Source: Bacillota bacterium (GTDB lineage Bacteria > Bacillota > SHA-98 > UBA4971). Taken from it: 64,000 bases of DNA. The stretch is taken from positions 1-64,000 of the forward strand of contig JANLFY010000012.1 in assembly GCA_024653485.1 (NCBI GenBank), given 5' to 3'. The translations under genes were made by a program, and so were the position numbers. The notes under the pieces were generated by a model. That model was not told the DNA's origin and ran no database searches. It saw only the letters and a program-made list of their open reading frames with translations. This document shows, piece after piece, positions 1-64,000 of the stretch. Position 1 is the stretch's first letter. The number at the start of each line of letters is the position of its first letter.

Positions 1-1501
1 GGACGTCAGTTGCCTTGCTCGCAGTCTCGATGCTCCGTTGCATGGTGCTGATGAGCCCCGCTATCTCCTTCGTCGCCTTGCCCGAGCGCTCCGCCAGCTT
101 GCGCACCTCGTCCGCCACGACCGCGAAGCCCTTGCCGTGGTCCCCCGCGCGGGCAGCTTCGATGGCTGCGTTGAGCGCAAGCAGGTTCGTCTGCTCAGCG
201 ATGTCGTCGATGACCTCTATGATCTTGCCGATCTCGCTGGAGTGCGCGCCGAGCTCTCTGATGCCCGAGGCGACCGCCTCGGCTTGAGCCCGGATGTCGT
301 CCATGCCCGCCACTACGTCGTCCACGGCCCGCGAGCCGCTCCCTGCCGCCGCACGGCTCTTCTCAGCTGCCGCGATGAGCGAGCCCACGGCCTTCGAGAC
401 CCCTTCCATGAGGCGAGCCATGGATGCAACCACCGAGTTGGCCTGGCTCACCGAAGAAGCCTGTTCGTGCGCCCCCTTGGCTATCTGCTCGATGGCCGCA
501 GAAAGCTGGCTCGTGGCGCTCGACGTCGCGTGGGCGCTCGTGCTCTGCTCCGCAGCTCCCTTGGCCACCTGCTCGATCGTCTTCGCCACCTGCTCCGTGG
601 CGGTCGCGGCTTCGTCCGCGCTCGCGGCGAGCTCGTGCCCGGTGGACGCCACGTTCTTGGCGTGCCTTCTCAGCTCTTCCACCACGGTTCTGAGGCTCGA
701 GACCATCTCGGAAAACGCCCGGGCCAGGACGCCCACCTCATCACCGCGCTTCGTGCCTGGCACCTCCACCTGGAGGCGGCCTGCGGCAACATCCTGAGCC
801 GCACGGGCGAGAGCTCTCGTGGGCCCCGTGATGCCAGCGGCGAGCGCAAGCGCCAGGATGAGGCCAAGCACCGAGGCGGCCCCGAGAATGAGCGCCGTGC
901 GCTGCCGAACGTTCCTCGCGGCGGACTTGGCTGCCTCGCTCGCCGAGTCCGCTGCGTCTTGGTAGGCCTTGAGCCCCGTCTGGAGCTTCTCCCTGATGCT
1001 CTCGATGATGGCGTCGCCATCCGTCATCATGTAGCCGAGCGCCTCACCGAGCTGGCCGTTGTCGATGTACTCGAAGAGCCTGTTACGGCACCCCTCCCAG
1101 AGAGCTCGCATGTCCGCCACGGACGCCGTCTCGGCTTCCCCTTTGCCCTCGCTGACCTCCTCGCTTCGCTCCCTTTGCTCCTTGGTCGCGAAGGTGGCAG
1201 CCGAGAGCGCGTCGAACTGTTGCGCAATCTCCGCATCGGCGTCTTTCAAGGTCTTGTGGAGTCTGGCATCGCCGATGAGGAGAAAACCGCGCAAAGCGGC
1301 GGTGAATCTCTCAAACGCGCCGAACAACTTCTCTATCTGGTCCAGGCGGACCATTTGTTCATCGACGACCCTCTCGAGGTCACTGCTCACTTTGGTGACT
1401 CCCTGAAGCCCGAGGAAGCCGATCACCGCCATCAGCAGGAGAAGCGCGAAAAAGCTCGCGAGGATCTTGAATCCTATCCCGAAACGGATCCTAGACCTCA
1501 T
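1..1501 (-). CDS. Methyl-accepting chemotaxis protein (3' end outside window)
   Basis: Membrane chemoreceptor that signals to CheA/CheW. Reading leftwards from ATG 1501 (purine-rich SD about 11 bases upstream) gives at least 500 residues. TM1 is about residues 11-33, an extracytoplasmic helical sensor 34-200 (four-helix-bundle-like, no PAS/Cache motif recognised), TM2 202-224 and HAMP 225-277. A long Ala/Glu-rich coiled coil follows, with the conserved hairpin tip near residue 440 ([18 protein letters not shown]). That tip is the CheA/CheW contact region and is diagnostic of the family. The C-terminus lies beyond position 1. It is transcribed away from the flagellar genes from its own sigma-28 promoter. 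The ligand cannot be predicted. Confidence 0.95.
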
Positions 1502-1709
1502 TGACGCTTCACTCCTCTCAGCGCCCCAACCTTGCGGTGCCGATGGCTTTCCGTAGGCGCCACGTCGGAACGGCAGGGGCACGTCTGACACTACATTGCT
1601 AGGATCCTCAAGACCCAAAGATCGCATCGGTATAGCGCGTCTGTGAGAGAAAAGCCGCCGCGTTCGCGCCTTGGCGCCGGAAACCCCCGGCACATGCTCC
1701 CTAATACAG

Positions 1710-1736
1710 GTATCGGCAGACTCCGCCGCCGCTTTA
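1710..1736 (-). promoter_or_regulatory. Sigma-28 (SigD/FliA) promoter for the chemoreceptor
   Basis: On the minus strand TAAA (1736-1733), exactly 15 bases, then GCCGATAC (1717-1710). The sigma-28 consensus is TAAA-N15-GCCGATAA, so 11 of 12 defined positions match. It leaves a leader of about 200 bases before ATG 1501. Confidence 0.85.
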
Positions 1737-1804
1737 GATCAGGGTCGCTGCTCTAGATAAGGCGCGCGCCCCCCGGGCCGGAATATCGCCAGACATTGGT
1801 GCCC

Positions 1805-1831
1805 TAAAGACGCAGTCCTGAATGCCGATAT
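1805..1831 (+). promoter_or_regulatory. Sigma-28 promoter for the glycosyltransferase
   Basis: TAAA (1805-1808), 15 bases, GCCGATAT (1824-1831). It points rightwards to the TPR glycosyltransferase and is divergent from the chemoreceptor promoter less than 70 bases away. It overlaps the ATG at 1830, which rules that codon out as the gene start. Confidence 0.9.
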
Positions 1832-1886
1832 GGTGAATAGACACGACGCGACACGGATTGACGAAAACGAATCAGAGGGGCGCGGT

Positions 1887-3479
1887 ATGGCGATGAGGAA
1901 AGGGCACGCGGCCAGGAGACATAGCGGTGGGAAGACAGACACCAGGCGTGTCGCGGGCATGGAGAAGACCGGCATCAGCCTGTGCATGATCGTCAGAGAC
2001 GAGGAGGAGTTCCTTCCCGGATGCCTCGACAGCGTGAAAGGCGTGGCCGATGAGATCGTCGTCGTCGACACCGGCTCCACCGACCGTACAATGCAGATAG
2101 CCCGCGAGTACGGAGCGAGGGTCTACCAGTACGAGTGGAGCGATGACTTCGCCGCGGCCCGAAACGAAAGCCTCAAGCATGCGACGTGCGGATGGATACT
2201 CGTGCTCGACGCCGACGAGCGTCTTGGAGCCGGCGCGGGAGAGACACTCAAAGCGGTCGCCCGGGGAGGGCGTCCGAAAGCCATCTATGCGGCAAGGATA
2301 GTCAACAGCAGCGCCCCCGGAAGCGAGACGCAGCACTACTTCCCGAGGTTCTTTCCGAATCGTGAGGGGATACGGTATGAAGGCTTGATTCACGAGAGAC
2401 CCGTCTCACGCTCGCAGGAAGCCTTGTCACGGTCACAGCTTCCTTACAGGCTCGAGGGGTTTACCGTCATCCACCACGGGTACAAGCAAGAAGTGGTGCA
2501 TGGTCGCGGCAAGATGAGGCGGAACATCGAGCTCCTACAGAGGATCCTGGAGGCTGGCGATGACCCGTACTATCGGTACAAGCTCGGGTCGATGCTCCTT
2601 TCCGTGGGCAAGCTGCCTGAGGCCGTGTCCGAGATCGAGAGGGTGCTGGCTGCGCTCGAGTCAATGGATGGCGACACCAGACGCAAGACGAGCGTCGGCC
2701 GCGTCGACGTCCTGCTGCTCCTCGCTGAGGCGTACGAGAAGCAGGGGAGGCAAGACGACGCATCGCGCGCTATCGACCGGGCGCTCGAGATCCTGCCCCG
2801 CTCGAAGGAGGCACGCCACGAGAAAGCGGTCCGGCTCTTCAGGCAGGGTAAGCTGGAGGAGGCGCGAGGTATGTTCCTCGCGCTCGCATCTGATCGAGCG
2901 GGCGATCGTTCGGACACCAGCGGAGAGCAACTGGTGTTCGACATGTCCCTGGACACGTGGAAACCCCTTGTCATGGTAGCTAGGTGCAGCTTGCGCCTGG
3001 GCGACATCCCCGGGGCCGCAGAGGCTTTGGCTGACGCAGCGGGCTTCGTTCCGAGGAGCGACGACTACCTCGATACCGTCCGGCAGACCCTGAACGAGAT
3101 CGATCGTGGCCGGACCGGAGGAGGCGAAGAGGGCGCCGCTCGGACCAAGCTGCTCAGGGACATTCTGGATGAGGAAGCAGCGAGAAGACTCGCAAAAGCG
3201 GACCTCCTGCTCGCGGAGGGCGAGACTGCCCGTGCCCTGGAGCTATACGCGGGCTCAGCGAGGCTGAGCGGAGGTGGAAACGGTGCCGTGCTCGCGAAGA
3301 TCGCCCGCGCTCAGCTGCGGCTCGGCAACACCAGGGAGGCGTTCTCGACCTACCTTCAGGCGCTGCGGTCGCTGCCAGGCGACCTGGAGGCCGTTCGTCT
3401 GCTCCTGGAACTGACGGAAGAGTTCAAGACCCTCAACAGCGACGCTGAAGGATTTGACGGAGCCGCGACAGTGAGCTGA
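1887..3479 (+). CDS. Family 2 glycosyltransferase with TPR repeats, probably modifies flagellin
   Basis: Predicted cytoplasmic inverting glycosyltransferase of about 530 residues. The GT-A domain spans about 28-240, with the opening strand SLCMIVRDEEEFL, GSTD at 63-66 and a metal-binding DAD at 108-110. From about 240 to the end come helical TPR-like repeats, as in SunS-type and flagellin-modifying transferases. Start ATG 1887 has a GAGGGG SD; the upstream ATG 1830 lies inside the promoter -10 element. The gene has its own sigma-28 promoter and sits directly before flagellin, so a flagellar glycoprotein is the likely acceptor. That role is inferred. Donor sugar and acceptor residues cannot be told from sequence. 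Confidence 0.8.
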   Translation: MAMRKGHAARRHSGGKTDTRRVAGMEKTGISLCMIVRDEEEFLPGCLDSVKGVADEIVVVDTGSTDRTMQIAREYGARVYQYEWSDDFAAARNESLKHATCGWILVLDADERLGAGAGETLKAVARGGRPKAIYAARIVNSSAPGSETQHYFPRFFPNREGIRYEGLIHERPVSRSQEALSRSQLPYRLEGFTVIHHGYKQEVVHGRGKMRRNIELLQRILEAGDDPYYRYKLGSMLLSVGKLPEAVSEIERVLAALESMDGDTRRKTSVGRVDVLLLLAEAYEKQGRQDDASRAIDRALEILPRSKEARHEKAVRLFRQGKLEEARGMFLALASDRAGDRSDTSGEQLVFDMSLDTWKPLVMVARCSLRLGDIPGAAEALADAAGFVPRSDDYLDTVRQTLNEIDRGRTGGGEEGAARTKLLRDILDEEAARRLAKADLLLAEGETARALELYAGSARLSGGGNGAVLAKIARAQLRLGNTREAFSTYLQALRSLPGDLEAVRLLLELTEEFKTLNSDAEGFDGAATVS

Positions 3480-3521
3480 CCGTCCCTAGCCTTGGGAACG
3501 AGCGTTTTGGGTCCTGCCCAC

Positions 3522-3548
3522 TAAATGGGCGCGGCGGCTTGCCGATAT
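3522..3548 (+). promoter_or_regulatory. Sigma-28 promoter of flagellin
   Basis: TAAA (3522-3525), 15 bases, GCCGATAT (3541-3548). The -10 octamer equals that of the glycosyltransferase promoter. Transcription should start near 3555, giving a flagellin leader of about 210 bases. Confidence 0.9.
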
Positions 3549-3720
3549 TGGTAATAGAGCGTAGAGGCAGCGACTTTCGCGCCATGCAACAAAGGAGGGG
3601 GTGAGAGGGTGGTAGCCTAGGTCGCGTGAAACGGGAACGGGCGTCCCGGCATGGCGAACAGCCCGCGCGGACAGGGCCGCGCTCCGCGTGACAAGGCGCG
3701 GCAAGAGGACGGATCCTCGG

Positions 3721-3739
3721 CCCGCGGCAGAGCCGCGGG
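3721..3739 (+). other. Perfect GC hairpin just upstream of the flagellin SD
   Basis: CCCGCGG, loop CAGAG, CCGCGGG: a 7-bp all-GC stem ending 11 bases before the AGGAGGT SD (3751-3757). It lies in the long flagellin leader. It could stabilise the mRNA or affect translation; no T-run follows, so it is not a terminator. Confidence 0.6.
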
Positions 3740-3765
3740 ATGAAAGAACAAGGAGGTAGACATGA

Positions 3766-4599
3766 ATGGCTCAGGGTGACATCACCAGAATAGCGTCGAA
3801 CATATCCGGCATGAACGCGTTGAACGCGTTGAAAGCCGTGAACCAGAAGCTCGGAATCCACCAGCTCAGGTTGTCGACGGGTAAGCGGATCAACGAGGCG
3901 GCAGACGACCCCGCTGGGCTCACGATCGCGACGAAGCTGAACTACAAGAGCAGAGGCCTGGGAGTCGCGCTCGACAACATCGGGGATGCGAAGAACCTCC
4001 TCGGAGTCGCCGAGGGCAGCCTGAACAAGATCAGCGACATCCTGCTCCTGATAAGAGACAAGGCGGAGCAGGCCGCAAACGACACTCTGGGAACAGCGGA
4101 GCGGCAGGCCATAAAGAGCCAGATCGAGGCGCTCGTTGCAGAGATCGACACGATAGTGGACGAGACGGAATGGAACGGGCAATCTCTCATCGGCGCAAGT
4201 GCGACGAGCATGACGTTCCAGACCGGGTTCCAGAGCACGGCGAGTACTGAGGTCAACGTTTTCAAGCCGCATGATGCCAGCACCCTGGGCATCGCGACTG
4301 TTGACGTGGAGTCGCACGCGTCGGCGACAGCCTATATGGATCTCGTCGACCAGGCGCTGGCCACCGTCAGCTCGACCCTGAAGGACATCGGGGCGATCGT
4401 GTCGCGTCTCACGTTCAAGGAAGAGAACCTCATCGTTGCGAAGACCAACACCGAGGCGGCGTACAACCGTATCATGAACGCGGACATCGCAGCCGAGCAA
4501 CTCGAGGCGATGAAGTACCAGATCCTGCAGCAGACGGCCACCGCGATGCTGGCGCAGGCGAACGTTGCGCCGCAGGCGGTATTGGGTCTGTTCAGGTAG
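3766..4599 (+). CDS. hag: Flagellin, filament subunit
   Basis: Major filament protein, 277 residues, exported by the flagellar type III system. The N-terminal D0/D1 helices (about 1-140) contain the family signature RLSTGKRINEAADDPAGL, and the C-terminal D1/D0 helices (about 200-277) end in QANVAPQAVLGLFR. The central region is short, as in compact Bacillota flagellins with no large D2/D3 domain. Two ATGs overlap: the one at 3762 opens a five-codon frame, while ATG 3766 lies 8 bases from AGGAGGT and gives the flagellin start MAQGD. It is preceded by a sigma-28 promoter and a leader hairpin and followed by two hairpins before fliS, so transcription is probably partly uncoupled from fliS. Confidence 0.97.
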   Translation: MAQGDITRIASNISGMNALNALKAVNQKLGIHQLRLSTGKRINEAADDPAGLTIATKLNYKSRGLGVALDNIGDAKNLLGVAEGSLNKISDILLLIRDKAEQAANDTLGTAERQAIKSQIEALVAEIDTIVDETEWNGQSLIGASATSMTFQTGFQSTASTEVNVFKPHDASTLGIATVDVESHASATAYMDLVDQALATVSSTLKDIGAIVSRLTFKEENLIVAKTNTEAAYNRIMNADIAAEQLEAMKYQILQQTATAMLAQANVAPQAVLGLFR

Positions 4600-4614
4600 T
4601 CGACACGGCTCGGC

Positions 4615-4639
4615 CCCGAATCTTTGCCCTTGATTCGGG
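4615..4639 (+). other. Hairpin directly after flagellin
   Basis: CCCGAATC and GATTCGGG form a perfect 8-bp stem around a 9-base loop, 16 bases after the flagellin stop. No T-run follows. It probably protects the mRNA 3' end or acts together with the larger hairpin downstream. Confidence 0.5.
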
Positions 4640-4670
4640 TGTGATCGGTCCACCGCGCGGGACAGGGATA

Positions 4671-4707
4671 CGCTCGTGGGGGGAAGGAGGCCTTCCCCTC
4701 ACGAGCG
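4671..4707 (+). terminator. Large stem-loop between flagellin and fliS
   Basis: A 17-bp stem (4671-4687 with 4691-4707, one G-U pair) closes a 3-base AGG loop. It is the strongest hairpin in the flagellar region, in the place expected for a flagellin transcript end. There is no U-tract, so it may instead be a processing or 3'-stabilising element that sets flagellin mRNA above fliS/fliD mRNA. Confidence 0.55.
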
Positions 4708-4866
4708 CCTAGCACGAGGCCATTACGACGTTCGGGTGAGCCCGTGCGGCCGGGGCTGAGCGAGGCCAGCCGGGGCTCACGTTGTCTATGGTCGCCCAGA
4801 CCGTGCTTCGTGAAGGGAGAGACCCGGTGTGCCGGAGGCTTTCGGGGCCGACTGGAGGTTATGTCC

Positions 4867-5289
4867 ATGAACGCTGAACTTGACGTGCTGCAGGCTGCGA
4901 GCGAGTATAGGGGTCGGAGCGCGCAAGGTGTGTACCGGGCGCAACAAGTGCTCTCGGCAAGGCCCGAGGAGCTCGTGCTGATGGTGTATGACCACATCAT
5001 CGCGAGTTGCAGGGCCAAGGACAAGAAGAAGGCATCCGCAGGTATCGCGACGCTCATTGACAGCCTGGACCTCGACCAGGGCGAGGTCGCCGCGGGACTG
5101 TTCCGACTGTATAGATACGCGATGGAGAGGGTCTGGAAGGGAGAGTTCGGTGAAGCACTTTCCGTGATGCGCCCGCTCCGCGAGACCTGGGCGGCCGCTA
5201 CGAAGGGTAGGGTGAGCACTGCGAACCCCCTTGGCATCGGGCCGGCAGTAAGTGGCGCGGAGAGGGTTGGCGCCTCGGCCACGGGGTGA
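4867..5289 (+). CDS. fliS: Flagellar secretion chaperone FliS
   Basis: Export chaperone that holds the flagellin C-terminus and prevents polymerisation in the cytosol. The 140-residue protein is all-helical. The FliS pattern YRAQQVLSARPEELVLMVYD is near residues 25-45, and a second half with a short loop then MRPLRETWA matches the family's last helices. ATG 4867 is preferred over ATG 4861 because GGAGG (4854-4858) is 8 bases upstream of it and only 2 from the other. The C-terminal tail of about 25 residues (Gly/Ala/Ser-rich) exceeds the usual end. It is followed six bases later by flaG. Confidence 0.88.
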   Translation: MNAELDVLQAASEYRGRSAQGVYRAQQVLSARPEELVLMVYDHIIASCRAKDKKKASAGIATLIDSLDLDQGEVAAGLFRLYRYAMERVWKGEFGEALSVMRPLRETWAAATKGRVSTANPLGIGPAVSGAERVGASATG

Positions 5290-5295
5290 TTCCAC

Positions 5296-5742
5296 GTGGA
5301 AGTCACAGTCGCTGAGGTCAGATTGAGACGTCTAGACATGCTGTCGAACGCTCAAGCACGTCACGCAGCGCCGCGCCTCGCCCTCGTTCCCGATGAGAAG
5401 GACGGGCGAGCGGCGACGTATGGTGCGCGTGGGCTCGGAGCAAGAGGTGCGGCGGAGGATCCGCACGAAACACCGATCCGGGCTGCTGAGGAAGCCAAGG
5501 CTGAGGCAAAGCGCGCTCGAGAGGCGCAAGAGCGGGCCGAACGTATCGCCAAGCTCCTTGCGGAGGGCGTCGTGAACATCAGGATCACATTCCACGTGGA
5601 TAACGGCACTAACGAGGTGACCATCAGGGTGATCGACAACGCCACGGGCGAGGTCGTGCGTCACATCCCTCCTGAAGAATTGGCAACCATGATGGAGCAC
5701 CTAAGAGGATTTGCGGGTCTGGTCGTGGACAGAAAGAGGTAG
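5296..5742 (+). CDS. flaG: FlaG family protein
   Basis: Small protein found beside fliD/fliS in many flagellar operons; its role in filament length control is poorly defined. The C-terminal 55 residues carry the FlaG domain: a beta pattern around NIRITFHVDNGTNEVTIRVI, then VVRHIPPEELATMM. Residues 1-90 are less conserved, with an Ala/Glu/Arg-rich helix just before the domain (about 62-88). The GTG start at 5296 lies six bases after fliS; ATG 5338 is an alternative. Family identity is firm, the exact start is not. Confidence 0.85.
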   Translation: MEVTVAEVRLRRLDMLSNAQARHAAPRLALVPDEKDGRAATYGARGLGARGAAEDPHETPIRAAEEAKAEAKRAREAQERAERIAKLLAEGVVNIRITFHVDNGTNEVTIRVIDNATGEVVRHIPPEELATMMEHLRGFAGLVVDRKR

Positions 5743-5823
5743 GTTCGCGGGAGCGCTGGATACTGCGCGAGGGCAGTGAAGCACGGCGTTCAACGAGCTC
5801 GGGCTCAAGAGGAGGTGGTCTTC

Positions 5824-7278
5824 GTGAGTCTCGGTATATTGCCTCTTGCGACAGGCGCGAGTCAGCTCGAGGAGCTCATCAAGAAGTACATGGAGATTGA
5901 GTCAAAGCCCGTCACCGACCTCAAAGCTGTCAAAGAGGCGCTCAACACGAAAGCCGCGATGTTCAGGGACCTCAACTCCTCGCTCCTCGCGCTGAAGAAC
6001 GCGGCGGCAGGTCTCATCCCTGACGACCTTACGTCGCTGTACGATGCGCGAGCCGCGGTTTCGGCGAACCCGGACGTGGTCTCCGCAAAGGCATCGGCCT
6101 TGGCGGCCAGAGCGACCTACAGAGTCTTCGTCGAAAGGCTCGCAGGCTACGATGTCGTGGTATCCAACAGCTACGTCAGCACGGGCACGGAGATCTCGAT
6201 GACGGCGGGCACGGGGACGAAAACCTTCACCGTGACCGTCGGAGGCGCTTCCTGGGACATCAGTGTTCAGGTGGTTGCTGGCGAGGACAATGCCACCGTG
6301 CTGGCGAACATAGCCGCGGCGATCAATGCCTCTGGCGCGGGCGCAGTGGTGAGCGCAACGGTGGTGAGCGAGCAGTCGGGCACGTGCCGGCTTGTCATCA
6401 CCGCGAGGAGTACGGGAAGCGCAAGCGCCATCATCCTCACGGAAGCGGGGGGTGAGCACAACATCCTCTCCGCGTCCGGGACGAGCTCCTCCGTGCAATC
6501 CTCGGGCTCGAGCGGAGGGTACCTCGTTGCCCGCGACACGCTGGACGCCAAGTTCACGCTGAACGGCCTTTCGTTCGTGCGGTCGTCAAACGAGGTATCG
6601 GACGCTATCTCCGGGGTCACGCTCACCCTCAAGAAAGCGCAGACCACCGGGGAAGCCCCGGTGAACGTGGACGTCACTCGGGACACGAGCTCTTTGAAGG
6701 ACAAGATAGAGGCGTTCATCTCGAGTTACAATTCGACGATAGGGTATCTCAGCAGCAAGACCCTGGTAGATGTGGACGCCGGAATACGAGGAGACCTCGC
6801 GGGCGATCCCACCTACCTGGAACTGAAGCTGAAGATGAACCGGATCATTCAGGGTAGGGTGGAGGGGCTGGCCTACCCTGATCCCACTAGGCTATACGAC
6901 TTGGGCATCACCCTCGACAGCTCGGGCAACCTCGTTCTAAGCGACGAGGCCAAGCTGGACGCGGCGCTCGCCGACCACCCGGAGGCGGTAGAGGACCTGT
7001 TTACGTCGGCGAGCGGGGTGGCTGTCAAGATGCGCGACCTCATGGAGCCGTTTGTAGAGGAACTGACGGGCATCATCGCGCGTCAACAGCAGTCCATCAC
7101 CAACCAGATCAGCAGGATTGACTCGAGAGTGAAGGACCTCGAGGAGCGCCTGGCCGTGAGAGAGAAGGCGCTTCGATCGGAGTTTTCGTCGCTCATCCGG
7201 GCCATGCAGCTCATGAGCGCTCAGAGCGCCTTGTTGAGCAGCTTCATGGCTCAGGCCAACGCGGTGTTCGCTTACTGA
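5824..7278 (+). CDS. fliD: Flagellar hook-associated protein 2 (filament cap)
   Basis: FliD caps the growing filament and folds flagellin at the tip. The 484-residue protein has the N-terminal FliD_N region (about 1-100), a variable Ser/Thr/Ala/Gly-rich middle (120-240, probably D2/D3), and the C-terminal FliD_C region with a coiled coil ending in the usual Met/Ser/Gln/Ala-rich helix. GTG 5824 is chosen because GGAGG (5811-5815) is 8 bases away; an upstream in-frame GTG (5776) has no SD. Its place after fliS-flaG and before a chaperone-like gene supports the call. Confidence 0.93.
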   Translation: MSLGILPLATGASQLEELIKKYMEIESKPVTDLKAVKEALNTKAAMFRDLNSSLLALKNAAAGLIPDDLTSLYDARAAVSANPDVVSAKASALAARATYRVFVERLAGYDVVVSNSYVSTGTEISMTAGTGTKTFTVTVGGASWDISVQVVAGEDNATVLANIAAAINASGAGAVVSATVVSEQSGTCRLVITARSTGSASAIILTEAGGEHNILSASGTSSSVQSSGSSGGYLVARDTLDAKFTLNGLSFVRSSNEVSDAISGVTLTLKKAQTTGEAPVNVDVTRDTSSLKDKIEAFISSYNSTIGYLSSKTLVDVDAGIRGDLAGDPTYLELKLKMNRIIQGRVEGLAYPDPTRLYDLGITLDSSGNLVLSDEAKLDAALADHPEAVEDLFTSASGVAVKMRDLMEPFVEELTGIIARQQQSITNQISRIDSRVKDLEERLAVREKALRSEFSSLIRAMQLMSAQSALLSSFMAQANAVFAY

Positions 7279-7722
7279 ACCATGTAGACGAGTCTTGGCG
7301 GTTCTCCAGCGCATTCGGGGTCTCCAGGGCACGTTGACGGGCCTCGAAGGATTCAAGACGCAGCATCACGCGGCGTCGCGCGGTGTCAAAGGCCAGCTTG
7401 GCCGCAAAGCGCAGGAGCAGTCGGGAGTGCGTTGCCGAAGCGCCCAGGGGCACGGCGCCGAGGGCGTCTTTGCCAACACGCGGACGCGGACCTGCGCTTG
7501 CAGACCGGCCGGCTGGACGCGGCGCGGCGTGTTTTCGCGTCGAGCGAGGCGTGACTCGGGGGCACGACAGTGTGCCGTGGAGACCCCGCGCGGGGGAATA
7601 CCGTCGGTGAGGAGCCACTCGGAGCACCGGCGAGGGCGGGTACTAGCGGTTACTAGCAGAAGAGTTGAGTGGAAGCGAGATTGCGTTGGGAACGACGGCT
7701 GTCGGAACGGGGAGGACGCGGC
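7279..7722 (+). other. 444-base stretch without a recognisable gene
   Basis: Several short frames are open on both strands but none has a credible SD-plus-start or a recognisable family. A minus-strand frame near 7300-7430 reads loosely helical, but its upstream part is Arg/Pro-rich and looks non-coding. No promoter matching sigma-28 or sigma-A was found. It may be the remnant of a lost late-flagellar gene. Confidence 0.4.
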
Positions 7723-8214
7723 TTGGGCAAGAAGGACGTGCGTGAGGAGAAGATAGCCACGCTTGTCGCGAGCTACGATAGGGAAGCGCTTCTTCTCGAG
7801 CGCATCGCTCAACACATGAAGCACGAGATGGAGCTCCTCCGAGCGGGAGACTACGCTTCTCTCTGTGACTCTCTGGTAGGACGCGGCGAGCACGTCGACG
7901 GCATCACGCAGATCGAAGCGAGGCGTCGCGAGCTGGAAGCGGAGCTTTCAGACGACCGACCCGCAGTTGGAGGAGCGGGTTCGCTGCGGGAGGCGTTCAA
8001 GGACCCTCGAGTGGTGGAGGCTCGCCGCAGGGCTGCGGCGATGCACCGACGGGCTCTCGAGCTCGACGCTGAACTCCGAGAATTGGCGCGCGCTCGCCGA
8101 GCCGAAATGGAAAGGGAACTTGCCGAACTTGCCCAAGGCAGAATCGCGAGCCACGCGTACCGTGAGCACGGGCGTGCCAAACTCGCCCCGAGATTCCTCG
8201 ACAAGGAGCGGTGA
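7723..8214 (+). CDS. FlgN/FliT-like flagellar chaperone
   Basis: A 163-residue, almost wholly helical, charged protein with no membrane segment. Residues 10-80 (SYDREALLLERIAQHMKHEM then LLRAGDYASLCDSLVGRGEH) follow the FlgN/FliT pattern of a helix, a short GD turn and a second helix. Those chaperones bind hook-associated proteins or FliD before export. TTG 7723 is chosen because GGAGG (7711-7715) lies 7 bases upstream. Position after fliD supports a FliT or FlgN role. The match is by pattern and context only, so the subfamily is left open. Confidence 0.6.
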   Translation: MGKKDVREEKIATLVASYDREALLLERIAQHMKHEMELLRAGDYASLCDSLVGRGEHVDGITQIEARRRELEAELSDDRPAVGGAGSLREAFKDPRVVEARRRAAAMHRRALELDAELRELARARRAEMERELAELAQGRIASHAYREHGRAKLAPRFLDKER

Positions 8215-8270
8215 CGCCCAGCTTCAGACGTCCACCACGGTGGCGCGGAGGCGGGCCAGTCTCTCCAAGA

Positions 8271-8297
8271 GCCTGCCGCAAGAGCGCCTGCCGCAAG
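8271..8297 (+). repeat. Short direct repeat
   Basis: GCCTGCCGCAAG occurs at 8271-8282 and again at 8286-8297, three bases apart, in the spacer before the response regulator. Probably slippage; no function suggested. Confidence 0.5.
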
Positions 8298-8439
8298 CCC
8301 TCCTTAGTGCCACACGTGCCATCATCCGACCATTCCAAGAAGGATATTCCATCTAAGCGTCGAAAAACGTAGCTATCACGCGAACTTCCGTCGCGCGGGC
8401 TTCCGCGCACGATAGTCACCCTGGCGGGGTGATTTGAGG

Positions 8440-9852
8440 GTGGTCTACAGAGTCCTTATCGTTGACGACGAGCCCAACATGAGGGCCGTGCTTTCTGACG
8501 TGCTCACCGAGGAAGGATACGAGGTAGAGTCGGCGCGCGACGGCGCAGAGTGTATCGCGAAGGTCACTTCCGGAGACTTCCACGTAGTCGTGCTCGACCT
8601 CAAGCTCCCTGATGCGAACGGCATCGACGTCCTGCGCCAGATCAAGGAGCGTTCCCCAGAGAGCGTCGTCATCATGATAACCGCTTTTTCCTCGGTGGAC
8701 ACGGCCATCGAGGCCATGAAGTGCGGTGCCTATGACTACATAACGAAGCCGTTCAAGATCGACAACTTCAAAATGGTAGTGAGGAGCGCCTTGGAGCTTG
8801 GGGCGTCATTCTCTCGCGCCCCCCGTCGCCAATCCCTCAGGGCGGAGAGCGAGTTCGGGATGGTGGGCTCCACCCCCGAGATGCAGAGGGTCTTCAGGAT
8901 GATCGACGACATCGCGCCGACCAACGCGACGGTGCTTATCTACGGTGAGAGCGGAACCGGAAAGGAACTCCTCGCCAAGGCCATCCACAACTGCAGCCAC
9001 AGGGCGGACAAGCCTTTCGTCAAGGTGAACTGCGCTGCCGTTCCCGAGAGCTTGCTCGAATCCGAGCTCTTCGGGCACGAACGCGGCGCGTTCACGTCGG
9101 CCGTGACGAAGCGCCTAGGTCGCTTCGAGGTGGCAGACATGGGCACGATCTTCCTGGATGAAGTGGGCGAGATGAGCCCGGCCATGCAGGCGAAGTTACT
9201 TAGAGTCACGCAGGAGAAGGAGTTCGAACGCGTCGGAAGCTCGCAGACGATTCGCGTCGACGTGCGCATAATCGCCGCCACGAACCAAGACCTCAAGGAC
9301 AAGGTGGCGAAAGGTGAGTTCAGGGAGGACCTTTACTACCGTCTCAGCGTCATTCCCATTTACCTTCCGCCGCTGCGCGAACGAAAGGATGACATTCCTC
9401 TCCTTGTGAACAAGTTCGTGGCGCACTACAGTAAGACCATCGGGAGGAAGGTCACGCACGTCTCGGACAAGGCCATGAAGATGCTCGTGGACTACGATTG
9501 GCCGGGAAACGTGCGGGAGCTCGAGAACTGCATCGAGCGGGCGGTCATCTTCGCCAAGGGCCAGGTGATAGATGAGAGCAACCTCTATATAGGCAGCCCC
9601 GCGATAAACGCTCCTACGGCGCTATCGTGCCAGGGCGCGCACGCCAACGGAGGAACTGTCAACGCCGACTCGGAGGGAATCGACGCGTCTGTCGGGCCGG
9701 GCAGACCCCTTTCGATGCGAGAGGTCGAAAAGGCCCATATAGCGCGGGTGCTTCGCGAGACCAACAGCAACCGGACAGAGGCCGCGAGGATTCTCCAGAT
9801 CAGCCGGCGCACCTTGCTCAACAAGATCAAGGAGTACGGGATAGCGGAGTAG
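8440..9852 (+). CDS. Sigma-54-dependent NtrC-family response regulator
   Basis: Two-component activator of about 470 residues. The receiver domain spans 1-120, with acidic residues D9/D10 and phospho-acceptor D53 in VVVLDLKLPD. The AAA+ sigma-54 activation domain (about 150-380) has Walker A GESGTGKE near 169 and Walker B IFLDEVGE near 237. A Fis-type HTH lies near 425-468 (NRTEAARILQISRRTLLNKI). The sigma-54 contact loop reads GAFTSA instead of the usual GAFTGA. GTG 8440 has GGGGTGA 7 bases upstream; TTG 8434 is an alternative. It is followed by its likely kinase. Placement right after late flagellar genes suggests, but does not prove, a motility role. Confidence 0.92.
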   Translation: MVYRVLIVDDEPNMRAVLSDVLTEEGYEVESARDGAECIAKVTSGDFHVVVLDLKLPDANGIDVLRQIKERSPESVVIMITAFSSVDTAIEAMKCGAYDYITKPFKIDNFKMVVRSALELGASFSRAPRRQSLRAESEFGMVGSTPEMQRVFRMIDDIAPTNATVLIYGESGTGKELLAKAIHNCSHRADKPFVKVNCAAVPESLLESELFGHERGAFTSAVTKRLGRFEVADMGTIFLDEVGEMSPAMQAKLLRVTQEKEFERVGSSQTIRVDVRIIAATNQDLKDKVAKGEFREDLYYRLSVIPIYLPPLRERKDDIPLLVNKFVAHYSKTIGRKVTHVSDKAMKMLVDYDWPGNVRELENCIERAVIFAKGQVIDESNLYIGSPAINAPTALSCQGAHANGGTVNADSEGIDASVGPGRPLSMREVEKAHIARVLRETNSNRTEAARILQISRRTLLNKIKEYGIAE

Positions 9853-9956
9853 GGCCCCTTTGCGGAGGCCGCCGCCGAGACGCCCGCGGCGCCTGCCTGC
9901 ATGTCAAGGCCTTGCGGCGTCCGGATCATCGCACGACAGTCTGCGGGGTGTTTTGG

Positions 9957-11993
9957 GTGGGTAGCGCTTGGCTTGACGTGGCGCTTGCTGCGGTGAGCGC
10001 TGGGGCGCTCATGCTAGCCTACTTGGAAAGGCGCGCGGCACGGCGGAAGGTTGCCGAGGCCAGGGACCAGCTTTCCTCGATGCGCGAGTTCGTGTCGGGC
10101 CTCGCCGAGAACGACCTTGCCCTGCAGAAGGAGCTGGTGGCAGCAAACGCCGAGCTCAATAGGCGCGTCTTGCAGCTCGCCAGCCTCTTTGAGGTCGGCA
10201 AGGAACTCATGTCACTCCGACGACCTGATGAAGTGTTAGACCGCATCGCGGCGATCGCAGGCCGTCTCATCCCCTCCCAAGGATGTGCCATCCGCATATT
10301 GAGCCGAGATAGATCCCGCCTCGTACTGAAGGCCCATCACGGACTGTCCCCCGAGTTCGTAGAGAAAAGCGGGTCCGTGCCCGTCGACGCGGGCTCTCTC
10401 GGACAAGTCGTGCGGCTGGGCAAACCGCTGGCAGGCGTCGACGGCGCCGGCGAGGCGAGCACGCACTTCGAAGACATGGGGCGTGAGGGGATGACGTTCG
10501 CCCTTTCGGTGCCCCTGGCGGTGTGCGGTGAAGTGACCGGGGTCCTGACGGTCTACACCCCGAGCATCCACGAGCGTACGAGAGACGAGATCAGGTTCCT
10601 CACGATCCTCGCGGCGTACGCTTCGGCCGCCCTCGAGAATGCGGAGCTGTACGCTGACCTTGGACGAGCCAACAGGGAACTCTCAGCTCTGAAGGAGTAC
10701 AACGAAAGCATTATCGAGAGCCTGACGATCGGCCTTGCGGTCGTAGACAGGGACCTTGTCATCACCACGTGGAACGGGGGCATGGAGGCCATCACGGGGA
10801 TCTCGGCCGACCAAGCGCTCGGGAGGAAGTACTTCGAGGTTCTCCCCGAGCAGGCGGAGGCTGGCCTTGCGGACATCCTCGAGGAAGTGCTCGAAGAAGG
10901 AGAGACCTTGGAGAGCGACGAGATGCGTCAACACGCGCCGGACGGCAGGGAATACGTGGTCTCGTTCAGGGTGTGCCCGCTGGTGGGCACGCCGGACGGG
11001 CCGGCGCAATGCGATGACATCGCCTTCGCTGACGGCGCGAGCGCGGCTTCGTCGCCGGGCGCTCCTGTGACGGGCGCCATAATCGTGGCGGAGGACGTAA
11101 CCATGCGTGTGAGCTTGGGCGAGCGCCTGAGGAGGGCGGAGCGCCTCAAGGCGGTGGGGGAGTTCGCAGCGGGCGTTGCCCACGAGATCAATAATCCCAT
11201 AGGCATCATATCTGCGTGTGCGGAGCACCTGGCGGACAAGATCGCGAAAGGCGTCGACTCTCCCAGCGAGTACTTGAGATCTCTGAAGGCCATCGAGCAG
11301 GAGGCTGCAAGGTGCTCGGCCATCATAAAGAACCTCACGGTCTTCTCTCGCCACCAGGAGATGCACCTGCGGCCCACTGACGTGCGTTCAGTCGTTGAGG
11401 ACACGCTCTATCTCGTAGAGCGTCAGGCGGCGGCGTCCGGCGTAACAATAGAGGTGGAGGAGACAGAAGGAAGAAGACAAAGGGCGCAGCACGAGGAAGG
11501 AACGGGCCCCCGCCCGAAAGGAATAGGAGCGCGAACGACGAGCGGGGATGGCGATGTCCGTGGCGCGACCGATACGCCTGTGACGAGCCTCCCGCCAGTC
11601 CTCGCGGACGAGGCGCAGCTCAAGCAGGTGTTTTTGAATCTCGCCGTGAACGCCATACAGGCCATGCCGGATGGAGGGATGCTCAGGATCCGCTTCGGGT
11701 TCGACCAGGGCAGGAGGAGGGCCGGCGGGTGCCTTGGCCGTGAGGCGGACATGACAGGCAGGGGAAGAGGGTGTGTGTGGGTGGCGTTCGCGGACACCGG
11801 CTGCGGCATCCCCCGCAAGAATCTCCCCAAGATCTTCACGCCTTTCTTCACGACTCGAAGCACCGGCGTCGGCCTCGGGCTCGCCGTGAGCCACGGCATA
11901 GTGGAGGCCCACGGCGGCATGATCTCGGTGGAAAGCAAAGAAGGCGAAGGCAGCACTTTCACGGTATACCTGCCTGCGGCAAGGCACCATTGA
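9957..11993 (+). CDS. Sensor histidine kinase (GAF-PAS-HisKA-HATPase), partner of the regulator
   Basis: A 678-residue NtrB-like kinase. It has one N-terminal hydrophobic segment (about 7-25), a coiled coil, a GAF domain (about 75-225) and a PAS domain (about 245-370). The HisKA H-box GVAHEINNP is near residue 407 and the HATPase domain follows, with N-box NLAVNAIQAMPDGG, G1 DTGCGIP and G2 TGVGLGLAV. Two low-complexity stretches rich in Arg, Gly and Glu interrupt the region between HisKA and G1. GTG 9957 has GGGG 8 bases upstream; GTG 9948 is the alternative. With only one weak TM segment, the GAF and PAS domains probably sense a cytoplasmic signal. Confidence 0.9.
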   Translation: MGSAWLDVALAAVSAGALMLAYLERRAARRKVAEARDQLSSMREFVSGLAENDLALQKELVAANAELNRRVLQLASLFEVGKELMSLRRPDEVLDRIAAIAGRLIPSQGCAIRILSRDRSRLVLKAHHGLSPEFVEKSGSVPVDAGSLGQVVRLGKPLAGVDGAGEASTHFEDMGREGMTFALSVPLAVCGEVTGVLTVYTPSIHERTRDEIRFLTILAAYASAALENAELYADLGRANRELSALKEYNESIIESLTIGLAVVDRDLVITTWNGGMEAITGISADQALGRKYFEVLPEQAEAGLADILEEVLEEGETLESDEMRQHAPDGREYVVSFRVCPLVGTPDGPAQCDDIAFADGASAASSPGAPVTGAIIVAEDVTMRVSLGERLRRAERLKAVGEFAAGVAHEINNPIGIISACAEHLADKIAKGVDSPSEYLRSLKAIEQEAARCSAIIKNLTVFSRHQEMHLRPTDVRSVVEDTLYLVERQAAASGVTIEVEETEGRRQRAQHEEGTGPRPKGIGARTTSGDGDVRGATDTPVTSLPPVLADEAQLKQVFLNLAVNAIQAMPDGGMLRIRFGFDQGRRRAGGCLGREADMTGRGRGCVWVAFADTGCGIPRKNLPKIFTPFFTTRSTGVGLGLAVSHGIVEAHGGMISVESKEGEGSTFTVYLPAARHH

Positions 11994-12079
11994 CTAAGAT
12001 CACCCGATTGCCTCGGGCGGTCTTTCCCACACAGCCGCGGGCGGCGGTTCCAGGTGATGTCGAAGGTGGTGTCGATTCA

Positions 12080-13153
12080 ATGGTACAGGGAATTGGAAAT
12101 CCAGTCGAGGCTCTCTTGGAGGAATCTTGCGCTTCGGGCGAGATCCCGGGGGCTGCTTGGGTGTTCGGCAGACGCGACGGCGTGGCGGGAGTGGGAGCTT
12201 GTGGATTCGCGATAGTGAATCCCGAGAGGAGGCGGATGACGGTCGACACCGTGTTCGATCTCGCCTCCGTTACGAAGTGCGTCGCGACGGCTACCGGGGC
12301 CATGATCCTGATCGAGAGGGGAAGGATGCGCCTGGACGACGGGGTCAAGGAGTTCGTCCCTGAGTTCGGAGCAGCCGGCAAGGAGAGTGTCACGATCCGC
12401 CATCTCCTGACCCATACATCGGGGCTTCCCGCCTGGGCTGACCTCTACCTACACGCTTCGTCCCCCGCGGACATGATAGCGAGGATCTGCCGGATGCCTT
12501 TGGAGTACGAGCCGGGCAGCAGGGTGGTGTACAGCTGCCTCGGGTTCATAGTCCTCGGCGAGGTGGTGAGCAGAGTAGCCGGGCAGTCCCTGGACGCGTT
12601 CGTCAGAGCCGAGGTGTTCGCGCCCCTCGGGATGAGCGACACTTGTTTCAATCCGCCGGAAGGGATGAGAACCAGGATAGCTGCGACGGAGCACTGCAAG
12701 TGGCGCGGAAGGGTGCTCATCGGCGAAGTCCACGACGAGAACGCTTTCGCCATGGGAGGGGTAAGCGGCAACGCGGGGCTCTTCTCCACCGTGAGGGACT
12801 TGGCTGTGTTCTGCAGGATGTTCCTCGGGGAAGGGTCACTCGGCGGGGTGCGTGTGCTGTCGCCGGCTGCGGTGAGGGCAATGACGCGCGACTACACCGG
12901 TCACCGTCTGGGAGAGAGCCGGGGCCTCGGCTGGGTCGTCCGCGGAGAAGGGGCGCTGTCGTCCGCGGGCGATCTCATGTCGGCGAGGGCGTACGGTCAC
13001 ACGGGTTTCACCGGCACGTCGGTGTGGATAGACCCCGAGCTCGACGTATTCGCCGTGCTGCTCACGAACAGGGTGCATTTCGGCCGGTCGTGCGAAGCCC
13101 ATATCAAGCTCAGGCCGAGGTTTCACAACGCGGTGGTGGGCTTGTTGTGTTGA
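12080..13153 (+). CDS. Serine hydrolase, beta-lactamase/penicillin-binding-protein family (PF00144)
   Basis: Class C beta-lactamase-fold hydrolase, 357 residues, with no clear signal peptide from ATG 12080. The nucleophile motif is SVTK (in ASVTKCVA), the second motif is Tyr-containing YSC where YxN is usual, and the third is HTGFTG. The change at the second motif argues against true beta-lactamase activity. The stop overlaps the start of anmK by 7 bases, so they are translationally coupled. In Bacillota this pairing recurs in cell-wall recycling clusters, so a muropeptide or related ester/amide is a likely substrate (inference). Confidence 0.85.
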   Translation: MVQGIGNPVEALLEESCASGEIPGAAWVFGRRDGVAGVGACGFAIVNPERRRMTVDTVFDLASVTKCVATATGAMILIERGRMRLDDGVKEFVPEFGAAGKESVTIRHLLTHTSGLPAWADLYLHASSPADMIARICRMPLEYEPGSRVVYSCLGFIVLGEVVSRVAGQSLDAFVRAEVFAPLGMSDTCFNPPEGMRTRIAATEHCKWRGRVLIGEVHDENAFAMGGVSGNAGLFSTVRDLAVFCRMFLGEGSLGGVRVLSPAAVRAMTRDYTGHRLGESRGLGWVVRGEGALSSAGDLMSARAYGHTGFTGTSVWIDPELDVFAVLLTNRVHFGRSCEAHIKLRPRFHNAVVGLLC

Positions 13154-14427
13154 GGGTAGTCGGCCTGATGTCCGGCACATCTGCAGACGGCGTGGATGCG
13201 GCGCTCGTTGAGATACATGGGGCCGACCTGGGTGAACGCCGCTTCCACGTCACGAGCGGTACGGCGTGCGGTGCCGAGGCCGCAAAGGGCGATGGCGAGG
13301 ATCTCGGAGAACCTCGCATCGAGCTGGGGCGCGTAGTCTTCAAGAGGATACCCTACGCAGCGGACCTGCGCGCGCGCGTGCTCGCGATGGCGCGGCAGGG
13401 GGCAGCCAGCGTGGATGAGGTCTGTCGCATGAACTTCGTGCTCGGCGAGGTGTTTGCAGAGGCGGCGCTCGAGGTCATTGAGGCGGCGGGTCTTACGCCT
13501 GAGGACATTGACCTCATCGGCTCCCATGGCCAAACTGTCTACCACATCCCGGAGTTCGAGACGTGCTGCGGCGTGCGAACGAGGTCCACGCTTCAGATAG
13601 GCGAGTCCGCTGTGATCGCCGAGCGCACCGGCATAACCACGGTAGCGGACTTCCGTGTGCGTGATGTGGCCGCTGGGGGCCAAGGGGCGCCGCTTGTGCC
13701 GTATGCTGACTACGTGCTCTTCCGGGACGCACGGCGTTCGAGGATCATCCAGAACATCGGGGGTATCGCGAACCTCACGGCGCTTCGCGCCGGGTGCAGT
13801 CTCGGCGATGTGTTCGCGTTCGATACGGGACCCGGCAACATGGTCATCGACGGGGTCGTATCCATAATCACGGAGGGACGGCAGGCGTTCGACAGGGATG
13901 GCAGGATGGCGGCATCCGGACATGTGAACGCGGAGCTTCTCGCCTGGGCGCTGTCTCACCCGTTCTTCGAGAAGGACCCTCCGAAGACCACCGGCCGCGA
14001 GGAGTTCGGGGCGCAGTATGCGGAGGAGATGATGAAAAGGTCGACTGCCCTAGCGGTCCCGAGCGAGGATGTCGTTGCCACGGCGACGGCGCTCACGGCC
14101 GAGTCCATAGCGGCAAGCTACGCAAGATGGGTGATCCCGAAGTGGGGGCGGGGCGTGGACGAGGTCATAGTCGGCGGAGGAGGCGCTTTCAACCCGACCC
14201 TCCTCGCCATGCTGCGCCGGCGCCTTCCCGGGGTCACGGTCCTCACCCATGAGGACGTGGGAATCTCCAGCGACGCAAAGGAGGCCATTGCGTTCGCGAT
14301 CCTCGCGTGCGAGACTGTGTGGGGACGACGCACGAACGTCCCAGGGGCTACCGGCGCTCGACGCCGCGTCGTGCTCGGCAAGATCGTGCCCGGCCGGGCA
14401 TGGCGCGCGTTCGAGCTGGAGCGGTGA
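13147..14427 (+). CDS. anmK: Anhydro-N-acetylmuramic acid kinase
   Basis: AnmK hydrolyses and phosphorylates 1,6-anhydro-MurNAc to MurNAc-6-phosphate in peptidoglycan recycling. The 426-residue protein opens with GLMSGTSADGVDAALVEI and carries DLIGSHGQTVYH, the ATP-fold motif FDTGPGNMVID and a C-terminal GGGGAFNPTL. The family is usually 370-390 residues. The excess is an insertion near residues 30-60 rich in Gly/Glu/Asp plus a short C-terminal tail. GTG 13147 (or TTG 13150) overlaps the upstream hydrolase stop. No MurQ etherase is visible here; it would be needed to go on to GlcNAc-6-P. Confidence 0.95.
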   Translation: MLRVVGLMSGTSADGVDAALVEIHGADLGERRFHVTSGTACGAEAAKGDGEDLGEPRIELGRVVFKRIPYAADLRARVLAMARQGAASVDEVCRMNFVLGEVFAEAALEVIEAAGLTPEDIDLIGSHGQTVYHIPEFETCCGVRTRSTLQIGESAVIAERTGITTVADFRVRDVAAGGQGAPLVPYADYVLFRDARRSRIIQNIGGIANLTALRAGCSLGDVFAFDTGPGNMVIDGVVSIITEGRQAFDRDGRMAASGHVNAELLAWALSHPFFEKDPPKTTGREEFGAQYAEEMMKRSTALAVPSEDVVATATALTAESIAASYARWVIPKWGRGVDEVIVGGGGAFNPTLLAMLRRRLPGVTVLTHEDVGISSDAKEAIAFAILACETVWGRRTNVPGATGARRRVVLGKIVPGRAWRAFELER

Positions 14428-14660
14428 GAGGTGCGATCACGGTGGCGCGGCGGTCGGCGGCGGCACGGTAGCGCGGAGTCATGACCGCGTGGTGGTGGTG
14501 CCGAGAACAAGGCATAGTTGCAGGATTGACTCGACGGGGAAAGAATAACCACGAGAGTCGCTTGGGATGGAGTCCGCGGGGCGGCTTTGGCAGGGCGTCT
14601 CGCAGCACCATTCGTGCCCCAAGCGGAATGCGCGCGGAATGGAGGAGGCTAAGCATAATA

Positions 14661-16106
14661 GTGGACACGCATGCATCGCCGGGCAAGTTCGTCATGCCAA
14701 CGTCGGAGGAGCTTGCCGCGCGGTCGGACGAGGATATCGAAAGCACTCTTGCGAGGGCTGCACGGGAAATGAAGGCAGCCGCCGTGCCGGGCCTCGAGCG
14801 GCTCGCGGCGGCCGGTGATCCTCGTGTCATTCTGGCGGCGGTCCGCGCCCTCGGCGAGGTTCGAGACGCTTGTGCTGCTGAGGCGCTCGCAAGGATAAAG
14901 GACGGGGCCGGCGACAAGAGCGTGCGGAAGGAGGCAGGGCGATCCCTGCAAAGGCTCAAGTCAGCGGGGATCAACCCGGCGCCGGTTCCTCAAGGCGCTG
15001 CCCGGCATGCTCCGGCGATTTCCATGCCTGCGGGGAAAGTGGAGAGCGCGTTCGCCGGGTACTACGATCGGGAGGGCACTCGTTTGCTCGCCACCCAGGT
15101 GTGGTCCCCCGCAAGGGGTAGAACCCTGATCGTGTGGGCGTTGAACGAGGAATCAGGGGTGGAGGACTGCCGGGTGTTTCACGGGAGCAAGCGTGCTCTG
15201 CGCGAGTGGGCGCGCGACCACATGAAGGACATGAGGCTTGTGGAGATCGACGTGGAGCACGCGAGATTCCTGATGAAAGAGGCAGCTGACGCCGGACGCA
15301 GGGCCGGAAAGGAGATGCCTCGAGGATACGCGGTGTACAGTGAGGCGGTCAGGAACATGCCCGCGCCTCCAACGCGCCCGATCGTCTATGAGAGGCTGGA
15401 AGTCGACGGGATAAGGAATGATGCGTCGGCGCTCCGTGCCTCCCGCCGTCTCCTGGGCCTATCGTTCGCGTGCCCTTGGGACTTGGGCGAGGCGGCGAGG
15501 CCGTTCAGGGAGAGGATTATCGGCATCGCCAAGAGCGTCATCTATACGAGCCCAGCCGTCCGGAGCGAGCGGGTGCGGGCCACAGTCGACGAAGCCGCCG
15601 CAGCCATGTTCACGCCGGAGGTGGCGGAAAGGTACCGGAGGCGCCTGGAGGAAACGGCGTACCTGCTCCTTCTCGAAGGCAGAGTCAGGCCGGCGCGTTC
15701 CGCGCTCGCCGCCGCCCTTGCCATCGCCGATGGCAAGCCCCTCAGTGAGATGCCTTTTGTCCAGGCGCTGGTGGAGAAGAGCATTGGGGTCGCCAGGAGA
15801 GGGGCACGCGAAGAGGCCAGGCTTCGAAGGCTAAGGGCCGAGCGCGAGCGGCACCGTTTGGTCAGGCCTGCCTTCGAGCCCGAGAGCGCGGAAGACGACG
15901 ACGAGGCCTTGTTCGGAGGCGAAGAAGGCGCTTGGGAGATCGGACCGGGCCCGGAATGGGAAGGAAGCTCTCGCGAGGAAGACGATGACCACTGGCGTGA
16001 TGATACCGCCGCCGAGAGCGGCGAACTTGGCGACCGAGGCGATGGTCAAAGTGACGGCGGCCGCTCGATCATCATAGATCCACGCAACCCGCGCCCGCTG
16101 CGGTGA
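14661..16106 (+). CDS. Uncharacterised HEAT-like repeat protein with acidic C-terminus
   Basis: I do not recognise a named family. The 481-residue soluble protein starts with helical pairs near 20-95 (LERLAAAGDPRVILAAVRAL then a second ALARIKDG unit) that read as one or two HEAT-like repeats. A long Arg/Glu-rich mixed region follows, with a Trp-containing segment (WALNEESGVEDCRVF). Residues 400-470 form a strongly acidic tail dense in Asp/Glu. GTG 14661 has a GGAGGAGG run about 12 bases upstream; ATG 14694 is the alternative. It lies alone between anmK and yjjX. HEAT-like folds usually mediate protein contacts, but no partner can be named. Confidence 0.6.
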   Translation: MDTHASPGKFVMPTSEELAARSDEDIESTLARAAREMKAAAVPGLERLAAAGDPRVILAAVRALGEVRDACAAEALARIKDGAGDKSVRKEAGRSLQRLKSAGINPAPVPQGAARHAPAISMPAGKVESAFAGYYDREGTRLLATQVWSPARGRTLIVWALNEESGVEDCRVFHGSKRALREWARDHMKDMRLVEIDVEHARFLMKEAADAGRRAGKEMPRGYAVYSEAVRNMPAPPTRPIVYERLEVDGIRNDASALRASRRLLGLSFACPWDLGEAARPFRERIIGIAKSVIYTSPAVRSERVRATVDEAAAAMFTPEVAERYRRRLEETAYLLLLEGRVRPARSALAAALAIADGKPLSEMPFVQALVEKSIGVARRGAREEARLRRLRAERERHRLVRPAFEPESAEDDDEALFGGEEGAWEIGPGPEWEGSSREEDDDHWRDDTAAESGELGDRGDGQSDGGRSIIIDPRNPRPLR

Positions 16107-16190
16107 GATGGGATGGCGAGACTGGGTGACCGTGGGTCACCATGGTTCGGAGCTTCTTGTTGGGGCTCTTGTGTGGGAGGGAACCACTGC

Positions 16191-16748
16191 GTGAAGGTGG
16201 TAGTCGGGTCCACGAACCCCGTGAAAGTCCGGGCGGTGCGCAGAGTGTTCGCCCGAGCTTTTCGTGGCGACGATGTTGAAATCGAAGGAATGAGCGTGGA
16301 TGCGGGCCTGCCGGATCAGCCATTGGGCGATGGTGAGACCCGCCGGTGTGCGGTGGCCCGTGCAGTGCATGTGCTCAAGACCACGGACGCCGACGTAGGG
16401 ATCGGATTGGAGGGTGGAGTCGCCTTTGAGGATGACGCCGAGGGCGGAGGGAGCAGCGAGGCCTATCTCATAGGATGGTGCGCCATAGCAACGAGGGACG
16501 GGACTCTGTCGGTCGCGCGCGGCGCGTCGATGCCTCTTCCCCCCGCCGTTGGGCGAGAGGTTGCGGCGGGTAGGGAGCTCGGGCCGGTCATGGACGAGCT
16601 CACCGGGGTCCACAACTCCAAGCAAAAGCTCGGGGCGGTCGGGTACTTCACATGTGGTTTGCTGCCGCGCGAGAAGTCGTGGGAGTACACGATAACCTGT
16701 GCCATGGTCAAGTTGCTCCGTCCCGATCACTACTCCGAGAGAGCATAA
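16191..16748 (+). CDS. yjjX: Inosine/xanthosine triphosphatase (YjjX family NTPase)
   Basis: House-cleaning enzyme that hydrolyses non-canonical purine triphosphates (ITP/XTP). The 185-residue protein shows the Maf/HAM1-like opening VVVGSTNPVKVRAVRRVF, then DQPLGDGETRRCAVARA, GIGLEGGV and the C-terminal TGVHNSKQKLGAVGYFTCGLL typical of YjjX. GTG 16191 is set by a GGGAGGG SD 9 bases upstream. An acidic/Gly insertion (about residues 84-93) enlarges the loop after the GLEGGV strand. It is followed 42 bases later by the DUF1540 gene. Confidence 0.9.
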   Translation: MKVVVGSTNPVKVRAVRRVFARAFRGDDVEIEGMSVDAGLPDQPLGDGETRRCAVARAVHVLKTTDADVGIGLEGGVAFEDDAEGGGSSEAYLIGWCAIATRDGTLSVARGASMPLPPAVGREVAAGRELGPVMDELTGVHNSKQKLGAVGYFTCGLLPREKSWEYTITCAMVKLLRPDHYSERA

Positions 16749-16790
16749 AATCTCATTACCGTGGCACCCTTTTGGGTGGAGGTGATGAGG

Positions 16791-17105
16791 ATGGGCAAGA
16801 TAACAGGGGTGAAGTGCACGGTAAACGAGTGCGTGTACTGGGGCTCGGGCGATGTTTGCGAGGCCGACGCCATAGAAGTGAACAGGAACCCTGCCCAGCG
16901 TGGCTCGGCCAGAGGCGCCGGCATGGAGGTAGGACGGATAGGTGAACGCGCCGGAGCACGCGGTGCGGCTAGGGGTGCCGATGTGGAGGCAGGCAGGATA
17001 GGCGAACGTGGTGAGACTCTGGGCGAGGGAAGATTCGCGGCCTTCTCGTCTGAACACACCATGTGCAAGACGTTCAAGCCCAGGGCAACCGGGTACAGCC
17101 GGTGA
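16791..17105 (+). CDS. DUF1540 cysteine-rich protein with internal duplication
   Basis: A 104-residue protein with the DUF1540 arrangement: GVKCTVNECVYW (Cys 9, 14), Cys 23 and a final Cys near residue 95 in HTMCKTF. Such small four-Cys domains probably bind a metal; their role is unknown although they are common in spore formers. Between Cys 23 and the last Cys the protein holds two copies of a 20-residue unit (39-58 and 59-78), each with GRIGER, that ordinary DUF1540 proteins lack. ATG 16791 has GGAGGTG 7 bases away. A terminator hairpin follows. Confidence 0.8.
   Translation: MGKITGVKCTVNECVYWGSGDVCEADAIEVNRNPAQRGSARGAGMEVGRIGERAGARGAARGADVEAGRIGERGETLGEGRFAAFSSEHTMCKTFKPRATGYSR
16905..17024 (+). 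repeat. 60-bp tandem duplication inside the DUF1540 gene
   Basis: Two adjacent 60-base units, in frame, encode diverged 20-residue copies sharing RGA, a Glu and GRIGER. The drift between copies implies the duplication is not recent. Confidence 0.8.
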
Positions 17106-17149
17106 CCTTCCTCCTTCCCGGTGACATGGACGGCACACTGGTTCCTCCG

Positions 17150-17172
17150 GCCGGGCGCGTCTCGCGCCCGGC
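17150..17172 (+). terminator. Hairpin terminator after yjjX-DUF1540
   Basis: GCCGGGCGCG, loop TCT, CGCGCCCGGC: a perfect 10-bp stem, 44 bases after the DUF1540 stop. Only a weak GTGTTT follows, so termination may be partial. Confidence 0.65.
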
Positions 17173-17282
17173 TCGCGTGTTTCGCCCGATGCGGCCTCCG
17201 TCATCCAATGGACCTCGTGCCAAACCCCTCTCCTCTTCTCTTCGGGGCCTTCGGGTATTCGGGGCCGCCCCGGTCTCCGTCG

Positions 17283-17311
17283 TTGACATGCCCAGTGGTC
17301 AGGAATATAAT
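17283..17311 (+). promoter_or_regulatory. Consensus sigma-A promoter for speE
   Basis: TTGACA (17283-17288), 17 bases, TATAAT (17306-17311): a perfect match in both boxes and spacing. Predicted start about 17318, giving a leader of about 34 bases before TTG 17352. Confidence 0.92.
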
Positions 17312-17351
17312 AGCTGCGCAGGAAAACCAAACCCGAAAGGGAGGCCGTGAG

Positions 17352-18257
17352 TTGGAACTCTGGTTTAGCGAGAGGCAGACGCCGAGCGTGGCGCTGTCTT
17401 TCAAGATCGCTCGTACCGTTCACCGCGAGCAGACGAAGTACCAGGATCTTGCGGTTCTCGAAACCACCGACGACAGAAGGGTCCTTGTCCTGGACGGCTG
17501 CATCATGACGACGGACCTGGACGAGTTCGTGTATCACGAGATGATCGCCCACGTGCCCATGTGCACGCATCCGAACCCTCGGACCGTGCTCGTCGTGGGC
17601 GGGGGCGACGGCGGCACCATACGAGAGGTGCTCAAGCACGGATCGGTGCAGACCGCGGTGCTCGCCGAGATAGACGAGGGGGTCATAGAAGCGAGCCGCC
17701 GCCACCTGCCGCACCTGTCCGCGTCTCTAGCGGATCCCAGGTGCCGCATCATGGTAGGCGACGGAGCGGAGCACGTGAGGTCCCACCGCGGCGAGTACGA
17801 CGTAATCATCTGTGACTCAACCGACCCGGTGGGCCCCGGGACCGTGCTTTTCTCGGAGGAATTCTACGGCGATTGCCATCGTTCCTTGACCGTCGACGGA
17901 GTGTTCTGCGCGCAGATGGAGTCGCCGTTTGTCCACGCCGAAGTCATCGGGAGGTCTGTGGAAAGCCTTCGACGGGTGTTCCCTGTGGTGCGGCTGTATC
18001 TCGCGGTTGTTCCCTCATACCCAGGAGCGCTGTGGAGCTTCGTCCTGGCGTCCAAGAAACACGACCCGATCCGGGACGCGCGGGCAGTGAGCCTTGAAAC
18101 GCGCTACTACTCTCCTGAAGTCCACAAGGCTGCATTCGTCCTTCCGAGGTTCGTCGAGGAGCTCGTGCGTCCGCGGGATTCGCGAGACGGGCAGGGAGGA
18201 GAGGGCGGAAACGTCGGACGCTACGTCGGATCAGACGCGGGATCCGCGAGCCCTTGA
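17352..18257 (+). CDS. speE: Spermidine synthase (polyamine aminopropyltransferase)
   Basis: Transfers aminopropyl from decarboxylated SAM to putrescine. The 301-residue protein has the N-terminal beta domain (1-60) and a Rossmann methyltransferase-like domain with GGGDGGTIREVLKH, the acidic AEIDEGVIEASRRHLP and the catalytic loop CDSTDPVGPG. TTG 17352 is set by GGGAGG 7 bases upstream. The last 25 residues are a low-complexity Gly/Ser/Asp tail beyond the fold. No SAM decarboxylase gene is present in the window. The fur gene begins 25 bases downstream, so read-through into the iron cluster from this strong promoter is possible. Confidence 0.95.
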   Translation: MELWFSERQTPSVALSFKIARTVHREQTKYQDLAVLETTDDRRVLVLDGCIMTTDLDEFVYHEMIAHVPMCTHPNPRTVLVVGGGDGGTIREVLKHGSVQTAVLAEIDEGVIEASRRHLPHLSASLADPRCRIMVGDGAEHVRSHRGEYDVIICDSTDPVGPGTVLFSEEFYGDCHRSLTVDGVFCAQMESPFVHAEVIGRSVESLRRVFPVVRLYLAVVPSYPGALWSFVLASKKHDPIRDARAVSLETRYYSPEVHKAAFVLPRFVEELVRPRDSRDGQGGEGGNVGRYVGSDAGSASP

Positions 18258-18281
18258 GGACCAAAAGCAGGAGGTGAGGAG

Positions 18282-18767
18282 GTGCCCCGCGAGCTTTCGG
18301 ACATAAAGGAGCTTCTTGCCGAGAGAGACCTGAGATTGACTCCGCAGAGAGAGGCCATTCTTCGTGTCCTCGTGAACCATGCGGACCTGCACCTTTCCGC
18401 AGACGAGGTTTTCCGGCGCACGAAAGAGGAATGCCCGGACATCGGTCTAGCCACCGTGTACCGTACCCTAGAGATCTTTGAGAATCTCGGAATCATTCAC
18501 AAGCTGCAGTTCGGTGAGGAAGGCAGCAGGTACGAGTTCAACCCCGAGTTCCAGAAACACTACCACCACCACCTCATATGCCTGAGTTGCGGCGGCATCT
18601 TCGAATTCAACGAGGACCTTCTCGACGACATAGAGAGGGCCATCTCCGAGCGCACCGGCTTCGACGTCGTTGATCATAGCCTCAGAGTCTATGGATACTG
18701 TCGGAGATGCCGGACCGCCGCGCGTGGGACGGGCGACGTCGCCGACAGCCAGAACAAGAGCTCATAG
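18282..18767 (+). CDS. Fur-family metal-dependent repressor
   Basis: DNA-binding metal sensor, 161 residues. A winged helix occupies 1-85 (recognition region ECPDIGLATVYRTLEIFENL). A dimerisation domain follows with YHHHLICLSCGGIFEF and a C-terminal CRRC. These are the His cluster and paired CxxC zinc site of Fur/Zur/PerR proteins. Start GTG 18282 has AGGAGG 7 bases upstream. Direct linkage to feoB-feoA favours Fur (ferrous iron sensing) over PerR or Zur, but sequence alone does not separate them. No classical Fur box was found in the short flanking spacers. Confidence 0.9.
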   Translation: MPRELSDIKELLAERDLRLTPQREAILRVLVNHADLHLSADEVFRRTKEECPDIGLATVYRTLEIFENLGIIHKLQFGEEGSRYEFNPEFQKHYHHHLICLSCGGIFEFNEDLLDDIERAISERTGFDVVDHSLRVYGYCRRCRTAARGTGDVADSQNKSS

Positions 18768-18812
18768 CTACGCATAACATATCCCAACCTGCTCCAGGAG
18801 GCGACGTGCTCA

Positions 18813-19445
18813 GTGCGCCGTAGGAAGCTTGCTGTCGTCGGGACGCCCAACGTAGGCAAGAGCGTGCTCTTCAACGTGCTGACAGGCGCTTACGCCACCG
18901 TCTCCAACTATCCAGGGACCACTGTGGACGTCTCGCGCGGTCTCGCAAAGATTCGCGGAGTCCCGTTCGAGGTCATAGATACCCCCGGCGCGTACTCCCT
19001 CGTGCCCATCACAGAGGAGGAGCGGGTGACGCTGTTGCTTCTCCTCGAAGAGGACATCGACGTGGTTGTGCACGTCGTGGACGCGCGAAACCTCCGACGG
19101 ATGCTCCCCCTCACGCTGCAACTCATCGAAGCGGGGTTTCCGCTGCTGGTCGACGTCAACATATTGGACGAGGCAGAGCGCATAGGGATAAGAATAGACA
19201 TCCCACGCCTCGAACAGGAGCTGGGCGTGGCCGTGGTCGGCACGGTGCTCACGCGCGGGCTCGGGATAGAGGCTCTCAAGGACAGGGTGGTGGCGTGTGT
19301 CCAGGGTGTCTCCAGTATCGCAGGCGCACGCGTCGGGACGCTTCGTGGACCACATAGAGCGCGCCGCACGGGAGATCGAGGGCGTGCTCCGGGGGCGCTA
19401 CCGCATGTCGAAGAGGGCTATCGCCCTCCTGCTCCTCTCGGATGA
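18813..19445 (+). CDS. feoB: FeoB GTPase domain, first part of a split or frameshifted FeoB
   Basis: N-terminal G domain of the ferrous iron transporter. G1 is GTPNVGKS, the switch region SNYPGTTVDVS, G3 DTPGAYSL and G4 NILD; a helix then runs to about residue 170. The genuine family match ends near position 19310. The last 45 residues of this frame (Arg/Gly/Pro-rich) look like out-of-frame translation, and the family sequence continues one base over. GTG 18813 has AGGAGG 11 bases upstream. It may be a 210-residue separate GTPase working with the next frame, or half of a frameshifted gene; see the next entry. Confidence 0.8.
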   Translation: MRRRKLAVVGTPNVGKSVLFNVLTGAYATVSNYPGTTVDVSRGLAKIRGVPFEVIDTPGAYSLVPITEEERVTLLLLLEEDIDVVVHVVDARNLRRMLPLTLQLIEAGFPLLVDVNILDEAERIGIRIDIPRLEQELGVAVVGTVLTRGLGIEALKDRVVACVQGVSSIAGARVGTLRGPHRARRTGDRGRAPGALPHVEEGYRPPAPLG

Positions 19446-20772
19446 CAAGGACGTGCACGCTCTGGTACGCAGGACTGAAGGAGGCGAGCGTCACGATCGG
19501 ATCCGCAGGATCGTGGAGTCGACGGCGAGGCTCGCTGACATGCCCTTGTCCTACTTGATCGGCCTCGAACGCCAGGAGCGGGCGGACCTCATCGCCAGGC
19601 GGGTGACCACAGAGGGCTCCCGACGCGTTGGCTATGCCGCACAGGCTCTGGACTTCGTGACGCTGTTCCCGCCGACCGCGATCCCGTTGCTCCTCGTCGT
19701 GCTCTACTTGGGGCTGTACCGGTTGGTGGGAGTGTTCGGAGCCGGTACGCTGGTGGACTTTCTAGAGAGGTGCGTGTTCGGCGAGGTCGTGAATCCCTTC
19801 GTGAACGCCCTCGTGGCGCGGCACGTAGGCAACGCGGCCCTGAGAGAGCTTCTTGCCGGTGATTACGGCCTCATCACGCTCGGCTTGCGGTACTCGGTGG
19901 CCATCGTGCTGCCGGTGGTCGGCACGTTCTTCTTGGTGTTTTCGATCCTCGAGGACACCGGTTACCTGCCGAGGATCGCACTCATGGTGGACAGAGCCTT
20001 CAAGCTGATAGGACTGAGCGGTAGGGCGGTGATCCCCATAACTCTCGGCTTCGGCTGCGGAACGATGGCTACGATGGTGACACGGACCCTCGAGACCAGG
20101 CGGGAACGGACCGTAGCCACGCTGCTCCTGGCGCTCGCCGTGCCGTGCTCCGCACAGCTCGGTGTGACCTTGGGAATGCTCTCGACGAGGCCGCGGGCGG
20201 TGCTGCTGTGGGTGGGGGTGGTTGGCACGGTGTTTCTCGTGGCGGGGGGCGCGGCCTCGCGGTTTCTCCCGGGCGAGCGGCCGGTATTCTACATGGAGGT
20301 GCCGCCCCTCCGCGTGCCGGTGGTGTCGAATGTGCTCGCAAAGACGTTCGCCCGCATGAGATGGTACTTCGCCGAGGTGATGCCGCTCTTCCTGGGGGCG
20401 AGCCTCGTCATCTGGGTCGGCAGGATGACGGGCCTCTTCCAACTTGTGCTGAAGGGGTTGGAGGTTCCGGTGACGCTCATCGGCCTGCCGCCGGAGGCGG
20501 CGTTCTCCTTCCTTTTCGGTTTCTTACGGCGAGACTACGGAGCTGCGGGGCTGTATGACCTTGCGAGGTCCGGGAAGCTCACCGACCAGCAGCTCGTTGT
20601 GGCGTCGGTTGCCCTCACGTTGTTCGTCCCGTGTGTCGCGCAGTTCGCGATGATGTGGAAGGAACGAGGCTGGAGAACCGCGCTCGCCATCACCGCCTTA
20701 GCGTTGGCGGTCGCCTTCGGCACGGGCTACCTTCTCAACCTAGTCCTGACGGAGATTGGTGCCGTAGTATGA
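19297..20772 (+). CDS. feoB: FeoB membrane permease part, in a different frame
   Basis: Carries the rest of FeoB: the helical linker (from SGRFVDHIERAAREIEG), then about 8-10 membrane segments. The two gate motifs are recognisable: VGTFFLVFSILEDTGYLPRI with GFGCGTMATMVTRTLE, then LALAVPCSAQLGV. The usual GFGCNVPA is GFGCGTMA here, but the Cys is kept. The frame overlaps the GTPase frame by about 150 bases. A possible GTG (19297) follows a GGGTGG-like purine run, so independent translation is conceivable. A one-base indel, real or from sequencing, explains the arrangement equally well. FeoA overlaps its stop by 4 bases. Confidence 0.85.
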   Translation: MSRVSPVSQAHASGRFVDHIERAAREIEGVLRGRYRMSKRAIALLLLSDDKDVHALVRRTEGGERHDRIRRIVESTARLADMPLSYLIGLERQERADLIARRVTTEGSRRVGYAAQALDFVTLFPPTAIPLLLVVLYLGLYRLVGVFGAGTLVDFLERCVFGEVVNPFVNALVARHVGNAALRELLAGDYGLITLGLRYSVAIVLPVVGTFFLVFSILEDTGYLPRIALMVDRAFKLIGLSGRAVIPITLGFGCGTMATMVTRTLETRRERTVATLLLALAVPCSAQLGVTLGMLSTRPRAVLLWVGVVGTVFLVAGGAASRFLPGERPVFYMEVPPLRVPVVSNVLAKTFARMRWYFAEVMPLFLGASLVIWVGRMTGLFQLVLKGLEVPVTLIGLPPEAAFSFLFGFLRRDYGAAGLYDLARSGKLTDQQLVVASVALTLFVPCVAQFAMMWKERGWRTALAITALALAVAFGTGYLLNLVLTEIGAVV

Positions 20773-21104
20773 TGAGCGTTGCGAGCGGAGGCGCGCGGAT
20801 AATCCGCGTCCGGCGCGACACAATAAGTCAAGAGCGTGGCCAGTCCACGCGTCCCCTTGCGGCGCTCAACGCGGGCGACCGAGGACGGGTGGTGCGGGTC
20901 AACAGCGCGAGCGCCCCCCTCCTTCAGAAACTCCTTGCCATGGCAGTGCTTCCGGGAAGCGAGGTCAGGGTGAACCTGACGTTTCCGGTATTCGTGTTGG
21001 AGACCGACAACACGCGTGTGGCGGTAGACCGCGCAATTGCGGCGCAGATCTTAGTGGAACCAGCCGTGGATTCGGGAAGACGACTCGACGGCACGAAGGG
21101 ATGA
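20769..21104 (+). CDS. feoA: FeoA-family SH3-like protein
   Basis: Small cytosolic partner of FeoB, 111 residues. The C-terminal 75 residues match the FeoA beta-barrel: LAALNAGDRGRVVRV, a helix with LLAMAVLPGSEVRV, then a closing strand near VAVDRAIAAQILVE. The first 30 residues are an Arg-rich extension. Its ATG shares the ATGA overlap with the feoB stop, showing translational coupling. The gene order feoB-feoA reverses the order of E. coli. Confidence 0.88.
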   Translation: MMSVASGGARIIRVRRDTISQERGQSTRPLAALNAGDRGRVVRVNSASAPLLQKLLAMAVLPGSEVRVNLTFPVFVLETDNTRVAVDRAIAAQILVEPAVDSGRRLDGTKG

Positions 21105-21114
21105 CTGGCGGGCT

Positions 21115-21558
21115 TTGCTCTCTGTAGCGCTCCGGTTTCTAGTGGCCTCCGCTCTATCGTCGGGGGTCGCTTTCGTGTTCAACAGGGCGGCGTCGCGTGG
21201 AGGCCGACCCGGGCCGCTCGTGGCGTTCGTGCTTGGTCCGGGCATCGAGGAGGCTGCCAAGACTGGCTTCGCGCTGGCTGTAGGGGCACCGGTGGTCCTG
21301 GCGCATCTCGGCTTTGGCGCAGTGGAAGCGGTGTACGATGCTTGGGGACGACGCGCTTCTGGCGAGAACAGGGCATCCGGGCTTGCTGCGGGGACCATGA
21401 GCCTTCTGAGCCATTCCGCGCTCGGGATCGTTGCTCGCGAGGTGCTCGTTCGAACGGGGGAGCCGCTTCTTGCAGTGATGGTCGCGTCCGCCGTGCATGC
21501 CTTATGGAACGTCGGAATGGTCGTGCTGACGGGAGCGAGCAGGCGGTGGCAGCCATAA
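21115..21558 (+). CDS. Small PrsW-like putative intramembrane protease
   Basis: A 147-residue protein with about four hydrophobic segments. Three elements fit the PrsW/CPBP-type glutamic metalloprotease pattern: EEAAK near residue 43 (the EExxK motif), GFGAVEAVYD near 65-75, and HALWN near 130. PrsW cleaves anti-sigma factors in Bacillus but is longer (about 220 residues), so this is a compact version or a distant relative. The start is uncertain: TTG 21115 lies 10 bases after the feoA stop with a weak SD. Position at the end of the feo operon suggests co-expression, perhaps processing of a membrane regulator (speculative). Confidence 0.55.
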   Translation: MLSVALRFLVASALSSGVAFVFNRAASRGGRPGPLVAFVLGPGIEEAAKTGFALAVGAPVVLAHLGFGAVEAVYDAWGRRASGENRASGLAAGTMSLLSHSALGIVAREVLVRTGEPLLAVMVASAVHALWNVGMVVLTGASRRWQP

Positions 21559-21566
21559 ACCTAAGA

Positions 21567-21596
21567 TTGACTTGGTTTCGCGACGGGTAATATAAT
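21567..21596 (+). promoter_or_regulatory. Sigma-A promoter for the mfd leader
   Basis: TTGACT (21567-21572), 18 bases, TATAAT (21591-21596). One mismatch in the -35 box. Predicted start near 21603. Confidence 0.8.
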
Positions 21597-21635
21597 GAAA
21601 CGCAAGGCGGCACGAGAAAACGCCGGCGTCAAGTA

Positions 21636-21682
21636 GGGCTTTAGACGGGTGTACACGGGGTGCCTTGGGCTAAAGCCCTTTT
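21636..21682 (+). terminator. Leader terminator-like hairpin upstream of mfd
   Basis: GGGCTTTAG (21636-21644) pairs perfectly with CTAAAGCCC (21670-21678) around a 25-base loop, followed at once by TTTT (21679-21682). It lies about 35 bases after the predicted start and about 160 bases before mfd. No gene ends just before it on this strand except the PrsW-like gene, whose transcript would also pass through it. It is either that operon's terminator or an attenuator for mfd. No known riboswitch consensus was recognised in 21603-21682. Confidence 0.65.
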
Positions 21683-21845
21683 CGGCATGGGCGTGTGCGG
21701 AAGCTCGCGACCCCGGGCTGGGCTCCGTTGCAACTCACAGCCGACGGCAGGTTCCAGCGGACCCGTTCCGAGCTTAATGGGATGACCGGGTCCAGCGCGA
21801 CTGCCGGCTATGAAAGCCGATCCCAAATCCCAGGAGGAGTGCCTT

Positions 21846-24800
21846 TTGAACAGCTTTCTCTCAGTGCTCATGGAGTCCCCGGAGTTCGAGACCACGTCTT
21901 CCAGCCTGGAGAGAGGGATGCCGTCCCAGGTAGTGCTGGGCCTCACGGGGTCCATGAAAAGCTATGTCCTTGCTGCGCTGTACCGGAGCTGTCCGGTTCG
22001 TCCTTTCATCGTGGTCACATACAGCCCGCAGCAGGCGGAAAAGCTCTCAGGGGATCTTGCCACGCTGTTGTCTCCAGGAGAAGTCCTCACGTTCCCCGCG
22101 CTCGAGCTGTGGCCGCACGAAGAGGCAGCTGAGAACGCCGAACTGATCGCCCAGAGAATCGCGGTTGAGGCGCGCCTCGTAAGGGGCAGGCGGGCTCTGG
22201 TGGTCGTGACGGCTAGGGCCTTCGCGAGAAAGCTCGTTCCAGCACGGGTCTTCTCAGAGTTCGCGTTCGCTCTCAAGCCCGGCGAGAGGCACGATCGAGA
22301 CCGTCTGGCGTCGCGTCTTGCGTCCATGGGGTATGAGAGAGCGGAGCTCGTGGAGAGGCGCGGGCAGTTCGCCACTAGGGGAGACATACTCGACGTCTTC
22401 CCTCCGGATAGTGCGTCGCCTCTGCGGATAGAGTTCTTTGACGACGAGATCGACTCGATAAGGGAGTTCGATCTCGAGAGCCAGCGGTCGAACCAAGGAG
22501 TCACGCACGCGGTCGTCGCCCCAGCCCGCGAGTTCCTCATCTCACCGGACGTGCGCGAGGCAGGGTTGGCCCGGCTCGAGGCGCAGGTTTCTTCCCAGCG
22601 CAGGCGGCTGGAGGGGTTAGGGCGCGTGGAGGAGGCGAGAGCGCTGGGGGTGCGCGCGGACACGGCCCTGGAGAAGTTCCGCGAACAACTCTACTTCGAC
22701 GGCGATCATCAGTATGCTCCGGCCTTCTACGACGGACTTGGGACCATAATCGACTATGCCGCCGATCCCTTGGTGGTCGTGGACGAACCTGCCCGCCTGA
22801 AAGAGGCCTTCCTCGGTTTCGAGACGGAGGTGCGTGAGGCGTACAGCACGCTCCTGGAGACCGGGAGGGTGCTCCCGACGGAGGCTTCGCTCTTCTGTTC
22901 CTCAGAGGAGGCGATGGCTTGCCTCCATCGCAGACAGCGCGTGGAGTTCGTGCTGCTCGCCAGGGGTGTGGATCTCACTCACACCGACAGGGTCAGGTCG
23001 TTCTCAGGCAAGCCGGCAAGTCCTTATCATGGCAAGTTCGACTTGTTGGTCAGGGATCTCAAGGCATGGCGCAGGAAGAACCACCGGGTAGTCGTCGTGG
23101 TCACCACCGAAGACAGGGCGCGAAGGTTCCGCGAGGTCATGTCGGAGAACGGTATCGAGGTCACGTACGTGCAGTCCATTGCCGAGGAGGTCAAGCCCGG
23201 AAACGTCGTCGTGACCGTGGGGTCTCTCGAGAGCGGTTTCGAGTTTCCGTCGCTGCGCCTGGTGGTGCTCACAGACGTCGAGCTGTACGGAGCGGAGAAG
23301 CACAGACGCAGGCTGTCTCAGCCGGCTCAAACCCCCGGATCGCGGCTCGCAGCGTTCACGGAACTGCGACCCGGGGACTATGTGGTACACGTGGCTCACG
23401 GCATTGGGAGGTACATGGGAGTCAAGACGCTCGAGGCGGCCGGGGCGAAGCGCGACTACCTGTTGATCCAGTACGCGGGCGAGGACAAACTGTACGTGCC
23501 CACGGACCAGATCGGCCTGCTGCAGAAGTACGTCGGTCCGGAGGAGTCGCCGCCCAGGCTCTACAAGCTCGGAGGAACAGAGTGGAGCAAGGTGAAGGCC
23601 AGGGTGAAGGAGTCCGTCCGGGACATGGCCAGGGGTCTCCTCGAGCTGTACGCCGCGCGCGAAGCCATACAAGGTCACGCCTTCAGCGCTGACACGCCTT
23701 GGCAGAGAGAGTTCGAGGACGCGTTCCCGTACGAAGAGACTCCTGATCAGCTGAACGCCGTGGCAGAAGTGAAGGCGGACATGGAGAGGCCGAGGCCAAT
23801 GGATCGACTGCTGTGTGGAGACGTGGGTTACGGCAAGACCGAGGTGGCGATCAGGGCAGCGTTCAAAGCGGTCATGGACTCCAAGCAAGTGGCAGTGCTC
23901 GTGCCGACCACGATCCTGGCGCAGCAGCACTTCACTACGTTCAAGGACAGATTTGCGGGCTACCCCGTAAAGATCGCTGCTCTCTCAAGGTTCCAATCTG
24001 AGTCGGAACAGCGAGAGATCTTGAGGGACTTGAGGAGGGGGTCCTTGGACATTGTCATTGGCACCCATAGGCTGCTTCAGCCTGACGTCAAGTTCAAAGA
24101 TCTCGGGCTCGTGGTCGTGGACGAGGAGCAAAGGTTCGGGGTCGCACACAAGGAATTCCTGAAGGAACTGAGGAAGACGGTCGACGTTCTTACACTGACG
24201 GCGACCCCTATTCCAAGAACGCTTCACATGGCGCTCACCGGCGTCCGCGACATGAGCATCATCGAAACCCCCCCTGAGGACAGGTTCCCCGTACGGACCT
24301 ATGTGATGGAGCACGATGACGCGGTGATCCGTGAGGCCATCGTTCGTGAGCTGGCCAGGGGCGGACAAGTATACTACGTGCACAATCGTGTGCAGACCAT
24401 AGACTCCGTGGCGGTGTTCCTATCCCGCCTCGTTCCTGAGGCCAGGATAGCGGTGGCCCACGGCCAGATGCCAGAGGACAGGCTCGAGGAAGTCATGCTC
24501 AGGTTCCTCGACCACGAGTACGACGTGTTGGTTGCCACGACCATCATCGAGAACGGGCTCGACATAGCCAACGTGAACACGCTCATAGTGACCGATGCGG
24601 ATACGCTCGGACTCGCCCAGTTGTACCAGTTGCGCGGCCGAGTGGGACGCAGCAACAGAGTGGCGTACGCATATTTCATGTACCATAGGAATGGCGTGCT
24701 CTCCGAGGTCGCGGAGAAGAGGCTGTCGGCAATCAAGGAGTTCACAGACTTCGGGTCGGGCTTCAAGATAGCCATGCGCGATCTGGAGATCAGAGGGGCT

Positions 24801-25463
24801 GGAAACCTTCTAGGAGCGGAGCAACACGGCCACATAGCAGCCGTGGGCTTCGAGCTCTACTCGCGGTTAGTGGAAGAGGCCGTGAGGGAGCTTCGCGGCA
24901 GGCCCGCCAAGGAGGAGAAGGCGGAGCCCGTCATAGACCTCGGCGTGAGCGCTTTCATCGGGGAAGATTATCTCGCCGATCCGAGGTTGAAGATCGAGAT
25001 GTACAAGAAGATCAACGCTGCAAGGACAGTGGAGGACATTCGCGATCTCGAAGAGGAGATCGAGGACAGGTTCGGCCCCGCACCGGAGCCGTGCCGAAAC
25101 CTGCTCACCATCGCACGCATCCGGGCCATCTCGAGGGAAATGGGGGTGGCCCAGGTGGCGTCCGAGCGAGACCAGGTGGTCGTGAAGCTGCTGCCCGGGG
25201 CGAAGGTTTCCCAGGACCAGGTCATGGAGGCCGTCAGGGCCAACAGGGGCAGGGTTTACGCGAACTTCGGCAAGAGCCCGTCCCTACGAATCAGGCGTTC
25301 AGGTCTGTCCGACGGGGATCTTCTGCGAGTCATAGAAGACACGCTCCATCTCGTTCAGGCCCGTTCTCCGGAGGCGTGGGAGGCGCGCCGACAGTACGAC
25401 CAAGGAAAGCGCGGTCTTTCCGGAGGCGGGAAACTCGGTGGTCGTGCGACGTCCATTGGATAG
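21846..25463 (+). CDS. mfd: Transcription-repair coupling factor
   Basis: Mfd displaces RNA polymerase stalled at DNA lesions and recruits UvrA. The 1205-residue protein has the UvrB-like N-terminal module (residues 1-350, GLTGSMKS degenerate Walker A), the RNA-polymerase-interacting Tudor-like domain near 500-560 (DYVVHVAHGIGRYMG), and a RecG-like motor. The motor has Walker A GDVGYGKT near 658, DEEQ near 758, motif III TLTATPIPRT and motif VI QLRGRVGRSNR. A TRCF C-terminal domain closes it. TTG 21846 is chosen because AGGAGG (21832-21837) is 8 bases upstream; the in-frame ATG 21810 precedes that SD. spoVT follows, as in many Bacillota. Confidence 0.96.
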   Translation: MNSFLSVLMESPEFETTSSSLERGMPSQVVLGLTGSMKSYVLAALYRSCPVRPFIVVTYSPQQAEKLSGDLATLLSPGEVLTFPALELWPHEEAAENAELIAQRIAVEARLVRGRRALVVVTARAFARKLVPARVFSEFAFALKPGERHDRDRLASRLASMGYERAELVERRGQFATRGDILDVFPPDSASPLRIEFFDDEIDSIREFDLESQRSNQGVTHAVVAPAREFLISPDVREAGLARLEAQVSSQRRRLEGLGRVEEARALGVRADTALEKFREQLYFDGDHQYAPAFYDGLGTIIDYAADPLVVVDEPARLKEAFLGFETEVREAYSTLLETGRVLPTEASLFCSSEEAMACLHRRQRVEFVLLARGVDLTHTDRVRSFSGKPASPYHGKFDLLVRDLKAWRRKNHRVVVVVTTEDRARRFREVMSENGIEVTYVQSIAEEVKPGNVVVTVGSLESGFEFPSLRLVVLTDVELYGAEKHRRRLSQPAQTPGSRLAAFTELRPGDYVVHVAHGIGRYMGVKTLEAAGAKRDYLLIQYAGEDKLYVPTDQIGLLQKYVGPEESPPRLYKLGGTEWSKVKARVKESVRDMARGLLELYAAREAIQGHAFSADTPWQREFEDAFPYEETPDQLNAVAEVKADMERPRPMDRLLCGDVGYGKTEVAIRAAFKAVMDSKQVAVLVPTTILAQQHFTTFKDRFAGYPVKIAALSRFQSESEQREILRDLRRGSLDIVIGTHRLLQPDVKFKDLGLVVVDEEQRFGVAHKEFLKELRKTVDVLTLTATPIPRTLHMALTGVRDMSIIETPPEDRFPVRTYVMEHDDAVIREAIVRELARGGQVYYVHNRVQTIDSVAVFLSRLVPEARIAVAHGQMPEDRLEEVMLRFLDHEYDVLVATTIIENGLDIANVNTLIVTDADTLGLAQLYQLRGRVGRSNRVAYAYFMYHRNGVLSEVAEKRLSAIKEFTDFGSGFKIAMRDLEIRGAGNLLGAEQHGHIAAVGFELYSRLVEEAVRELRGRPAKEEKAEPVIDLGVSAFIGEDYLADPRLKIEMYKKINAARTVEDIRDLEEEIEDRFGPAPEPCRNLLTIARIRAISREMGVAQVASERDQVVVKLLPGAKVSQDQVMEAVRANRGRVYANFGKSPSLRIRRSGLSDGDLLRVIEDTLHLVQARSPEAWEARRQYDQGKRGLSGGGKLGGRATSIG

Positions 25464-25660
25464 CGGACATGGGCGTCTCACAGCCTCAGCCGGGTAGCTC
25501 TGCATGTTTGTTGCGTAGTTGGTTACCATATACTCTGCGAGACCGGGGTTGGAAAGCAGAGAAGGCGCAAGGCTTGGGCAGTGCGCGGCGCCTGGCGGGA
25601 CGCGGTGACGTCGCGTTGCAGGCTGCGGGCTTGAAACGGTCGACGAGTATGTGGCAAAAC

Positions 25661-25691
25661 TGAATAAAATTGTCATTAGAGTAATAGTCTA
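25661..25691 (+). promoter_or_regulatory. Possible sigma-G promoter of spoVT
   Basis: TGAATA (25661-25666), 18 bases, TAGTCTA (25685-25691). Sigma-G sites read roughly GHATR-N17/18-CATNNTA. The -35 fits well and the -10 only in part. Spore-stage expression of spoVT is established in Bacillus, which is why the site was sought. Confidence 0.45.
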
Positions 25692-25745
25692 TGGATGAAC
25701 ACGTAGATCAAACGAGATTATCTTGACTTGAGAGGAGGGACAACG

Positions 25746-26309
25746 GTGAAGGCCACGGGCATTGTAAGACGCATTGACGATCTCGGAAGGGTGGTCATAC
25801 CCAAAGAGATCAGAAGAACGCTACGGATTCGCGAAGGCGACCCGCTCGAGATCTTCGTTGACCGTGAGGGTGAGGTCATCCTCAAGAAGTACTCGCCCAT
25901 CGGAGAACTCGGCGATTTCGCCAAGGAGTACGCGGATTCGTTGTATGAGTCCACGGGACACATAGCGTGCATCGCAGATCGTGATGCCATCATAGCGGTG
26001 GCCGGTGGGCCGAAGAAGCAGTTCATGGACAAGCGAGTGTCCCCGGCAGTCGAGAAGGCCATGGAGACCCGCAGAGCCATCGTGATCAACGAGCCCGGAA
26101 AGCACGAGTACTGCGAGACTTGCCCCGTTGTTGAAGATGCCAGAGACTGCAAGTTTTCCAGCGAGGTGATAGCGCCGATCATAGCGGAGGGCGATCCCAT
26201 AGGGGCTGTGATACTGTCGTCGATGGATCCCAACGTCAAGATGGGAGACTTGGAACTGAAGCTGGCCGAGACGGCCGCAGGGTTCCTGGCGAAGCAGATG
26301 GAACAGTGA
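25746..26309 (+). CDS. spoVT: Stage V sporulation protein T, transcription regulator
   Basis: Forespore regulator that tunes sigma-G genes. The 187-residue protein has an N-terminal AbrB/SpoVT swapped-hairpin DNA-binding domain (GIVRRIDDLGRVVIPKEIRR, then a DPLEIF turn) and a C-terminal GAF-like domain (55-187) with paired Cys in HEYCETCPV. Length and layout equal the Bacillus protein (178 residues). GTG 25746 has GGAGGG 7 bases upstream. Its location between mfd and a spoVB-like flippase gene is the common Bacillota order and is the clearest sign of a spore former here. Confidence 0.95.
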   Translation: MKATGIVRRIDDLGRVVIPKEIRRTLRIREGDPLEIFVDREGEVILKKYSPIGELGDFAKEYADSLYESTGHIACIADRDAIIAVAGGPKKQFMDKRVSPAVEKAMETRRAIVINEPGKHEYCETCPVVEDARDCKFSSEVIAPIIAEGDPIGAVILSSMDPNVKMGDLELKLAETAAGFLAKQMEQ

Positions 26310-26482
26310 GAAGTTGACTAGCGGGTCTACTGGGTAGCAGAATGGCGATAATTGGCGGCGGTTGTGGCGGAAGGGACGCCATCTCCGTGCAGGTGGATGT
26401 GGTGGCGGGCGGCGTGGAGAGCGCCTGAGGGCCGCTTACGGGGGTGACGCGACGCAAGCCAGCGAATGCCGTGCCGATAGCA

Positions 26483-26515
26483 GCAGGCAGTGAGCCGAGA
26501 AGGCTCGCTGCCTGC
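26483..26515 (+). other. 14-bp stem-loop in the spoVT to spoVB-like spacer
   Basis: GCAGGCAGTGAGCC (26483-26496) pairs with GGCTCGCTGCCTGC (26502-26515), one G-U pair, loop GAGAA. No T-run follows. The 439-base spacer 26310-26748 holds this hairpin and a promoter, and no gene I can support. Confidence 0.6.
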
Positions 26516-26559
26516 TCGTGCGAGGAGGATGCCGCGCGAAACGGCGAGACGGGCGCATG

Positions 26560-26588
26560 TTGCCTGCAGGTCGGCCCTGTAGTACAAT
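26560..26588 (+). promoter_or_regulatory. Sigma-A-like promoter for the spoVB-like gene
   Basis: TTGCCT (26560-26565), 17 bases, TACAAT (26583-26588). Good spacing, moderate boxes. Confidence 0.55.
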
Positions 26589-26748
26589 TGGCTCGTGCAT
26601 CTTCCGTCCAGCGGCCTCCGGACGTCGGCTCTGCTACCGGACCGTCCGCGGTGCCTGAAGGGGCTGACGAGAATCCAGTCGGGCCGCGCCACGGGAAGGG
26701 GCCGGAATACGGGACCCCGCAAGGCGGGGACGTGAAAGGCGTGAGTAG

Positions 26749-28428
26749 ATGACGGGGAGGTCTCTCGTGAGGGGAGCGGCGATCCTCGCTGCGGCGGGCC
26801 TGGTCAACAGGTTCCTCGGCGCGGTCTCCCGGATCGCCCTGCCCACGCTCATTGGGGACGAGGGCGTCGGCCTGTACCAAATGGCTTATCCGGTCTATGG
26901 GGTATTTTTGGTGGTCTCGACAGCAGGCGTCCCGGTAGCGGTCTCCAAACTCGTTGCGGAGCAAACGGCGCGAAACAATCCTACGGGAGCCTTGAGGATC
27001 CTCAGAGTCGCGACGGGCATTCTGCTCTTGACGGGCACGTTCTTCTCAGTCGCCCTCGCTCTCGGAGCGGGTCCTATTGCCAGGTACGTGGCCCGCGACG
27101 CGCGGGCAGCTCTTGCCATAATGGCGGTTTCTCCCGCGGTGCTCATACTGTCTGTGACGTCCGCGTTCAGAGGGTATTTCCAGGGGCTACAGAACATGGG
27201 GCCCAGCGCGGTTTCACAGGTGACCGAGCAGCTCGTGCGTGTATCGACGATGGTCGCCCTTGCGTGCGTCCTCTTGCCGGCTGGTGTGGAGTTCTCGGCG
27301 GCCGGGGCGAACCTGGGTGCTGTGATTGGGGGCGCGGCGGGGTTCGTGGTGCTGCTCGTGACCTACTTCAGAACTCAGCACGTTCCCGGGTCCTGGCGCG
27401 TAACGTGGCCGCGGCTCGGCACGATGCTTGCTGAGCTTCGCACGGCGAGTTCGAGAGCCAGAGGCAATGACAAGGGTCCGCAGGGAGCCGAGGCGGACTA
27501 CACCGAGTCAACACTGGCTGTCACGAGACGCATCTTCTCTCTTTCGCTGCCAGTAGTGTTAGCGGCAGCGATAATGCCCCTCATGCAGGTTCTCGACATA
27601 GCCATCGTGCCAATGCGCCTCGCTGACGCCGGGTTCACGCCGGAAGACACCACGAGACTCTTCGGGCGGCTCACCGGGATGGCCCAACCGCTCATGTACT
27701 TCCCCACCTTGGTTACGGCTGCGGTGGCGGCGAGCGCCGTGCCGGCGATCTCAGAGGCTCTCGCTCGACGTGACAGGGGCACTCTATCTGGAAGAGCCGA
27801 GGAAGCCATCAGGCTTGGGTTCCTGTTCGCGCTACCATCGGCCGTCGGGCTGTTCATATTCGCCAGGGAGTTCTCGCTCATGCTGAGATGGCCGGCAGAG
27901 GTGGAAGTGCCTCTGCGCGCGCTTGCCTTCGGCACTGTATTCCTCGCGCTGCAACAGATCACCTCGGGCATCCTTCAAGGCCTTGGAGAGGTTACCGTGC
28001 CGGTGCGTAACCTTGCGAAAGGGGCCGTGGCCAAGCTGGTGGTGAGCTTCGCGCTCACAGGCATGCCCGCGTACGGCATCAGGGGCGCGGCTCTTGGCAC
28101 CGTGGCAGCGTTTGCCGTCGCAGGTCTTCTCAATGTGGCGGCGCTCGTGCGGATGCTCGGTTTGAGCGTTGATGTCATGAACACCGTGGTGAAACCCGCG
28201 GTGGGCGTCATAGCCATGGCTGTGTCGGCGCGCGCCGCGTATGGGGGATTCTACAGCGCGACGGGGAGCAACGTCCTTGGATCATTGGTCGCAATAGGCG
28301 TGGCTGTTGTAGTGTACGGGCTGGCGCTTCTTGCCACCGGAGTAGTCGGGCGGCACGAGATCGAGGTGTTTCCCGGCGGCAGACACATCGCGCAAGTCCT
28401 GCGAAAGCTAAAGCTGCTCCGTCGTTAG
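26749..28428 (+). CDS. SpoVB/MurJ-family polysaccharide flippase
   Basis: MOP-superfamily integral membrane protein of 559 residues with about 14 segments, from LVRGAAILAAAGLVNRFLGA at the N-terminus. SpoVB is needed for spore cortex synthesis and is related to the lipid II flippase MurJ and to YabM. The gene order spoVT-this-mazG matches Bacillus yabM, so a YabM or SpoVB role is plausible. A polar low-complexity loop (about residues 230-255) sits before the central segments. ATG 26749 has only a weak AAAGG SD. Substrate is probably a lipid-linked glycan, by family. Confidence 0.85.
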   Translation: MTGRSLVRGAAILAAAGLVNRFLGAVSRIALPTLIGDEGVGLYQMAYPVYGVFLVVSTAGVPVAVSKLVAEQTARNNPTGALRILRVATGILLLTGTFFSVALALGAGPIARYVARDARAALAIMAVSPAVLILSVTSAFRGYFQGLQNMGPSAVSQVTEQLVRVSTMVALACVLLPAGVEFSAAGANLGAVIGGAAGFVVLLVTYFRTQHVPGSWRVTWPRLGTMLAELRTASSRARGNDKGPQGAEADYTESTLAVTRRIFSLSLPVVLAAAIMPLMQVLDIAIVPMRLADAGFTPEDTTRLFGRLTGMAQPLMYFPTLVTAAVAASAVPAISEALARRDRGTLSGRAEEAIRLGFLFALPSAVGLFIFAREFSLMLRWPAEVEVPLRALAFGTVFLALQQITSGILQGLGEVTVPVRNLAKGAVAKLVVSFALTGMPAYGIRGAALGTVAAFAVAGLLNVAALVRMLGLSVDVMNTVVKPAVGVIAMAVSARAAYGGFYSATGSNVLGSLVAIGVAVVVYGLALLATGVVGRHEIEVFPGGRHIAQVLRKLKLLRR

Positions 28429-28586
28429 CCACGAAGCGGGCTGCAGCGCCTCGTTTGCCCAGGTGGGACGCCGTGCAGAATGCCACCCGCGAAGATGCCC
28501 GCGATGACGGCGGCGGGGTCGGCCAGGGCGACGAGGGCGACACGGCGAACGGGGTCTGCAGCGGAGTCCTTGGGAAGGTGCAGGGC

Positions 28587-29477
28587 ATGTCGATGAAGCA
28601 GACAGGAGAAGAACGGACCGAGAAAGGACAGACAGGGCAAGAGCGGAACAGGGGTTCGTCGGACGCGGCGCACGACGAGTATTCCTTGGCCCCGCTGGTC
28701 GCGATCATGCGAAGGCTCCGGGGCGAGGGTGGATGTCCCTGGGATCGCAAGCAGACCCACGAATCCCTCAGGAGCTACGTGGTCGAAGAGGCCTACGAGG
28801 TCGTCCAGGCCATCGACGATCGCGACGACGACGAGCTTTGCGAGGAGCTCGGGGACCTGCTCCTTCAAGTGGCGTTTCATTCTCAAATAGCGAGCGAGTC
28901 CGGGCGGTTTGACGTAGCCGACGTCATACGAGGCGTTGTGGAGAAGCTCATCCGACGCCACCCGCACGTATTCGGGGACGTGGAAGCGAAGGACAGCAAG
29001 ACCGTCCTTCGCAACTGGGAGAGGATAAAACAGAGGGAGAGAAAAGACGAGAGCGGCGAGGGATCGATCCTCGACAACATTGCCGGAGCCATGCCCGCCC
29101 TAATGAGGGCACTCAAGGTCCAATCGAAGGCGTCAAGGGTCGGCTTCGACTGGCCGGACGTGAGCGGGGCACTCGCGAAGGTCCGTGAGGAAATGGACGA
29201 GCTGGAAGAGGCACGGCGGACCGATGATAGAGCAAGGGTGGCCGAAGAGGTTGGCGACGTGCTCTTCGCCCTGGTGAACGTCGCGAGATTCCTGAAAGTG
29301 GACCCGGAGATAGCGCTGGGCCGCACGGTGGACAAGTTCATCTCCCGGTTCAAGCACATCGAGATGCGGGCGTGCGAGGCAAAACGCCGAGTGGAAGACA
29401 TGACTCTAGACGAGATGGATTCACTGTGGGAGGAGGCAAAGACCAAGGCTCCATCCGGCGCGGACGCGAAGGGGTAG
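28587..29477 (+). CDS. mazG: Nucleoside triphosphate pyrophosphohydrolase MazG
   Basis: Hydrolyses NTPs and dNTPs to monophosphates. The 296-residue protein holds two MazG helical domains: the first begins with GEGGCPWDRKQTHESL and EEAYEV with EELGDLLLQ, the second has EEMDELEEA and EEVGDVLFALVN. These are the paired metal-binding EExxE/ExxD patterns. ATG 28587 has GGAAGGTG 8 bases upstream; an upstream frame extends 44 codons with no SD. The first 30 residues are a polar Glu/Gln/Arg-rich extension. A strong terminator follows, cutting mazG off from yabP. Confidence 0.93.
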   Translation: MSMKQTGEERTEKGQTGQERNRGSSDAAHDEYSLAPLVAIMRRLRGEGGCPWDRKQTHESLRSYVVEEAYEVVQAIDDRDDDELCEELGDLLLQVAFHSQIASESGRFDVADVIRGVVEKLIRRHPHVFGDVEAKDSKTVLRNWERIKQRERKDESGEGSILDNIAGAMPALMRALKVQSKASRVGFDWPDVSGALAKVREEMDELEEARRTDDRARVAEEVGDVLFALVNVARFLKVDPEIALGRTVDKFISRFKHIEMRACEAKRRVEDMTLDEMDSLWEEAKTKAPSGADAKG

Positions 29478-29570
29478 GTGGCTTGGGCGGTACGAGGATC
29501 TGATGTGCCGTGCCTCGCGCGTTCTGATCGGGGAAAGAACTGGGGCCTCCAGTTCGAGGAATGGACGCCA

Positions 29571-29603
29571 GACCTGCCTGCGCATTCAGGTGGGTCTTTT
29601 TTT
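29571..29603 (+). terminator. Rho-independent terminator after mazG
   Basis: GACCTGCCTG (29571-29580) pairs with CAGGTGGGTC (29587-29596), two G-U pairs, 6-base loop, then seven T's (29597-29603). The cleanest intrinsic terminator in this part. The rest of the 29478-29766 spacer holds no gene I can support. Confidence 0.88.
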
Positions 29604-29766
29604 ATGGGGACTGGCATAACCATTCATCAAGGGAACCGGGCAGCGAAGGGCGCGACGGGTACCGTGGATGGGAATAGCTGCCCAGGTGTGGGCCTCGTGG
29701 GTGAGCGGCAATCGATGTTGGACCTACGTGTGGCGGCGGCATCCGAAACGTTGGGGGGGAACGTGG

Positions 29767-30060
29767 ATGGTTGACGAGAAGAGGCGGATAACAACTGCGC
29801 CGTCACAGCACAAGGTGGTCGTCACCGAGCGTGAGACCATCACGGTGGACGGCGTCAGCAATGTGGAGAGCTTCGATGACCAGGAGGTCGTCCTTGAAAC
29901 CACAGCAGGAATGCTCATGCTGAGAGGCAGGGAGTTTCACATCAAGCAGCTCAACCTCGACGAAGGAAACCTCACCATCGAGGGCTTCCTGGCAGGTTTG
30001 GAGTACGCCGAGGAAGTGGGGAAGAAGGCTAGGAGCTTCCTGGGGCGGTTGTTGAAGTGA
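29767..30060 (+). CDS. yabP: Spore assembly protein YabP
   Basis: YabP/YqfC-family protein, 97 residues. It is required for sporulation in Bacillus, expressed in the mother cell under sigma-E. The family strands are seen in ITVDGVSNVESFDDQEVVLE and the following TTAGMLMLRGREFHIKQLNL, then a C-terminal helix. The start ATG 29767 follows a G-rich SD. GTG of yabQ overlaps its stop by 4 bases. In Bacillus an RqcP (YabO) gene and often a HU gene lie between mazG and yabP; neither is present here. Confidence 0.9.
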   Translation: MVDEKRRITTAPSQHKVVVTERETITVDGVSNVESFDDQEVVLETTAGMLMLRGREFHIKQLNLDEGNLTIEGFLAGLEYAEEVGKKARSFLGRLLK

Positions 30061-30521
30061 TCGAACCGGTCGGGTCGCAGGCGTTCACACTCCTCGTGAC
30101 CGTGCTGACAGGTGTGATCGTCGGCATGTCTTTCGACCTGTACCGCGTGGCAAGATGCGTGTTCGGGTTGGGTCCGGTCTTGACCGCCGTGGGCGACATC
30201 CTGTTTTCGCTATTCGCCGCAACGGTCGCATTCACATTCCTCCTTGCCACCTGCTGGGGCGAGGTGAGGTTCTTCATGTTCCTCGGCTTTGGGGCGGGTT
30301 TCGCCGGGTACAGGGCTGTACTGGGGCACCGCGTCATAGGGGGCGCGGTGTCGATGGTGGAAGCGTGCCGGAGTCTGAGAAGACAGGCGAGTTTAGGAGT
30401 GCGTGAAGCTTCCTTCAGGTTGCGGCGGACCGCGGCGATGGTGCGGAAGCACGTTGCACGGGGACGCTTGGCGAGTAGAATTGCTCACAGAATGTTGCAC
30501 CACCCGCGAAGGAGGAGCTGA
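30057..30521 (+). CDS. yabQ: Spore cortex biosynthesis protein YabQ
   Basis: Membrane protein of 154 residues, needed for spore cortex formation in Bacillus. It has about four hydrophobic segments in residues 5-105 (for example LLVTVLTGVIVGMSFDLYRV) followed by a basic, Arg-rich cytoplasmic tail (110-154). The GTG start overlaps the yabP stop in a GTGA, so the two are coupled. Family identity rests on position, topology and the FDLYRV-type motif of the first segment. Confidence 0.85.
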   Translation: MIEPVGSQAFTLLVTVLTGVIVGMSFDLYRVARCVFGLGPVLTAVGDILFSLFAATVAFTFLLATCWGEVRFFMFLGFGAGFAGYRAVLGHRVIGGAVSMVEACRSLRRQASLGVREASFRLRRTAAMVRKHVARGRLASRIAHRMLHHPRRRS

Positions 30522-30667
30522 GAGAGACCGCGTGATTCGCACCGCATGATCTGCATCGGGGTCTCAGAAGGGTTTCCCGGGACGGCGTCGAATAGACACC
30601 TCGGGCTGCGAGGGGCGCGCGGCAAGGATGAGATGAGTGTCAAGTCATCGAACCGCGGGAAGCGAGG

Positions 30668-31039
30668 GTGGTCCCCCTGGCCACGAGAGAGAAGACAACC
30701 CAATCGCCGTGGAAGCCCGTCAGGCGGGTGCTAGTCGGGCTATTCGTCTTCGGAGTGGCGTTTCTATACTTGAGAGCGTACTTCGAGCTTGTAAAGGTGA
30801 ATTACCAGATCTCCGTGGTGGAGAAGGAGATCGCGGTCTGGGAGGCCAGGTGCGACGACCTGCGCAAGCAGATAGAGTTTCTCTCCAGCGACGAATACGT
30901 CGAAAAGGTCGCCCGCGAGGAGTTGGGCCTCGTGAAACCTGGAGAGGTGCCGTTCATAGTTGCCGAGCCCGGGAATCCCGACGCTTTCCCTGGTGTGGCG
31001 AAAAGGGCGGGCGCCGATCCCAAGAGTATCCGCGACTGA
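30668..31039 (+). CDS. divIC: Septum formation initiator DivIC/FtsB family
   Basis: Bitopic division protein, 123 residues. A short cytoplasmic N-terminus is followed by one membrane segment (about 17-38, RVLVGLFVFGVAFLYLRAYF), an extracellular coiled coil (40-78) and the family end AREELGLVKPGEVPFIV. DivIC works with DivIB/FtsL to activate septal wall synthesis. GTG 30668 has a modest GGGAAG-type SD. It follows yabQ by 146 bases, the usual Bacillota order. A new promoter lies downstream before the S1 gene. Confidence 0.88.
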   Translation: MVPLATREKTTQSPWKPVRRVLVGLFVFGVAFLYLRAYFELVKVNYQISVVEKEIAVWEARCDDLRKQIEFLSSDEYVEKVAREELGLVKPGEVPFIVAEPGNPDAFPGVAKRAGADPKSIRD

Positions 31040-31113
31040 ACGGCGGGGGAAGTGCGTGACGCGCGACCCTCCGCGCAGCACAGCGGATGCCGCAGCCGTT
31101 GGCTTGCTTTGGA

Positions 31114-31143
31114 TTGACACACGGCGGGCTTACAGAGTATAAT
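31114..31143 (+). promoter_or_regulatory. Sigma-A promoter of the S1 gene
   Basis: TTGACA (31114-31119), 18 bases, TATAAT (31138-31143). Both boxes perfect, spacing one over the optimum. Confidence 0.85.
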
Positions 31144-31205
31144 GGACTAAAATTTGGGTTGCGTATCGCGTTGACCAGGAGAACATGAGGGGGAGTTCAC
31201 CAAGT

Positions 31206-31613
31206 ATGCCGTCGCTCGAGGTAGGCAGCATCGTCGAGGGCCGCGTGACAGGCATCACGCACTTCGGGGCCTTCGTCGAACTGGCCGGGGGCCAGACCGG
31301 ACTGGTTCACATTTCCGAAGTCGCTGACACGTACGTACGAGACATAAAGGACTATTTGAAAGAGAACGATATCGTCAGGGTGAAGGTTCTCGCCGTCGAA
31401 AACGGCAGGATCGGGCTGTCCATCAAGCAGGCCGATCCGAATTACCAGCCCGGCCGGGGTAGGAGGATGGGTGCGGCCGCACGGCAGTCCTTCGAGGAGA
31501 AACTCTCGAAATTCCTCAAGGACAGCGACGAAAGGCTGTCAGACCTCAAGAGGAGCCAAGAGTCGAAACGAGGCGGGCGTGGAACTCGTTACTCCCGTAT
31601 CGGGGGCGTTTGA
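31206..31613 (+). CDS. S1-domain RNA-binding protein (YabR-like)
   Basis: A 135-residue protein with one S1/OB domain at residues 2-72: VGSIVEGRVTGITHFGAFVE, then GLVHISEVAD and RVKVLAVENGRIGLSIKQA. A basic, disordered C-terminal tail (80-135) follows. The related YabR/general stress protein 13 binds RNA or ribosomes. ATG 31206 gives the family start PSLEVGSIVEG; ATG 31185 upstream is 3 bases from its SD and less likely. It has its own consensus promoter and a terminator about 110 bases downstream, so it is probably monocistronic. Confidence 0.88.
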   Translation: MPSLEVGSIVEGRVTGITHFGAFVELAGGQTGLVHISEVADTYVRDIKDYLKENDIVRVKVLAVENGRIGLSIKQADPNYQPGRGRRMGAAARQSFEEKLSKFLKDSDERLSDLKRSQESKRGGRGTRYSRIGGV

Positions 31614-31721
31614 GTCATGCCTCGCCGGATTGCGGCGCTCGCGTGACTGTATCGCGGTGATGTCACGGCGCCGCTCGTAAGGCGCGTGCGCAGATCACAA
31701 CAGGACAAGCGAACGAAAGAA

Positions 31722-31751
31722 GGCCGGTGCGCTGGTGCGACCGGCCCTTTT
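31722..31751 (+). terminator. Terminator between the S1 gene and DUF501
   Basis: GGCCGGT (31722-31728) pairs with ACCGGCC (31740-31746), 11-base loop, then CTTTT. It falls inside the longest open frame of the next gene, which supports a downstream start for that gene. Confidence 0.75.
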
Positions 31752-31775
31752 GACGCGATGGGATGGGGAATCCCC

Positions 31776-32342
31776 ATGACCGATGAGGAGCTCGTGGAAA
31801 GGCAGATGGGCAGGAAACCGAGGGGCTTCGTGAGGGTGGCTACGCGATGCCCGCTTGGTCTACCCGAGACAATCGTCACGAAACCCGTCATGCTCAAGGG
31901 AGACGCAACGGACCGGAGGGAACGCGTGGAGCCCTTTCCCACGGTCTTCTGGCTCACGTGTCCCGGCGCCGTGCGCGCCGTGTCCGAGCTCGAGGCTCGG
32001 GGCTGGGTCAGGAGGCTGCAAGAGAGACTCGCGCGCGACCCGATGGCCTTTGAGGCTCACCTGGATGCCGCAAGGTCGTACGCAGACTACCGCGTGTCGC
32101 TGTTGTCTCCCGGGGAAGCTTCGCACCTGGCCAAGGAGCATCCGCGGCAGTACAAAGTCATAGCGTGCTCGGGCGTCGGGGGCGTGCTCGGCAGGTCGGG
32201 TGACGCCGGCGTCAAGTGCCTCCACGCCCACTACGCCGACTATCTGGCTCGAGGCGTGAATCCTATCGGCAAGTGGGTTCGTGAGCTGTTGACAGGGACC
32301 GCCCGTAGCTCATCCGCGTCTGCCTTTCCAGCGCCCGAGTGA
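31776..32342 (+). CDS. DUF501 family protein
   Basis: A 188-residue soluble protein of unknown function found in many Bacillota and Actinobacteria, often near divIC, eno and ppx. Family features are the N-terminal LVERQMGRKPRGFVRVATRC, PFPTVFWLTCP and the C-terminal Cys/His pattern VKCLHAHYADYLARG followed by NPIG. The Cys and His residues hint at a metal site. ATG 31776 is preferred because the frame upstream runs through a terminator; ATG 31758 is possible. The last 80 bases overlap the convergent transporter gene, and the final 20 residues look unlike the family. Confidence 0.82.
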   Translation: MTDEELVERQMGRKPRGFVRVATRCPLGLPETIVTKPVMLKGDATDRRERVEPFPTVFWLTCPGAVRAVSELEARGWVRRLQERLARDPMAFEAHLDAARSYADYRVSLLSPGEASHLAKEHPRQYKVIACSGVGGVLGRSGDAGVKCLHAHYADYLARGVNPIGKWVRELLTGTARSSSASAFPAPE

Positions 32343-33576
32343 GCGCTGCGGCCACCACCAGCACAGCAAGGACCAAGGTAAGAGCTATGCGGATGCCGAG
32401 AGCGTCTGCCATGACCCCTACACCCGCCGCTCCGAGGGACCCGGCCCCCCAAGCGACGCCCATCATGAAGGCGGAGACCGTGCCCGCCCTTGCTGGGGCG
32501 AGATCCTGGGCGATCATGGTTATGACCGGCATAGGGGCGTAGAGCATGATCCCACCCGCGGCGAGGAGCGCGTAGGAGACGGGCCCTTTCACGTGCAGAA
32601 ATCCCAGAAGGAGGGGCAAGGACGCCAGCCAGGCCACGGTCATGAGCCTGAACGACCCCACCCTATCGGCGACTGGCCCGGCAATCATGATCCCTGCCGT
32701 CCCGGCGAACATGAACATCGAAGCCACGGACCCGTACGCCACGAGAGGAAGGCCCATCTCCTTGAGGTAGATGGGCAGGAACGTCGTGAAGCTCGTTGAG
32801 ACCGACAGGCGCAGCGTAGCGATCACCCAAAGCATCGCGAGGGCGCGAGCGGGCACCGACCGGTCCCGGTCGGCTAGTTGGACTGCCGCGTCTTCCCCCC
32901 GGCTTGCATCGTCGCCGACAGTACCGTTGCTGTGATGAAAACTCGGAGTCTCCACCCCTACCCGACCGGGATCCCCACGATCCCCGCGTCGCGATCGAGG
33001 CCCTGAGGTTCTCGTCCGGGGGCGTCTCGCCGGGGCCTTCGGAGCGAACCGATAGATGAACAGCGAGACGAGCACGCCCGGAAGCGCCGTGACATACGTG
33101 TGGCCAATCCCGAGAGTGCTCACAACGGAAAGCAGGACGAGGGGCCCCAGAGCGTATCCGAGCTCTCCCGCGGTCGTGAAGGCCGACAGCATGAACCCCT
33201 TGCGGGTCTGGTCGATGGAACCGGCCATGGCCGCACCCTGTGGGTGAAACATGCCGGATCCTATTCCCCCAAGGATGAGCAAGACCACGAGCAGCGCTTC
33301 ACTGCCAGCGAGCCCGATCGCGCACATGGCTGTCGCTGTGATCAAAGGTCCCAACACAATGAAGGCCCTGCTGCCGGACGTGTCAGCGAGGTGGCCGACC
33401 AGCGGCTGCACCAGAGAGGACGTGGTGGCGTACGCCGCGGAAAGCAATCCCGCCATCGCCAGCGACATTTCGAACCTCGCCACGAGCATCGGAAGGAGCG
33501 GTGTGAGGAACGCAGCATAAAGGTCGTTCGTGAAGTGGCCACATGTCACTGCAGCGAGTTCGAGACGTTTGCGCAT
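32263..33576 (-). CDS. MFS transporter, fosmidomycin-resistance (Fsr)-like
   Basis: Major facilitator protein of 437 residues with twelve predicted segments. The N-terminus (AAVTCGHFTNDLYAAFLTPL) and the segment-5 region GMFHPQGAAMAGS resemble the Fsr/YfnC group of drug exporters. A cytoplasmic loop between halves (about 205-265) is unusually long and rich in Arg/Asp/Gly. Start ATG 33576 lacks a strong SD. It converges with the DUF501 gene, overlapping its 3' end by 80 bases. Substrate unknown; true fosmidomycin export is not implied. Confidence 0.85.
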   Translation of the reverse strand: MRKRLELAAVTCGHFTNDLYAAFLTPLLPMLVARFEMSLAMAGLLSAAYATTSSLVQPLVGHLADTSGSRAFIVLGPLITATAMCAIGLAGSEALLVVLLILGGIGSGMFHPQGAAMAGSIDQTRKGFMLSAFTTAGELGYALGPLVLLSVVSTLGIGHTYVTALPGVLVSLFIYRFAPKAPARRPRTRTSGPRSRRGDRGDPGRVGVETPSFHHSNGTVGDDASRGEDAAVQLADRDRSVPARALAMLWVIATLRLSVSTSFTTFLPIYLKEMGLPLVAYGSVASMFMFAGTAGIMIAGPVADRVGSFRLMTVAWLASLPLLLGFLHVKGPVSYALLAAGGIMLYAPMPVITMIAQDLAPARAGTVSAFMMGVAWGAGSLGAAGVGVMADALGIRIALTLVLAVLVVAAALTRALERQTRMSYGRSLSTAHEPTCR

Positions 33577-33684
33577 GAATCATCATATTCGACCTCGCGG
33601 AAGGATATCCTTGCAAGCACGTAGAAGAAGCGGAAGAAAAGTTGCAGGTTGAGGACTGACTCACTCAAGGAGATGTGACCGGGC

Positions 33685-33972
33685 ATGGATTGGAAGCTCT
33701 TCGCGCTGACCTTTACGACCCTGTTCCTCGCTGAGATGGGCGACAAGACGCAACTTGCGGTGTTCACGCTCGTGGCGCAGCACCGTCTGGTCGTCCCGGT
33801 TTTCCTCGGGGCCTCGCTCGCGCTGTCAAGCGTGAGCCTCATCGGCGCGCTCTTTGGGGGCGTAGTCTCGAGGTTCCTTCCAGCCGAATACCTGCAAATC
33901 GCTGCAGGTGTTCTCTTCATCGGGATGGGGGTGTTCATCCTGGTCCAGGCTGTTGCGAGGCTGGCGGGCTGA
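33685..33972 (+). CDS. Half-size Gdt1/TMEM165 (UPF0016) membrane protein
   Basis: A 95-residue protein with three membrane segments and a single ExGDKT motif ([13 protein letters not shown], residues 16-28). Full-length Gdt1 proteins (manganese/calcium transport) have two such repeats and about 200 residues. One-repeat versions occur in bacteria and are thought to act as homo- or heterodimers. Here no second copy is adjacent. AAGGAG lies about 10 bases before ATG 33685. Manganese export is a likely role by family. Confidence 0.85.
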
Positions 33973-34148
33973 TGCCCGTGCGGAGGAGCTCTCATGCGTT
34001 CGCTGAACGGTGTCTGCACCTTCTTGGAACAGGCAGTGAACTGGCCTCAAACGGGTGTGGACCGGCTGAGAACCGAATGGGAGATGAAGCGGGAACAGGC
34101 TGGCAAGTGGCGGAGGAGAGGCCGGAGGCCGAGGGGGAGAAGGACGAA

Positions 34149-34934
34149 ATGATACTCGTGCTCGACATCGGCAACACAAACATCGTCATGGGTGTGTATG
34201 AAAGAGAGCGTCTCATAGCCAGCTGTCGCATGGCGACGGACCGGCAGAAGACGGCGGACGAATATGCCATGCTAATCCGCGACCTCTTTTCGTATCACGA
34301 GATCGACTTCTCCGGCGTGAGCGGCGTCGCCATCTCGTGCGTGGTGCCACCGGTCATAGGCACATTCGAGGATCTCGCAAGGCGCTATTTCCACTGTGAA
34401 CCCGTTGTCGTCGGGCCTGGGGTCAGAACCGGCATGGTCATCCGGTACGAGAACCCGAAGGAGGTAGGTGCTGATCGAATCGTGAACGCCGTGGCAGCGT
34501 ATGAAAGGTACGGAGGGCCCGTGATAGTGGTGGACTTCGGCACCGCTACGACGTTCTGTGCCATATCCGCCTCCGGCGAGTACCTCGGCGGCGCCATCGC
34601 GCCCGGCATCGGCATATCGAGCGAGGCTCTCTTCGCGCGGGCGGCAAAGCTGCCCAGGGTAGAGCTGACAAAACCCAGGAGCGTCATAGGGCGAAGCACC
34701 GTCTCGAGCATGCAATCGGGGATCATATACGGGACGGTCGGACTCGTGGACGAGATAGTGAAGAGGATGAAACGCGAGATGGGCGGCGATCCGAGAGTGA
34801 TAGCCACCGGAGGGTTCGCGCCTCTCATAGCGGAAGACTCGTCCGAGATAGATGTGCTGGATCCCAACCTCACCTTGGAAGGCCTGCGCATATTGTTTGA
34901 GAGGAACGCGCCGGCTCAGGCGGCCGGCATTTGA
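34149..34934 (+). CDS. coaX: Type III pantothenate kinase
   Basis: First step of coenzyme A synthesis (pantothenate to 4'-phosphopantothenate). The 261-residue ASKHA-fold enzyme has the P-loop strand [28 protein letters not shown] with the catalytic Asp, and [12 protein letters not shown]. CoaX enzymes are insensitive to CoA feedback, by family. ATG 34149 follows AGAAGGA. A preceding in-frame stretch of 59 codons lacks a family match. The hflX-dus gene begins with a TTG that overlaps the coaX stop. Confidence 0.94.
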
Positions 34935-37171
34935 CTGGAAGGGCGCGGGCACCGGCTCTCGTGCCCGTCCCAGTTGGGGGCTTGTCGCGTGTTCATGGGA
35001 GTGATGGTGGTCTGAGAGATTCGGTTGAGAGAGCGATAACCGTCGGGCTCGAGCTGCCCGGCGCGCGATGGTGGGAGATAGAGGACTCTCTCGATGAACT
35101 CGGCAGGCTTGCGACGACGGCCGGCGCCGAGGTGGTGGGCAGGGTCGTCCAAAAGAGGGCTCGGCCCGACCCGGGAACGTACATAGGGGAGGGCAAGGCC
35201 CGGGAGCTCGCGGCCACGGTCATCATGTCCCACGCAGACCTCGTGATCTTTGATGATGAGCTGAGCCCCGCCCAGCAGCGCAACCTCGAGGACATAATAG
35301 GCCTCAAGGTCATCGACAGGACCTGTCTAATCCTCGACATCTTCGCGTCGAGGGCGGCGAGCAAGGAAGGCAAGATACAGGTGGAGCTCGCTCAGCTTTC
35401 ATACCTGCTTCCGAGGCTCGCAGGCAAGGGAACAGAGCTGTCCCGCCTGGGCGGCGGCATCGGCACGCGCGGCCCCGGAGAGACCAAGTTGGAGACGGAC
35501 AGGCGGCGGATACGTAGGCGCATCGCTGCTCTTCGCGGTGAGCTTGACGAGATCGCGAGGAGGCGTGGATATCAGAGATCTCGCCGCAAGGAAGCGGGAT
35601 TGCCTGTCGTTTCGTTGGTAGGCTACACCAATGCTGGCAAGTCAACGCTCTTCAACGCGCTCACAAGGGCCGGCGTGCTGGCGGAGGACAAGCTCTTCGC
35701 CACGCTTGACCCGACGATGCGCAGATGTAGATTGCCGGGAGGAAGAACCGTGCTCCTCGCGGACACGGTTGGGTTCATACGCAAGCTCCCGCACGAACTC
35801 GTGGCGGCCTTTCGCGCCACGCTAGAAGAGGTTGCCCAAGCCGACATCATCTGCCACGTAGTTGACGCGAGCCATCCGGGCAAGGACGAGCAGTGCGCGG
35901 CTGTGGAGGCCGTCCTCGCCGACCTCGGTCTCCGGGAGAAACCGACTTTGACCGCGCTCAACAAGATCGATCTAGTCCCGGGCGAGCTCGAAAGAGAGCG
36001 GCTTCGCGTGGAGCACCCCGGCGCGGTTTTCATCTCCGCACGTGAGCGGAGCGGGCTTTCCGACTTGCTCTTGCAGATGGAAGCTCTCCTCGGGAGCCAC
36101 AGAGGGGACCTCGAGCTCGAGAAGCTCCCGACTACCTGTGGCGCCTGCGCTGGCATCGGCACCGGGGTTCGTGCGGTGGGCATCGGTGACGTGAGGCTCT
36201 CCATTCCCGTGGTACTCGCGCCCATGGCCGGGGTGACAGACCTCGCGTACCGTTTGCTGGCGAAGGAGATGGGGTGCGCGCTGGTGTACACTGAGATGAT
36301 CTCAGACAAGGCGCTCGTGTTCAACAACGAAAGAACCTTTGAGATGCTGCGCGTGTCGGAGAGAGAAAGGCCGGTTGCCGTTCAGCTGTTCGGAAGCGAT
36401 CCCGAGACCATGGCCAAAGCGGCTGTGATCGTTCAAGAACGAGTGCGCCCCGAGATCATCGACATCAACATGGGATGTCCTACACCTAAGATAGTCAAGA
36501 ACGGCGAGGGTGCGGCGCTGATGAGGAACGTGCCCCTCGCCCGGGACATCGTCGCGGCGGTGGTTGGTTCGTCGCGCGTTCCTGTGACCGTCAAGATGAG
36601 AAAGGGATGGGACGGAGATCACGTGAACGCCGTTGAGCTTGCGCTGGCTGTGGAGGAGGCGGGAGCGGCGGCCGTGGCGGTCCATGGGCGAACCCGCGAC
36701 CAGTTTTACTCAGGCGCGGCGGATTGGGGCGTGATCAGGGAAGTGAAAGAGGCCGTCGGCATTCCGGTCATCGGCAACGGCGACGTGCGTTCCGCGGATG
36801 ACGCCGCGCGCATGCTGGGCGAGACAGGGTGCGATGCCGTGATGATAGGCAGGGCAGCGCTGGGCAACCCCTGGATCTTCAAGGAAGTTGCGACGTTCCT
36901 AGCGACGGGCGAGAGGCTCGCTCCACCGTCGCTCGCCGAACGAATCGCGATGGCCATCCGGCACCTCGACATCATGATCGGCCTCTTTGGTGAGAGGAGC
37001 GCTGTGCTTCAGATGAGAAAGCACGCCGCGTGGTACATCCGCGGGGCCCGCAGCGCGGCGCAAGCCAGAGCACGCGTGAACGCCGCGAGAACGAGGTCGG
37101 AGATGGTGGAAGCCTTGATGTCCGTCATCTCCGGCTCTCAGCCATTTGCGTTTCAGCGCGAGCCCTGTTAG
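34931..37171 (+). CDS. HflX GTPase fused in frame to tRNA-dihydrouridine synthase
   Basis: One uninterrupted 746-residue frame. Residues 1-400 are HflX: the N-terminal domain with [16 protein letters not shown], the coiled linker [17 protein letters not shown], and a G domain with G1 GYTNAGKST near 231 and NKID. HflX splits stalled or stressed ribosomes. Residues 418-746 are a DusB-type flavin enzyme: [24 protein letters not shown] with catalytic Cys near 516, [12 protein letters not shown] and [10 protein letters not shown]. The joint (400-417, [16 protein letters not shown]) has no family match. A GTG at 36176 could start a separate Dus, but no stop ends HflX before it. TTG 34931 overlaps the coaX stop; the exact start is uncertain. 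Confidence 0.85.
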
Positions 37172-37174
37172 AAT
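37146..37174 (+). promoter_or_regulatory. Sigma-A-like promoter for the HTH gene
   Basis: TTGCGT (37146-37151), 17 bases, TAGAAT (37169-37174), inside the end of the fusion gene. Start near 37181, so the GTG at 37181 cannot be the start codon. Confidence 0.5.
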
Positions 37175-37255
37175 GGAAGTGTGCACAAAAACGTCTACGC
37201 CGTGGCGAGTGTATGGATGAAGCACGGAAAGCCGCCGCGCGGGGGCGTGGAGGGG

Positions 37256-37792
37256 GTGAGCCGGCTGGAGTTCGTCCGCATCGGTGACAAGCTCGTGGAT
37301 AAGACGCGAGTGTACAAGGCGATCGACAGGATCCTCGATCTCCGCGCGAAGGGGTTCTCGCAGCAAGAGGCGGCGGATCAAGTGGGAATCGACAGGGCTT
37401 TCGTGTCTCGCCTCGAAAGCCTTGGGGAAATCCGCAAGGGTGCGCGCGTGGCCCTTGTGGGTTTTCCTGTGGGCAACAAGGAGGAGATCCGGAAAGTAGC
37501 GGAGGAGGAAGGCGTTGATTTCGTTCTCCTGCTCAACGACGCTGAACGGTGGGCGTACCTTCGGGAGAGGTCCGGGCAAGAAGTGTTCAACGAGATCATG
37601 GGGATAATCACGAAACTAAAGAGCTACGACGCGGTAGTGTTCATAGGGTCAGACATGAGAGTGAACCTCGTGGAATCCATCCTCGGCGACCGGGTCGTGG
37701 GGATCGAGGTGGGACAGTCGCCGATCAGGGGAGACCGCCAGGTGGACCCGGAAGAGGTCCGCAGAGCGCTTCGGAGCATAACAATGGCGTGA
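37256..37792 (+). CDS. HTH transcription regulator of unknown target
   Basis: A 178-residue protein. An N-terminal Xre/sigma-like helix-turn-helix covers residues 20-55 (FSQQEAADQVGIDRAFVSRL), followed by a Rossmann-like alpha/beta domain (60-178) with ARVALVGFPVGNKEEI and VVFIGSDMRVN. Its partner gene 123 bases downstream is a quinate-dehydrogenase-like protein, a pairing seen in several clostridial genomes, so the target may be that gene. GTG 37256 gives the start SRLEFVRIGDK that resembles relatives as I recall them; GTG 37247 and ATG 37217 are alternatives. Function not established. Confidence 0.65.
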   Translation: MSRLEFVRIGDKLVDKTRVYKAIDRILDLRAKGFSQQEAADQVGIDRAFVSRLESLGEIRKGARVALVGFPVGNKEEIRKVAEEEGVDFVLLLNDAERWAYLRERSGQEVFNEIMGIITKLKSYDAVVFIGSDMRVNLVESILGDRVVGIEVGQSPIRGDRQVDPEEVRRALRSITMA

Positions 37793-37915
37793 CCTAGACC
37801 GCGTACGCGGCGCGACCGTCCGACCGTCGCGGTGCCTCGGTGCCACCGTGGGTTTATCGGTGGCCGTGGGCGGCGCACGGCGTGACATCGGGACTGAAAC
37901 GGGAGGCGGGTCTCT

Positions 37916-38839
37916 ATGAAGCATGTCGTGAGCGTGAGTCTGGGCTCGTCCAAGCGAGACCACAAGGCGACCGTCAACTTGCTCGGCGAGGAGGTCCTGA
38001 TCGAGAGACGCGGGACCGACGGGGACATCAAGAGGGCGATCGAGCTCATTCGGAGCCTTGACGGCAAGGTGGACGCCTTCGGGATGGGCGGCACGGACCT
38101 CTGGTTCTACGTTGGAAGAAAACGGTACATGGTGCGTGACGCCATCCCAATTGCGCGGGCTGCCCAGAAGACTCCCATAGCGGACGGCAGCATGCTGAAA
38201 GGCGTGATCGAGCGCAGGGCGGTTGAGTACGTTCGCGATGAGGTCAAGATGCCTCTGTCGGGAAAGAAGGCTCTCATCGTGTGCGCGCTCGACAGGTTCG
38301 GCATGGCTTCTGCCCTTCTCGAGTCCGGGTGCGACATGATGTACGGCGATCTCGCATTCGGGCTCGGCGTGCCGGTTTTCCTCAGATCGTTGTCCACATT
38401 CCAGATGCTCGTCACCGTCCTGATGCCGCTGATAAGGCTCCTTCCAATCAAGATGCTGTATCCCACGGGCAAGAGTCAAGAGAAGGTCGTGCCGAAGTAC
38501 GCTAGAGCATACGCGTGGGCGGACATCATAGGCGGAGACTGCCATTTCATCAAGAAACACATGCCTGATGATCTTGCGGGGAAGGTTATCATAACGAACA
38601 CCGTGACCAAGGACGACGTGGAGGCGTTCAGGAGGCGCGGCGTGAGAACGCTTGTGGCTTCGACCCCCGAGATTGAGGGAAGATCGTTTGCCACGAACGT
38701 CATGGACGCCGTCTTCGTTGCTTTGACCGGGCGGCGGCCGGAGGAGTTCGCGCCCTCCGACTACCTGGACCTCATAAACCGTCTTGAGATCAAGCCGAGA
38801 GTCGAGACGCTGAATCCTCCGACTCGAGGTCGAGTGTGA
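37916..38839 (+). CDS. Quinate/shikimate dehydrogenase-like protein
   Basis: A 307-residue protein that automated pipelines usually name quinate 5-dehydrogenase; I know of no experimental proof. It opens with HVVSVSLGSSKRDHKATVNL, has GMGGTDLW near 63 and a Rossmann-like stretch KKALIVCALDRFGMASALLE (about 118-137). The shikimate-dehydrogenase catalytic Lys/Asp motifs are not obvious. The phrase GDLAFGLGVPVFLRS suggests a substrate pocket or membrane contact. ATG 37916 has GGGAGG upstream. With the HTH gene before it, it forms a two-gene unit between dus and greA. Confidence 0.6.
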   Translation: MKHVVSVSLGSSKRDHKATVNLLGEEVLIERRGTDGDIKRAIELIRSLDGKVDAFGMGGTDLWFYVGRKRYMVRDAIPIARAAQKTPIADGSMLKGVIERRAVEYVRDEVKMPLSGKKALIVCALDRFGMASALLESGCDMMYGDLAFGLGVPVFLRSLSTFQMLVTVLMPLIRLLPIKMLYPTGKSQEKVVPKYARAYAWADIIGGDCHFIKKHMPDDLAGKVIITNTVTKDDVEAFRRRGVRTLVASTPEIEGRSFATNVMDAVFVALTGRRPEEFAPSDYLDLINRLEIKPRVETLNPPTRGRV

Positions 38840-38972
38840 TCGTCAAGAGGTGTGCAGGTTGGACCGGCCATGCAGTCGGCTGGTTCGAGGAAAGCAGGCA
38901 AGATATGCCTGAAAAGGGTGAACAACATAGGAGAAGCGAGGATAAGGGCGAAAGGTTAGCGTGAACCGAGGC

Positions 38973-39001
38973 TTGACAACGCCGGGGGAGCGCGACATAA
39001 T
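38973..39001 (+). promoter_or_regulatory. Sigma-A promoter for greA-lysS
   Basis: TTGACA (38973-38978), 17 bases, CATAAT (38996-39001). One mismatch. The leader to greA is about 105 bases. The spacer 38840-39114 otherwise shows nothing recognisable. Confidence 0.8.
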
Positions 39002-39114
39002 AGTGGCATGCGAAAGAGGGCATCGCGCAATGAGCACATGGCCGAGGGCGAGGGCGAAGGCACGTTGCGCGATGTCCGGATGTACATGGGCCGGTTAAGG
39101 GAGGAGCCAGCTCG

Positions 39115-41239
<2,125 letters not shown>

Positions 41240-41301
41240 ACGCTACGCCGGGCGCGGCGCGTTTTCGTCATGTCAGGGTCCTTGGAGGGTCCTTCCCGGC
41301 C

Positions 41302-41330
41302 TTGACTTCGGCACGAGCCTGTGTTAGTAT
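41302..41330 (+). promoter_or_regulatory. Promoter of tRNA-Ala
   Basis: TTGACT (41302-41307), 17 bases, TAGTAT (41325-41330), about 40 bases before the tRNA. Confidence 0.65.
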
Positions 41331-41374
41331 TCAACCTGCGGGGCACAGCGTGATACGAGCGAGTGAGTTTTAGT

Positions 41375-41450
41375 GGGGACGTAGCTCAGTTGGGAGAGCG
41401 CGTGAATCGCACTCACGAGGTCGGGAGTTCGAATCTCCTCGTCTCCACCA
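41375..41450 (+). tRNA. tRNA-Ala(CGC)
   Basis: A 76-base cloverleaf with encoded CCA. The acceptor stem is GGGGACG/CGTCTCC, with the G3-U70 pair that marks alanine. D arm GCTC/GAGC; anticodon stem CGTGA/TCACG with loop ATCGCAC, anticodon CGC (codon GCG). The T arm carries TTCGAAT. All stems pair. Confidence 0.96.
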
Positions 41451-41457
41451 AAGTGTG

Positions 41458-41479
41458 GCGCCAGGCGAATGCCTGGCGT
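41458..41479 (+). terminator. Hairpin after tRNA-Ala
   Basis: GCGCCAGGC, loop GAAT, GCCTGGCGT, eight bases after the CCA end. One terminal G-U pair. The T-run that follows is broken (GTCTGTTCTC). The rest of 41480-41673 shows nothing recognisable. Confidence 0.5.
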
Positions 41480-41673
41480 GTCTGTTCTCTGGCGTCTCTG
41501 CCTCGCGCGTGCGTTCTTTGCGTCTTGCTTTCGCATTTCCGGTGCCTCCATTCGCTTCCTCTGGGGAGCATCCGCGCTTTGACATGCCCGCGGTCTTGTG
41601 CGGATTCTTTCATCGCTCCGGTGCGCTCCATCTTCCGAGCGGCGGCCGGAGGTCCGCTTCGTCTTTGAATGCA

Positions 41674-42540
41674 TCAGCCGATCGGGTCTCGTCTTCCCCT
41701 CTCCACAGGCTCCCGTCGTTCGAACGGAACGGGCACGTACTGAACCGAGGGCCTGCGCTGAGCGGGCTGAGGGTAGAGCTCCATCAGACGATAGACCTCG
41801 TACGGCATGTCGTTGCTCACGGCGAGGCCCATGCGCCGCAGGGCGTCGCACGTGATCGGATAGTCGTGCGTCCAGCGCCCTTCGGTCAGAGTCCTCGCTA
41901 TCTCGCGCGCTTTGTCATCTGGGAATTTCGCCGCAAGGATCTCATGCACGCTTTCATATACCTGCACCATGGCTTTGGCAGCCATGTCTCCGAGGATCAA
42001 CGTGGTGTCGCTCACGGAATTCTTGTCCTTCTGCTCTATGGCGCGGAGGATCGACACCGCTGGGTAGTTTCCGAGCTGGGGATCAACCGGGCCGAGCACG
42101 GCGTTCTCGTCCATGACGATCTCGTCTGCGGCGAGGGCGAGGAGCGTGCCGCCGGACATGGCGTAATGCGGAACGAACACCGTGACTTTCGCCTTGTGCC
42201 CTGCTATGGCGCGGGCGATCTGCTCCGCTGCGAGCACGAGGCCACCGGGGGTGTGGAGCACGATGTCGATTGGAACGTCGTCAGGCGTGAGCCGGATGGC
42301 CCTGAGGACCTGCTCGGAGTCCTCGATGTCGATGTGGCGGGAGATGGGGATGCCTAGGAAGCTGATAGCCTCCATGCGGTGGATCATGGCGATGACCCGC
42401 GAGCCTCTCTTGCGAGAGAATGAGTTCAGGATGTGCAGCCTGGCGAGCTCGATCCTCCTCCGGCCGAAGAGGGGCGACAGAAGACTCCAGCCCAGGAGCA
42501 AGATCCAGAGCAGATTGAAGAGCGAATCCACCACGCTCAT
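41674..42540 (-). CDS. SDH/ClpP-fold membrane serine protease (PF01972)
   Basis: A 288-residue protein with one N-terminal membrane segment (about 5-25) and a Clp-crotonase fold. The oxyanion strand is HTPGGLVLAAEQIARA and the nucleophile motif HYAMSGGTLLALAA (Ser near 130). This family was first named serine dehydrogenase proteinase and is common in archaea and clostridia. The membrane anchor suggests quality control of membrane proteins. ATG 42540 has a GGAAAGG immediately before it; a GTG two codons inside (42534) has better spacing. No recognised partner (NfeD, stomatin) is adjacent. Confidence 0.85.
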   Translation of the reverse strand: MSVVDSLFNLLWILLLGWSLLSPLFGRRRIELARLHILNSFSRKRGSRVIAMIHRMEAISFLGIPISRHIDIEDSEQVLRAIRLTPDDVPIDIVLHTPGGLVLAAEQIARAIAGHKAKVTVFVPHYAMSGGTLLALAADEIVMDENAVLGPVDPQLGNYPAVSILRAIEQKDKNSVSDTTLILGDMAAKAMVQVYESVHEILAAKFPDDKAREIARTLTEGRWTHDYPITCDALRRMGLAVSNDMPYEVYRLMELYPQPAQRRPSVQYVPVPFERREPVERGRRDPIG

Positions 42541-42808
42541 CCTTTCCGGTCAGCCATCCGGAACCTGCGAGCCGTCGGCCCGGGAATGCCCGCGATGCCC
42601 GGACCGGCCGGTGGTAGCCGGGAGGCGCGTCAACGAGATGCACCGCAACCAAGATGCGTCCGTGAGCATCCCCGAGTTAAGTTTCCATTCAGGGCAAACG
42701 AATATGCGGCTTGGCGAAGAGCCGGCCTCGGCTCCGGGACGGCGTGGCCACAACGTAGCTTCCCCGACGAGTCGCCTTCCTCCCTGGGAGATAGTGGTTT
42801 CCAGGCGC

Positions 42809-42837
42809 TTGTGTCCCGTGAGTGCGTGTAGTAGAAT
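42809..42837 (+). promoter_or_regulatory. Weak promoter before pdxS
   Basis: TTGTGT (42809-42814), 17 bases, TAGAAT (42832-42837). It is the best match in the 339-base spacer 42541-42879, which otherwise shows no gene or known RNA. Confidence 0.45.
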
Positions 42838-42879
42838 TGCATGGGGGAATGAGCCACAAGCTGATGGAGGGACGGAACG

Positions 42880-43764
42880 ATGGTTGAGAAGGCAACGTTT
42901 ACAGTCAAGAAAGGCCTAGCGGAGATGCTCAAGGGCGGCGTGATCATGGACGTCACCACCCCCGAGCAGGCAAAGATCGCGGAGGACGCGGGAGCGGTCG
43001 CAGTCATGGCGCTCGAGCGGGTTCCCGCGGACATCAGGGCGCAGGGCGGCGTCGCCAGGATGTCCGACCCGGCCATAATCGAGGCGATCATGGAGGCTGT
43101 CACCATCCCGGTCATGGCGAAGTGCAGGATCGGTCACTTCGTTGAGGCTCAGATTCTCGAGGCTCTCGGAGTGGATTACATAGACGAGAGCGAGGTGCTG
43201 ACGCCGGCCGACGAAGAGCATCACATAGACAAACACCAGTTCAAGGTGCCGTTTGTCTGCGGCTGCCGCAACCTTGGGGAAGCCCTCCGCAGGATCGGTG
43301 AGGGAGCGGCGATGATGCGCACGAAGGGCGAGGCCGGCACCGGTGACGTGGTGGAGGCTGTGCGGCACATGAGGCGCGTCATGAGCGAGATACGAAAGCT
43401 CACATCGATGCGTGAAGACGAGCTCATGGCCGCAGCCAAGGAGATGCAGGCCCCCTACGAGCTCGTCGTGGAGGTTGCCAAGACGGGAAGGCTTCCCGTG
43501 GTCAACTTCGCCGCGGGCGGCATCGCGACCCCCGCGGACGCCGCGCTCATGATGCAGCTGGGGGCCGACGGAATCTTCGTTGGGTCGGGCATCTTCAAGT
43601 CGGACAACCCGGCGGCCAGGGCACGCGCCATCGTGGACGCTGCTGCCCACTACAACGACCCTGACATTCTCGCGAAGGCGTCGAGGGGAATCGGACAGCC
43701 GATGAAGGGCCTTGCATCCGCCTCATTGAGGGAAGAAGAGCGGCTTCAGACGAGAGGCTGGTAG
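42880..43764 (+). CDS. pdxS: Pyridoxal 5'-phosphate synthase subunit PdxS
   Basis: Makes PLP from ribose 5-phosphate, glyceraldehyde 3-phosphate and ammonia from PdxT. The 294-residue TIM barrel shows [37 protein letters not shown], the catalytic Lys in [13 protein letters not shown] and [15 protein letters not shown]. Length equals the family. ATG 42880 has GGAGGGAC nearby. PdxT follows after 137 bases. Promotion from the weak upstream site is uncertain. Confidence 0.97.
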
Positions 43765-43901
43765 CGGGCTGAGAGAGGCGACCGACCACAGGATCGTCCT
43801 CGGACCGTCCGTCGAACATGAGGCTCTTCGCGGCACGAGATGAACGAGAACAACACGGGCACTGGGTCTTGCGCGCGTGGTGGCAGCAGGAGGTTGCAGA
43901 G

Positions 43902-44477
43902 GTGAAGGTAGGGGTTCTGGCGCTTCAGGGTGATGTGGCGGAGCACGTCAGAATGACTTCTTCTGCGGGCGCGGATGTGGTGGAGGTCAGGTACAGCGAC
44001 CAAATCGAGGGACTGGACGGCCTCATAATTCCGGGCGGGGAAAGCACCACCGTCGGGAAGTTGATGGAGCGATTTGGGTTCGTGGACGAGATCCGGAAGC
44101 ACGCGTCCCGGGGCTTGGGTGTTTTCGGCACATGCACGGGGCTCATTCTCCTTTCGCGCAGCGTCTCGTCTTCCGATCAGGTCTGCCTCGGTCTCATGGA
44201 CTTCGTCGTGAAGAGGAACGCTTTTGGGCGGCAGGTGGACAGCTTCGAGGCCGACATCGCGATCCCTGCCATCGGCGATCCTCCTATGCGTGCCGTGTTC
44301 ATCCGCGCCCCATACATACTTTCGGTCGGCGAAGGCGTTGATGTGCTGGCGCGGTTTGAGGAGAAGATCGTGCTCGCGCGGCAGGGACGGCATCTTGCGT
44401 GCGCATTCCATCCGGAGGTGACGTCTGACACTAGGCTCCACAGATACTTCCTTGACATGATTGCGGGAAAGGCGTAG
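43902..44477 (+). CDS. pdxT: PLP synthase glutaminase subunit PdxT
   Basis: Class I glutamine amidotransferase that feeds ammonia to PdxS. The 191-residue protein has VGVLALQGDVAEHV, the loop IIPGGESTT, the nucleophile Cys in GVFGTCTGLILLS and the catalytic His-Glu in CAFHPEVT. GTG 43902 is set by AGGAGG (43888-43893) 8 bases upstream; an open frame upstream has no match. Next to pdxS and before glyA, itself a PLP enzyme. Confidence 0.96.
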   Translation: MKVGVLALQGDVAEHVRMTSSAGADVVEVRYSDQIEGLDGLIIPGGESTTVGKLMERFGFVDEIRKHASRGLGVFGTCTGLILLSRSVSSSDQVCLGLMDFVVKRNAFGRQVDSFEADIAIPAIGDPPMRAVFIRAPYILSVGEGVDVLARFEEKIVLARQGRHLACAFHPEVTSDTRLHRYFLDMIAGKA

Positions 44478-44541
44478 GGTCGGTTTGATGCGTTGATGCG
44501 CAGCTGCGGGTGATGTAATACGGCGTGGGAGGGGCACACGG

Positions 44542-45786
44542 ATGTATGATATCGTGAGGTCCGTTGATCCAGAAGTCGCGGATGCTCTCGAAGGTGAGAC
44601 CGTCCGGCAGAGACGGAAGATCGAGCTGATAGCCTCGGAGAACTTCGCGAGCAGGGCGGTCATGCAGGCGCAGGGATCCACGCTGACCAACAAGTATGCG
44701 GAGGGGTACCCCGGAAGGCGTTACTACGGCGGCTGCGAGTTCGTGGACGTGGTTGAGAAGCTGGCCATCGAAAGGGCGAAGGACCTGTTTGGGGCGGAGC
44801 ATGCCAACGTCCAACCTCATTCAGGCGCGCAGGCCAACACCGCGGTGTACTTCGCGATGCTGTCCCACGGCGACACCGTGCTCGGCATGGACCTTTCTCA
44901 CGGCGGACATCTCACCCACGGCCATCCTCTCAACGTGTCCGGCAAGTATTTCAACTTCATTCCATATGGGGTTTCCAGGGAGACCGAGACCATCGACTAC
45001 GGTGCGCTCGAGTCGCTGGCGATAGCGCACAAACCACGTATGATCGTCGCCGGTGCGAGCGCGTATCCGAGGCTCATCGACTTCGCGAAGATACGGCGCA
45101 TCGCTGACGAAGTGGGCGCGTATGTGATGGTGGACATGGCTCATATCGCGGGGCTCGTAGCGGCGGGTATCCATCCGAGTCCCGTGCCGTACGCGGAATT
45201 CGTGACCACCACTACCCATAAGACCCTCCGCGGCCCGCGCGGAGGCCTCATCCTATGTCAGGCGAGATTCGCAAAGGACATAGACCAGGCGGTTTTCCCT
45301 GGCATCCAAGGCGGGCCTCTCATGCACGTGATCGCTGCCAAGGCCGTCGCGCTGAAAGAGGCCATGACACCAGAGTTCCGTGCCTACCAGGCCCAAGTGG
45401 TGAAGAACGCTTCGGCGCTGGCCGCCGCTCTTGCCCGCCGAGGCTTCCGCATCGTGTCGGGCGGCACGGACAATCACCTGATGCTCGTGAGCGTGGCGGA
45501 GAAGGGACTCACCGGCAAGGCGGCGGAGAAGCTCCTCGACGATGTGGGCATCACAGTCAACAAGAACACCATACCGTTTGATCCCGAGAAGCCGTTCGTT
45601 ACGAGCGGAATCCGCCTTGGAACGCCCGCAGTGACTACGAGAGGCATGCGAGAGCGTGAAATGGAGGAGATCGCCGAGATCATAGCCGCCGTGCTCGAAA
45701 GGCCCGGCGACGAAGGCGTCACCGAGCGTGCCCGCGCAAACGTGGCACGACTGGTCGAGCGTTTCCCGCTCTACCCCGAGATGTAG
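44542..45786 (+). CDS. glyA: Serine hydroxymethyltransferase
   Basis: Interconverts serine and glycine with tetrahydrofolate. The 414-residue PLP enzyme has [35 protein letters not shown] and the PLP-binding Lys in [15 protein letters not shown]. Full length, no insertion. ATG 44542 has GGAGGGG upstream. Its place after pdxST groups a PLP user with PLP synthesis. It ends 10 bases from the convergent HD gene. Confidence 0.97.
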
Positions 45787-45796
45787 CCTCGCTGGT

Positions 45797-47197
45797 TCAG
45801 TCGACGTCAATCACAACTGCCTCGCCTGTGAAGAGATCGACCACCCTCGACCTATTGAAGTCAGGGTGGCCGTTTCTTTCGTGCACCGTCACTCTCGTGC
45901 CTTCGACGTCGAGCTTTATCGTGGCGTTGCGTCTTGTGAGGGCTGCAGACAGCCCGTCCACAAGCTGCAACAATCTCAGCATCGGCATGAGGTGCCTTGG
46001 GAAGTCGAGCGGCAGCTCGTCCTCCTTATGGTGATGGTAGCGGACGAGCCAGATGACATCCTGGTCCTTGTGGTAGAAATGGGCCGCGATATCCGCGCTC
46101 CTGGCGGCGTGGGCCGGACTATACTCGAAGGCTTTCTTCGGATCCACTGTCTGTCCGACTTCCAGTTGCGGTTGCGACTTCCCGAGGTCGTGGAAGATTA
46201 GGCTTTGGACGAGGATGTCCTTGCTTATGCCCAAGAGTGACATGATGCCTTTCGAGTTGAGATCCGCAAGTACCTTGAGCGCGTTGACCACGTGCTTGTA
46301 GTTGCCGTCCTCGATGACCTCGGTCACAGTGATGAGGCCGGTCTCAGGATCGTATTTGTCCCTATACTCGGGCGTATGTTTGAGCTTGTGTTCAACCCTG
46401 GAGTTCGGGAGAGTCAGCGCGAAAGCGCGGTCGAGCTCATCCCTCGAGCTCACGAGCTGAGCGCGAAGGTGTTCCTGTTCCGTCACATCATGGAAAGTCT
46501 CGATGATCCCTCGTACCTCGCCATCCTCTATCAGCGGCACGTAGTTCACGGAGAAGACCCGGCCGTCCGCGAGCGGCGTCATTACGTTGTACCTGGCTTT
46601 TCCGGTGTTCATGACCTCAAAGATGGGCGACTCGTCGCGGCTCACAACGACCGCCTTTTGGCCGACCCTGTCGGCGGCCCTTGCGTTCATGAGTCTTTCC
46701 GCGGCGGGATTGAACTCGCGTATGGTGAGATCCCTGTCTATCACGATGAGGCCCTCGTTCAGGGAGCGAAGGATGGCCAGAGCGCGCTCTTCGTGATAAC
46801 GGTCGCCTTTCGACGTCGCGGTGGCACTGGAGAACGTCATGAGCACGGAGCGTTGAGTCAGGGAAGCCACAAGAACTCCGTTTTCCATGACAGGCAATTC
46901 CGGGAGACACGAGCTTTCGAAGATGCCCGCGGCGACGTGCAGGTCGGTATCTGGTTCCACGCTCGGAAAACTCTCCGCTGGGATCATTATGTCCTGGGCC
47001 GTAGCGCCTTTCGCGTATCCTGATGCAAGGGCAGATATGATCTTGCTGCCCGTGACCACGCCGGACAGCTCACCAGCCTGCGAGGTCACGTAAGCGATTC
47101 CCCGATCGGTCACGAGGGACGCAAGTCTCTCGAGATCCGTGTCTGGACCAACCGTCAACGGAACGAGGGTTTCGACATCTCTAACCTTCATCCTCAT
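45797..47197 (-). CDS. CBS-PAS-HD signalling phosphohydrolase
   Basis: A 466-residue soluble protein. It has two CBS motifs (about 1-130, adenine-nucleotide-binding modules), a PAS domain (about 140-265, LNEGLIVIDRDLTIREFNPA and IIETFHDVTEQEHL) and a C-terminal HD domain (about 310-430) with FHDLGKSQPQ, SPAHAARSADIAAHF and WLVRYHHHKED. No GGDEF or HD-GYP GYP motif was seen, so the nucleotide it acts on is unknown. The start ATG 47197 is family-plausible; its promoter lies about 80 bases upstream. It is convergent with glyA and divergent from por. Confidence 0.85.
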   Translation of the reverse strand: MRMKVRDVETLVPLTVGPDTDLERLASLVTDRGIAYVTSQAGELSGVVTGSKIISALASGYAKGATAQDIMIPAESFPSVEPDTDLHVAAGIFESSCLPELPVMENGVLVASLTQRSVLMTFSSATATSKGDRYHEERALAILRSLNEGLIVIDRDLTIREFNPAAERLMNARAADRVGQKAVVVSRDESPIFEVMNTGKARYNVMTPLADGRVFSVNYVPLIEDGEVRGIIETFHDVTEQEHLRAQLVSSRDELDRAFALTLPNSRVEHKLKHTPEYRDKYDPETGLITVTEVIEDGNYKHVVNALKVLADLNSKGIMSLLGISKDILVQSLIFHDLGKSQPQLEVGQTVDPKKAFEYSPAHAARSADIAAHFYHKDQDVIWLVRYHHHKEDELPLDFPRHLMPMLRLLQLVDGLSAALTRRNATIKLDVEGTRVTVHERNGHPDFNRSRVVDLFTGEAVVIDVD

Positions 47198-47283
47198 GTG
47201 TTCGCCAGCCCCTTGACCTACTGCGGATTATGCACCCTAATCAGCCTTTTGACATGGCTATTGTCGAAAGGCGTCCGCGCAAA

Positions 47284-47312
47284 ATTCTAGCATAGCCTGC
47301 CTGGAAAGTAAA
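47284..47312 (-). promoter_or_regulatory. Promoter of the CBS-PAS-HD gene
   Basis: On the minus strand TTTACT (47312-47307), 17 bases, TAGAAT (47289-47284). A matching rightward promoter for por was not clear; TAAAAT at 47430 and TATAAA at 47444 are candidate -10 boxes without a good -35. Confidence 0.55.
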
Positions 47313-47533
47313 TAGTTGGGGAGCTGCGGATCAGCATGATTCGACCTTAAACGACATTCGCTTCGGATGAGGGATGCTGGCTGGCTTGACAAACTTGCAG
47401 CCGCTGGTGCACACCTTGGACTTCTGTGCTAAAATAGGTTGGGTATAAAACACGTTCATACGCCCACGAGTCCGGCGGGCCGCGGCCTGAGGCTCTGGGC
47501 GGTACACAAATCCATACACGAGGAGGACGAGCT

Positions 47534-48115
47534 ATGGCACAGGTTCTCGAGATTCGCTGGCACGGGAGGGGTGGCCAAGGGGCGAAAACCGCTGCTATTC
47601 TGCTGGGCGAAGCTGCCGCTTCAGTGGGTAAGTACATTCAGGCATTTCCCGAGTACGGTCCTGAGCGGATGGGTGCGCCCGTGTTGGCGTTCAACCGGAT
47701 CAGCGACGAGCCGGTGAGGATGCACTGTCACGTATCGAACCCTAAGATAGTCGTGGTCCTCGACCCGACTTTGATCGGCAAGAACGATGTGACCTCCGGT
47801 GTGCCGGAAGACGGAGTGTATCTGGTGAACACCAACCTGTCCCCGGCGGAGATGAGGGCAAGGCTCAAGGTGAAAGGCGGCAAGGTTTTCACAGTGGATG
47901 CTACGCAGATATCCATCGACACCATCGGCCGGGCAATCCCGAACACGCCGATGATGGGCGCTCTCATAAGAGCTACCGGGCTCCTGAAGCTGGAGGAGTT
48001 CATAGCTGATACCAGGCACAAACTCGAACTGAAGTTCAGGTCCAAGCCCGAGGTCATCGAGGGGAACATCAAGGCCATTGAGCGGGCCTACCAGGAGGTG
48101 CAGTCTGAGCAATGA
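47534..48115 (+). CDS. porG: 2-oxoacid:ferredoxin oxidoreductase gamma subunit
   Basis: Gamma subunit of a four-subunit ferredoxin oxidoreductase, 193 residues. The family start is LEIRWHGRGGQGAKTAAILL, with AFPEYGPERMGAPVLAFNR, and an ending like PorG. It contributes to CoA binding and assembly. The RBS lies in the GAGGACGAG run before ATG 47534. The delta gene's ATG overlaps its stop. The gamma-delta-alpha-beta order is that of pyruvate or 2-oxoisovalerate enzymes; pyruvate is the commonest substrate (inference). Confidence 0.92.
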   Translation: MAQVLEIRWHGRGGQGAKTAAILLGEAAASVGKYIQAFPEYGPERMGAPVLAFNRISDEPVRMHCHVSNPKIVVVLDPTLIGKNDVTSGVPEDGVYLVNTNLSPAEMRARLKVKGGKVFTVDATQISIDTIGRAIPNTPMMGALIRATGLLKLEEFIADTRHKLELKFRSKPEVIEGNIKAIERAYQEVQSEQ

Positions 48116-48498
48116 GCGCGAATGGGAAGGAGAGAGGCTGGAGGGACGTGCCCATTGGGGGCCTGATCCTGGAGGCTGGCAGCGCTGACAAGTATGAGAC
48201 AGGCGATTGGCGGACGTACCGTCCTGTCTGGGACCAAGAGAAGTGCAGGCATTGCATGATCTGCTGGGTGTATTGTCCCGACTCGTCCATACTCGTGAGC
48301 GATGGCAAGATGATCGGCATAGACTACAAGCACTGCAAGGGCTGTGGGATATGTGCCCACGAGTGCCCTGCGAAGTGCATAGACATGCAGCTCGAGACCG
48401 AGCTCGAGGCCGACAAGGGTGAGGGCGCCGCGGGTGCGCGCGCTGACGCAGGTTGCGGGTGCCGCGCAAAGAGTGGCGGGGAGGCTGGTGGAAAGTGA
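48112..48498 (+). CDS. porD: 2-oxoacid:ferredoxin oxidoreductase delta subunit (2x[4Fe-4S])
   Basis: Small electron-transfer subunit, 128 residues. Two 8Fe ferredoxin motifs are present: CRHCMICWVYCP near 43-54 and CKGCGICAHECP near 75-86. The C-terminal tail after residue 100 is Gly/Ala-rich with two extra cysteines (GCGCR), unusual for PorD. ATG 48112 overlaps the gamma stop (ATGA) and AGGAGGTG lies inside gamma. The alpha gene overlaps its own stop the same way, so the four genes are translationally linked. Confidence 0.93.
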   Translation: MSANGKERGWRDVPIGGLILEAGSADKYETGDWRTYRPVWDQEKCRHCMICWVYCPDSSILVSDGKMIGIDYKHCKGCGICAHECPAKCIDMQLETELEADKGEGAAGARADAGCGCRAKSGGEAGGK

Positions 48499-49673
48499 TG
48501 AAGAGAGTGGCGATTACCGGAAATGAAGCTGTGTCGCAAGCGATGCGCCAGATCAACCCTGACGTGGTGGCGGCGTACCCTATAACGCCGCAGACAGAGA
48601 TCGTGCAGATCTTCTCCACTTTCGTCGCGGATGGCGATGTGGACACGGAATTCGTGACCGTGGAAAGCGAGCACTCCGCCATGAGCGCAACGATAGGCGC
48701 GTCAGCGGCAGGGGCGAGGGCGATGACGGCCACTTCCTCACAAGGGCTTGCCCTTATGTGGGAGATGCTGTATATAGCCGCCGGCATGAGGCTTCCCATA
48801 GTGGCGCCGGTCGTGAACAGAGCGCTGTCTGCACCCATCAACATTCACTGCGATCACAGCGATACCATGGGGGCGCGCGACTCCGGCTGGGTCCAACTCT
48901 ATTCAGAGAACGCCCAGGAAGCGTACGACAACCTCATCCAGGCAGTGCGCATAGCGGAGCACGCAGACGTTCAGCTCCCAGTCATGGTGTGCATGGACGG
49001 CTTCATTGTGAGCCACGGCATGGAGAACGCTGAGCTCCTCGATGATGGCGTGGTGCGCAGCTTCATCGGCCAGAGGACGCCGAAGCACTCGGTCCTTGAC
49101 GTGGACAACCCCGCCACGTTCGGGGCGCTGGACTTCGCCGATTGGTACTTCGAGCACAGGCGGCAGATCGCTGAGGCCGAGACGCACGTGAAGGGCGTTG
49201 TGCTGGATGTGGCGAAGGAGTTCGCGAAGATCTCCGGCAGGGACTACGGCCTCTTCGAGGCGTACAAGCTGGACGACGCGGAGATAGCCATCGTCGTGTT
49301 GAACTCCGCGGCGGGCACGGCGAAGGTGGTAGTCGACGACCTGAGGGACAAGGGTCTCAAGGCAGGCTTGCTGAAGATAAGGCTCTTCAGGCCCTTCCCG
49401 CACGAAGAGATAGTGGCGGCGCTCGCGGGCAAGAAGGCCATAGCAGTTCTGGACAGGGCAGATGGCCTTTCCACCATGGGTGGACCCGTGTTCGTGGATG
49501 TGCGGTCCGCCATGTACGACGCGCCCGGGCCGAAGATGGTCAACTACATCTACGGCTTGGGTGGCAGGGACATCGACACCGAGCAGATAGCCGGGGTATA
49601 CTGGGATCTTGCCAAGATCGCCGAGACGGGCAAGGTCACGTCGCCCGTGACCTACCTCGGGGTCAGGGAATAG
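48498..49673 (+). CDS. porA: 2-oxoacid:ferredoxin oxidoreductase alpha subunit
   Basis: Alpha subunit, 391 residues, with the pyrimidine-binding and transketolase C-terminal domains of the enzyme. The opening is RVAITGNEAVSQAMRQINPD with VVAAYPITPQTEIVQ, then the glutamate loop FVTVESEHSAMSATIGAS and the middle QLYSENAQEAYDNL. It pairs with porB to form the TPP site. ATG 48498 overlaps the porD stop in an ATGA. The YPITPQTE motif is shared by pyruvate-type enzymes. Confidence 0.94.
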   Translation: MKRVAITGNEAVSQAMRQINPDVVAAYPITPQTEIVQIFSTFVADGDVDTEFVTVESEHSAMSATIGASAAGARAMTATSSQGLALMWEMLYIAAGMRLPIVAPVVNRALSAPINIHCDHSDTMGARDSGWVQLYSENAQEAYDNLIQAVRIAEHADVQLPVMVCMDGFIVSHGMENAELLDDGVVRSFIGQRTPKHSVLDVDNPATFGALDFADWYFEHRRQIAEAETHVKGVVLDVAKEFAKISGRDYGLFEAYKLDDAEIAIVVLNSAAGTAKVVVDDLRDKGLKAGLLKIRLFRPFPHEEIVAALAGKKAIAVLDRADGLSTMGGPVFVDVRSAMYDAPGPKMVNYIYGLGGRDIDTEQIAGVYWDLAKIAETGKVTSPVTYLGVRE

Positions 49674-49685
49674 GAGGCGGCATGA

Positions 49686-50615
49686 ATGGCAAACTTGAGG
49701 GAGCTTACGAAGAAGGAAGAACTCCTGTGCGGCGGGCATCGCGCGTGCGCAGGTTGCGCCGCCCCAATAGCCGTAAGGCAGGTGCTGAAAGCAGTTGACA
49801 CCCCTGTTGTCGTCGGGTGCGCCACCGGGTGCCTCGAAGTGACGACGACCATCTACCCCTTCACGTCGTGGCGGGTGCCTTTCATCCACAGCGCGTTTGA
49901 GAACTCGGCTGCCACCGTGAGCGGGGTGGAGGCCGCGTACAGGGCGCTCAAGAAGAAGGGCAAGATAACCCGGGATATCCAGTTCATCGCGTTCGGCGGA
50001 GACGGCGGAACGTATGACATCGGATTCCAGTCGCTGTCCGGGGCGATGGAGCGCGGGCACGACATGGTGTACATCTGTTACGACAACGAGGCCTACATGA
50101 ACACGGGAATCCAAAGGTCCAGTGCGACTCCGAAGGGCGCGTCCACGACGACGAGCCCCGCGGGCAAGGTCATCCCCGGGAAGACGCAGTTCCGCAAGGA
50201 CTTGACTGCGGTCATGGCTGCCCACAACATTCCTTACGTGGCGCAGGCGATTCCCAGCCACTGGAACGACTTTGTCACGAAGGTCCAGAAGGCGCTTGCG
50301 GTGAAGGGACCGGCTTTCATCAACGTCCTTGCGCCGTGCAGGCTCGGCTGGCAGTTCGACCCCGCGGAAACCATCGACATCATGCGGGGCGCGGTCGAGA
50401 CGTGTTTCTGGCCGTTGTACGAAGTCGAGAACGGTGCGTGGCGCATCACCCACAAGCCCAGGGAGAAGAAACCGGTCCGCGGCTGGCTCGAGAAGCAGGG
50501 GCGGTTCCGCCATCTGTTCCGGCCCGAGAACGAACACGTCCTCGAGGAGATCCAGGCGGACATCGACCGGAATTGGGATGCCCTCCTTGCGCGCGCCGGC
50601 ATGGCTCAAGCGTGA
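49686..50615 (+). CDS. porB: 2-oxoacid:ferredoxin oxidoreductase beta subunit
   Basis: TPP-binding subunit, 309 residues. It shows CGGHRACAGCAAPIAVR, the TPP motif FGGDGGTYDIGFQSLSGAMERG with CYDNEAYMNTG, and a C-terminal Cys in APCRLGW. These supply the [4Fe-4S] cluster ligands and diphosphate binding. ATG 49686 is in frame with the family; ATG 49682 opens a different frame. The last 60 residues are Arg/Glu-rich. No further subunit follows; serS lies about 600 bases downstream. Confidence 0.95.
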   Translation: MANLRELTKKEELLCGGHRACAGCAAPIAVRQVLKAVDTPVVVGCATGCLEVTTTIYPFTSWRVPFIHSAFENSAATVSGVEAAYRALKKKGKITRDIQFIAFGGDGGTYDIGFQSLSGAMERGHDMVYICYDNEAYMNTGIQRSSATPKGASTTTSPAGKVIPGKTQFRKDLTAVMAAHNIPYVAQAIPSHWNDFVTKVQKALAVKGPAFINVLAPCRLGWQFDPAETIDIMRGAVETCFWPLYEVENGAWRITHKPREKKPVRGWLEKQGRFRHLFRPENEHVLEEIQADIDRNWDALLARAGMAQA

Positions 50616-50712
50616 CTCTGGTGGCGGATTATGAGCCGGCGGCCGGCAAGGTCGCGTAGCGCCGGACCCCTCCCGGCCGCCACCGCGCCACACCGCGTAT
50701 GAGCGCTGAGTG

Positions 50713-50741
50713 TTGTGTGGTGGAGACCGGGATGGTATAAT
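50713..50741 (+). promoter_or_regulatory. Promoter of the serS T-box transcript
   Basis: TTGTGT (50713-50718), 17 bases, TATAAT (50736-50741). Start about 50748. Confidence 0.75.
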
Positions 50742-50747
50742 GGTTGC

Positions 50748-51093
50748 AAGTCCGAACTGTGCCAAGGCAGATATCCATCGACGCGATGAACGTCGTGGTT
50801 GCGATGAAGAGGACGAGTAGGTCGGGATCCCGACGCTCTAGAGAGCCGGACGCGGTGGGAGCCGGCGCGCGGGACGGCCGAATCCACCTCGGAGCTGCGG
50901 GCTGAAAGGCGCCCTAGACGCCGAGTATGCCTCGCCGGGTGTGCCCGTTAGCGCTTGTTGAGAGGGTTGGAGGGAAACCATGGTCGCGTCGTGAGACTCG
51001 ATCAGTCCTTTCCTTCGACCAATCGGGGTGGCAACGCGGGAGGACAGCCTCTCGTCCCCTTGGGAGAGTCCCAGGGGGGCGGGAGGCTTTTCT
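50748..51093 (+). ncRNA. T-box leader riboswitch of serS
   Basis: Binds uncharged tRNA-Ser to allow transcription of serS. The Stem I elements are present: the GAAGAGGACGAGTAG motif (about 50805-50820), the apical AGAGAGCCGG (near 50840) and the partner GTGGGAGCCGG. The specifier reads AA-TCC-A with codon UCC (Ser) at 50883-50885. The T-box sequence GGGGTGGCAACGCGGG (51025-51040) holds the bulge TGGC, which pairs with a GCCA 3' end; both tRNA-Ser in the window end G-CCA. A terminator closes the element. The fold was inferred by eye. Confidence 0.92.
51046..51093 (+). terminator. T-box regulated terminator
   Basis: The 51046-51059 arm pairs with 51074-51088 (G-U pairs included) and is followed by TTTTCT. 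It competes with the antiterminator formed by 51025-51059. Its loop contains a smaller TTGGGA/TCCCA inner pairing. Confidence 0.85.
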
Positions 51094-51224
51094 AATGTGC
51101 GCTCGTCCTCGTGCCGTCGCCACGTGACGTTGACTCATACCCCGCCCCGCGGCTCCTCCGGCCTGAAGGGCACGGGCGGACAAGAGGGGGCGGGCGCGTA
51201 CTCATTGACGATGGAGGGATGGAC

Positions 51225-52505
51225 GTGCTAGATATCAAGCTGATTAGGCAAGACCCCGAGATGGTGCGCGACGCCCTCGCGCGACGGGGAGAGGACACCG
51301 CCGTTCTCGACGAGGTGCTCTCCCTGGATGAGGAGAGACGCAGGCTCATTTACGATGTGGAGCAGCTAAAGAAGAGACGGAACGAGGTGTCCGACAACAT
51401 CGCGCTCATGAAGAAGAGTGGAGGCGATTTGACGGCCGCCATCCTCGAAATGCGCGACGTCTCGGCGAAGATCAAGCTGATGGACGACTCGGTGCGGGCG
51501 CTCGACGAGAGGCTCACGAGGTTGCTCCTCTCCATACCGAACATTCCACACTCGTCGGTTCCGCTCGGCAAGGATGAGTCGGAGAACGTGGAGGTCCGGC
51601 GGTGGGGGACTCCCCGGCAATTCGGGTTCACTCCCAAGCCCCACTGGGAGATAGGCGTGGATCTAGGCATCCTCGATTTCGAGCGCGCCGCCAAGATAAC
51701 CGGCGCAAGGTTCACGGTGTTCCGCGGAGCGGGCGCGCGCCTCGTGCGGGCGCTCATCGCGTTCATGATCGACATCCATACCAAGGAACACGGCTATACC
51801 GAGGTGTATCCGCCGTTCCTCGTCAACCGGGACAGCATGATCGGCACCGGACAGCTGCCGAAGTTCGCCGAGGACATGTTCCATTGCGAGGGTACCGACT
51901 ACTATCTCGTCCCCACGGCCGAGGTGCCCGTGACGAACCTATATCGTGGCGAGATCCTAGACTCAAGTCAACTCCCCATATATCACGTGGCTTACACGGC
52001 GTGTTTTCGTGCTGAGGCAGGGTCTGCAGGGAGGGATACCAGGGGTCTAGTGAGGCAGCACGAGTTCGACAAGGTGGAACTCGTGAAATTCGTGAGACCT
52101 GAGACATCCTACGACGAACTCGAGAAGCTGGTAGGCGACGCCGAAGACGTGCTGCGGCGGCTGGAGCTCCCGTATCGAGTGGTGATGATGTGCACGGGCG
52201 ACGTCGGGTTCTCGGCCGCGAAGAAGTACGATCCCGAAGTCTGGATGCCTAGCTACGACAGGTACGTGGAGATTTCATCCTGCAGCAACTTCGAAGCCTT
52301 CCAGGCAAGACGGGCCGACATCAAGTTCCGGCCCGCGCCTGGAGCGAAGCCAGAGTACGTCCACACGCTCAACGGGTCGGGCCTCGCCGTCGGACGCACG
52401 TTCGCGGCGATCCTCGAGAACTACCAGGAAGCGGATGGCTCGGTGACCATCCCGAGAGCACTTAGGCCTTACATGGATGGTCTCGATCTCATCACGAAGC
52501 AATAG
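51225..52505 (+). CDS. serS: Seryl-tRNA synthetase
   Basis: Charges tRNA-Ser. The 426-residue class II enzyme has the N-terminal long coiled-coil arm (about 30-105) that grips the tRNA long variable arm, motif 2 [20 protein letters not shown] and motif 3 [21 protein letters not shown] 51225 gives the family start [17 protein letters not shown] and lies 6 bases after GGAGGG; ATG 51219 abuts the SD and is unlikely. Controlled by the T-box leader. A tRNA-Ser gene stands about 240 bases downstream. Confidence 0.97.
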
Positions 52506-52652
52506 TCGGCGGTCCGGGGCAGGGCGGACCCAAGGTGCCGGCCGCGCCTGTGATGCACTAGGCTGCCGGCGGTGCAGGTCGGCGCGCGGGATCGAGCGAG
52601 TGAGCTGACACTTGGCACTTAGCGGGTGCACCGAGCTGGCAGCGGACGCTCC

Positions 52653-52682
52653 TTGCTCCAGGAAGGCCGGGCATGTTATAAT
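52653..52682 (+). promoter_or_regulatory. Promoter of tRNA-Ser(UGA)
   Basis: TTGCTC (52653-52658), 18 bases, TATAAT (52677-52682), 60 bases before the tRNA. Nothing else is recognised in the 52506-52742 spacer. Confidence 0.65.
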
Positions 52683-52742
52683 CTGCATGTCGGGAGGGGT
52701 CTTGCGAGGCCTCCTTGCGGGGCACCGCCCGGCGTGGCGCGC

Positions 52743-52834
52743 GGAGGAGTGCCCGAGATGGCTTAAGGGAGCGGTCTTGAAAACCGCCAGGGTCCCTGGG
52801 GCCCTCGTGGGTTCGAATCCCACCTCCTCCGCCA
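52743..52834 (+). tRNA. tRNA-Ser(UGA)
   Basis: A 92-base type II tRNA with encoded CCA. Acceptor GGAGGAG/CTCCTCC, discriminator G. Anticodon stem GCGGT/ACCGC with loop CTTGAAA, anticodon TGA (codon UCA). The long variable arm and T loop TTCGAAT are typical of serine tRNA. Confidence 0.96.
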
Positions 52835-53004
52835 TTATTCATGTACGTCATTCGGGCATCTGGTCGCACACCCCTGCTCGTCGTACACCCCTGACCACGG
52901 GGCATCGTGCGGGGGGGCGAACGCTTGCCCGCGTCACAGCCTGAGGGCACAGCTGAGGGCGACACGAGGGGAGACAAGACAAGGAAACGAAGGGGTTGGT
53001 GTTC

Positions 53005-53817
53005 GTGGCGCCTGCTACGAGGGAAGTCGAATGCAAGTCGATCCTCGCGAAGTCCGGAATACCTGGGGTGGACTTCTCCCTCAACCCCTATGTCGGATGC
53101 GCCCACGCCTGCGCGTACTGTTACGCCCCCTGTATCGTGAACCGCTTCAGGGGGCGCCAAGACCCGTGGGGGAGCTTCGTGGACGTCAAGGTGAACGCGC
53201 CGGCGAGACTGCGGCGTGCTCTGCGGCGCGTGAACCAGGAGGTAATTCTGCTGTCGAGCGTCACGGACCCGTATCAGCCCATCGAACGCAAGACCGGTCT
53301 CGTTCGCGCCTGCCTCGCCGAGATATCGACAAGCTCAGCTCAGGTATCCATACTGACCAAGTCGGACCTCGTAGCCCGCGACATGGACATCCTCAACGCG
53401 ATTTCCGGTGTTGAAGTGGGGCTGAGCATTGCCACGACGGACGACGATCTGGCTAGGGCTTTGGAGCCAGGCGCGCCCTCGCCGTCGAGGCGTTTCGCAG
53501 CTCTCGAGAAGCTGTCCGCGGCGGGGCTCAGAACGTGGGTATTCATAGCGCCGGCTATCCCGGGGATCGGCGAGTTCGAAGAACAGCTCGAGCCGATTTA
53601 CGCGAGGGCGAGGGAGGCGGGCGCGTCATGCGTGCGGCTGGACCCATTCAATTTCTACCCACCCATGACCGCATCGCTTACCGCCGCCATCCGGCGCAGT
53701 ACGCCGGAAAGACTTGCGCGATTCCGGGAGGCCCTCTCTCACAAGGCAGAGTTCGCTTCCAACGTACGGACCCTCGCGGCCGAGCTTGCGGCTCGTTACG
53801 GGTTTGACCAGGAGTAG
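53005..53817 (+). CDS. SPL-like radical SAM protein
   Basis: A 270-residue radical SAM protein. The cluster motif is CAHACAYCYAP near residues 33-43 (CxxxCxxC with Cys at 33, 37 and 40) and the barrel includes SSVTDPYQPIERK. This pattern matches the Rv2578c/SplB-like group, whose substrates are unproven. It differs from true spore photoproduct lyase in length (about 340) and in the Cys spacing context. GTG 53005 is 9 bases from AAGGGG; GTG 52999 is possible. It ends 60 bases from the convergent ABC ATPase gene. Confidence 0.82.
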   Translation: MAPATREVECKSILAKSGIPGVDFSLNPYVGCAHACAYCYAPCIVNRFRGRQDPWGSFVDVKVNAPARLRRALRRVNQEVILLSSVTDPYQPIERKTGLVRACLAEISTSSAQVSILTKSDLVARDMDILNAISGVEVGLSIATTDDDLARALEPGAPSPSRRFAALEKLSAAGLRTWVFIAPAIPGIGEFEEQLEPIYARAREAGASCVRLDPFNFYPPMTASLTAAIRRSTPERLARFREALSHKAEFASNVRTLAAELAARYGFDQE

Positions 53818-53877
53818 TAGGTGAAAGCCGCAACAGCCGCCAGGACGACCGGTCGTCGACCTGGACGGATCGTCCCC

Positions 53878-54804
53878 TCACCTCACCGCGAGCCGAGGAG
53901 CGTCCGCTTCTCCGAGAATCAACCGTGGGAGCGCCGGCTCGACGCCGACCGTGATGCCGCGTTGAGAGCCCAGCAGGCCGTGGATGGTATCCCACGTCTT
54001 GCCGAAGAGCGCCTCTTCCGGCGACCGCGGCCTGGGCAGCGGATTGCGGAGGATTGCGGCCACCCGGCCGGGCCGGGCTGTCAGCACCACGATTTGGTCC
54101 CCAAGGATGATGGCTTCTTCGATGTTGTGCGTGACGAAGAGAATGGTGACCTTCGTCTCCTGCCAGATGCGCGTCAGCTCGACCTGGAGTGTTGCGCGTG
54201 TGAGCGCGTCCAGACTGCCGAATGGTTCATCCATGAGCAGAACGCGCGGTCGCACCGAGAGAGCCCTGGCGATGGCCACGCGCTGCTTCATGCCACCGGA
54301 GAGCTGGTGAGGGAAGAAGTCTTCGCAGCCGGAGAGCCCGACGAGCTCGAGATAGATGCGGGCGGCGCGCCGGCTCTCGGCAACGTCTGACACGGCGCGG
54401 GTGAAGCGCAGGGCGCTGGCGACGTTTTCGAGAGCCGTGAGCCACGGGAAGAGCTGGTCGAAGCTTTGGAAAACGATCATTCGGTCCGTGCCTGGACCTT
54501 TAGATGCACGTCCGTCCATGAGCACGCTTCCGCTGGTCGGGTGCTCGAAGCCTCCGATGCATCGAAGAAGGGTCGTCTTGCCGCACCCAGACGGGCCTAT
54601 GATCGTCACGAACTCTCCGTCGTCCACTGAGATGGTGACGTCTTCGAGTGCAGCGAGCTCCCGCCCGGCCACGACGAAACGTTTGCAGAGAGCACGAACT
54701 GCGAGTCCCACGCGGGGTCCTTGGGACGCATACCTTTCCGGCGATGAAGTAGTGTTCTCCGCACCCACTTGCGCCTTCTGCGCTTCCTGACACACCAGCG
54801 ACAT
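53878..54804 (-). CDS. ABC transporter ATPase, nitrate/sulfonate/taurine type
   Basis: Cytoplasmic ATPase of the SsuB/TauB family, 308 residues. Walker A GPSGCGKTTLL, Q-loop VFQSFDQLFPWLTALEN, signature LSGGMKQRVAIARAL, Walker B VLLMDEPFGSLDALT and the H-loop FVTHNIEEAI are all intact. The first 35 residues are a polar extension and the last 60 are beyond the core. ATG 54804 has GGGAG 7 bases upstream; ATG 54819 lacks one. It is the last gene of the minus-strand operon. Confidence 0.93.
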   Translation of the reverse strand: MSLVCQEAQKAQVGAENTTSSPERYASQGPRVGLAVRALCKRFVVAGRELAALEDVTISVDDGEFVTIIGPSGCGKTTLLRCIGGFEHPTSGSVLMDGRASKGPGTDRMIVFQSFDQLFPWLTALENVASALRFTRAVSDVAESRRAARIYLELVGLSGCEDFFPHQLSGGMKQRVAIARALSVRPRVLLMDEPFGSLDALTRATLQVELTRIWQETKVTILFVTHNIEEAIILGDQIVVLTARPGRVAAILRNPLPRPRSPEEALFGKTWDTIHGLLGSQRGITVGVEPALPRLILGEADAPRLAVR

Positions 54805-54903
54805 CCGCAGCACTCCCATCCCATTCGAAGCATGGTCAGGCGTGTTCTGATGATAGTGTCCGCGCGGCCGTCCCTGTCTACCTCCGCGACAGGCTGGGCA
54901 GGG

Positions 54904-55704
54904 CTACTCCGCAGTCATGCCCCAACGCCTGACGGTGCGCGCTTCCACCGACTCGAAGACGACGCGCTCGACCACAATCCCCACGAGTACTATCACAACC
55001 ATGCCAGCGAAGACGCCAGGGATCTCCATGAAGAAGCGGCGCTTGTAGATGAACCAACCGAGGCCACCCTCGCCCCCTGACGCGCCAAAGACCATCTCAG
55101 CCGCGACGAGCGCCTGCCAAGCGCGCGCCCACGCCACGCGCATTCCCGACAGGATGTGCGGGAACGCTCCGGGTATGAGGACGTGCGCGACCAGGCGCGC
55201 CCCGCGCAAGCCGAGGTTCCGCCCGACCTCGATCTGCGTTGCCGGAACGGAGCGTAAGCCGGTGTGAAGGTTCGCCACGAGAGGCCACATGGCTGAGAAC
55301 CATATCACGGCGACGATGGACGTGTTGCCCGTGCCCAGCCACAGGATTACCACAGGCAAGATGGCGATGCCGGGAAGGGGATGGAGTATCGCCATGAGCG
55401 CCTGCACCCACTCGGAAACGATCTGAGCGGACATCGATGCCGCCGTGACTATGACAGCGGAGAGTGTCGCGAGGCAGAGCCCCGCGCCCACCATCGCAAG
55501 GGAGAACGTGAGTCGACCAAGTATCTCTCCGCTGGCCGTCTCAGCCGCGAGAGCCACAGCCACGTCACTGAACGGCGGGAAGAGCAGGGCAGGCAGACGT
55601 CCTGCCCGCGCGGCTAGTTCCCAGAGCCCGGCCAGGGCCGCGACGAACAGCGCTTGGCGGATAGTTCTGGCACTCTTTGTGAAAAAGCGTCTTGAACACA
55701 CCAT
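54904..55704 (-). CDS. ABC transporter permease, nitrate/sulfonate/taurine type
   Basis: SsuC/TauC-like permease of 266 residues with six predicted segments. The BPD-type EAA loop is near residues 155-185 (VGRNLGLRGARLVAHVLIPG). It follows the substrate-binding gene by 45 bases and precedes the ATPase by about 100. The start ATG 55704 has only a weak GCGGTG SD, so translation may depend on the upstream gene. The substrate is not determined by the permease. Confidence 0.92.
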   Translation of the reverse strand: MVCSRRFFTKSARTIRQALFVAALAGLWELAARAGRLPALLFPPFSDVAVALAAETASGEILGRLTFSLAMVGAGLCLATLSAVIVTAASMSAQIVSEWVQALMAILHPLPGIAILPVVILWLGTGNTSIVAVIWFSAMWPLVANLHTGLRSVPATQIEVGRNLGLRGARLVAHVLIPGAFPHILSGMRVAWARAWQALVAAEMVFGASGGEGGLGWFIYKRRFFMEIPGVFAGMVVIVLVGIVVERVVFESVEARTVRRWGMTAE

Positions 55705-55749
55705 TGTGGCACCGCAACCATGTCGAAAGCGTACACGTCCCGAGATTGA

Positions 55750-56820
55750 TCAGCGACGGAACTGAAGCTGCTGGATGGGGGATGGTCCGCCTGCCCTGTC
55801 CCCGATGAACGCCACCAGGTTCTCCCATGCGATGTCGTCGATGCTTCGCGGCACGTTCTTGATGTAACCGGCCTCTCGCATGAAGTCTGCAAAGCCCATG
55901 AGGCCGTATGGTGCCGTCGTGTAATCCATGCCTGGCCACGTCAGGTAAAGATAAGTCTTCTCGGGAGTGAGGCCAAACTCCGGAGCGAGGAGCGCAGCGG
56001 CTTCCTTCTTATTGACGTTGATCCATGCCATGGCTTCACTGATCGCCATCACGAAACACGCGTAAGCCACAGGATTGCCGTCATGGAAACGAGTCGTCGC
56101 GACGCCCACGTTAAAGCTGAACGGCAGTCCGAAGCAGGCGACGTCGTCGACGACCAGGTGCATGCCGGGTTGGTTCAGCTCTTCGAACATGTACGGTGGA
56201 GTGGTGAAATGAGCGACGATGCCTTTCTTGGACAGTAGAGCTGCAGCGGCATCGGGGTGAGGCATCGCCACGATGTTCTTCTCGAAGGCGGTCGCCGAGC
56301 CGAGCTCTTTCTCGGCCTGCATGGCGAGGAGAATGTGCTGCACGCTTCCGGGCGAGGGCACGGCTATCTTGTCGGTGGGCCGAAAATCCTTGAGGGATTT
56401 GATCGATGGATTGTTCGTCACGAGCCCTACAGGCACCACACAGAACCCGATCGCGGCTTTCCAAGGACAGCCTTTGTCCCAGCCTATGAGGAACGGTGGG
56501 ATACCCATGAACCCGACGTCGACTTCTCCCGAGACCAGGGCCTCACGGACAGCCGCTCCGGACCCGTACTCCCTCCAGATCGGCTTCAGGCCGTACTTCT
56601 CGAAGATCTTGTTCTTCTGAGCGATCATGAGAGGGGCATATACCAGCCCGAACTGACCAGCTATCCGAATCTCCTGCTCTCTTGCCTGTGCCGGAGCCTG
56701 TGTTTGCGGTGGGCCCGACGCGCCTGCGCTCCCTGCGCTCACACTGCCGCCCGCGGCGGCAAGGCCCAACCAGCTCAAGAGGAATGCCGCGCACACAACA
56801 ACCCCCAACAGCCGTCTCAT
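55750..56820 (-). CDS. ABC transporter substrate-binding protein (NMT1/TauA-like)
   Basis: Extracellular binding protein of 356 residues. A signal peptide spans about 1-25 (RRLLGVVVCAAFLLSWLGLA), with no lipobox Cys at the expected place. The mature part has the type II binding fold: IRIAGQFGLVYAPLMIAQKN, GEVDVGFMGIPPFLIGWDKG and the hinge region. The group includes taurine, sulfonate, nitrate and pyrimidine/thiamine precursor binders; the ligand cannot be named. ATG 56820 has GGGAGGG 9 bases upstream, shorter than the longest open frame. First gene of the operon. Confidence 0.88.
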   Translation of the reverse strand: MRRLLGVVVCAAFLLSWLGLAAAGGSVSAGSAGASGPPQTQAPAQAREQEIRIAGQFGLVYAPLMIAQKNKIFEKYGLKPIWREYGSGAAVREALVSGEVDVGFMGIPPFLIGWDKGCPWKAAIGFCVVPVGLVTNNPSIKSLKDFRPTDKIAVPSPGSVQHILLAMQAEKELGSATAFEKNIVAMPHPDAAAALLSKKGIVAHFTTPPYMFEELNQPGMHLVVDDVACFGLPFSFNVGVATTRFHDGNPVAYACFVMAISEAMAWINVNKKEAAALLAPEFGLTPEKTYLYLTWPGMDYTTAPYGLMGFADFMREAGYIKNVPRSIDDIAWENLVAFIGDRAGGPSPIQQLQFRR

Positions 56821-56890
56821 CTCGAGCAACCCTCCCGGACGCGAGTCATTCGCGGCGTCCAGAGCGTTCCACGGCACACCGTGGCGCTGC

Positions 56891-56932
56891 CGCCACTCGC
56901 CACTCGCCGGTCGCCGGTGGTCAGTGGCCGGT
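56891..56932 (-). repeat. Heptamer tandem repeat upstream of the ABC operon
   Basis: Read on the plus strand, six consecutive 7-base units share the pattern SGYCRGT: CGCCACT twice, CGCCGGT twice, GGTCAGT, GGCCGGT, then a degenerate unit. It lies 71 bases upstream of the substrate-binding protein start, on the 5' side of the minus-strand operon. Confidence 0.7.
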
Positions 56933-56999
56933 CGCCGCGACGCGATCATTTACTATGACTGCTGTCAGGCGGGTGTGCACGGCCAATTGGGAGAAGGCG

Positions 57000-57446
57000 C
57001 TACTTCCACCCCACCAGGCGTAGGAGAAGCGCAGTGATGCCTGCGGCTGCGAGCGGGCCGACCGGGATTCCGCGGAGCAACAGCACGCCGATGACTGTTC
57101 CCACGAGGATCCCCGCTATTATATCAGGGCGCGCCTGAAGAAGCTGGACACCCTGGCCGTTAACGTAAGTCGCTGCCGCGCCGCCGACGACCGCGAGCAG
57201 GCCTGGCCACGTCCGGAACGCGCGGATCACATCGTCCATGGTCATCTGCTTCGTCGATAGCGGTGACAGGACGGCGATCATGAGCAGGACCAGCCCGAAC
57301 TGGAGCGCCCGCTGTTCGAGGAAGGTGCCGAGAAAGTCAAGCCCGGCAGCCTGTATGAAGAGAAGCGCTGCGGCCGCGCCCGCGATGAGAGTGTTCCCGA
57401 ACACAAGCCCTACAGCGAGGACAACGAGAAGTGGAAAGCCGTCCAT
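57000..57446 (-). CDS. DUF441 (UPF0756) membrane protein
   Basis: A 148-residue protein with about four or five hydrophobic segments. The family signature is seen in GNTLIAGAAAALLFIQAAGL and LSPLSTKQMTMDDVI with PDIIAGILVGTVIGVLLLRG. Function unknown; E. coli YeaL is a member. ATG 57446 follows GGAGGCGGTG. The nearest gene downstream on this strand, the ABC binding protein, is about 180 bases away, so co-transcription is possible but unproven. Confidence 0.88.
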   Translation of the reverse strand: MDGFPLLVVLAVGLVFGNTLIAGAAAALLFIQAAGLDFLGTFLEQRALQFGLVLLMIAVLSPLSTKQMTMDDVIRAFRTWPGLLAVVGGAAATYVNGQGVQLLQARPDIIAGILVGTVIGVLLLRGIPVGPLAAAGITALLLRLVGWK

Positions 57447-57852
57447 CGTGGCACCGCCTCCATCCGCGCACGGCGCGCTCGCTGGAAACTGCCGGCCGCC
57501 GCGCAACGCTTGATCGCGAGCCCTCCGGGTATCTGCGTGAGGTATGAATTGCCTTGCTGGAGGATTCCTCCGGCACGTCCGACGCTCTCCGGGCAGTTGC
57601 TCCTACCGCATATCTATTTGGATACGACTACGATGAGACCTCGCGGCATGCCGCCGACGCCAGCCCAGCTTGGGAAGGTTCCAGGCCGCGCCGGGGTCCG
57701 AGATCGCACACGGGACGCATGATGCTTCCAGACGGGAGCACATTATGCCTGCGAGCCCATGTCTGCGGGCCTGCGAGCTTTGGGGCCCGCAAGAGTCTGG
57801 AGTCGCGCACAACTCTGACTATCGAAGACGCGAGGGCCAGGAGGCTGGCGAG
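57447..57852 (+). other. 406-base spacer between divergent genes
   Basis: It separates the DUF441 gene from the MFS gene. It contains a GCCTGCGAGC direct repeat near 57748 and 57770 and a 7-bp hairpin (57765-57771 with 57784-57790). No gene or promoter with good boxes was recognised. Confidence 0.4.
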
Positions 57853-59067
57853 ATGCGACTGAGAGACGCTTTACCCTTTGCGGTCCTTTGTACCGTGCCG
57901 TTCATCCTCGTCCTGGGCAACTCCATGCTCATTCCAGTGCTACCCAGAGTGAGGGCGGCGTTGCACCTGACGCAGGCGCAGACGGGCCTTTTCATAACCG
58001 CGTTCTCTGTTCCGGCGGGCTTGACCATCATGCTGGTAGGCGCTCTCTCCGACCGGATAGGCCGTAAGCGGGTGATGGTCCCAAGCCTGGTCACGTACGG
58101 GATAGGTGGCATCCTGGCTGCCCTTGCAGCATTGTTCCTGGAGCATCCGTACTGGCTCATCCTCGCCGCAAGGGTCGTCCAAGGCATAGGCGCGGCCGGC
58201 ACAGGCCCCATAGCCACTGCGGTCGCCGGGGACATGTTCCAGTCACAGGAGAGGACCAGGGCCGTCGGCATACTCGAGGCCTCAAACGGGCTTGGCAAAG
58301 TGATAAGTCCGGTGCTCGGCGCCGGCGCGGCGCTGGTGGCATGGTGGGCTCCGTTCCTGCTATTCGCTGTGGTGGCATTGCCCTCTGCAGCCGGGGTTTG
58401 GGCGTTCTGTCCCGAGTCGGCACCATCTCCCGCTCAGCGGGTCGGTGTGCGCGCCTACTTTGCCGATCTTGCGACCGCGTTCAGGGAGAAGCGCGGGTCC
58501 CTTGCGGCATGTTACGCCGCGGGTGCGATCGTGCTGTTCGTGCTGTTCGGCGTGCTCTTCTACGTTTCGGACACGTTGGAGGAGCGCCACAGGATCGGCG
58601 GCGTGGTCAAAGGCATCCTCATTTCGATCCCCGTGTTCGTGATGTCCGTGACATCCCTTCTCACAGGGCTCGTCCTGGAAAGGCGCGTCACGTGGCTCAA
58701 AGCATCCGTCGTGATAGGGCTTGCTCTCGTGGCCGGATCCCTCGGGCTCCTTGCGTTTGTATCCAAAGTGGTGTGGCTGGCGATCCTGACGGCTGTAATC
58801 GGGCTCGGGAGCGGTCTTGTGCTGCCCTCTATCAACACGATGGTAACGAGCGCCTCGAGCGGGCGGCTGCGTGGAATGGTGACCTCGGTGTACGGGGCCG
58901 TCCGGTTCCTTGGAGTCGCAGCCGGTCCTCCCGTGTTCGGCCTCATCATGGACTCGCGTCGCGTCCCCGTATTCCTCCCCGCGGCGGTGGCGGCGGGCGT
59001 CTGCGCTCTCCTAGTGCTCCTCGCGCTCGATCAGGAGCTGCTCACACCGCCGAAATCGAAGTCTTGA
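57853..59067 (+). CDS. MFS transporter (drug:H+ antiporter type)
   Basis: A 404-residue major facilitator with twelve predicted segments. The loop 2-3 signature is GALSDRIGRKRVMVPSL and the segment-5 motif C is seen near LEASNGLGKVISPVLGAGAA. It resembles EmrD/Bcr-like or YmfD-like exporters. ATG 57853 has AGGAGG 8 bases upstream; a longer open frame exists upstream but has no SD. Substrate unknown. Expression is probably independent of the neighbouring namZ-like gene (134-base gap). Confidence 0.9.
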   Translation: MRLRDALPFAVLCTVPFILVLGNSMLIPVLPRVRAALHLTQAQTGLFITAFSVPAGLTIMLVGALSDRIGRKRVMVPSLVTYGIGGILAALAALFLEHPYWLILAARVVQGIGAAGTGPIATAVAGDMFQSQERTRAVGILEASNGLGKVISPVLGAGAALVAWWAPFLLFAVVALPSAAGVWAFCPESAPSPAQRVGVRAYFADLATAFREKRGSLAACYAAGAIVLFVLFGVLFYVSDTLEERHRIGGVVKGILISIPVFVMSVTSLLTGLVLERRVTWLKASVVIGLALVAGSLGLLAFVSKVVWLAILTAVIGLGSGLVLPSINTMVTSASSGRLRGMVTSVYGAVRFLGVAAGPPVFGLIMDSRRVPVFLPAAVAAGVCALLVLLALDQELLTPPKSKS

Positions 59068-59201
59068 GCGAGATTCGAAAGGGTTTCGCGCCAACTGCGG
59101 CGAACCCATGGTGCAGGCCGCGGACGGCTCGTCCGCGCGGTCCGCGAGTTCGTCCCCAACGCGGGAGGCTGCGCCGTCGATCGTAGGAGGGCGACAACGA
59201 A

Positions 59202-60353
59202 GTGCCGGTGAAGACAGGGTTGGAGGTGCTCGTCGGAGAAGACTTCGAGCCGCTTGCCGGAAAGCGGGTCGGGCTCATCACGAACCACACGGGCGTGGAT
59301 TCGCGCTCTAGGAGCGCAATCGATATCCTGGCTGAAAGCGACAGGGTGAGGCTTGTGGCCATCTTCGGTCCCGAGCACGGCGTGCGCGGCACTGCCCAAG
59401 CGGGGGAGAAGGTGGCGTCGGGGATGGATGAGAAGACCGGGCTGCCCGTGCACAGTCTGTACGGCGATACCACGAGGCCCACCCCTGAGATGTTGGTCGG
59501 CGTGGACGCGCTGGTGTACGACATCCAGGATGTTGGCGTGAGGTTCTACACGTACGTGTCGACGATGGCCCACGCCATGCAGGCCGCGGCAGCACATGAC
59601 CTGGAGTTCTTTGTGCTCGATCGGCCGAATCCACTGGGAGGGCTGGTAACGGAGGGGCCTGTCCTCAAGAATGAGTTTGCGTCGTTCGTGGGCGTCTACC
59701 CGATACCGGTGAGGTATGGCCTGACCGTGGGCGAGCTCGCCGGCCTTCTCAGCACGGAGTTCGGGATAGGGGCGCGTCTTCGTGTCATCCGGATGGAGGG
59801 GTGGCGCCGTGACATGTGGTTTGACGACACAGGACTGCAGTGGGTGAAGCCTTCACCTAACCTTCCTACGCTAGCGAGCGCCGCTGTCTACCCGGGGACG
59901 TGCTTCATCGAGGGGTTCGCCAACGTATCCGAGGGGCGCGGCACCGACCGCCCGTTTGAGTGGGTGGGCGCGCCGTGGATCGATGGGGAGGCACTCGCGC
60001 GCAGGCTGAACACGCTGGAACTGCCGGGGGTGAGATTCGCCGGGCGCCAGCTCACGCCCGCCTTTTCGAAGAACGCCGGCGTGCCGTGCGGCGGGGTGGA
60101 GATCGTGGTGACGGACAGAGAAGCTTTCCGACCCGTCGGGACGGGGCTTCATCTGGTGGCTGCCATCCTGGATATGGGTCGTGGGCGTGCGGTGTGGGCG
60201 CATGGGGGAAGTCACTTCGACAGACTCATGGGCACTGACGAGGTGCGCACCATGCTACAGCAGGGAGTGAACGCAAGGGACATCGTCGCGTCGTGGGAAG
60301 AAGACCTCGAGGCCTTTCGGGAGATGAGAGAGAGGCATCTTCTGTACCGATAG
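59202..60353 (+). CDS. namZ: DUF1343/NamZ-type exo-beta-N-acetylmuramidase
   Basis: The DUF1343 family includes Bacillus NamZ (YbbC), an exo-N-acetylmuramidase that releases MurNAc from peptidoglycan ends. The 383-residue protein shows GLITNHTGVDSRSRSAID, FGPEHGVRGTAQAG, LVYDIQDVGVRFYTYVSTMA and EGRGTDRPFEWVGAPW. Bacillus NamZ has a signal peptide; none is evident from GTG 59202, set by AGGAGGG 10 bases upstream, so a cytoplasmic role or a misassigned start must be considered. It complements the anmK cluster at 12-14 kb in MurNAc recycling. Confidence 0.88.
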   Translation: MPVKTGLEVLVGEDFEPLAGKRVGLITNHTGVDSRSRSAIDILAESDRVRLVAIFGPEHGVRGTAQAGEKVASGMDEKTGLPVHSLYGDTTRPTPEMLVGVDALVYDIQDVGVRFYTYVSTMAHAMQAAAAHDLEFFVLDRPNPLGGLVTEGPVLKNEFASFVGVYPIPVRYGLTVGELAGLLSTEFGIGARLRVIRMEGWRRDMWFDDTGLQWVKPSPNLPTLASAAVYPGTCFIEGFANVSEGRGTDRPFEWVGAPWIDGEALARRLNTLELPGVRFAGRQLTPAFSKNAGVPCGGVEIVVTDREAFRPVGTGLHLVAAILDMGRGRAVWAHGGSHFDRLMGTDEVRTMLQQGVNARDIVASWEEDLEAFREMRERHLLYR

Positions 60354-60432
60354 TCACCGGCAGTCGACAGAGGTGATGTACAGGTGCGGCTGATTGACCG
60401 ACACCCACACCGGTACCCCGGTACCCGGGGCC

Positions 60433-60461
60433 TTGCTCTTGGCTTGCGGATGTGCTACAAT
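60433..60461 (+). promoter_or_regulatory. Promoter of tRNA-Ser(GCU)-tRNA-Arg
   Basis: TTGCTC (60433-60438), 17 bases, TACAAT (60456-60461), 47 bases before the first tRNA. A tandem CCGGTACC repeat (60410-60425) lies upstream. Confidence 0.65.
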
Positions 60462-60508
60462 GACAATGCGGCGACGGCCATGTGAAAGCGGCATAGATAG
60501 TCTTACGC

Positions 60509-60603
60509 GGAGAGATACCCAAGCTGGCTGAAGGGGAAGGTTTGCTAAACCTTTAGACGGTTGAACAAACCGTGCGGGGGTTCGAATCCCCCTCTCTCCG
60601 CCA
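60509..60603 (+). tRNA. tRNA-Ser(GCU)
   Basis: A 95-base type II tRNA with encoded CCA. Acceptor GGAGAGA/TCTCTCC, discriminator G. Anticodon stem AAGGT/ACCTT with loop TTGCTAA, anticodon GCT (codons AGC/AGU). Long variable arm, T loop TTCGAAT. Confidence 0.96.
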
Positions 60604-60661
60604 CCTTTCGACCACCACGACGGCCCGCGGGCCGTCTGTTCGCATAACGCACGTGTTTCGC

Positions 60662-60738
60662 GCGCCCGTAGCTCAGTGGATCAGAGCATCTGACTTCGGA
60701 TCAGAGGGTCGTGGGTTCGAGTCCCTCCGGGCGCGCCA
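60662..60738 (+). tRNA. tRNA-Arg(UCG)
   Basis: A 77-base cloverleaf with encoded CCA. Acceptor GCGCCCG/CGGGCGC. Anticodon stem TCTGA/TCAGA, loop CTTCGGA, anticodon TCG (codon CGA, and other CGN by wobble). T arm TTCGAGT. It is probably co-transcribed with tRNA-Ser(GCU). Confidence 0.95.
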
Positions 60739-60748
60739 GGGTTTAGTT

Positions 60749-60785
60749 GGGGCTTCGCGAAGTCGCGAGGCTCCCTATTCTTTTT
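60749..60785 (+). terminator. Terminator of the tRNA-Ser/tRNA-Arg unit
   Basis: GGGGCTTCGCGA (60749-60760) pairs with TCGCGAGGCTCC (60763-60774), two G-U pairs, loop AG, then a T-rich CTATTCTTTTT tail. Confidence 0.82.
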
Positions 60786-60891
60786 CGTGTTCCTTTTCGT
60801 GCAAGCCTCCAGAGGCCTTCCCGACGATCAGCGTATCTTCTTCCCGCCGCTAGTCTCAGAGAAGAGTTTGAGCGTGGATCGTTTTGCCAGC

Positions 60892-60920
60892 TTGACACAC
60901 TCGCGAGGACATGCTATAGT
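60892..60920 (+). promoter_or_regulatory. Promoter of the ABC/BlaI operon
   Basis: TTGACA (60892-60897), 17 bases, TATAGT (60915-60920). One mismatch. Start near 60927, inside the palindrome described next. Confidence 0.85.
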
Positions 60921-60926
60921 GCGAAG

Positions 60927-60943
60927 TACTATATGAAATAGTA
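60927..60943 (+). promoter_or_regulatory. BlaI/MecI-like operator palindrome
   Basis: TACTAT, five bases, ATAGTA: a perfect inverted repeat that begins at the predicted transcription start. BlaI/MecI-family operators are built on TACTAC/TACA half-sites, so it closely resembles them. A BlaI-family gene lies at the end of the same operon. Confidence 0.7.
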
Positions 60944-61012
60944 TTACGAAGCATAGCGTTCCCGAGCTCTTGGCCAAATGGGGCGCGGCGAACACGAAAC
61001 GGAGGTCGGAGG

Positions 61013-61450
61013 ATGAAAGGTCAAACCAACTCAGAATCATCGCAGAGGCCTGGATGGTCAAGGAGACTTGGCCCGTACGCGATTGTGTGTTTAGTGGCTG
61101 TGAGTGCGGGAGCTCTGTATGCCAGCCCTCGCGGACTCACGTGGTCGAGGAGGAGGAGGATTGCCCCCAGGGCCGGACTAGCCGGCGTCGCCCGCTGCGC
61201 AGGCTGCGTTGGAGGAGGCATCTCTAGGCCCGACGGTCCCGTCGGGAGCGCGGCTATGGACCCGTTTGCCGACATCCGACAGGAAGTCCTCACGTACTAC
61301 CGTTCCAGGTACAGAGATGACGACCCGGGAGTAAGCACGCAGGTCACAGACTACGGCTGCCATGTCGGGGTCGACGTGGTCAAGGACGGAAAGGTCGTGA
61401 AATCCTTCGCGTACTTCGGGGAGGGTCAGTTCTACGAACAAGACTGGTAA
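61013..61450 (+). CDS. Small exported or membrane-anchored protein of unknown function
   Basis: First gene of the BlaI-linked operon, 145 residues. A basic N-terminus is followed by one hydrophobic segment (about 21-38, YAIVCLVAVSAGALYAS), then an Arg-rich spacer with CAGC near 62. The globular C-terminal domain (80-145) is acidic (PFADIRQEVLTYYRS... then VDVVKDGKVVKSFAYFGEG). I do not recognise a family. It may be a signal-anchored accessory factor to the ABC transporter. ATG 61013 has GGAGG 7 bases upstream. Confidence 0.7.
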   Translation: MKGQTNSESSQRPGWSRRLGPYAIVCLVAVSAGALYASPRGLTWSRRRRIAPRAGLAGVARCAGCVGGGISRPDGPVGSAAMDPFADIRQEVLTYYRSRYRDDDPGVSTQVTDYGCHVGVDVVKDGKVVKSFAYFGEGQFYEQDW

Positions 61451-61502
61451 GGATTGGCGACTGTGCACTGACAGCTACTGCGGAAACGGAGGAGATGCTG
61501 GA

Positions 61503-62681
61503 ATGAGCTTGTTCACGATCGTCTGGGACGGGATCAGACGCCGAAAGATCCGTTCCGCGCTTTCCATCCTCGGAATCGCCATCGCCTCCACGGCTCTTTT
61601 CAGTCTGCTCGCCCTAAAGCTAGGCTATGAACGGGGCATGCGCGCGGAGCTGGAAGGCATGGGCGCCCAGATAGTCGCTGTGGCCAAGGGCTGCCCGTAC
61701 GAAGCGATCGCCGTGATAATGACCGGCGGCCAGGTGCCCGCAACTCTGCCTGAGAACGTGGTGGAAGAGATCCGGAACCTTCCCAATGTCGCAAGCGCAT
61801 CTCCGAACGTGTACGGCGCTTACGAGTACTTGGGCCTTTCGCACCCGCTAATCGGCATAACACCCGAGGAGCTCAGACTCAAGTCCTGGTGGAAAGTGCG
61901 GGGACGCTTTCCCCGGGACTTCGGTGAAGTCGTCCTCGGTAGCGTGGAGGCGAAGGTTTTTGCGGAGAAGAGCAGTGAGTTCAATGAGATCGGCGACTCG
62001 ATCACCGCAGTGGTCGGGGGGAAGCCTGTCTCTCTCAAGGTCGTTGGCATCCTCGAGACCACCGGCTCGAAAGACGACTATTCCACTTACACCACTCTCC
62101 AAACCGCGCAAGAGCTCCTGAACCTGAGGGGTCGTGTCGTGGCGGTGAACGTCAGGGTCAAAGACATCAGCACCGTTCCGGAGACGATCGAGGCCATCGA
62201 GGAGATCCCGGACGTGCAGGCTGTCACCGTGGCCCAGGTGCTCGGGACGCTTCGGAACCTCGTCCAGGCGGGGCAGAGTATGCTGATCCTCGTAATGCTG
62301 GTTGCGCTTGTCATCGGCGGGCTTGGCACGATGAACACCATGCTCATGGCGGTTTTCGAAAGAACCCGTGAAATCGGTCTATTGAAGGCCATCGGCGCCT
62401 CGCGGTGGCAGATCTTCAAGATCTTCCTCTGCGAGGGCTTGGGCATGTGCTTCTTCGGGGGCTTGTTGGGGGCGGGCGCCGGTTCATTGGCTACCCTGAT
62501 GGGTGATGCAATCTTGAGACGGTTCGTTTCGGTCATGCCTACCCAGTCCGTCGGCCAACCCTCGCTGCACGCGGCTTTCGTTTCGGTGCTCTTCCCGGTG
62601 GGCGTGGGGGTTCTGGCGGCTCTCTACCCTGCCCTGCGCGCCGCCTGGCTGAGTCCCATCCAAGCTCTGAGGAGTGAATGA
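61503..62681 (+). CDS. MacB/FtsX-type ABC transporter permease
   Basis: A 392-residue permease with one N-terminal segment (about 18-40), a large extracytoplasmic domain (45-255, containing AKGCPYEAIAVIMTGG with one Cys) and three C-terminal segments (about 260-390, with FERTREIGLLKAIGASRWQI). This is the mechanotransmission layout of MacB/LolC-type exporters rather than of importers. The ATPase gene follows after 21 bases. The Cys-containing loop and the next genes' Cys motif suggest a redox or metal-linked cargo (inference only). Confidence 0.9.
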   Translation: MSLFTIVWDGIRRRKIRSALSILGIAIASTALFSLLALKLGYERGMRAELEGMGAQIVAVAKGCPYEAIAVIMTGGQVPATLPENVVEEIRNLPNVASASPNVYGAYEYLGLSHPLIGITPEELRLKSWWKVRGRFPRDFGEVVLGSVEAKVFAEKSSEFNEIGDSITAVVGGKPVSLKVVGILETTGSKDDYSTYTTLQTAQELLNLRGRVVAVNVRVKDISTVPETIEAIEEIPDVQAVTVAQVLGTLRNLVQAGQSMLILVMLVALVIGGLGTMNTMLMAVFERTREIGLLKAIGASRWQIFKIFLCEGLGMCFFGGLLGAGAGSLATLMGDAILRRFVSVMPTQSVGQPSLHAAFVSVLFPVGVGVLAALYPALRAAWLSPIQALRSE

Positions 62682-62702
62682 CGCATCAGGAGGTGACCAT
62701 CT

Positions 62703-63383
62703 GTGGTAAACGTCGAGAATCTGAGCAAAGTGTACCGACGTGGGAGAGAAGAGGTCCGCGCGCTAGCCGGTCTATCACTGCACATTCAGGCGGGCGAGCT
62801 CGTGGGGATCCTTGGACCCTCTGGTTCGGGAAAGTCGACTCTCTTGAACATCATCGGCCTGCTCGACCGGCCAACGAGTGGCCGCGTGCTCATCGCGGGC
62901 CGTCCGGTAGAGCAACTGGGCCCGCGGGAAGCGGACCTCGTGCGTCGGAAGACCATCGGTTTCGTTTTCCAACAGTTTCTCCTGGTCCCCACCATGACGG
63001 CACTTGAAAACGTCATGTTACCGATGTATTTCGCCGGTGATCCCTGTGCTCGCGATAAGGCCGCAGGGCTGCTCCGCAGGGTCGGTCTGGGCGACCGCAT
63101 GTTTCATCTGCCGTCCCAGATGAGCGGCGGTGAGATCCAGCGGGTTGCGGTGGCCAGAGCCCTCGCAAACGAGCCGTCGGTTCTCCTTGCCGACGAGCCC
63201 ACGGGCAACCTGGATAGCAGCACCGCCGAGGATGTGTTCGGCCTGCTGCGGGAGGTCAACAGAACGGGTACCACGGTGATAGTCGTGACACACAACTCGG
63301 AGCTGGCCGGCTTGTTGCCTCGTACGATCGTGATGCGAGACGGGAGAGTGACGAGGGATGTCAAGAAGAGCTCGGCTGCTTAG
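62703..63383 (+). CDS. MacB/LolD-type ABC transporter ATPase
   Basis: A 226-residue ATPase that pairs with the permease. Walker A GPSGSGKSTLLN, Q-loop FVFQQFLLVPTMTALEN, signature MSGGEIQRVAVARAL and Walker B VLLADEPTGNLDS are intact. The LADEPTGNLDS form is characteristic of the MacB/LolD group. GTG 62703 has AGGAGGTG upstream. The following gene overlaps it by 26 bases. Confidence 0.94.
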   Translation: MVNVENLSKVYRRGREEVRALAGLSLHIQAGELVGILGPSGSGKSTLLNIIGLLDRPTSGRVLIAGRPVEQLGPREADLVRRKTIGFVFQQFLLVPTMTALENVMLPMYFAGDPCARDKAAGLLRRVGLGDRMFHLPSQMSGGEIQRVAVARALANEPSVLLADEPTGNLDSSTAEDVFGLLREVNRTGTTVIVVTHNSELAGLLPRTIVMRDGRVTRDVKKSSAA

Positions 63384-63759
63384 ATGGGTGATCGGTATGT
63401 CAGTCGTTGTGGCGCTAGCGCTAACCGCAGTGATCGCGGTGCGTGGCGCCGGAGGGGCGACAAGATACGGCGCCCCCGTGGGCGCGGGCGGAGCTGAGGT
63501 TGTCGAGCTGGCCAACATTTTCGCTGATACCACCAGCTACAACGGAAGGAGGGTCGTCGTCAGTGGGCGGGTAGGGCAGGTGTGCCAGACTTCGGGGTGC
63601 TGGATCACGCTTACGGACGGCGCAAACCAGCTATTCGTTCAGTTCTATGATTTCACGGTCAAGGTCAGGCCGGGAGCCCGGGTCCGCGTACAGGGCACTG
63701 TCCGCGTGATCAACAGTGCTCCATATCTCGTCGGTGAGGGTTTGGAAGTCAATGGATGA
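63358..63759 (+). CDS. Exported OB-fold protein with CxxxxCW motif (DUF4920-like)
   Basis: A 133-residue protein with a signal-anchor (about 9-29, VIGMSVVVALALTAVIAVRG). The extracytoplasmic domain (50-133) reads as a small beta-barrel: VVVSGRVGQVCQTSGCWITL, then FVQFYDFTVKV and VRVQGTVRV. The GxVxxVCQxxGCW motif resembles DUF4920-type proteins, whose paired Cys suggests metal or disulfide chemistry; the biological role is unknown. Overlap with the ATPase gene shows coupling. The next gene is the repressor. Confidence 0.72.
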   Translation: MSRRARLLRWVIGMSVVVALALTAVIAVRGAGGATRYGAPVGAGGAEVVELANIFADTTSYNGRRVVVSGRVGQVCQTSGCWITLTDGANQLFVQFYDFTVKVRPGARVRVQGTVRVINSAPYLVGEGLEVNG

Positions 63760-63854
63760 GCGAGGAACGCAGAATAGGGCGCCGCCTTCATGTACTTCTC
63801 CCGCAGTTCCAAGTGATGTACAATGGAAGAAGCGACGAACTGGGAGTGGTGGCA

Positions 63855-64000
63855 GTGTTTCGCTTGCTTGAATTCAAGCCGGGCAGGAAGGGCCTCGGCA
63901 AGGTGCTGGGCGACCTGGAGGCGGAGATCATGGAAGAGGTGTGGGCGAGGGGCACCTGCACAGTTCGAGACATATACGAGGGACTCCGCATGAGAAGGCG
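63855..64000 (+). CDS. BlaI/MecI/CopY-family repressor (truncated by window end)
   Basis: The visible 48 residues cover the first helices of a winged-helix repressor: LGDLEAEIMEEVWARGTCTVRDIYEGL, in line with the BlaI start LxxLExxIMxxLW. GTG 63855 is 8 bases from GGGAG. The recognition helix and C-terminal dimerisation region lie outside. Such repressors usually pair with a BlaR1-type membrane protease, which could follow beyond the window. The operon-start palindrome (60927-60943) is its likely target. Confidence 0.85.
   Translation, partial: MFRLLEFKPGRKGLGKVLGDLEAEIMEEVWARGTCTVRDIYEGLRMRR

Follow-up and report, generated by a model that had tools for sequence, protein, structure and literature searches.

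The glycosyltransferase gene that lies between a chemoreceptor gene and a flagellin gene at this locus raises the questions of whether the enzyme belongs to the late flagellar class, whether flagellin is its substrate, and whether the back-to-back promoters in front of it are functionally shared. The window, by which we mean the whole 64,000-nucleotide stretch of DNA that was analysed, is the start of contig C12 in a 3.0 Mb genome (41 contigs, 98.93% complete). The chemoreceptor gene comes first from the left, on the minus strand; it is followed by the gene for a GT2-TPR glycosyltransferase of 530 residues and then by the flagellin gene, fliS, flaG, and fliD (Table 1). A GC-rich inverted repeat (CCCGCGGC...GCCGCGGG; window 3719–3740) was located directly 5′ of the flagellin ribosome-binding site.

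Table 1. Genes and sigma-28-type promoters at the left end of the window (positions are those of the window).
Feature	Position	Strand	Basis and remarks
Methyl-accepting chemotaxis protein	1..1501	-	Pfam 4HB_MCP_1, HAMP, MCPsignal; 3′ end lost at contig start
Sigma-28-type promoter of chemoreceptor	1710..1736	-	TAAA (1736-1733), N15, GCCGATAC (1717-1710); exact core
Sigma-28-type promoter of glycosyltransferase	1805..1831	+	TAAA (1805-1808), N15, GCCGATAT (1824-1831); exact core
GT2-TPR glycosyltransferase, predicted flagellin O-glycosyltransferase	1887..3479	+	Pfam, GmaR match, profile, model
Sigma-28-type promoter of flagellin	3522..3548	+	TAAA (3522-3525), N15, GCCGATAT (3541-3548); exact core
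Flagellin	3766..4599	+	277 aa, no cysteine; Pfam Flagellin_N, Flagellin_C
fliS, flaG, fliD (approximate starts)	4864..7278	+	Pfam FliS, FlaG, FliD_N, FliD_C

A sequence-only reading of the window had described two near-perfect sigma-28 sites pointing in opposite directions within positions 1710–1831, together with a third site, in front of flagellin, bearing the same -10 octamer as that of the glycosyltransferase. All three sites were present as described, each with an exact core, and the -10 octamers of the glycosyltransferase and flagellin sites were identical, while that of the chemoreceptor deviated at the final base. Compared with the SigD consensus for B. subtilis (TAAA, N13–16, GCCGATAW; as quoted in an excerpt of PMC3865298), the glycosyltransferase and flagellin sites fitted fully, whereas the chemoreceptor site had C rather than A or T at the last base. 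The divergent promoters did not overlap, with 68 bp separating their -35 boxes. The longest open reading frame of the glycosyltransferase begins with an ATG at 1830 that falls within the -10 box, and translation is therefore expected to start downstream, at the ATG at 1887 or 1893. The exact pattern TAAA-N15-GCCGATA occurred three times in the window and in none of 100 dinucleotide-preserving shuffles. When two or fewer mismatches were allowed, the window contained seven sites against a shuffle mean of 5.15, and 21 of the 100 shuffles reached seven; this relaxed count is at chance level, so that the weight rests on the exact sites.

Counting sigma-28 sites across the genome, a check that the sequence-only reading had proposed, gave five exact sites (spacer 14–16) against two for a reversed-pattern control, which is a modest excess. 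The count by itself is a weak excess, and it is the positions of the sites that carry conviction: all five precede flagellar or chemotaxis genes, namely those for the receptor, the glycosyltransferase, flagellin, a second receptor, and the flgM-flgN-flgK-flgL series on contig C20. The second receptor, on contig C15, was 51.7% identical to the first over the available N-terminal part, and its site lay about 70 bp 5′ of the start. For two further receptors (L105 and L107), no site with at most one mismatch was found in the surrounding stretches, which may not reach the gene starts. The window receptor (1–1501) and the C15 receptor (G000:C15:8–916) are two distinct genes, each broken at a contig end; this double truncation probably arose where the assembly broke within signalling domains that resemble each other. 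The homologue of the window receptor in a relative (L089 of G001) has the whole signalling domain. When the six genomes of the genus were pooled, 26 exact sites were found against six for the reversed control; outside the genus, many genomes had an exact count that did not rise above the control (e.g., 16 vs 25 in G037). FlgM keeps FliA inactive until completion of the hook-basal body, and genes for both proteins were identified in the window genome, with one FliA-type sigma factor above the family cut-off (265.5 bits vs 189.6) and a FlgM gene scoring 47.4 bits (cut-off 25).

We compared the window genome (G000) with five further genomes of its genus (G001–G005); the named relatives, Firmicutes bacterium UBA6811 and Bacillota bacterium MAG-64, are both metagenome-assembled genomes. 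The core of the glycosyltransferase site was exact in all six genomes. That of the chemoreceptor site was exact in four (G000, G001, G002, and G005) and had a single mismatch in each of G003 and G004. An exact flagellin site was present in three of five genomes (G000, G001, and G003), G002 being excluded because its contig ends. For flagellin in G004 and G005 (L092:3110–3480 and L093:3385–3770), the best sigma-28 candidate had two mismatches, although the upstream glycosyltransferase site was exact; flagellin in these two genomes may be read through from the glycosyltransferase promoter, or a degenerate site may be used. Within the glycosyltransferase promoter, only three of the 15 spacer columns were invariant across the six genomes, while TAAA and GCCGATA were kept. 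The bases directly 3′ of its -10 box (window 1832–1854) showed unusually high conservation by comparison, with 13 of 23 columns invariant in all six genomes in a hand alignment.

The chemoreceptor flanked the promoter pair in G000, G001, G002, G003, and G005, with tblastn identities of 75–79% in the last four. The divergent order was thus kept on one contig in five of the six genomes, and in the sixth (G004) it extended across two contigs that share end sequence. The gap between the -35 boxes ranged from 68 to 121 bp across five genomes, and the stretch between the boxes aligned poorly across the genus. In G004, the receptor was on another contig, the first bases of which repeat, as judged by eye, those at the end of the glycosyltransferase contig; this shared end sequence implies that about 1.8 kb of repeat-rich DNA would lie between the two promoters in that genome. 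The G004 repeat array (L093:5500–6866 on contig C93, and the start of C150) contained CTGGTCCCCAGGGGACCAG-like palindromes with a start-to-start spacing of 105/116 nt. The palindrome pattern was exact in four of the 121 loci searched, and all four cover the G004 inter-promoter place.

The genomes G001–G005 together held 21 exact sites, 16 of which were flagellar or receptor sites (flgM operon, receptor, glycosyltransferase, flagellin, and second receptor). The other five were inside open frames of 152–593 codons with no flagellar tie, and one of these, in G002, lay where a ferredoxin-like frame begins, as judged by eye; in GC-rich DNA, the open-frame status of these five sites is weak evidence. 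Profile matching recognised flgM in G000 and G001; for G002–G005 its presence was deduced from the same sequence following the site and a nearby flgL-like match. In G001, a cluster (L089:1781–12271) contained flgM-flgN-flgK-flgL-cheA-cheC-cheB-cheR, an HD-domain gene, and fliW, followed by the receptor and the glycosyltransferase, whereas the window genome has its flgM part on a separate contig, C20.

To characterise the enzyme, we combined domain, sequence, and structure comparisons. Pfam assigned an N-terminal GT2 domain (PF00535, E 1.3e-19) followed by C-terminal TPR families. The best PDB match of the single sequence was the GmaR glycosyltransferase domain (22ao, E 2.6e-30), and a profile of eight sequences matched the same chain at E 2.3e-52, ranking it second after a designed TPR protein that matched the repeats only. 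The profile matched the other GmaR chain, 7x9r, only at residues 8–211 of 503, with the first TPR repeats included; the match stopped at residue 211, and the linker and antirepressor parts of GmaR were not detected by the profile. A structure model built with eight sequences showed an alpha-beta domain followed by helical repeats, with a mean pLDDT of 77. The top-ranked PDB folds of this model were the glycocin S-glycosyltransferases SunS and ThuS (Foldseek E 7.2e-17; VIA-align 7msp Z 24.5, rmsd 3.6, 280 aligned), and 22ao was absent among the best 50 Foldseek and the best 50 VIA matches listed, so that the GmaR match rests on sequence. The motifs D108-A-D110, which we take to be the DxD nucleotide-sugar motif, and H169-E170-R171 were invariant in all eight aligned proteins. 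The enzyme is a GT2-TPR protein, with flagellin O-glycosylation as the best reading of its predicted function.

Two other chemistries were considered and set aside. SunS-type S-glycosylation of flagellin was rejected, since none of the eight flagellins examined contained cysteine and the enzyme missed the SunS family cut-off (TIGR04195, 74.9 vs 350); a shared SunS/ThuS fold does not make an S-glycosyltransferase. A nonulosonic acid donor of the Maf type was judged unlikely: the sole PF03102 match in the genome is a DAHP synthase, scoring 376.3 bits against NCBIfam TIGR01361 (cut-off 267.75) and far below the cut-offs for NeuB (27.8) and PseI (21.8), and no NeuB/PseI nonulosonic-acid synthase was found in this 98.93% complete genome.

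To examine linkage to flagellin beyond the genus, 61 genomes were searched for the glycosyltransferase (match threshold E 1e-20) and for Flagellin_N, the matches of which include FlgL. The glycosyltransferase was matched in 19 genomes and Flagellin_N in 51. All 19 carriers had a Flagellin_N-family gene, and there were no carriers among the 10 genomes without one (Fisher one-sided p 0.016, the genomes not being independent); conversely, 32 of the 51 genomes with a flagellin-family gene had no glycosyltransferase match at E 1e-20. With any glycosyltransferase match counted, 15 of the 19 carriers had one within 5 kb of a flagellin-family gene. The other four comprised G048 and G060, in which no contig is shared, G002, in which the locus is broken at a contig end, and G030, in which the glycosyltransferase is truly far, about 2 Mb away from the flagellin-family genes.

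The class was represented by 17 genomes, and a further search of the class brought no more. In three class relatives from other families (G013, G015, and G016), the homologue was contained in an open frame of 1037–1212 codons convergent with flagellin (L097:1671–4784, L099:4461–8099, and L098:4872–8159), and no site with at most one mismatch was found in the direction of the homologue within the stretches examined. The G013 frame (L097), the sole one scanned with Pfam, showed a fusion in which TPR repeats and a group-1 glycosyltransferase module precede the glycosyltransferase, a domain order that suggests a putative two-sugar enzyme.

These data bear on how the promoters should be understood. 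A GC-rich genome could yield such boxes by chance, and both the two-mismatch count in the window and the modest genome-wide excess speak for this explanation; however, three exact sites against none in 100 shuffles, together with position and boxes kept in all six genomes, led us to reject a chance origin of the exact sites, which we regard as extremely improbable. The sequence-only reading had also called the promoter pair shared. The two promoters are indeed neighbouring and divergent, and the retained order, on one contig in five genomes and across contigs with common ends in the sixth, might suggest a regulatory device in which they compete or cooperate for sigma-28 polymerase. Functional sharing, however, was not borne out: the gap between the -35 boxes is variable in five genomes, the repeats in G004 would push the promoters some 1.8 kb apart, and the stretch between them aligns poorly, making such a device very unlikely.

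The acceptor and role of the enzyme also admit other explanations. A late flagellar glycosyltransferase could act on FliD, FlgK/FlgL, or a surface polymer instead of flagellin, given that several late-protein genes are found in this cluster or in a further sigma-28 operon and that the VIA-align matches include TarS, TarP, and RmlT, glycosyltransferases acting on polymers, at Z ~15. We consider this unlikely, as a flagellin-family gene is close by in most carriers and the best sequence match, GmaR, is itself a flagellin glycosyltransferase. GmaR is bifunctional (PMC9638930, in excerpt), and our enzyme resembles it over the GT2 part (chain 22ao) as well as over the first TPR repeats (chain 7x9r, 8–211), which would agree with a second role in regulating the expression of flagellar genes. 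Such a role has very little probability here, in view of the profile match that ends before the linker and antirepressor parts and the shorter protein (530 aa vs 637); a search of the genome for MogR (PF12181), run without a positive control, gave no match and is uninformative. It is scarcely likely, too, that the enzyme acts as a sensor of free flagellin and exerts feedback on the expression of late genes or on export with neither MogR nor an antirepressor domain, perhaps through the conserved mRNA leader or FliW/CsrA.

The explanation we favour, and hold to be highly probable, is that of two independent sigma-28 promoters and a late-class glycosyltransferase that O-glycosylates flagellin, likely with GlcNAc. 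The sites and their conservation, the genes for the sigma and anti-sigma factors, the domain make-up of the enzyme, and its linkage to flagellin-family genes are direct observations. The part played by sigma-28 in transcription, the identity of acceptor and sugar, and the timing are what we infer as the best reading of the locus. In this scheme, two independent sigma-28 (FliA/SigD) promoters would stand back to back in a single intergenic region. FliA, released by FlgM after hook completion, would transcribe the chemoreceptor to the left and, from a promoter each, the glycosyltransferase and flagellin to the right, so that the glycosyltransferase would be made together with its flagellin substrate. 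The TPR superhelix may hold cytoplasmic flagellin before export, while the N-terminal GT-A (GT2) domain would transfer a sugar to Ser/Thr residues of flagellin. On the GmaR and C. difficile precedents, GlcNAc is the best candidate; it would most likely be added as a single residue from UDP-GlcNAc.

The placement of the glycosyltransferase in the late flagellar class, as put forward in the sequence-only reading, is thus backed by the genome-wide list of sites, the conservation of its own site in all six genomes, and the FliA and FlgM genes. Its suggestion of flagellin glycosylation gained indirect support from GmaR as the best solved match, the linkage to flagellin-family genes across the phylum sample, and the SigD precedent described in excerpts on C. 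difficile. The locus is a clear comparative example, from one genus of Bacillota, of a flagellin-linked glycosyltransferase in the sigma-28 late regulon with a promoter of its own, and the genus keeps the glycosyltransferase site more strictly (6/6 exact) than that of flagellin (3/5 exact). Flagellin glycosylation becomes a testable prediction for this genus; it would probably involve a single sugar and no pathway for nonulosonic acids.

Several known systems, as described in excerpts of the cited reports, resemble this locus in part. In a C. difficile sigD mutant, expression of CD0240, which adjoins fliC, was strongly reduced (0.06 and 0.008 in the table; PMC3865298). O-linked HexNAc is present on the flagellin of C. 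difficile, and CD0240 is required for proper assembly and motility (PMC10889297); GT1 adds GlcNAc to flagellin (PMC5207246). The present locus likewise has a glycosyltransferase beside flagellin, and the late, SigD-dependent expression of CD0240 offers a precedent. By description, however, CD0240 is downstream of fliC and accompanied by further sugar genes, whereas the glycosyltransferase examined here is upstream of fliC, has its own sigma-28 site, and is divergent from a chemoreceptor. The N-terminal part of Listeria GmaR (7X9R) transfers GlcNAc to flagellin and its C-terminal part is an antirepressor (PMC9638930); our enzyme shares the GT2 domain followed by TPR repeats with this flagellin GlcNAc transferase and differs in that the antirepressor part was not detected by the profile. 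Caulobacter FlmG also combines TPR repeats with a glycosyltransferase, but in a different architecture (TPR then GT-B); its TPR part binds flagellin, it adds pseudaminic acid, and it is under CtrA control (PMC7591256). Clostridium GT2 proteins with TPR repeats in a flagellar cluster are predicted flagellin glycosyltransferases, and the regions in which they are described contain sugar-synthesis genes as well (PMC13317340). Our literature search, judged by its listing, returned no report of a divergent sigma-28 chemoreceptor/flagellin layout; this divergent layout with a chemoreceptor is seen in the genus, and nothing in it points to a mechanistic coupling. Flagellin-linked glycosyltransferases that depend on SigD are already known, and the present locus is a well-supported further example.

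Follow-up and report, generated by a model that had tools for sequence, protein, structure and literature searches.

A predicted autoregulated BlaI/M56 circuit with candidate cysteine sensing over an FtsX-type ABC operon of a Bacillota bacterium

Six genes, encoding the protein P1, a MacB-type permease, an ATPase, an OB-fold protein, a BlaI-family repressor and an M56 peptidase of the BlaR1 type, form an operon at the right end of the 64,000-nucleotide stretch analyzed here (the window), which belongs to a genome of 3,004,240 bases that is 98.9% complete. The order of the first five genes had been described in a first-pass annotation of the window and agrees with the Pfam matches (Table 1). 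BlaI, which was there taken for the final gene, is followed by the M56 peptidase gene: the contig extends to 73273, beyond the window end at 64000, and the proposed search of this part for a BlaR1-like gene revealed an M56 peptidase without a beta-lactam sensor domain. The ATPase and the permease are encoded by separate genes, not fused, and no MacA-like adaptor, beta-lactamase or penicillin-binding protein (PBP) is found among the operon genes.

Table 1. Features of the BlaI/M56 operon and of its upstream region
Feature	Position	Strand	Remarks
tRNA-Arg	60662..60738	+	left boundary of the inserted operon
Sigma-70-type promoter TTGACA-N17-TATAGT with extended TG	60892..60920	+	11/12 consensus matches
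Operator palindrome TACTATATGAAATAGTA, TACTAT-N5-ATAGTA	60927..60943	+	predicted BlaI-dimer site over the start site
P1	61013..61450	+	no Pfam match
MacB/FtsX-type ABC permease	61503..62681	+	MacB_PCD E=3e-20, FtsX E=3e-18
LolD/MacB-type ABC ATPase	62703..63383	+	ABC_tran E=1.5e-33
Exported OB-fold protein, DUF4920-like	63358..63759	+	PF16267 E=2.7e-6, above cut-off
BlaI-family repressor gene	63756..64271 (window part 63756..64000)	+	PF03965 E=1.1e-26
M56/BlaR1-type peptidase gene	64296-65267 (contig, past the window)		PF05569 E=1.4e-12

The promoter is the only promoter-like site within 60300-64000, and an exact dyad, TACTAT-N5-ATAGTA, starts 6 nt past its -10 element. This palindrome occurs once in the window, where shuffled sequences give an expectation of 0.00, and remains a single copy across the whole genome. 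Copies with one mismatch elsewhere in the genome number 6 versus 25 in the reversed control, and a wider regulon is not claimed. The cop box KACANNTGTA is absent from 60892-60960. The operator also differs from the TACA/TGTA dyad known for staphylococcal-type operators (PMC7253601), which does not exclude a regulator of the BlaI/MecI family, because other BlaI proteins use other half-sites; the Clostridium thermocellum BlaI binds GTCTAT-N5-ATAGAC, with identical spacing (PMC8457756).

Comparison of related loci yielded the family consensus TACTAY-N5-RTAGTA, which is found at the promoters of both orthologous and distant BlaI operons. It is present without mismatches upstream of 17 of the 21 BlaI operons and with one mismatch upstream of three more (20/21), and it is missing from two P1 operons that have no BlaI. 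The 36 BlaI/M56 loci (439 kb) contain 42 exact sites, versus a single site in 33 homologous GCPYEA ABC loci without BlaI (382 kb). This lone site, located at L078 approximately 60 nt before the permease start, led to the prediction that its genome bin should contain a BlaI/M56 pair at another place, which proved correct: the bin contains BlaI-M56-P1 with two exact operators. Given the 42 versus 1 operator counts and the correct L078 prediction, the locus very probably represents a real autoregulated BlaI/M56 circuit with a predicted operator, and not a beta-lactamase switch. Several more distant loci, namely L226 and L234-L240, have no exact operator, and at L072 the operator precedes the FtrD gene, not BlaI.

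The full-length repressor matches the Penicillinase_R winged-helix domain over 114 of 115 positions, and its gene is the sole BlaI-family gene in the genome. In alignment with homologues, the open reading frame annotated from 63756 is longer by about 30 residues at the N-terminus; judging by the starts of the homologues, the true start is probably the GTG at 63846 or lies shortly after. Like CopY/CopR, the protein is a BlaI-superfamily repressor, and it matches TIGR02698 (CopY/CopR) at 4e-16, under the cut-off of this model. It differs from them in that the BlaI alignment contains none of the C-terminal CXC metal-binding motifs by which CopY/CopR are defined (PMC7253601), the operator has no KACANNTGTA core and an M56 partner is present instead. 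Copper sensing by BlaI itself, as in CopY, was therefore rejected. By analogy with BlaR1 systems, BlaI may be cleaved by the adjacent M56 partner.

Many bacterial genomes contain BlaI/M56 pairs without a penicillin-binding domain, and we found no published account of what such pairs sense. The M56 protein studied here stops at residue 323, just after helix 4, with no C-terminal penicillin-binding sensor domain, and this domain is likewise absent in all linked M56 relatives. Its helices and protease domain can be aligned with those of Staphylococcus aureus BlaR1 (8exp). In 23 aligned proteins, the invariant columns include the catalytic residues H195, E196 and H199 (HExxH) and E236, as well as D240 and three cysteines: C64, C87 and C323, the last residue of the protein. 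In a model of the protein, C64 lies where helix 2 ends, C87 where helix 3 begins, and C323 follows helix 4; outside the membrane there is just a short cysteine-bearing loop and no ligand-binding domain. In BlaR1, the extracellular loop 1 (EL1) joining helices 2 and 3 is the signalling loop (PMC9834060).

When the 23 aligned proteins were extended by further members found by profile, a cysteine at the C87 position, in extracellular loop 1, was present in 42 of 42 M56 relatives, and a C-terminal cysteine in 41, being the very last residue in 40. The second loop cysteine (C64) is found in most relatives and was lost in a subclade (8/42), so not all relatives have a three-cysteine site. The loop and the C-terminal cysteine occur together in none of 16 other M56 proteins, and the M56-linked transporter locus L237 lacks both. 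Conserved cysteines thus take the place of the penicillin-binding part, and the probable stimulus of the switch is extracellular metal or thiol chemistry, not antibiotics; two cysteines could equally act as a disulfide switch. We give about even chances to a more general proposal, namely a new class of transmembrane sensor made of one protein, in which an M56 protease with a cysteine site, composed of extracellular loop 1 and the last residue, in place of the BlaR1 sensor domain would read metal or redox state directly, signal by BlaI cleavage, and be used across many anaerobes for an ABC system of extracytoplasmic metal/thiol homeostasis.

The permease, with an FtsX fold and a MacB periplasmic core, and the ATPase, for which LolD is the best family match (below the equivalog cut-off), resemble the MacB/LolCDE type VII ABC systems; the differences are the separate ATPase, the absence of a MacA/LolA partner from the operon, and the signature A-x-AKGCPYEA in the extracytoplasmic core of the permease, with GCP[YFH]EA conserved in 40 of 41 relatives. 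P1 (145 aa) contains one N-terminal membrane helix, a cysteine-containing linker and a C-terminal alpha-beta4 domain with YGCH, in which G-C-H is invariant in 13 sequences. It matches no family above cut-off, its predicted structure has no match in a PDB search at E<=0.001, and its profile shows no relation to the RnfG-like protein of sister operons; the domain family occurs in 28 of 398 genomes of the phylum. The OB protein carries the motif CQTSGCW, and in its family the first cysteine is conserved in 31/31 sequences and the GCW cysteine in 81%. We define a GCPYEA-permease ABC system by the GCP[YFH]EA core, a LolD-type ATPase and an OB protein with C..GCW, all of which are present here. Export by this ABC complex is putative, with mechanotransmission or redox work by an FtsX-type complex as alternatives; as to the cargo, a role in extracytoplasmic thiophilic-metal or thiol-redox homeostasis is favoured.

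Eight homologous operons, all in other phyla, start with a gene for a PF02583 (CsoR) repressor with the C-H-C fingerprint; for the three that were scanned in NCBIfam, the copper sensor RicR scores best, below its cut-off. Since these operons have no BlaI/M56 and come from other phyla, the CsoR signal may not carry over to the window operon. The operons of Bacillota relatives combine an FtrD-like protein (DUF2318, PF10080), present in most group-C relatives, with two FtsX-type permeases and one ATPase, and thereby resemble FetABCD of Campylobacter jejuni (P19/FetMP system) and FtrABCD. In the window operon, by contrast, FtrD is replaced by P1 and the OB protein, and the permease is single; in the genome, 98.9% complete, the FTR1/FetM permease was not found, with a control search positive in four genomes. 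A search for FtrD/DUF2318 gave no match in the genome or in the control genomes. BlaI/M56 control is not described in the papers on Fet that were searched. L228 has a ccm cluster immediately upstream, and at L227, L229, L231 and L232 the genes around BlaI are arranged in a similar way. The conserved partners are cysteine proteins, FtrD-like proteins, CsoR or ccm genes, not wall enzymes. The invariant or near-invariant cysteine motifs of the permease, P1 and the OB protein, the CsoR-headed sisters and the FetABCD likeness all suggest extracytoplasmic chemistry of metals or thiols.

Similarity to the sister genomes breaks off at approximately 60740 and returns at approximately 65350, and the region behind the tRNA-Arg gene is variable: none of the five sister genomes sampled from the genus has the operon that occupies it here. 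The operon was probably gained between this tRNA gene and an arsenic cassette; GC content shows no break at the operon, so the argument for an island is one of gene comparison. A functional tie to this downstream cassette is not claimed, as two sister genomes contain the cassette without the operon and the ars genes tested for are missing from the surroundings of the operons in other families.

The sequences show which genes are present, that the operator and the cysteines are conserved and that the catalytic residues are intact; binding to the operator, cleavage of BlaI, signal, cargo and transport direction are inferred. The explanation that we favour, at somewhat better than even chances, is a self-contained BlaI/M56 circuit over an ABC system for thiophilic-metal or thiol-redox balance outside the cytoplasmic membrane. 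At rest, the palindrome at the start site would be occupied by a dimer of BlaI that shuts off the whole operon, the genes for BlaI and M56 included. The M56 protein would act as a BlaR1 minus the penicillin-binding sensor, its sensing site being composed of C87 at the end of loop 1, usually C64 at the loop start, and C323 at the protein end after the fourth helix. These cysteines would bind a metal ion (our first guess is a Cu(I)-like thiophilic ion) or change their oxidation state; a BlaR1-like movement of loop 1 and helix 3 would follow, leading to cleavage of BlaI by the HExxH site on the cytoplasmic side. The derepressed operon would supply P1, the OB protein and the GCPYEA permease with its ATPase, which would act on the extracytoplasmic metal or thiol and thereby remove the signal.

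This proposal retains much of the first-pass annotation: the perfect palindrome at the start site, the repressor family and, very probably, autoregulation through the palindrome; the rejection of a beta-lactamase switch also agrees with the M56 partner lacking a beta-lactam sensor domain. Two of the outcomes that it named as refuting did not occur: the full repressor belongs to PF03965, and homologous operons share the site. The role in envelope stress or toxic-compound export finds no support in the form suggested, as no finding indicates antibiotics or peptidoglycan, while the cysteines, the CsoR-headed sisters and the FetABCD likeness indicate metal or thiol. As a full alternative, BlaI/M56 would sense envelope damage and a MacB-type pump would export toxic compounds or antimicrobial peptides, with the permease or P1 as receptor. 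The permease is indeed MacB/LolE-like, MacB-type pumps export drugs and peptides, and BlaI/BlaR1 pairs classically answer cell-wall antibiotics; moreover, the BlaI operons of C. thermocellum were interpreted as beta-lactam responses (PMC8457756). We nevertheless regard this alternative as improbable in view of the short loop with an invariant cysteine in place of an extramembrane ligand-binding domain, the lack of an adaptor, a beta-lactamase or a PBP in the operon, and conserved partners other than wall enzymes. A chance grouping, with a palindrome unrelated to BlaI and an operon randomly assembled beside the tRNA gene, would fit the variable spot and the operon-free sister genomes, yet it is hardly credible: gene set and operator both recur in relatives from three families of the class and, in altered arrangement, across many families of the phylum.

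There are two further alternatives. In the first, a thiol-redox system would serve the extracytoplasmic maturation of proteins or haem: the ABC complex would supply reductant or work mechanically on cysteine proteins, and the M56 cysteines would form a disulfide switch that responds to redox alone, with no metal; this overlaps the favoured explanation in the sensor, not in the cargo. C87 and C323 persist across the clade even where C64 is missing, a pattern that fits a disulfide pair, ccm genes or similar layouts adjoin the five loci named above, and a relay of reducing power was proposed for FetBCD (PMC10783030). The eight CsoR-headed operons suggest a metal ligand instead, and the window operon adjoins an ars cassette, not ccm genes; we consider this alternative rather unlikely. 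Support of iron uptake of the FetABCD/FtrABCD type, in which the ABC and redox proteins would reduce or deliver iron outside the membrane and BlaI/M56 would sense iron or a linked redox state, draws on the FtrD-containing operons of the Bacillota relatives and on the requirement of the FetABCD set for low-iron growth of C. jejuni (PMC10783030). Its probability is lowered by the missing FTR1; the single permease, the lack of an FtrD-like gene in the operon, the negative FtrD search of the genome, made without a positive control, and the copper type of the sister CsoR regulators also count against it, and it appears doubtful.

The circuit shares with BlaI-BlaR1/MecI-MecR1 a PF03965 repressor gene followed by that of an M56 membrane protease with HExxH and a downstream Glu, a dyad operator at the promoter, and the location of the repressor gene within its own operon. 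It differs from them in the M56 protein, which ends with a cysteine after helix 4 instead of a penicillin-binding sensor and has an invariant loop 1 cysteine, in the operator (TACTAY-N5-RTAGTA, not TACA/TGTA), and in the target, where an ABC system replaces the beta-lactamase or PBP. The C. thermocellum BlaI uses another half-site, and its operons as described have no ABC/P1/FtrD module (PMC8457756). We found no published description of this BlaI/M56-ABC combination in a literature drawn mostly from outside subscription journals.

The textbook example of such a switch is BlaR1 with its sensing of penicillin. Many anaerobic bacteria carry the switch described here together with its DNA site and the transporter. 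The clade described here allows candidate sensing residues (C87, C323 and usually C64), the operator (TACTAY-N5-RTAGTA) and the output to be named, and the question of what sensor-less M56 proteases sense becomes experimentally approachable. To our knowledge, FetBCD has no known substrate; if true, the proposed circuit would add a function to the FtsX-type ABC systems related to FetBCD.

The operator TACTATATGAAATAGTA occurs as a single exact copy in the window (none in 100 shuffles) and in the whole genome, and begins six bases 3' of the -10 box of the region's sole promoter-like site, at the positions that the first-pass annotation had given for palindrome and promoter. The gene content proposed there likewise matches our gene analysis. 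Since the contig (73273 bases in total, the window being its first 64000) reaches beyond the window, the gene cut at its edge could be completed. It encodes a full PF03965 repressor and is the only BlaI-family gene in the genome; a BlaR1-like gene, to be looked for past position 64000 according to that annotation, is present as an M56 peptidase gene. Together, these genes very probably constitute an autoregulated circuit, in which BlaI is predicted to bind to the operator and would be cleaved by the M56 protease.

Positions of the operon and its flanks in contig JANLFY010000012.1
Feature	Position	Remark
tRNA-Arg	60662-60738
Loss of similarity to sister genomes	~60740	3' end of tRNA-Arg
Operator	60927-60943	predicted BlaI-dimer site
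P1	61013-61450	145-aa protein
Permease	61503-62681	MacB/FtsX-type
ATPase	62703-63383
OB	63358-63759	exported, DUF4920-like OB fold
BlaI	end 64271	PF03965
M56	64296-65267	start 24 bases after BlaI end
Variable spot after tRNA-Arg, contig side	65350 onward

The pattern TACTAY-N5-RTAGTA was sought in the 200 bases 5' of the first gene of 21 BlaI operons, and was exact in 17 and present with one mismatch in three; the remaining operon (L072) has two exact sites, placed before FtrD. For two P1 operons without BlaI, the best operator-like site has three mismatches or worse. Over whole loci, which are related and not independent, and among whose families half-site variants and spacers vary, the BlaI/M56 set (439 kb) yielded 42 exact operators and the homologous ABC set lacking BlaI (382 kb) yielded one, the chance expectation being about 0.1 (our arithmetic, for 10 fixed and two twofold positions). 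This single control operator lies ~60 bases 5' of the permease gene of a Desulfovibrio MAG locus (L078); therefore, a BlaI/M56 pair was predicted elsewhere in the same bin, and a search found it (E=2e-92, with the caveat of MAG binning error), adjoining P1 and accompanied by two separate exact operators. The ABC operon L078 and the BlaI-M56-P1 locus L248 of Desulfovibrio sp. MAG DeMMO6_25 are on separate contigs with the operator common to both and, provided that the bin is pure, form a regulon in trans. In rearranged operons, permease and ATPase may additionally have their own BlaI-controlled promoter, because a second exact operator immediately precedes the permease gene (at L025:7495 and at the corresponding positions of L056-L061). 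The BlaI protein of C. thermocellum binds GTCTAT repeats spaced by five bases (PMC8457756), the same geometry as in the window operator.

Two close orthologues of the permease (81-82%), from other families of the same class, both reside in the same six-gene operon P1-permease-ATPase-OB-BlaI-M56, which is missing from all five sister species sampled in the genus. The sister genomes G001 and G002 have the tRNA-Ser/tRNA-Arg pair and, further on, the same ars cassette, and lack the operon; similarity to them returns 83 bases past the M56 stop codon. As the operon and its promoter occupy this gap, they were probably gained between tRNA-Arg and the ars cassette. The spot after tRNA-Arg is variable, with the cassette (ArsR, ACR3, ArsP) present in two of five sister genomes and absent from three; that of the window genome additionally holds thioredoxin and CcdA-like genes. 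A second, more distant form of the operon, P1-BlaI-M56-permease-ATPase, was found in G033 and its family, and a third, BlaI-M56-FtrD-like-P1-permease-ATPase-permease, in several other families; a fourth, BlaI-M56-FtrD-permease-ATPase-permease, was added by M56 profile search and in one checked case adjoins cytochrome c maturation genes. The P1 domain is present in 28 of 398 genomes of the phylum. Two loci, L062 and L063, encode P1-family proteins without adjacent BlaI or ABC genes; L063 has an ArsP-family permease and a SOD-like ORF within 2 kb.

A GCP[YFH]EA motif in the extracytoplasmic core characterizes the permease clade and is present in 40 of 41 relatives, most of which fall outside the motif-based search pattern and were recovered through the other one. 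The OB family carries the motif C..GCW, with an invariant first and an 81% conserved second cysteine, and P1 has an invariant G-C-H; any cargo named for the ABC system is putative. The same permease-ATPase set, in most cases accompanied by the OB gene, stands behind a PF02583 metal-sensitive repressor in Omnitrophota, Lentisphaerota, Kiritimatiellae and Eisenbacteria, with a beta-barrel-like and an RnfG-like protein in between (the Armatimonadota/WOR-3 counterpart of the latter matches RnfG weakly). All eight PF02583 repressors have the Cys-His-Cys fingerprint typical of Cu(I)-type CsoR; for three scanned in NCBIfam, the top score was copper-sensing RicR, well below its cut-off. The order CsoR-beta-barrel-like-RnfG-like-OB(GCW)-GCPYEA permease-ATPase in named MAGs (L087, L092-L095, L099-L101) is conserved and represents a copper-type operon that is apparently undescribed. 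The chief argument for a metal or thiol role is that one transporter family stands under two independent regulators, both of a kind that fits metals or thiols. A metal or thiol signal appears the likelier reading, and copper in particular a tentative one. Among studied systems, C. jejuni FetABCD comes closest; for its FetBCD a redox role was proposed and the substrate left open (PMC10783030). Simple iron uptake is disfavoured by the absence of FTR1 from a search of the window genome.

Both sequence and fold searches with the M56 protein recovered S. aureus BlaR1. The AlphaFold model of the M56 protein (pLDDT 81) shows three helices (3-30, 35-67 and 81-128), then the protease domain and, at 307-322, a final helix. 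Invariant positions among 23 aligned proteins include the catalytic HExxH, E236, D240, C64, C87 and C323, the last residue. In a set enlarged to 42 by profile search, the C87 position is cysteine in all, and a C-terminal cysteine is found in 41, as the final residue in 40 and two residues before the final one in L233; the exception is L200, with a different end to its reading frame. C64 is absent from eight (L225, L227-L229, L231-L233, L236). Among 16 other M56 proteins, which mostly stem from the same genomes and some of which are as large as BlaR1, none combines a cysteine at the C87 position with a C-terminal one; the distant relative L243 has cysteines close to these two places, not at them. 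In BlaR1, helix 3 and the protease receive the signal from the extracellular loop between helices 2 and 3 (PMC9834060), and the sensor domain lies beyond the final membrane helix. C64, C87 and C323 would, by homology, face outside, at the places of BlaR1 loop 1 and sensor, as putative sensing residues for a signal that is itself predicted. In L227-L229, L231 and L232, a ccm-like cluster (CcmB, CcmC-type assembly protein, ATPase; Pfam check in L228) precedes the BlaI-M56-FtrD-ABC module, and the M56 proteins keep C87 and the terminal cysteine and have lost C64. Cys-type M56/BlaI pairs of the same M56 clade that are unlinked to the ABC system (L198, L201, L202, also L199 and L193) neighbour carbonic anhydrase, LysE and DUF2953 genes, or CobW and Fe-S proteins, which suggests that this sensor serves more than the present transporter.
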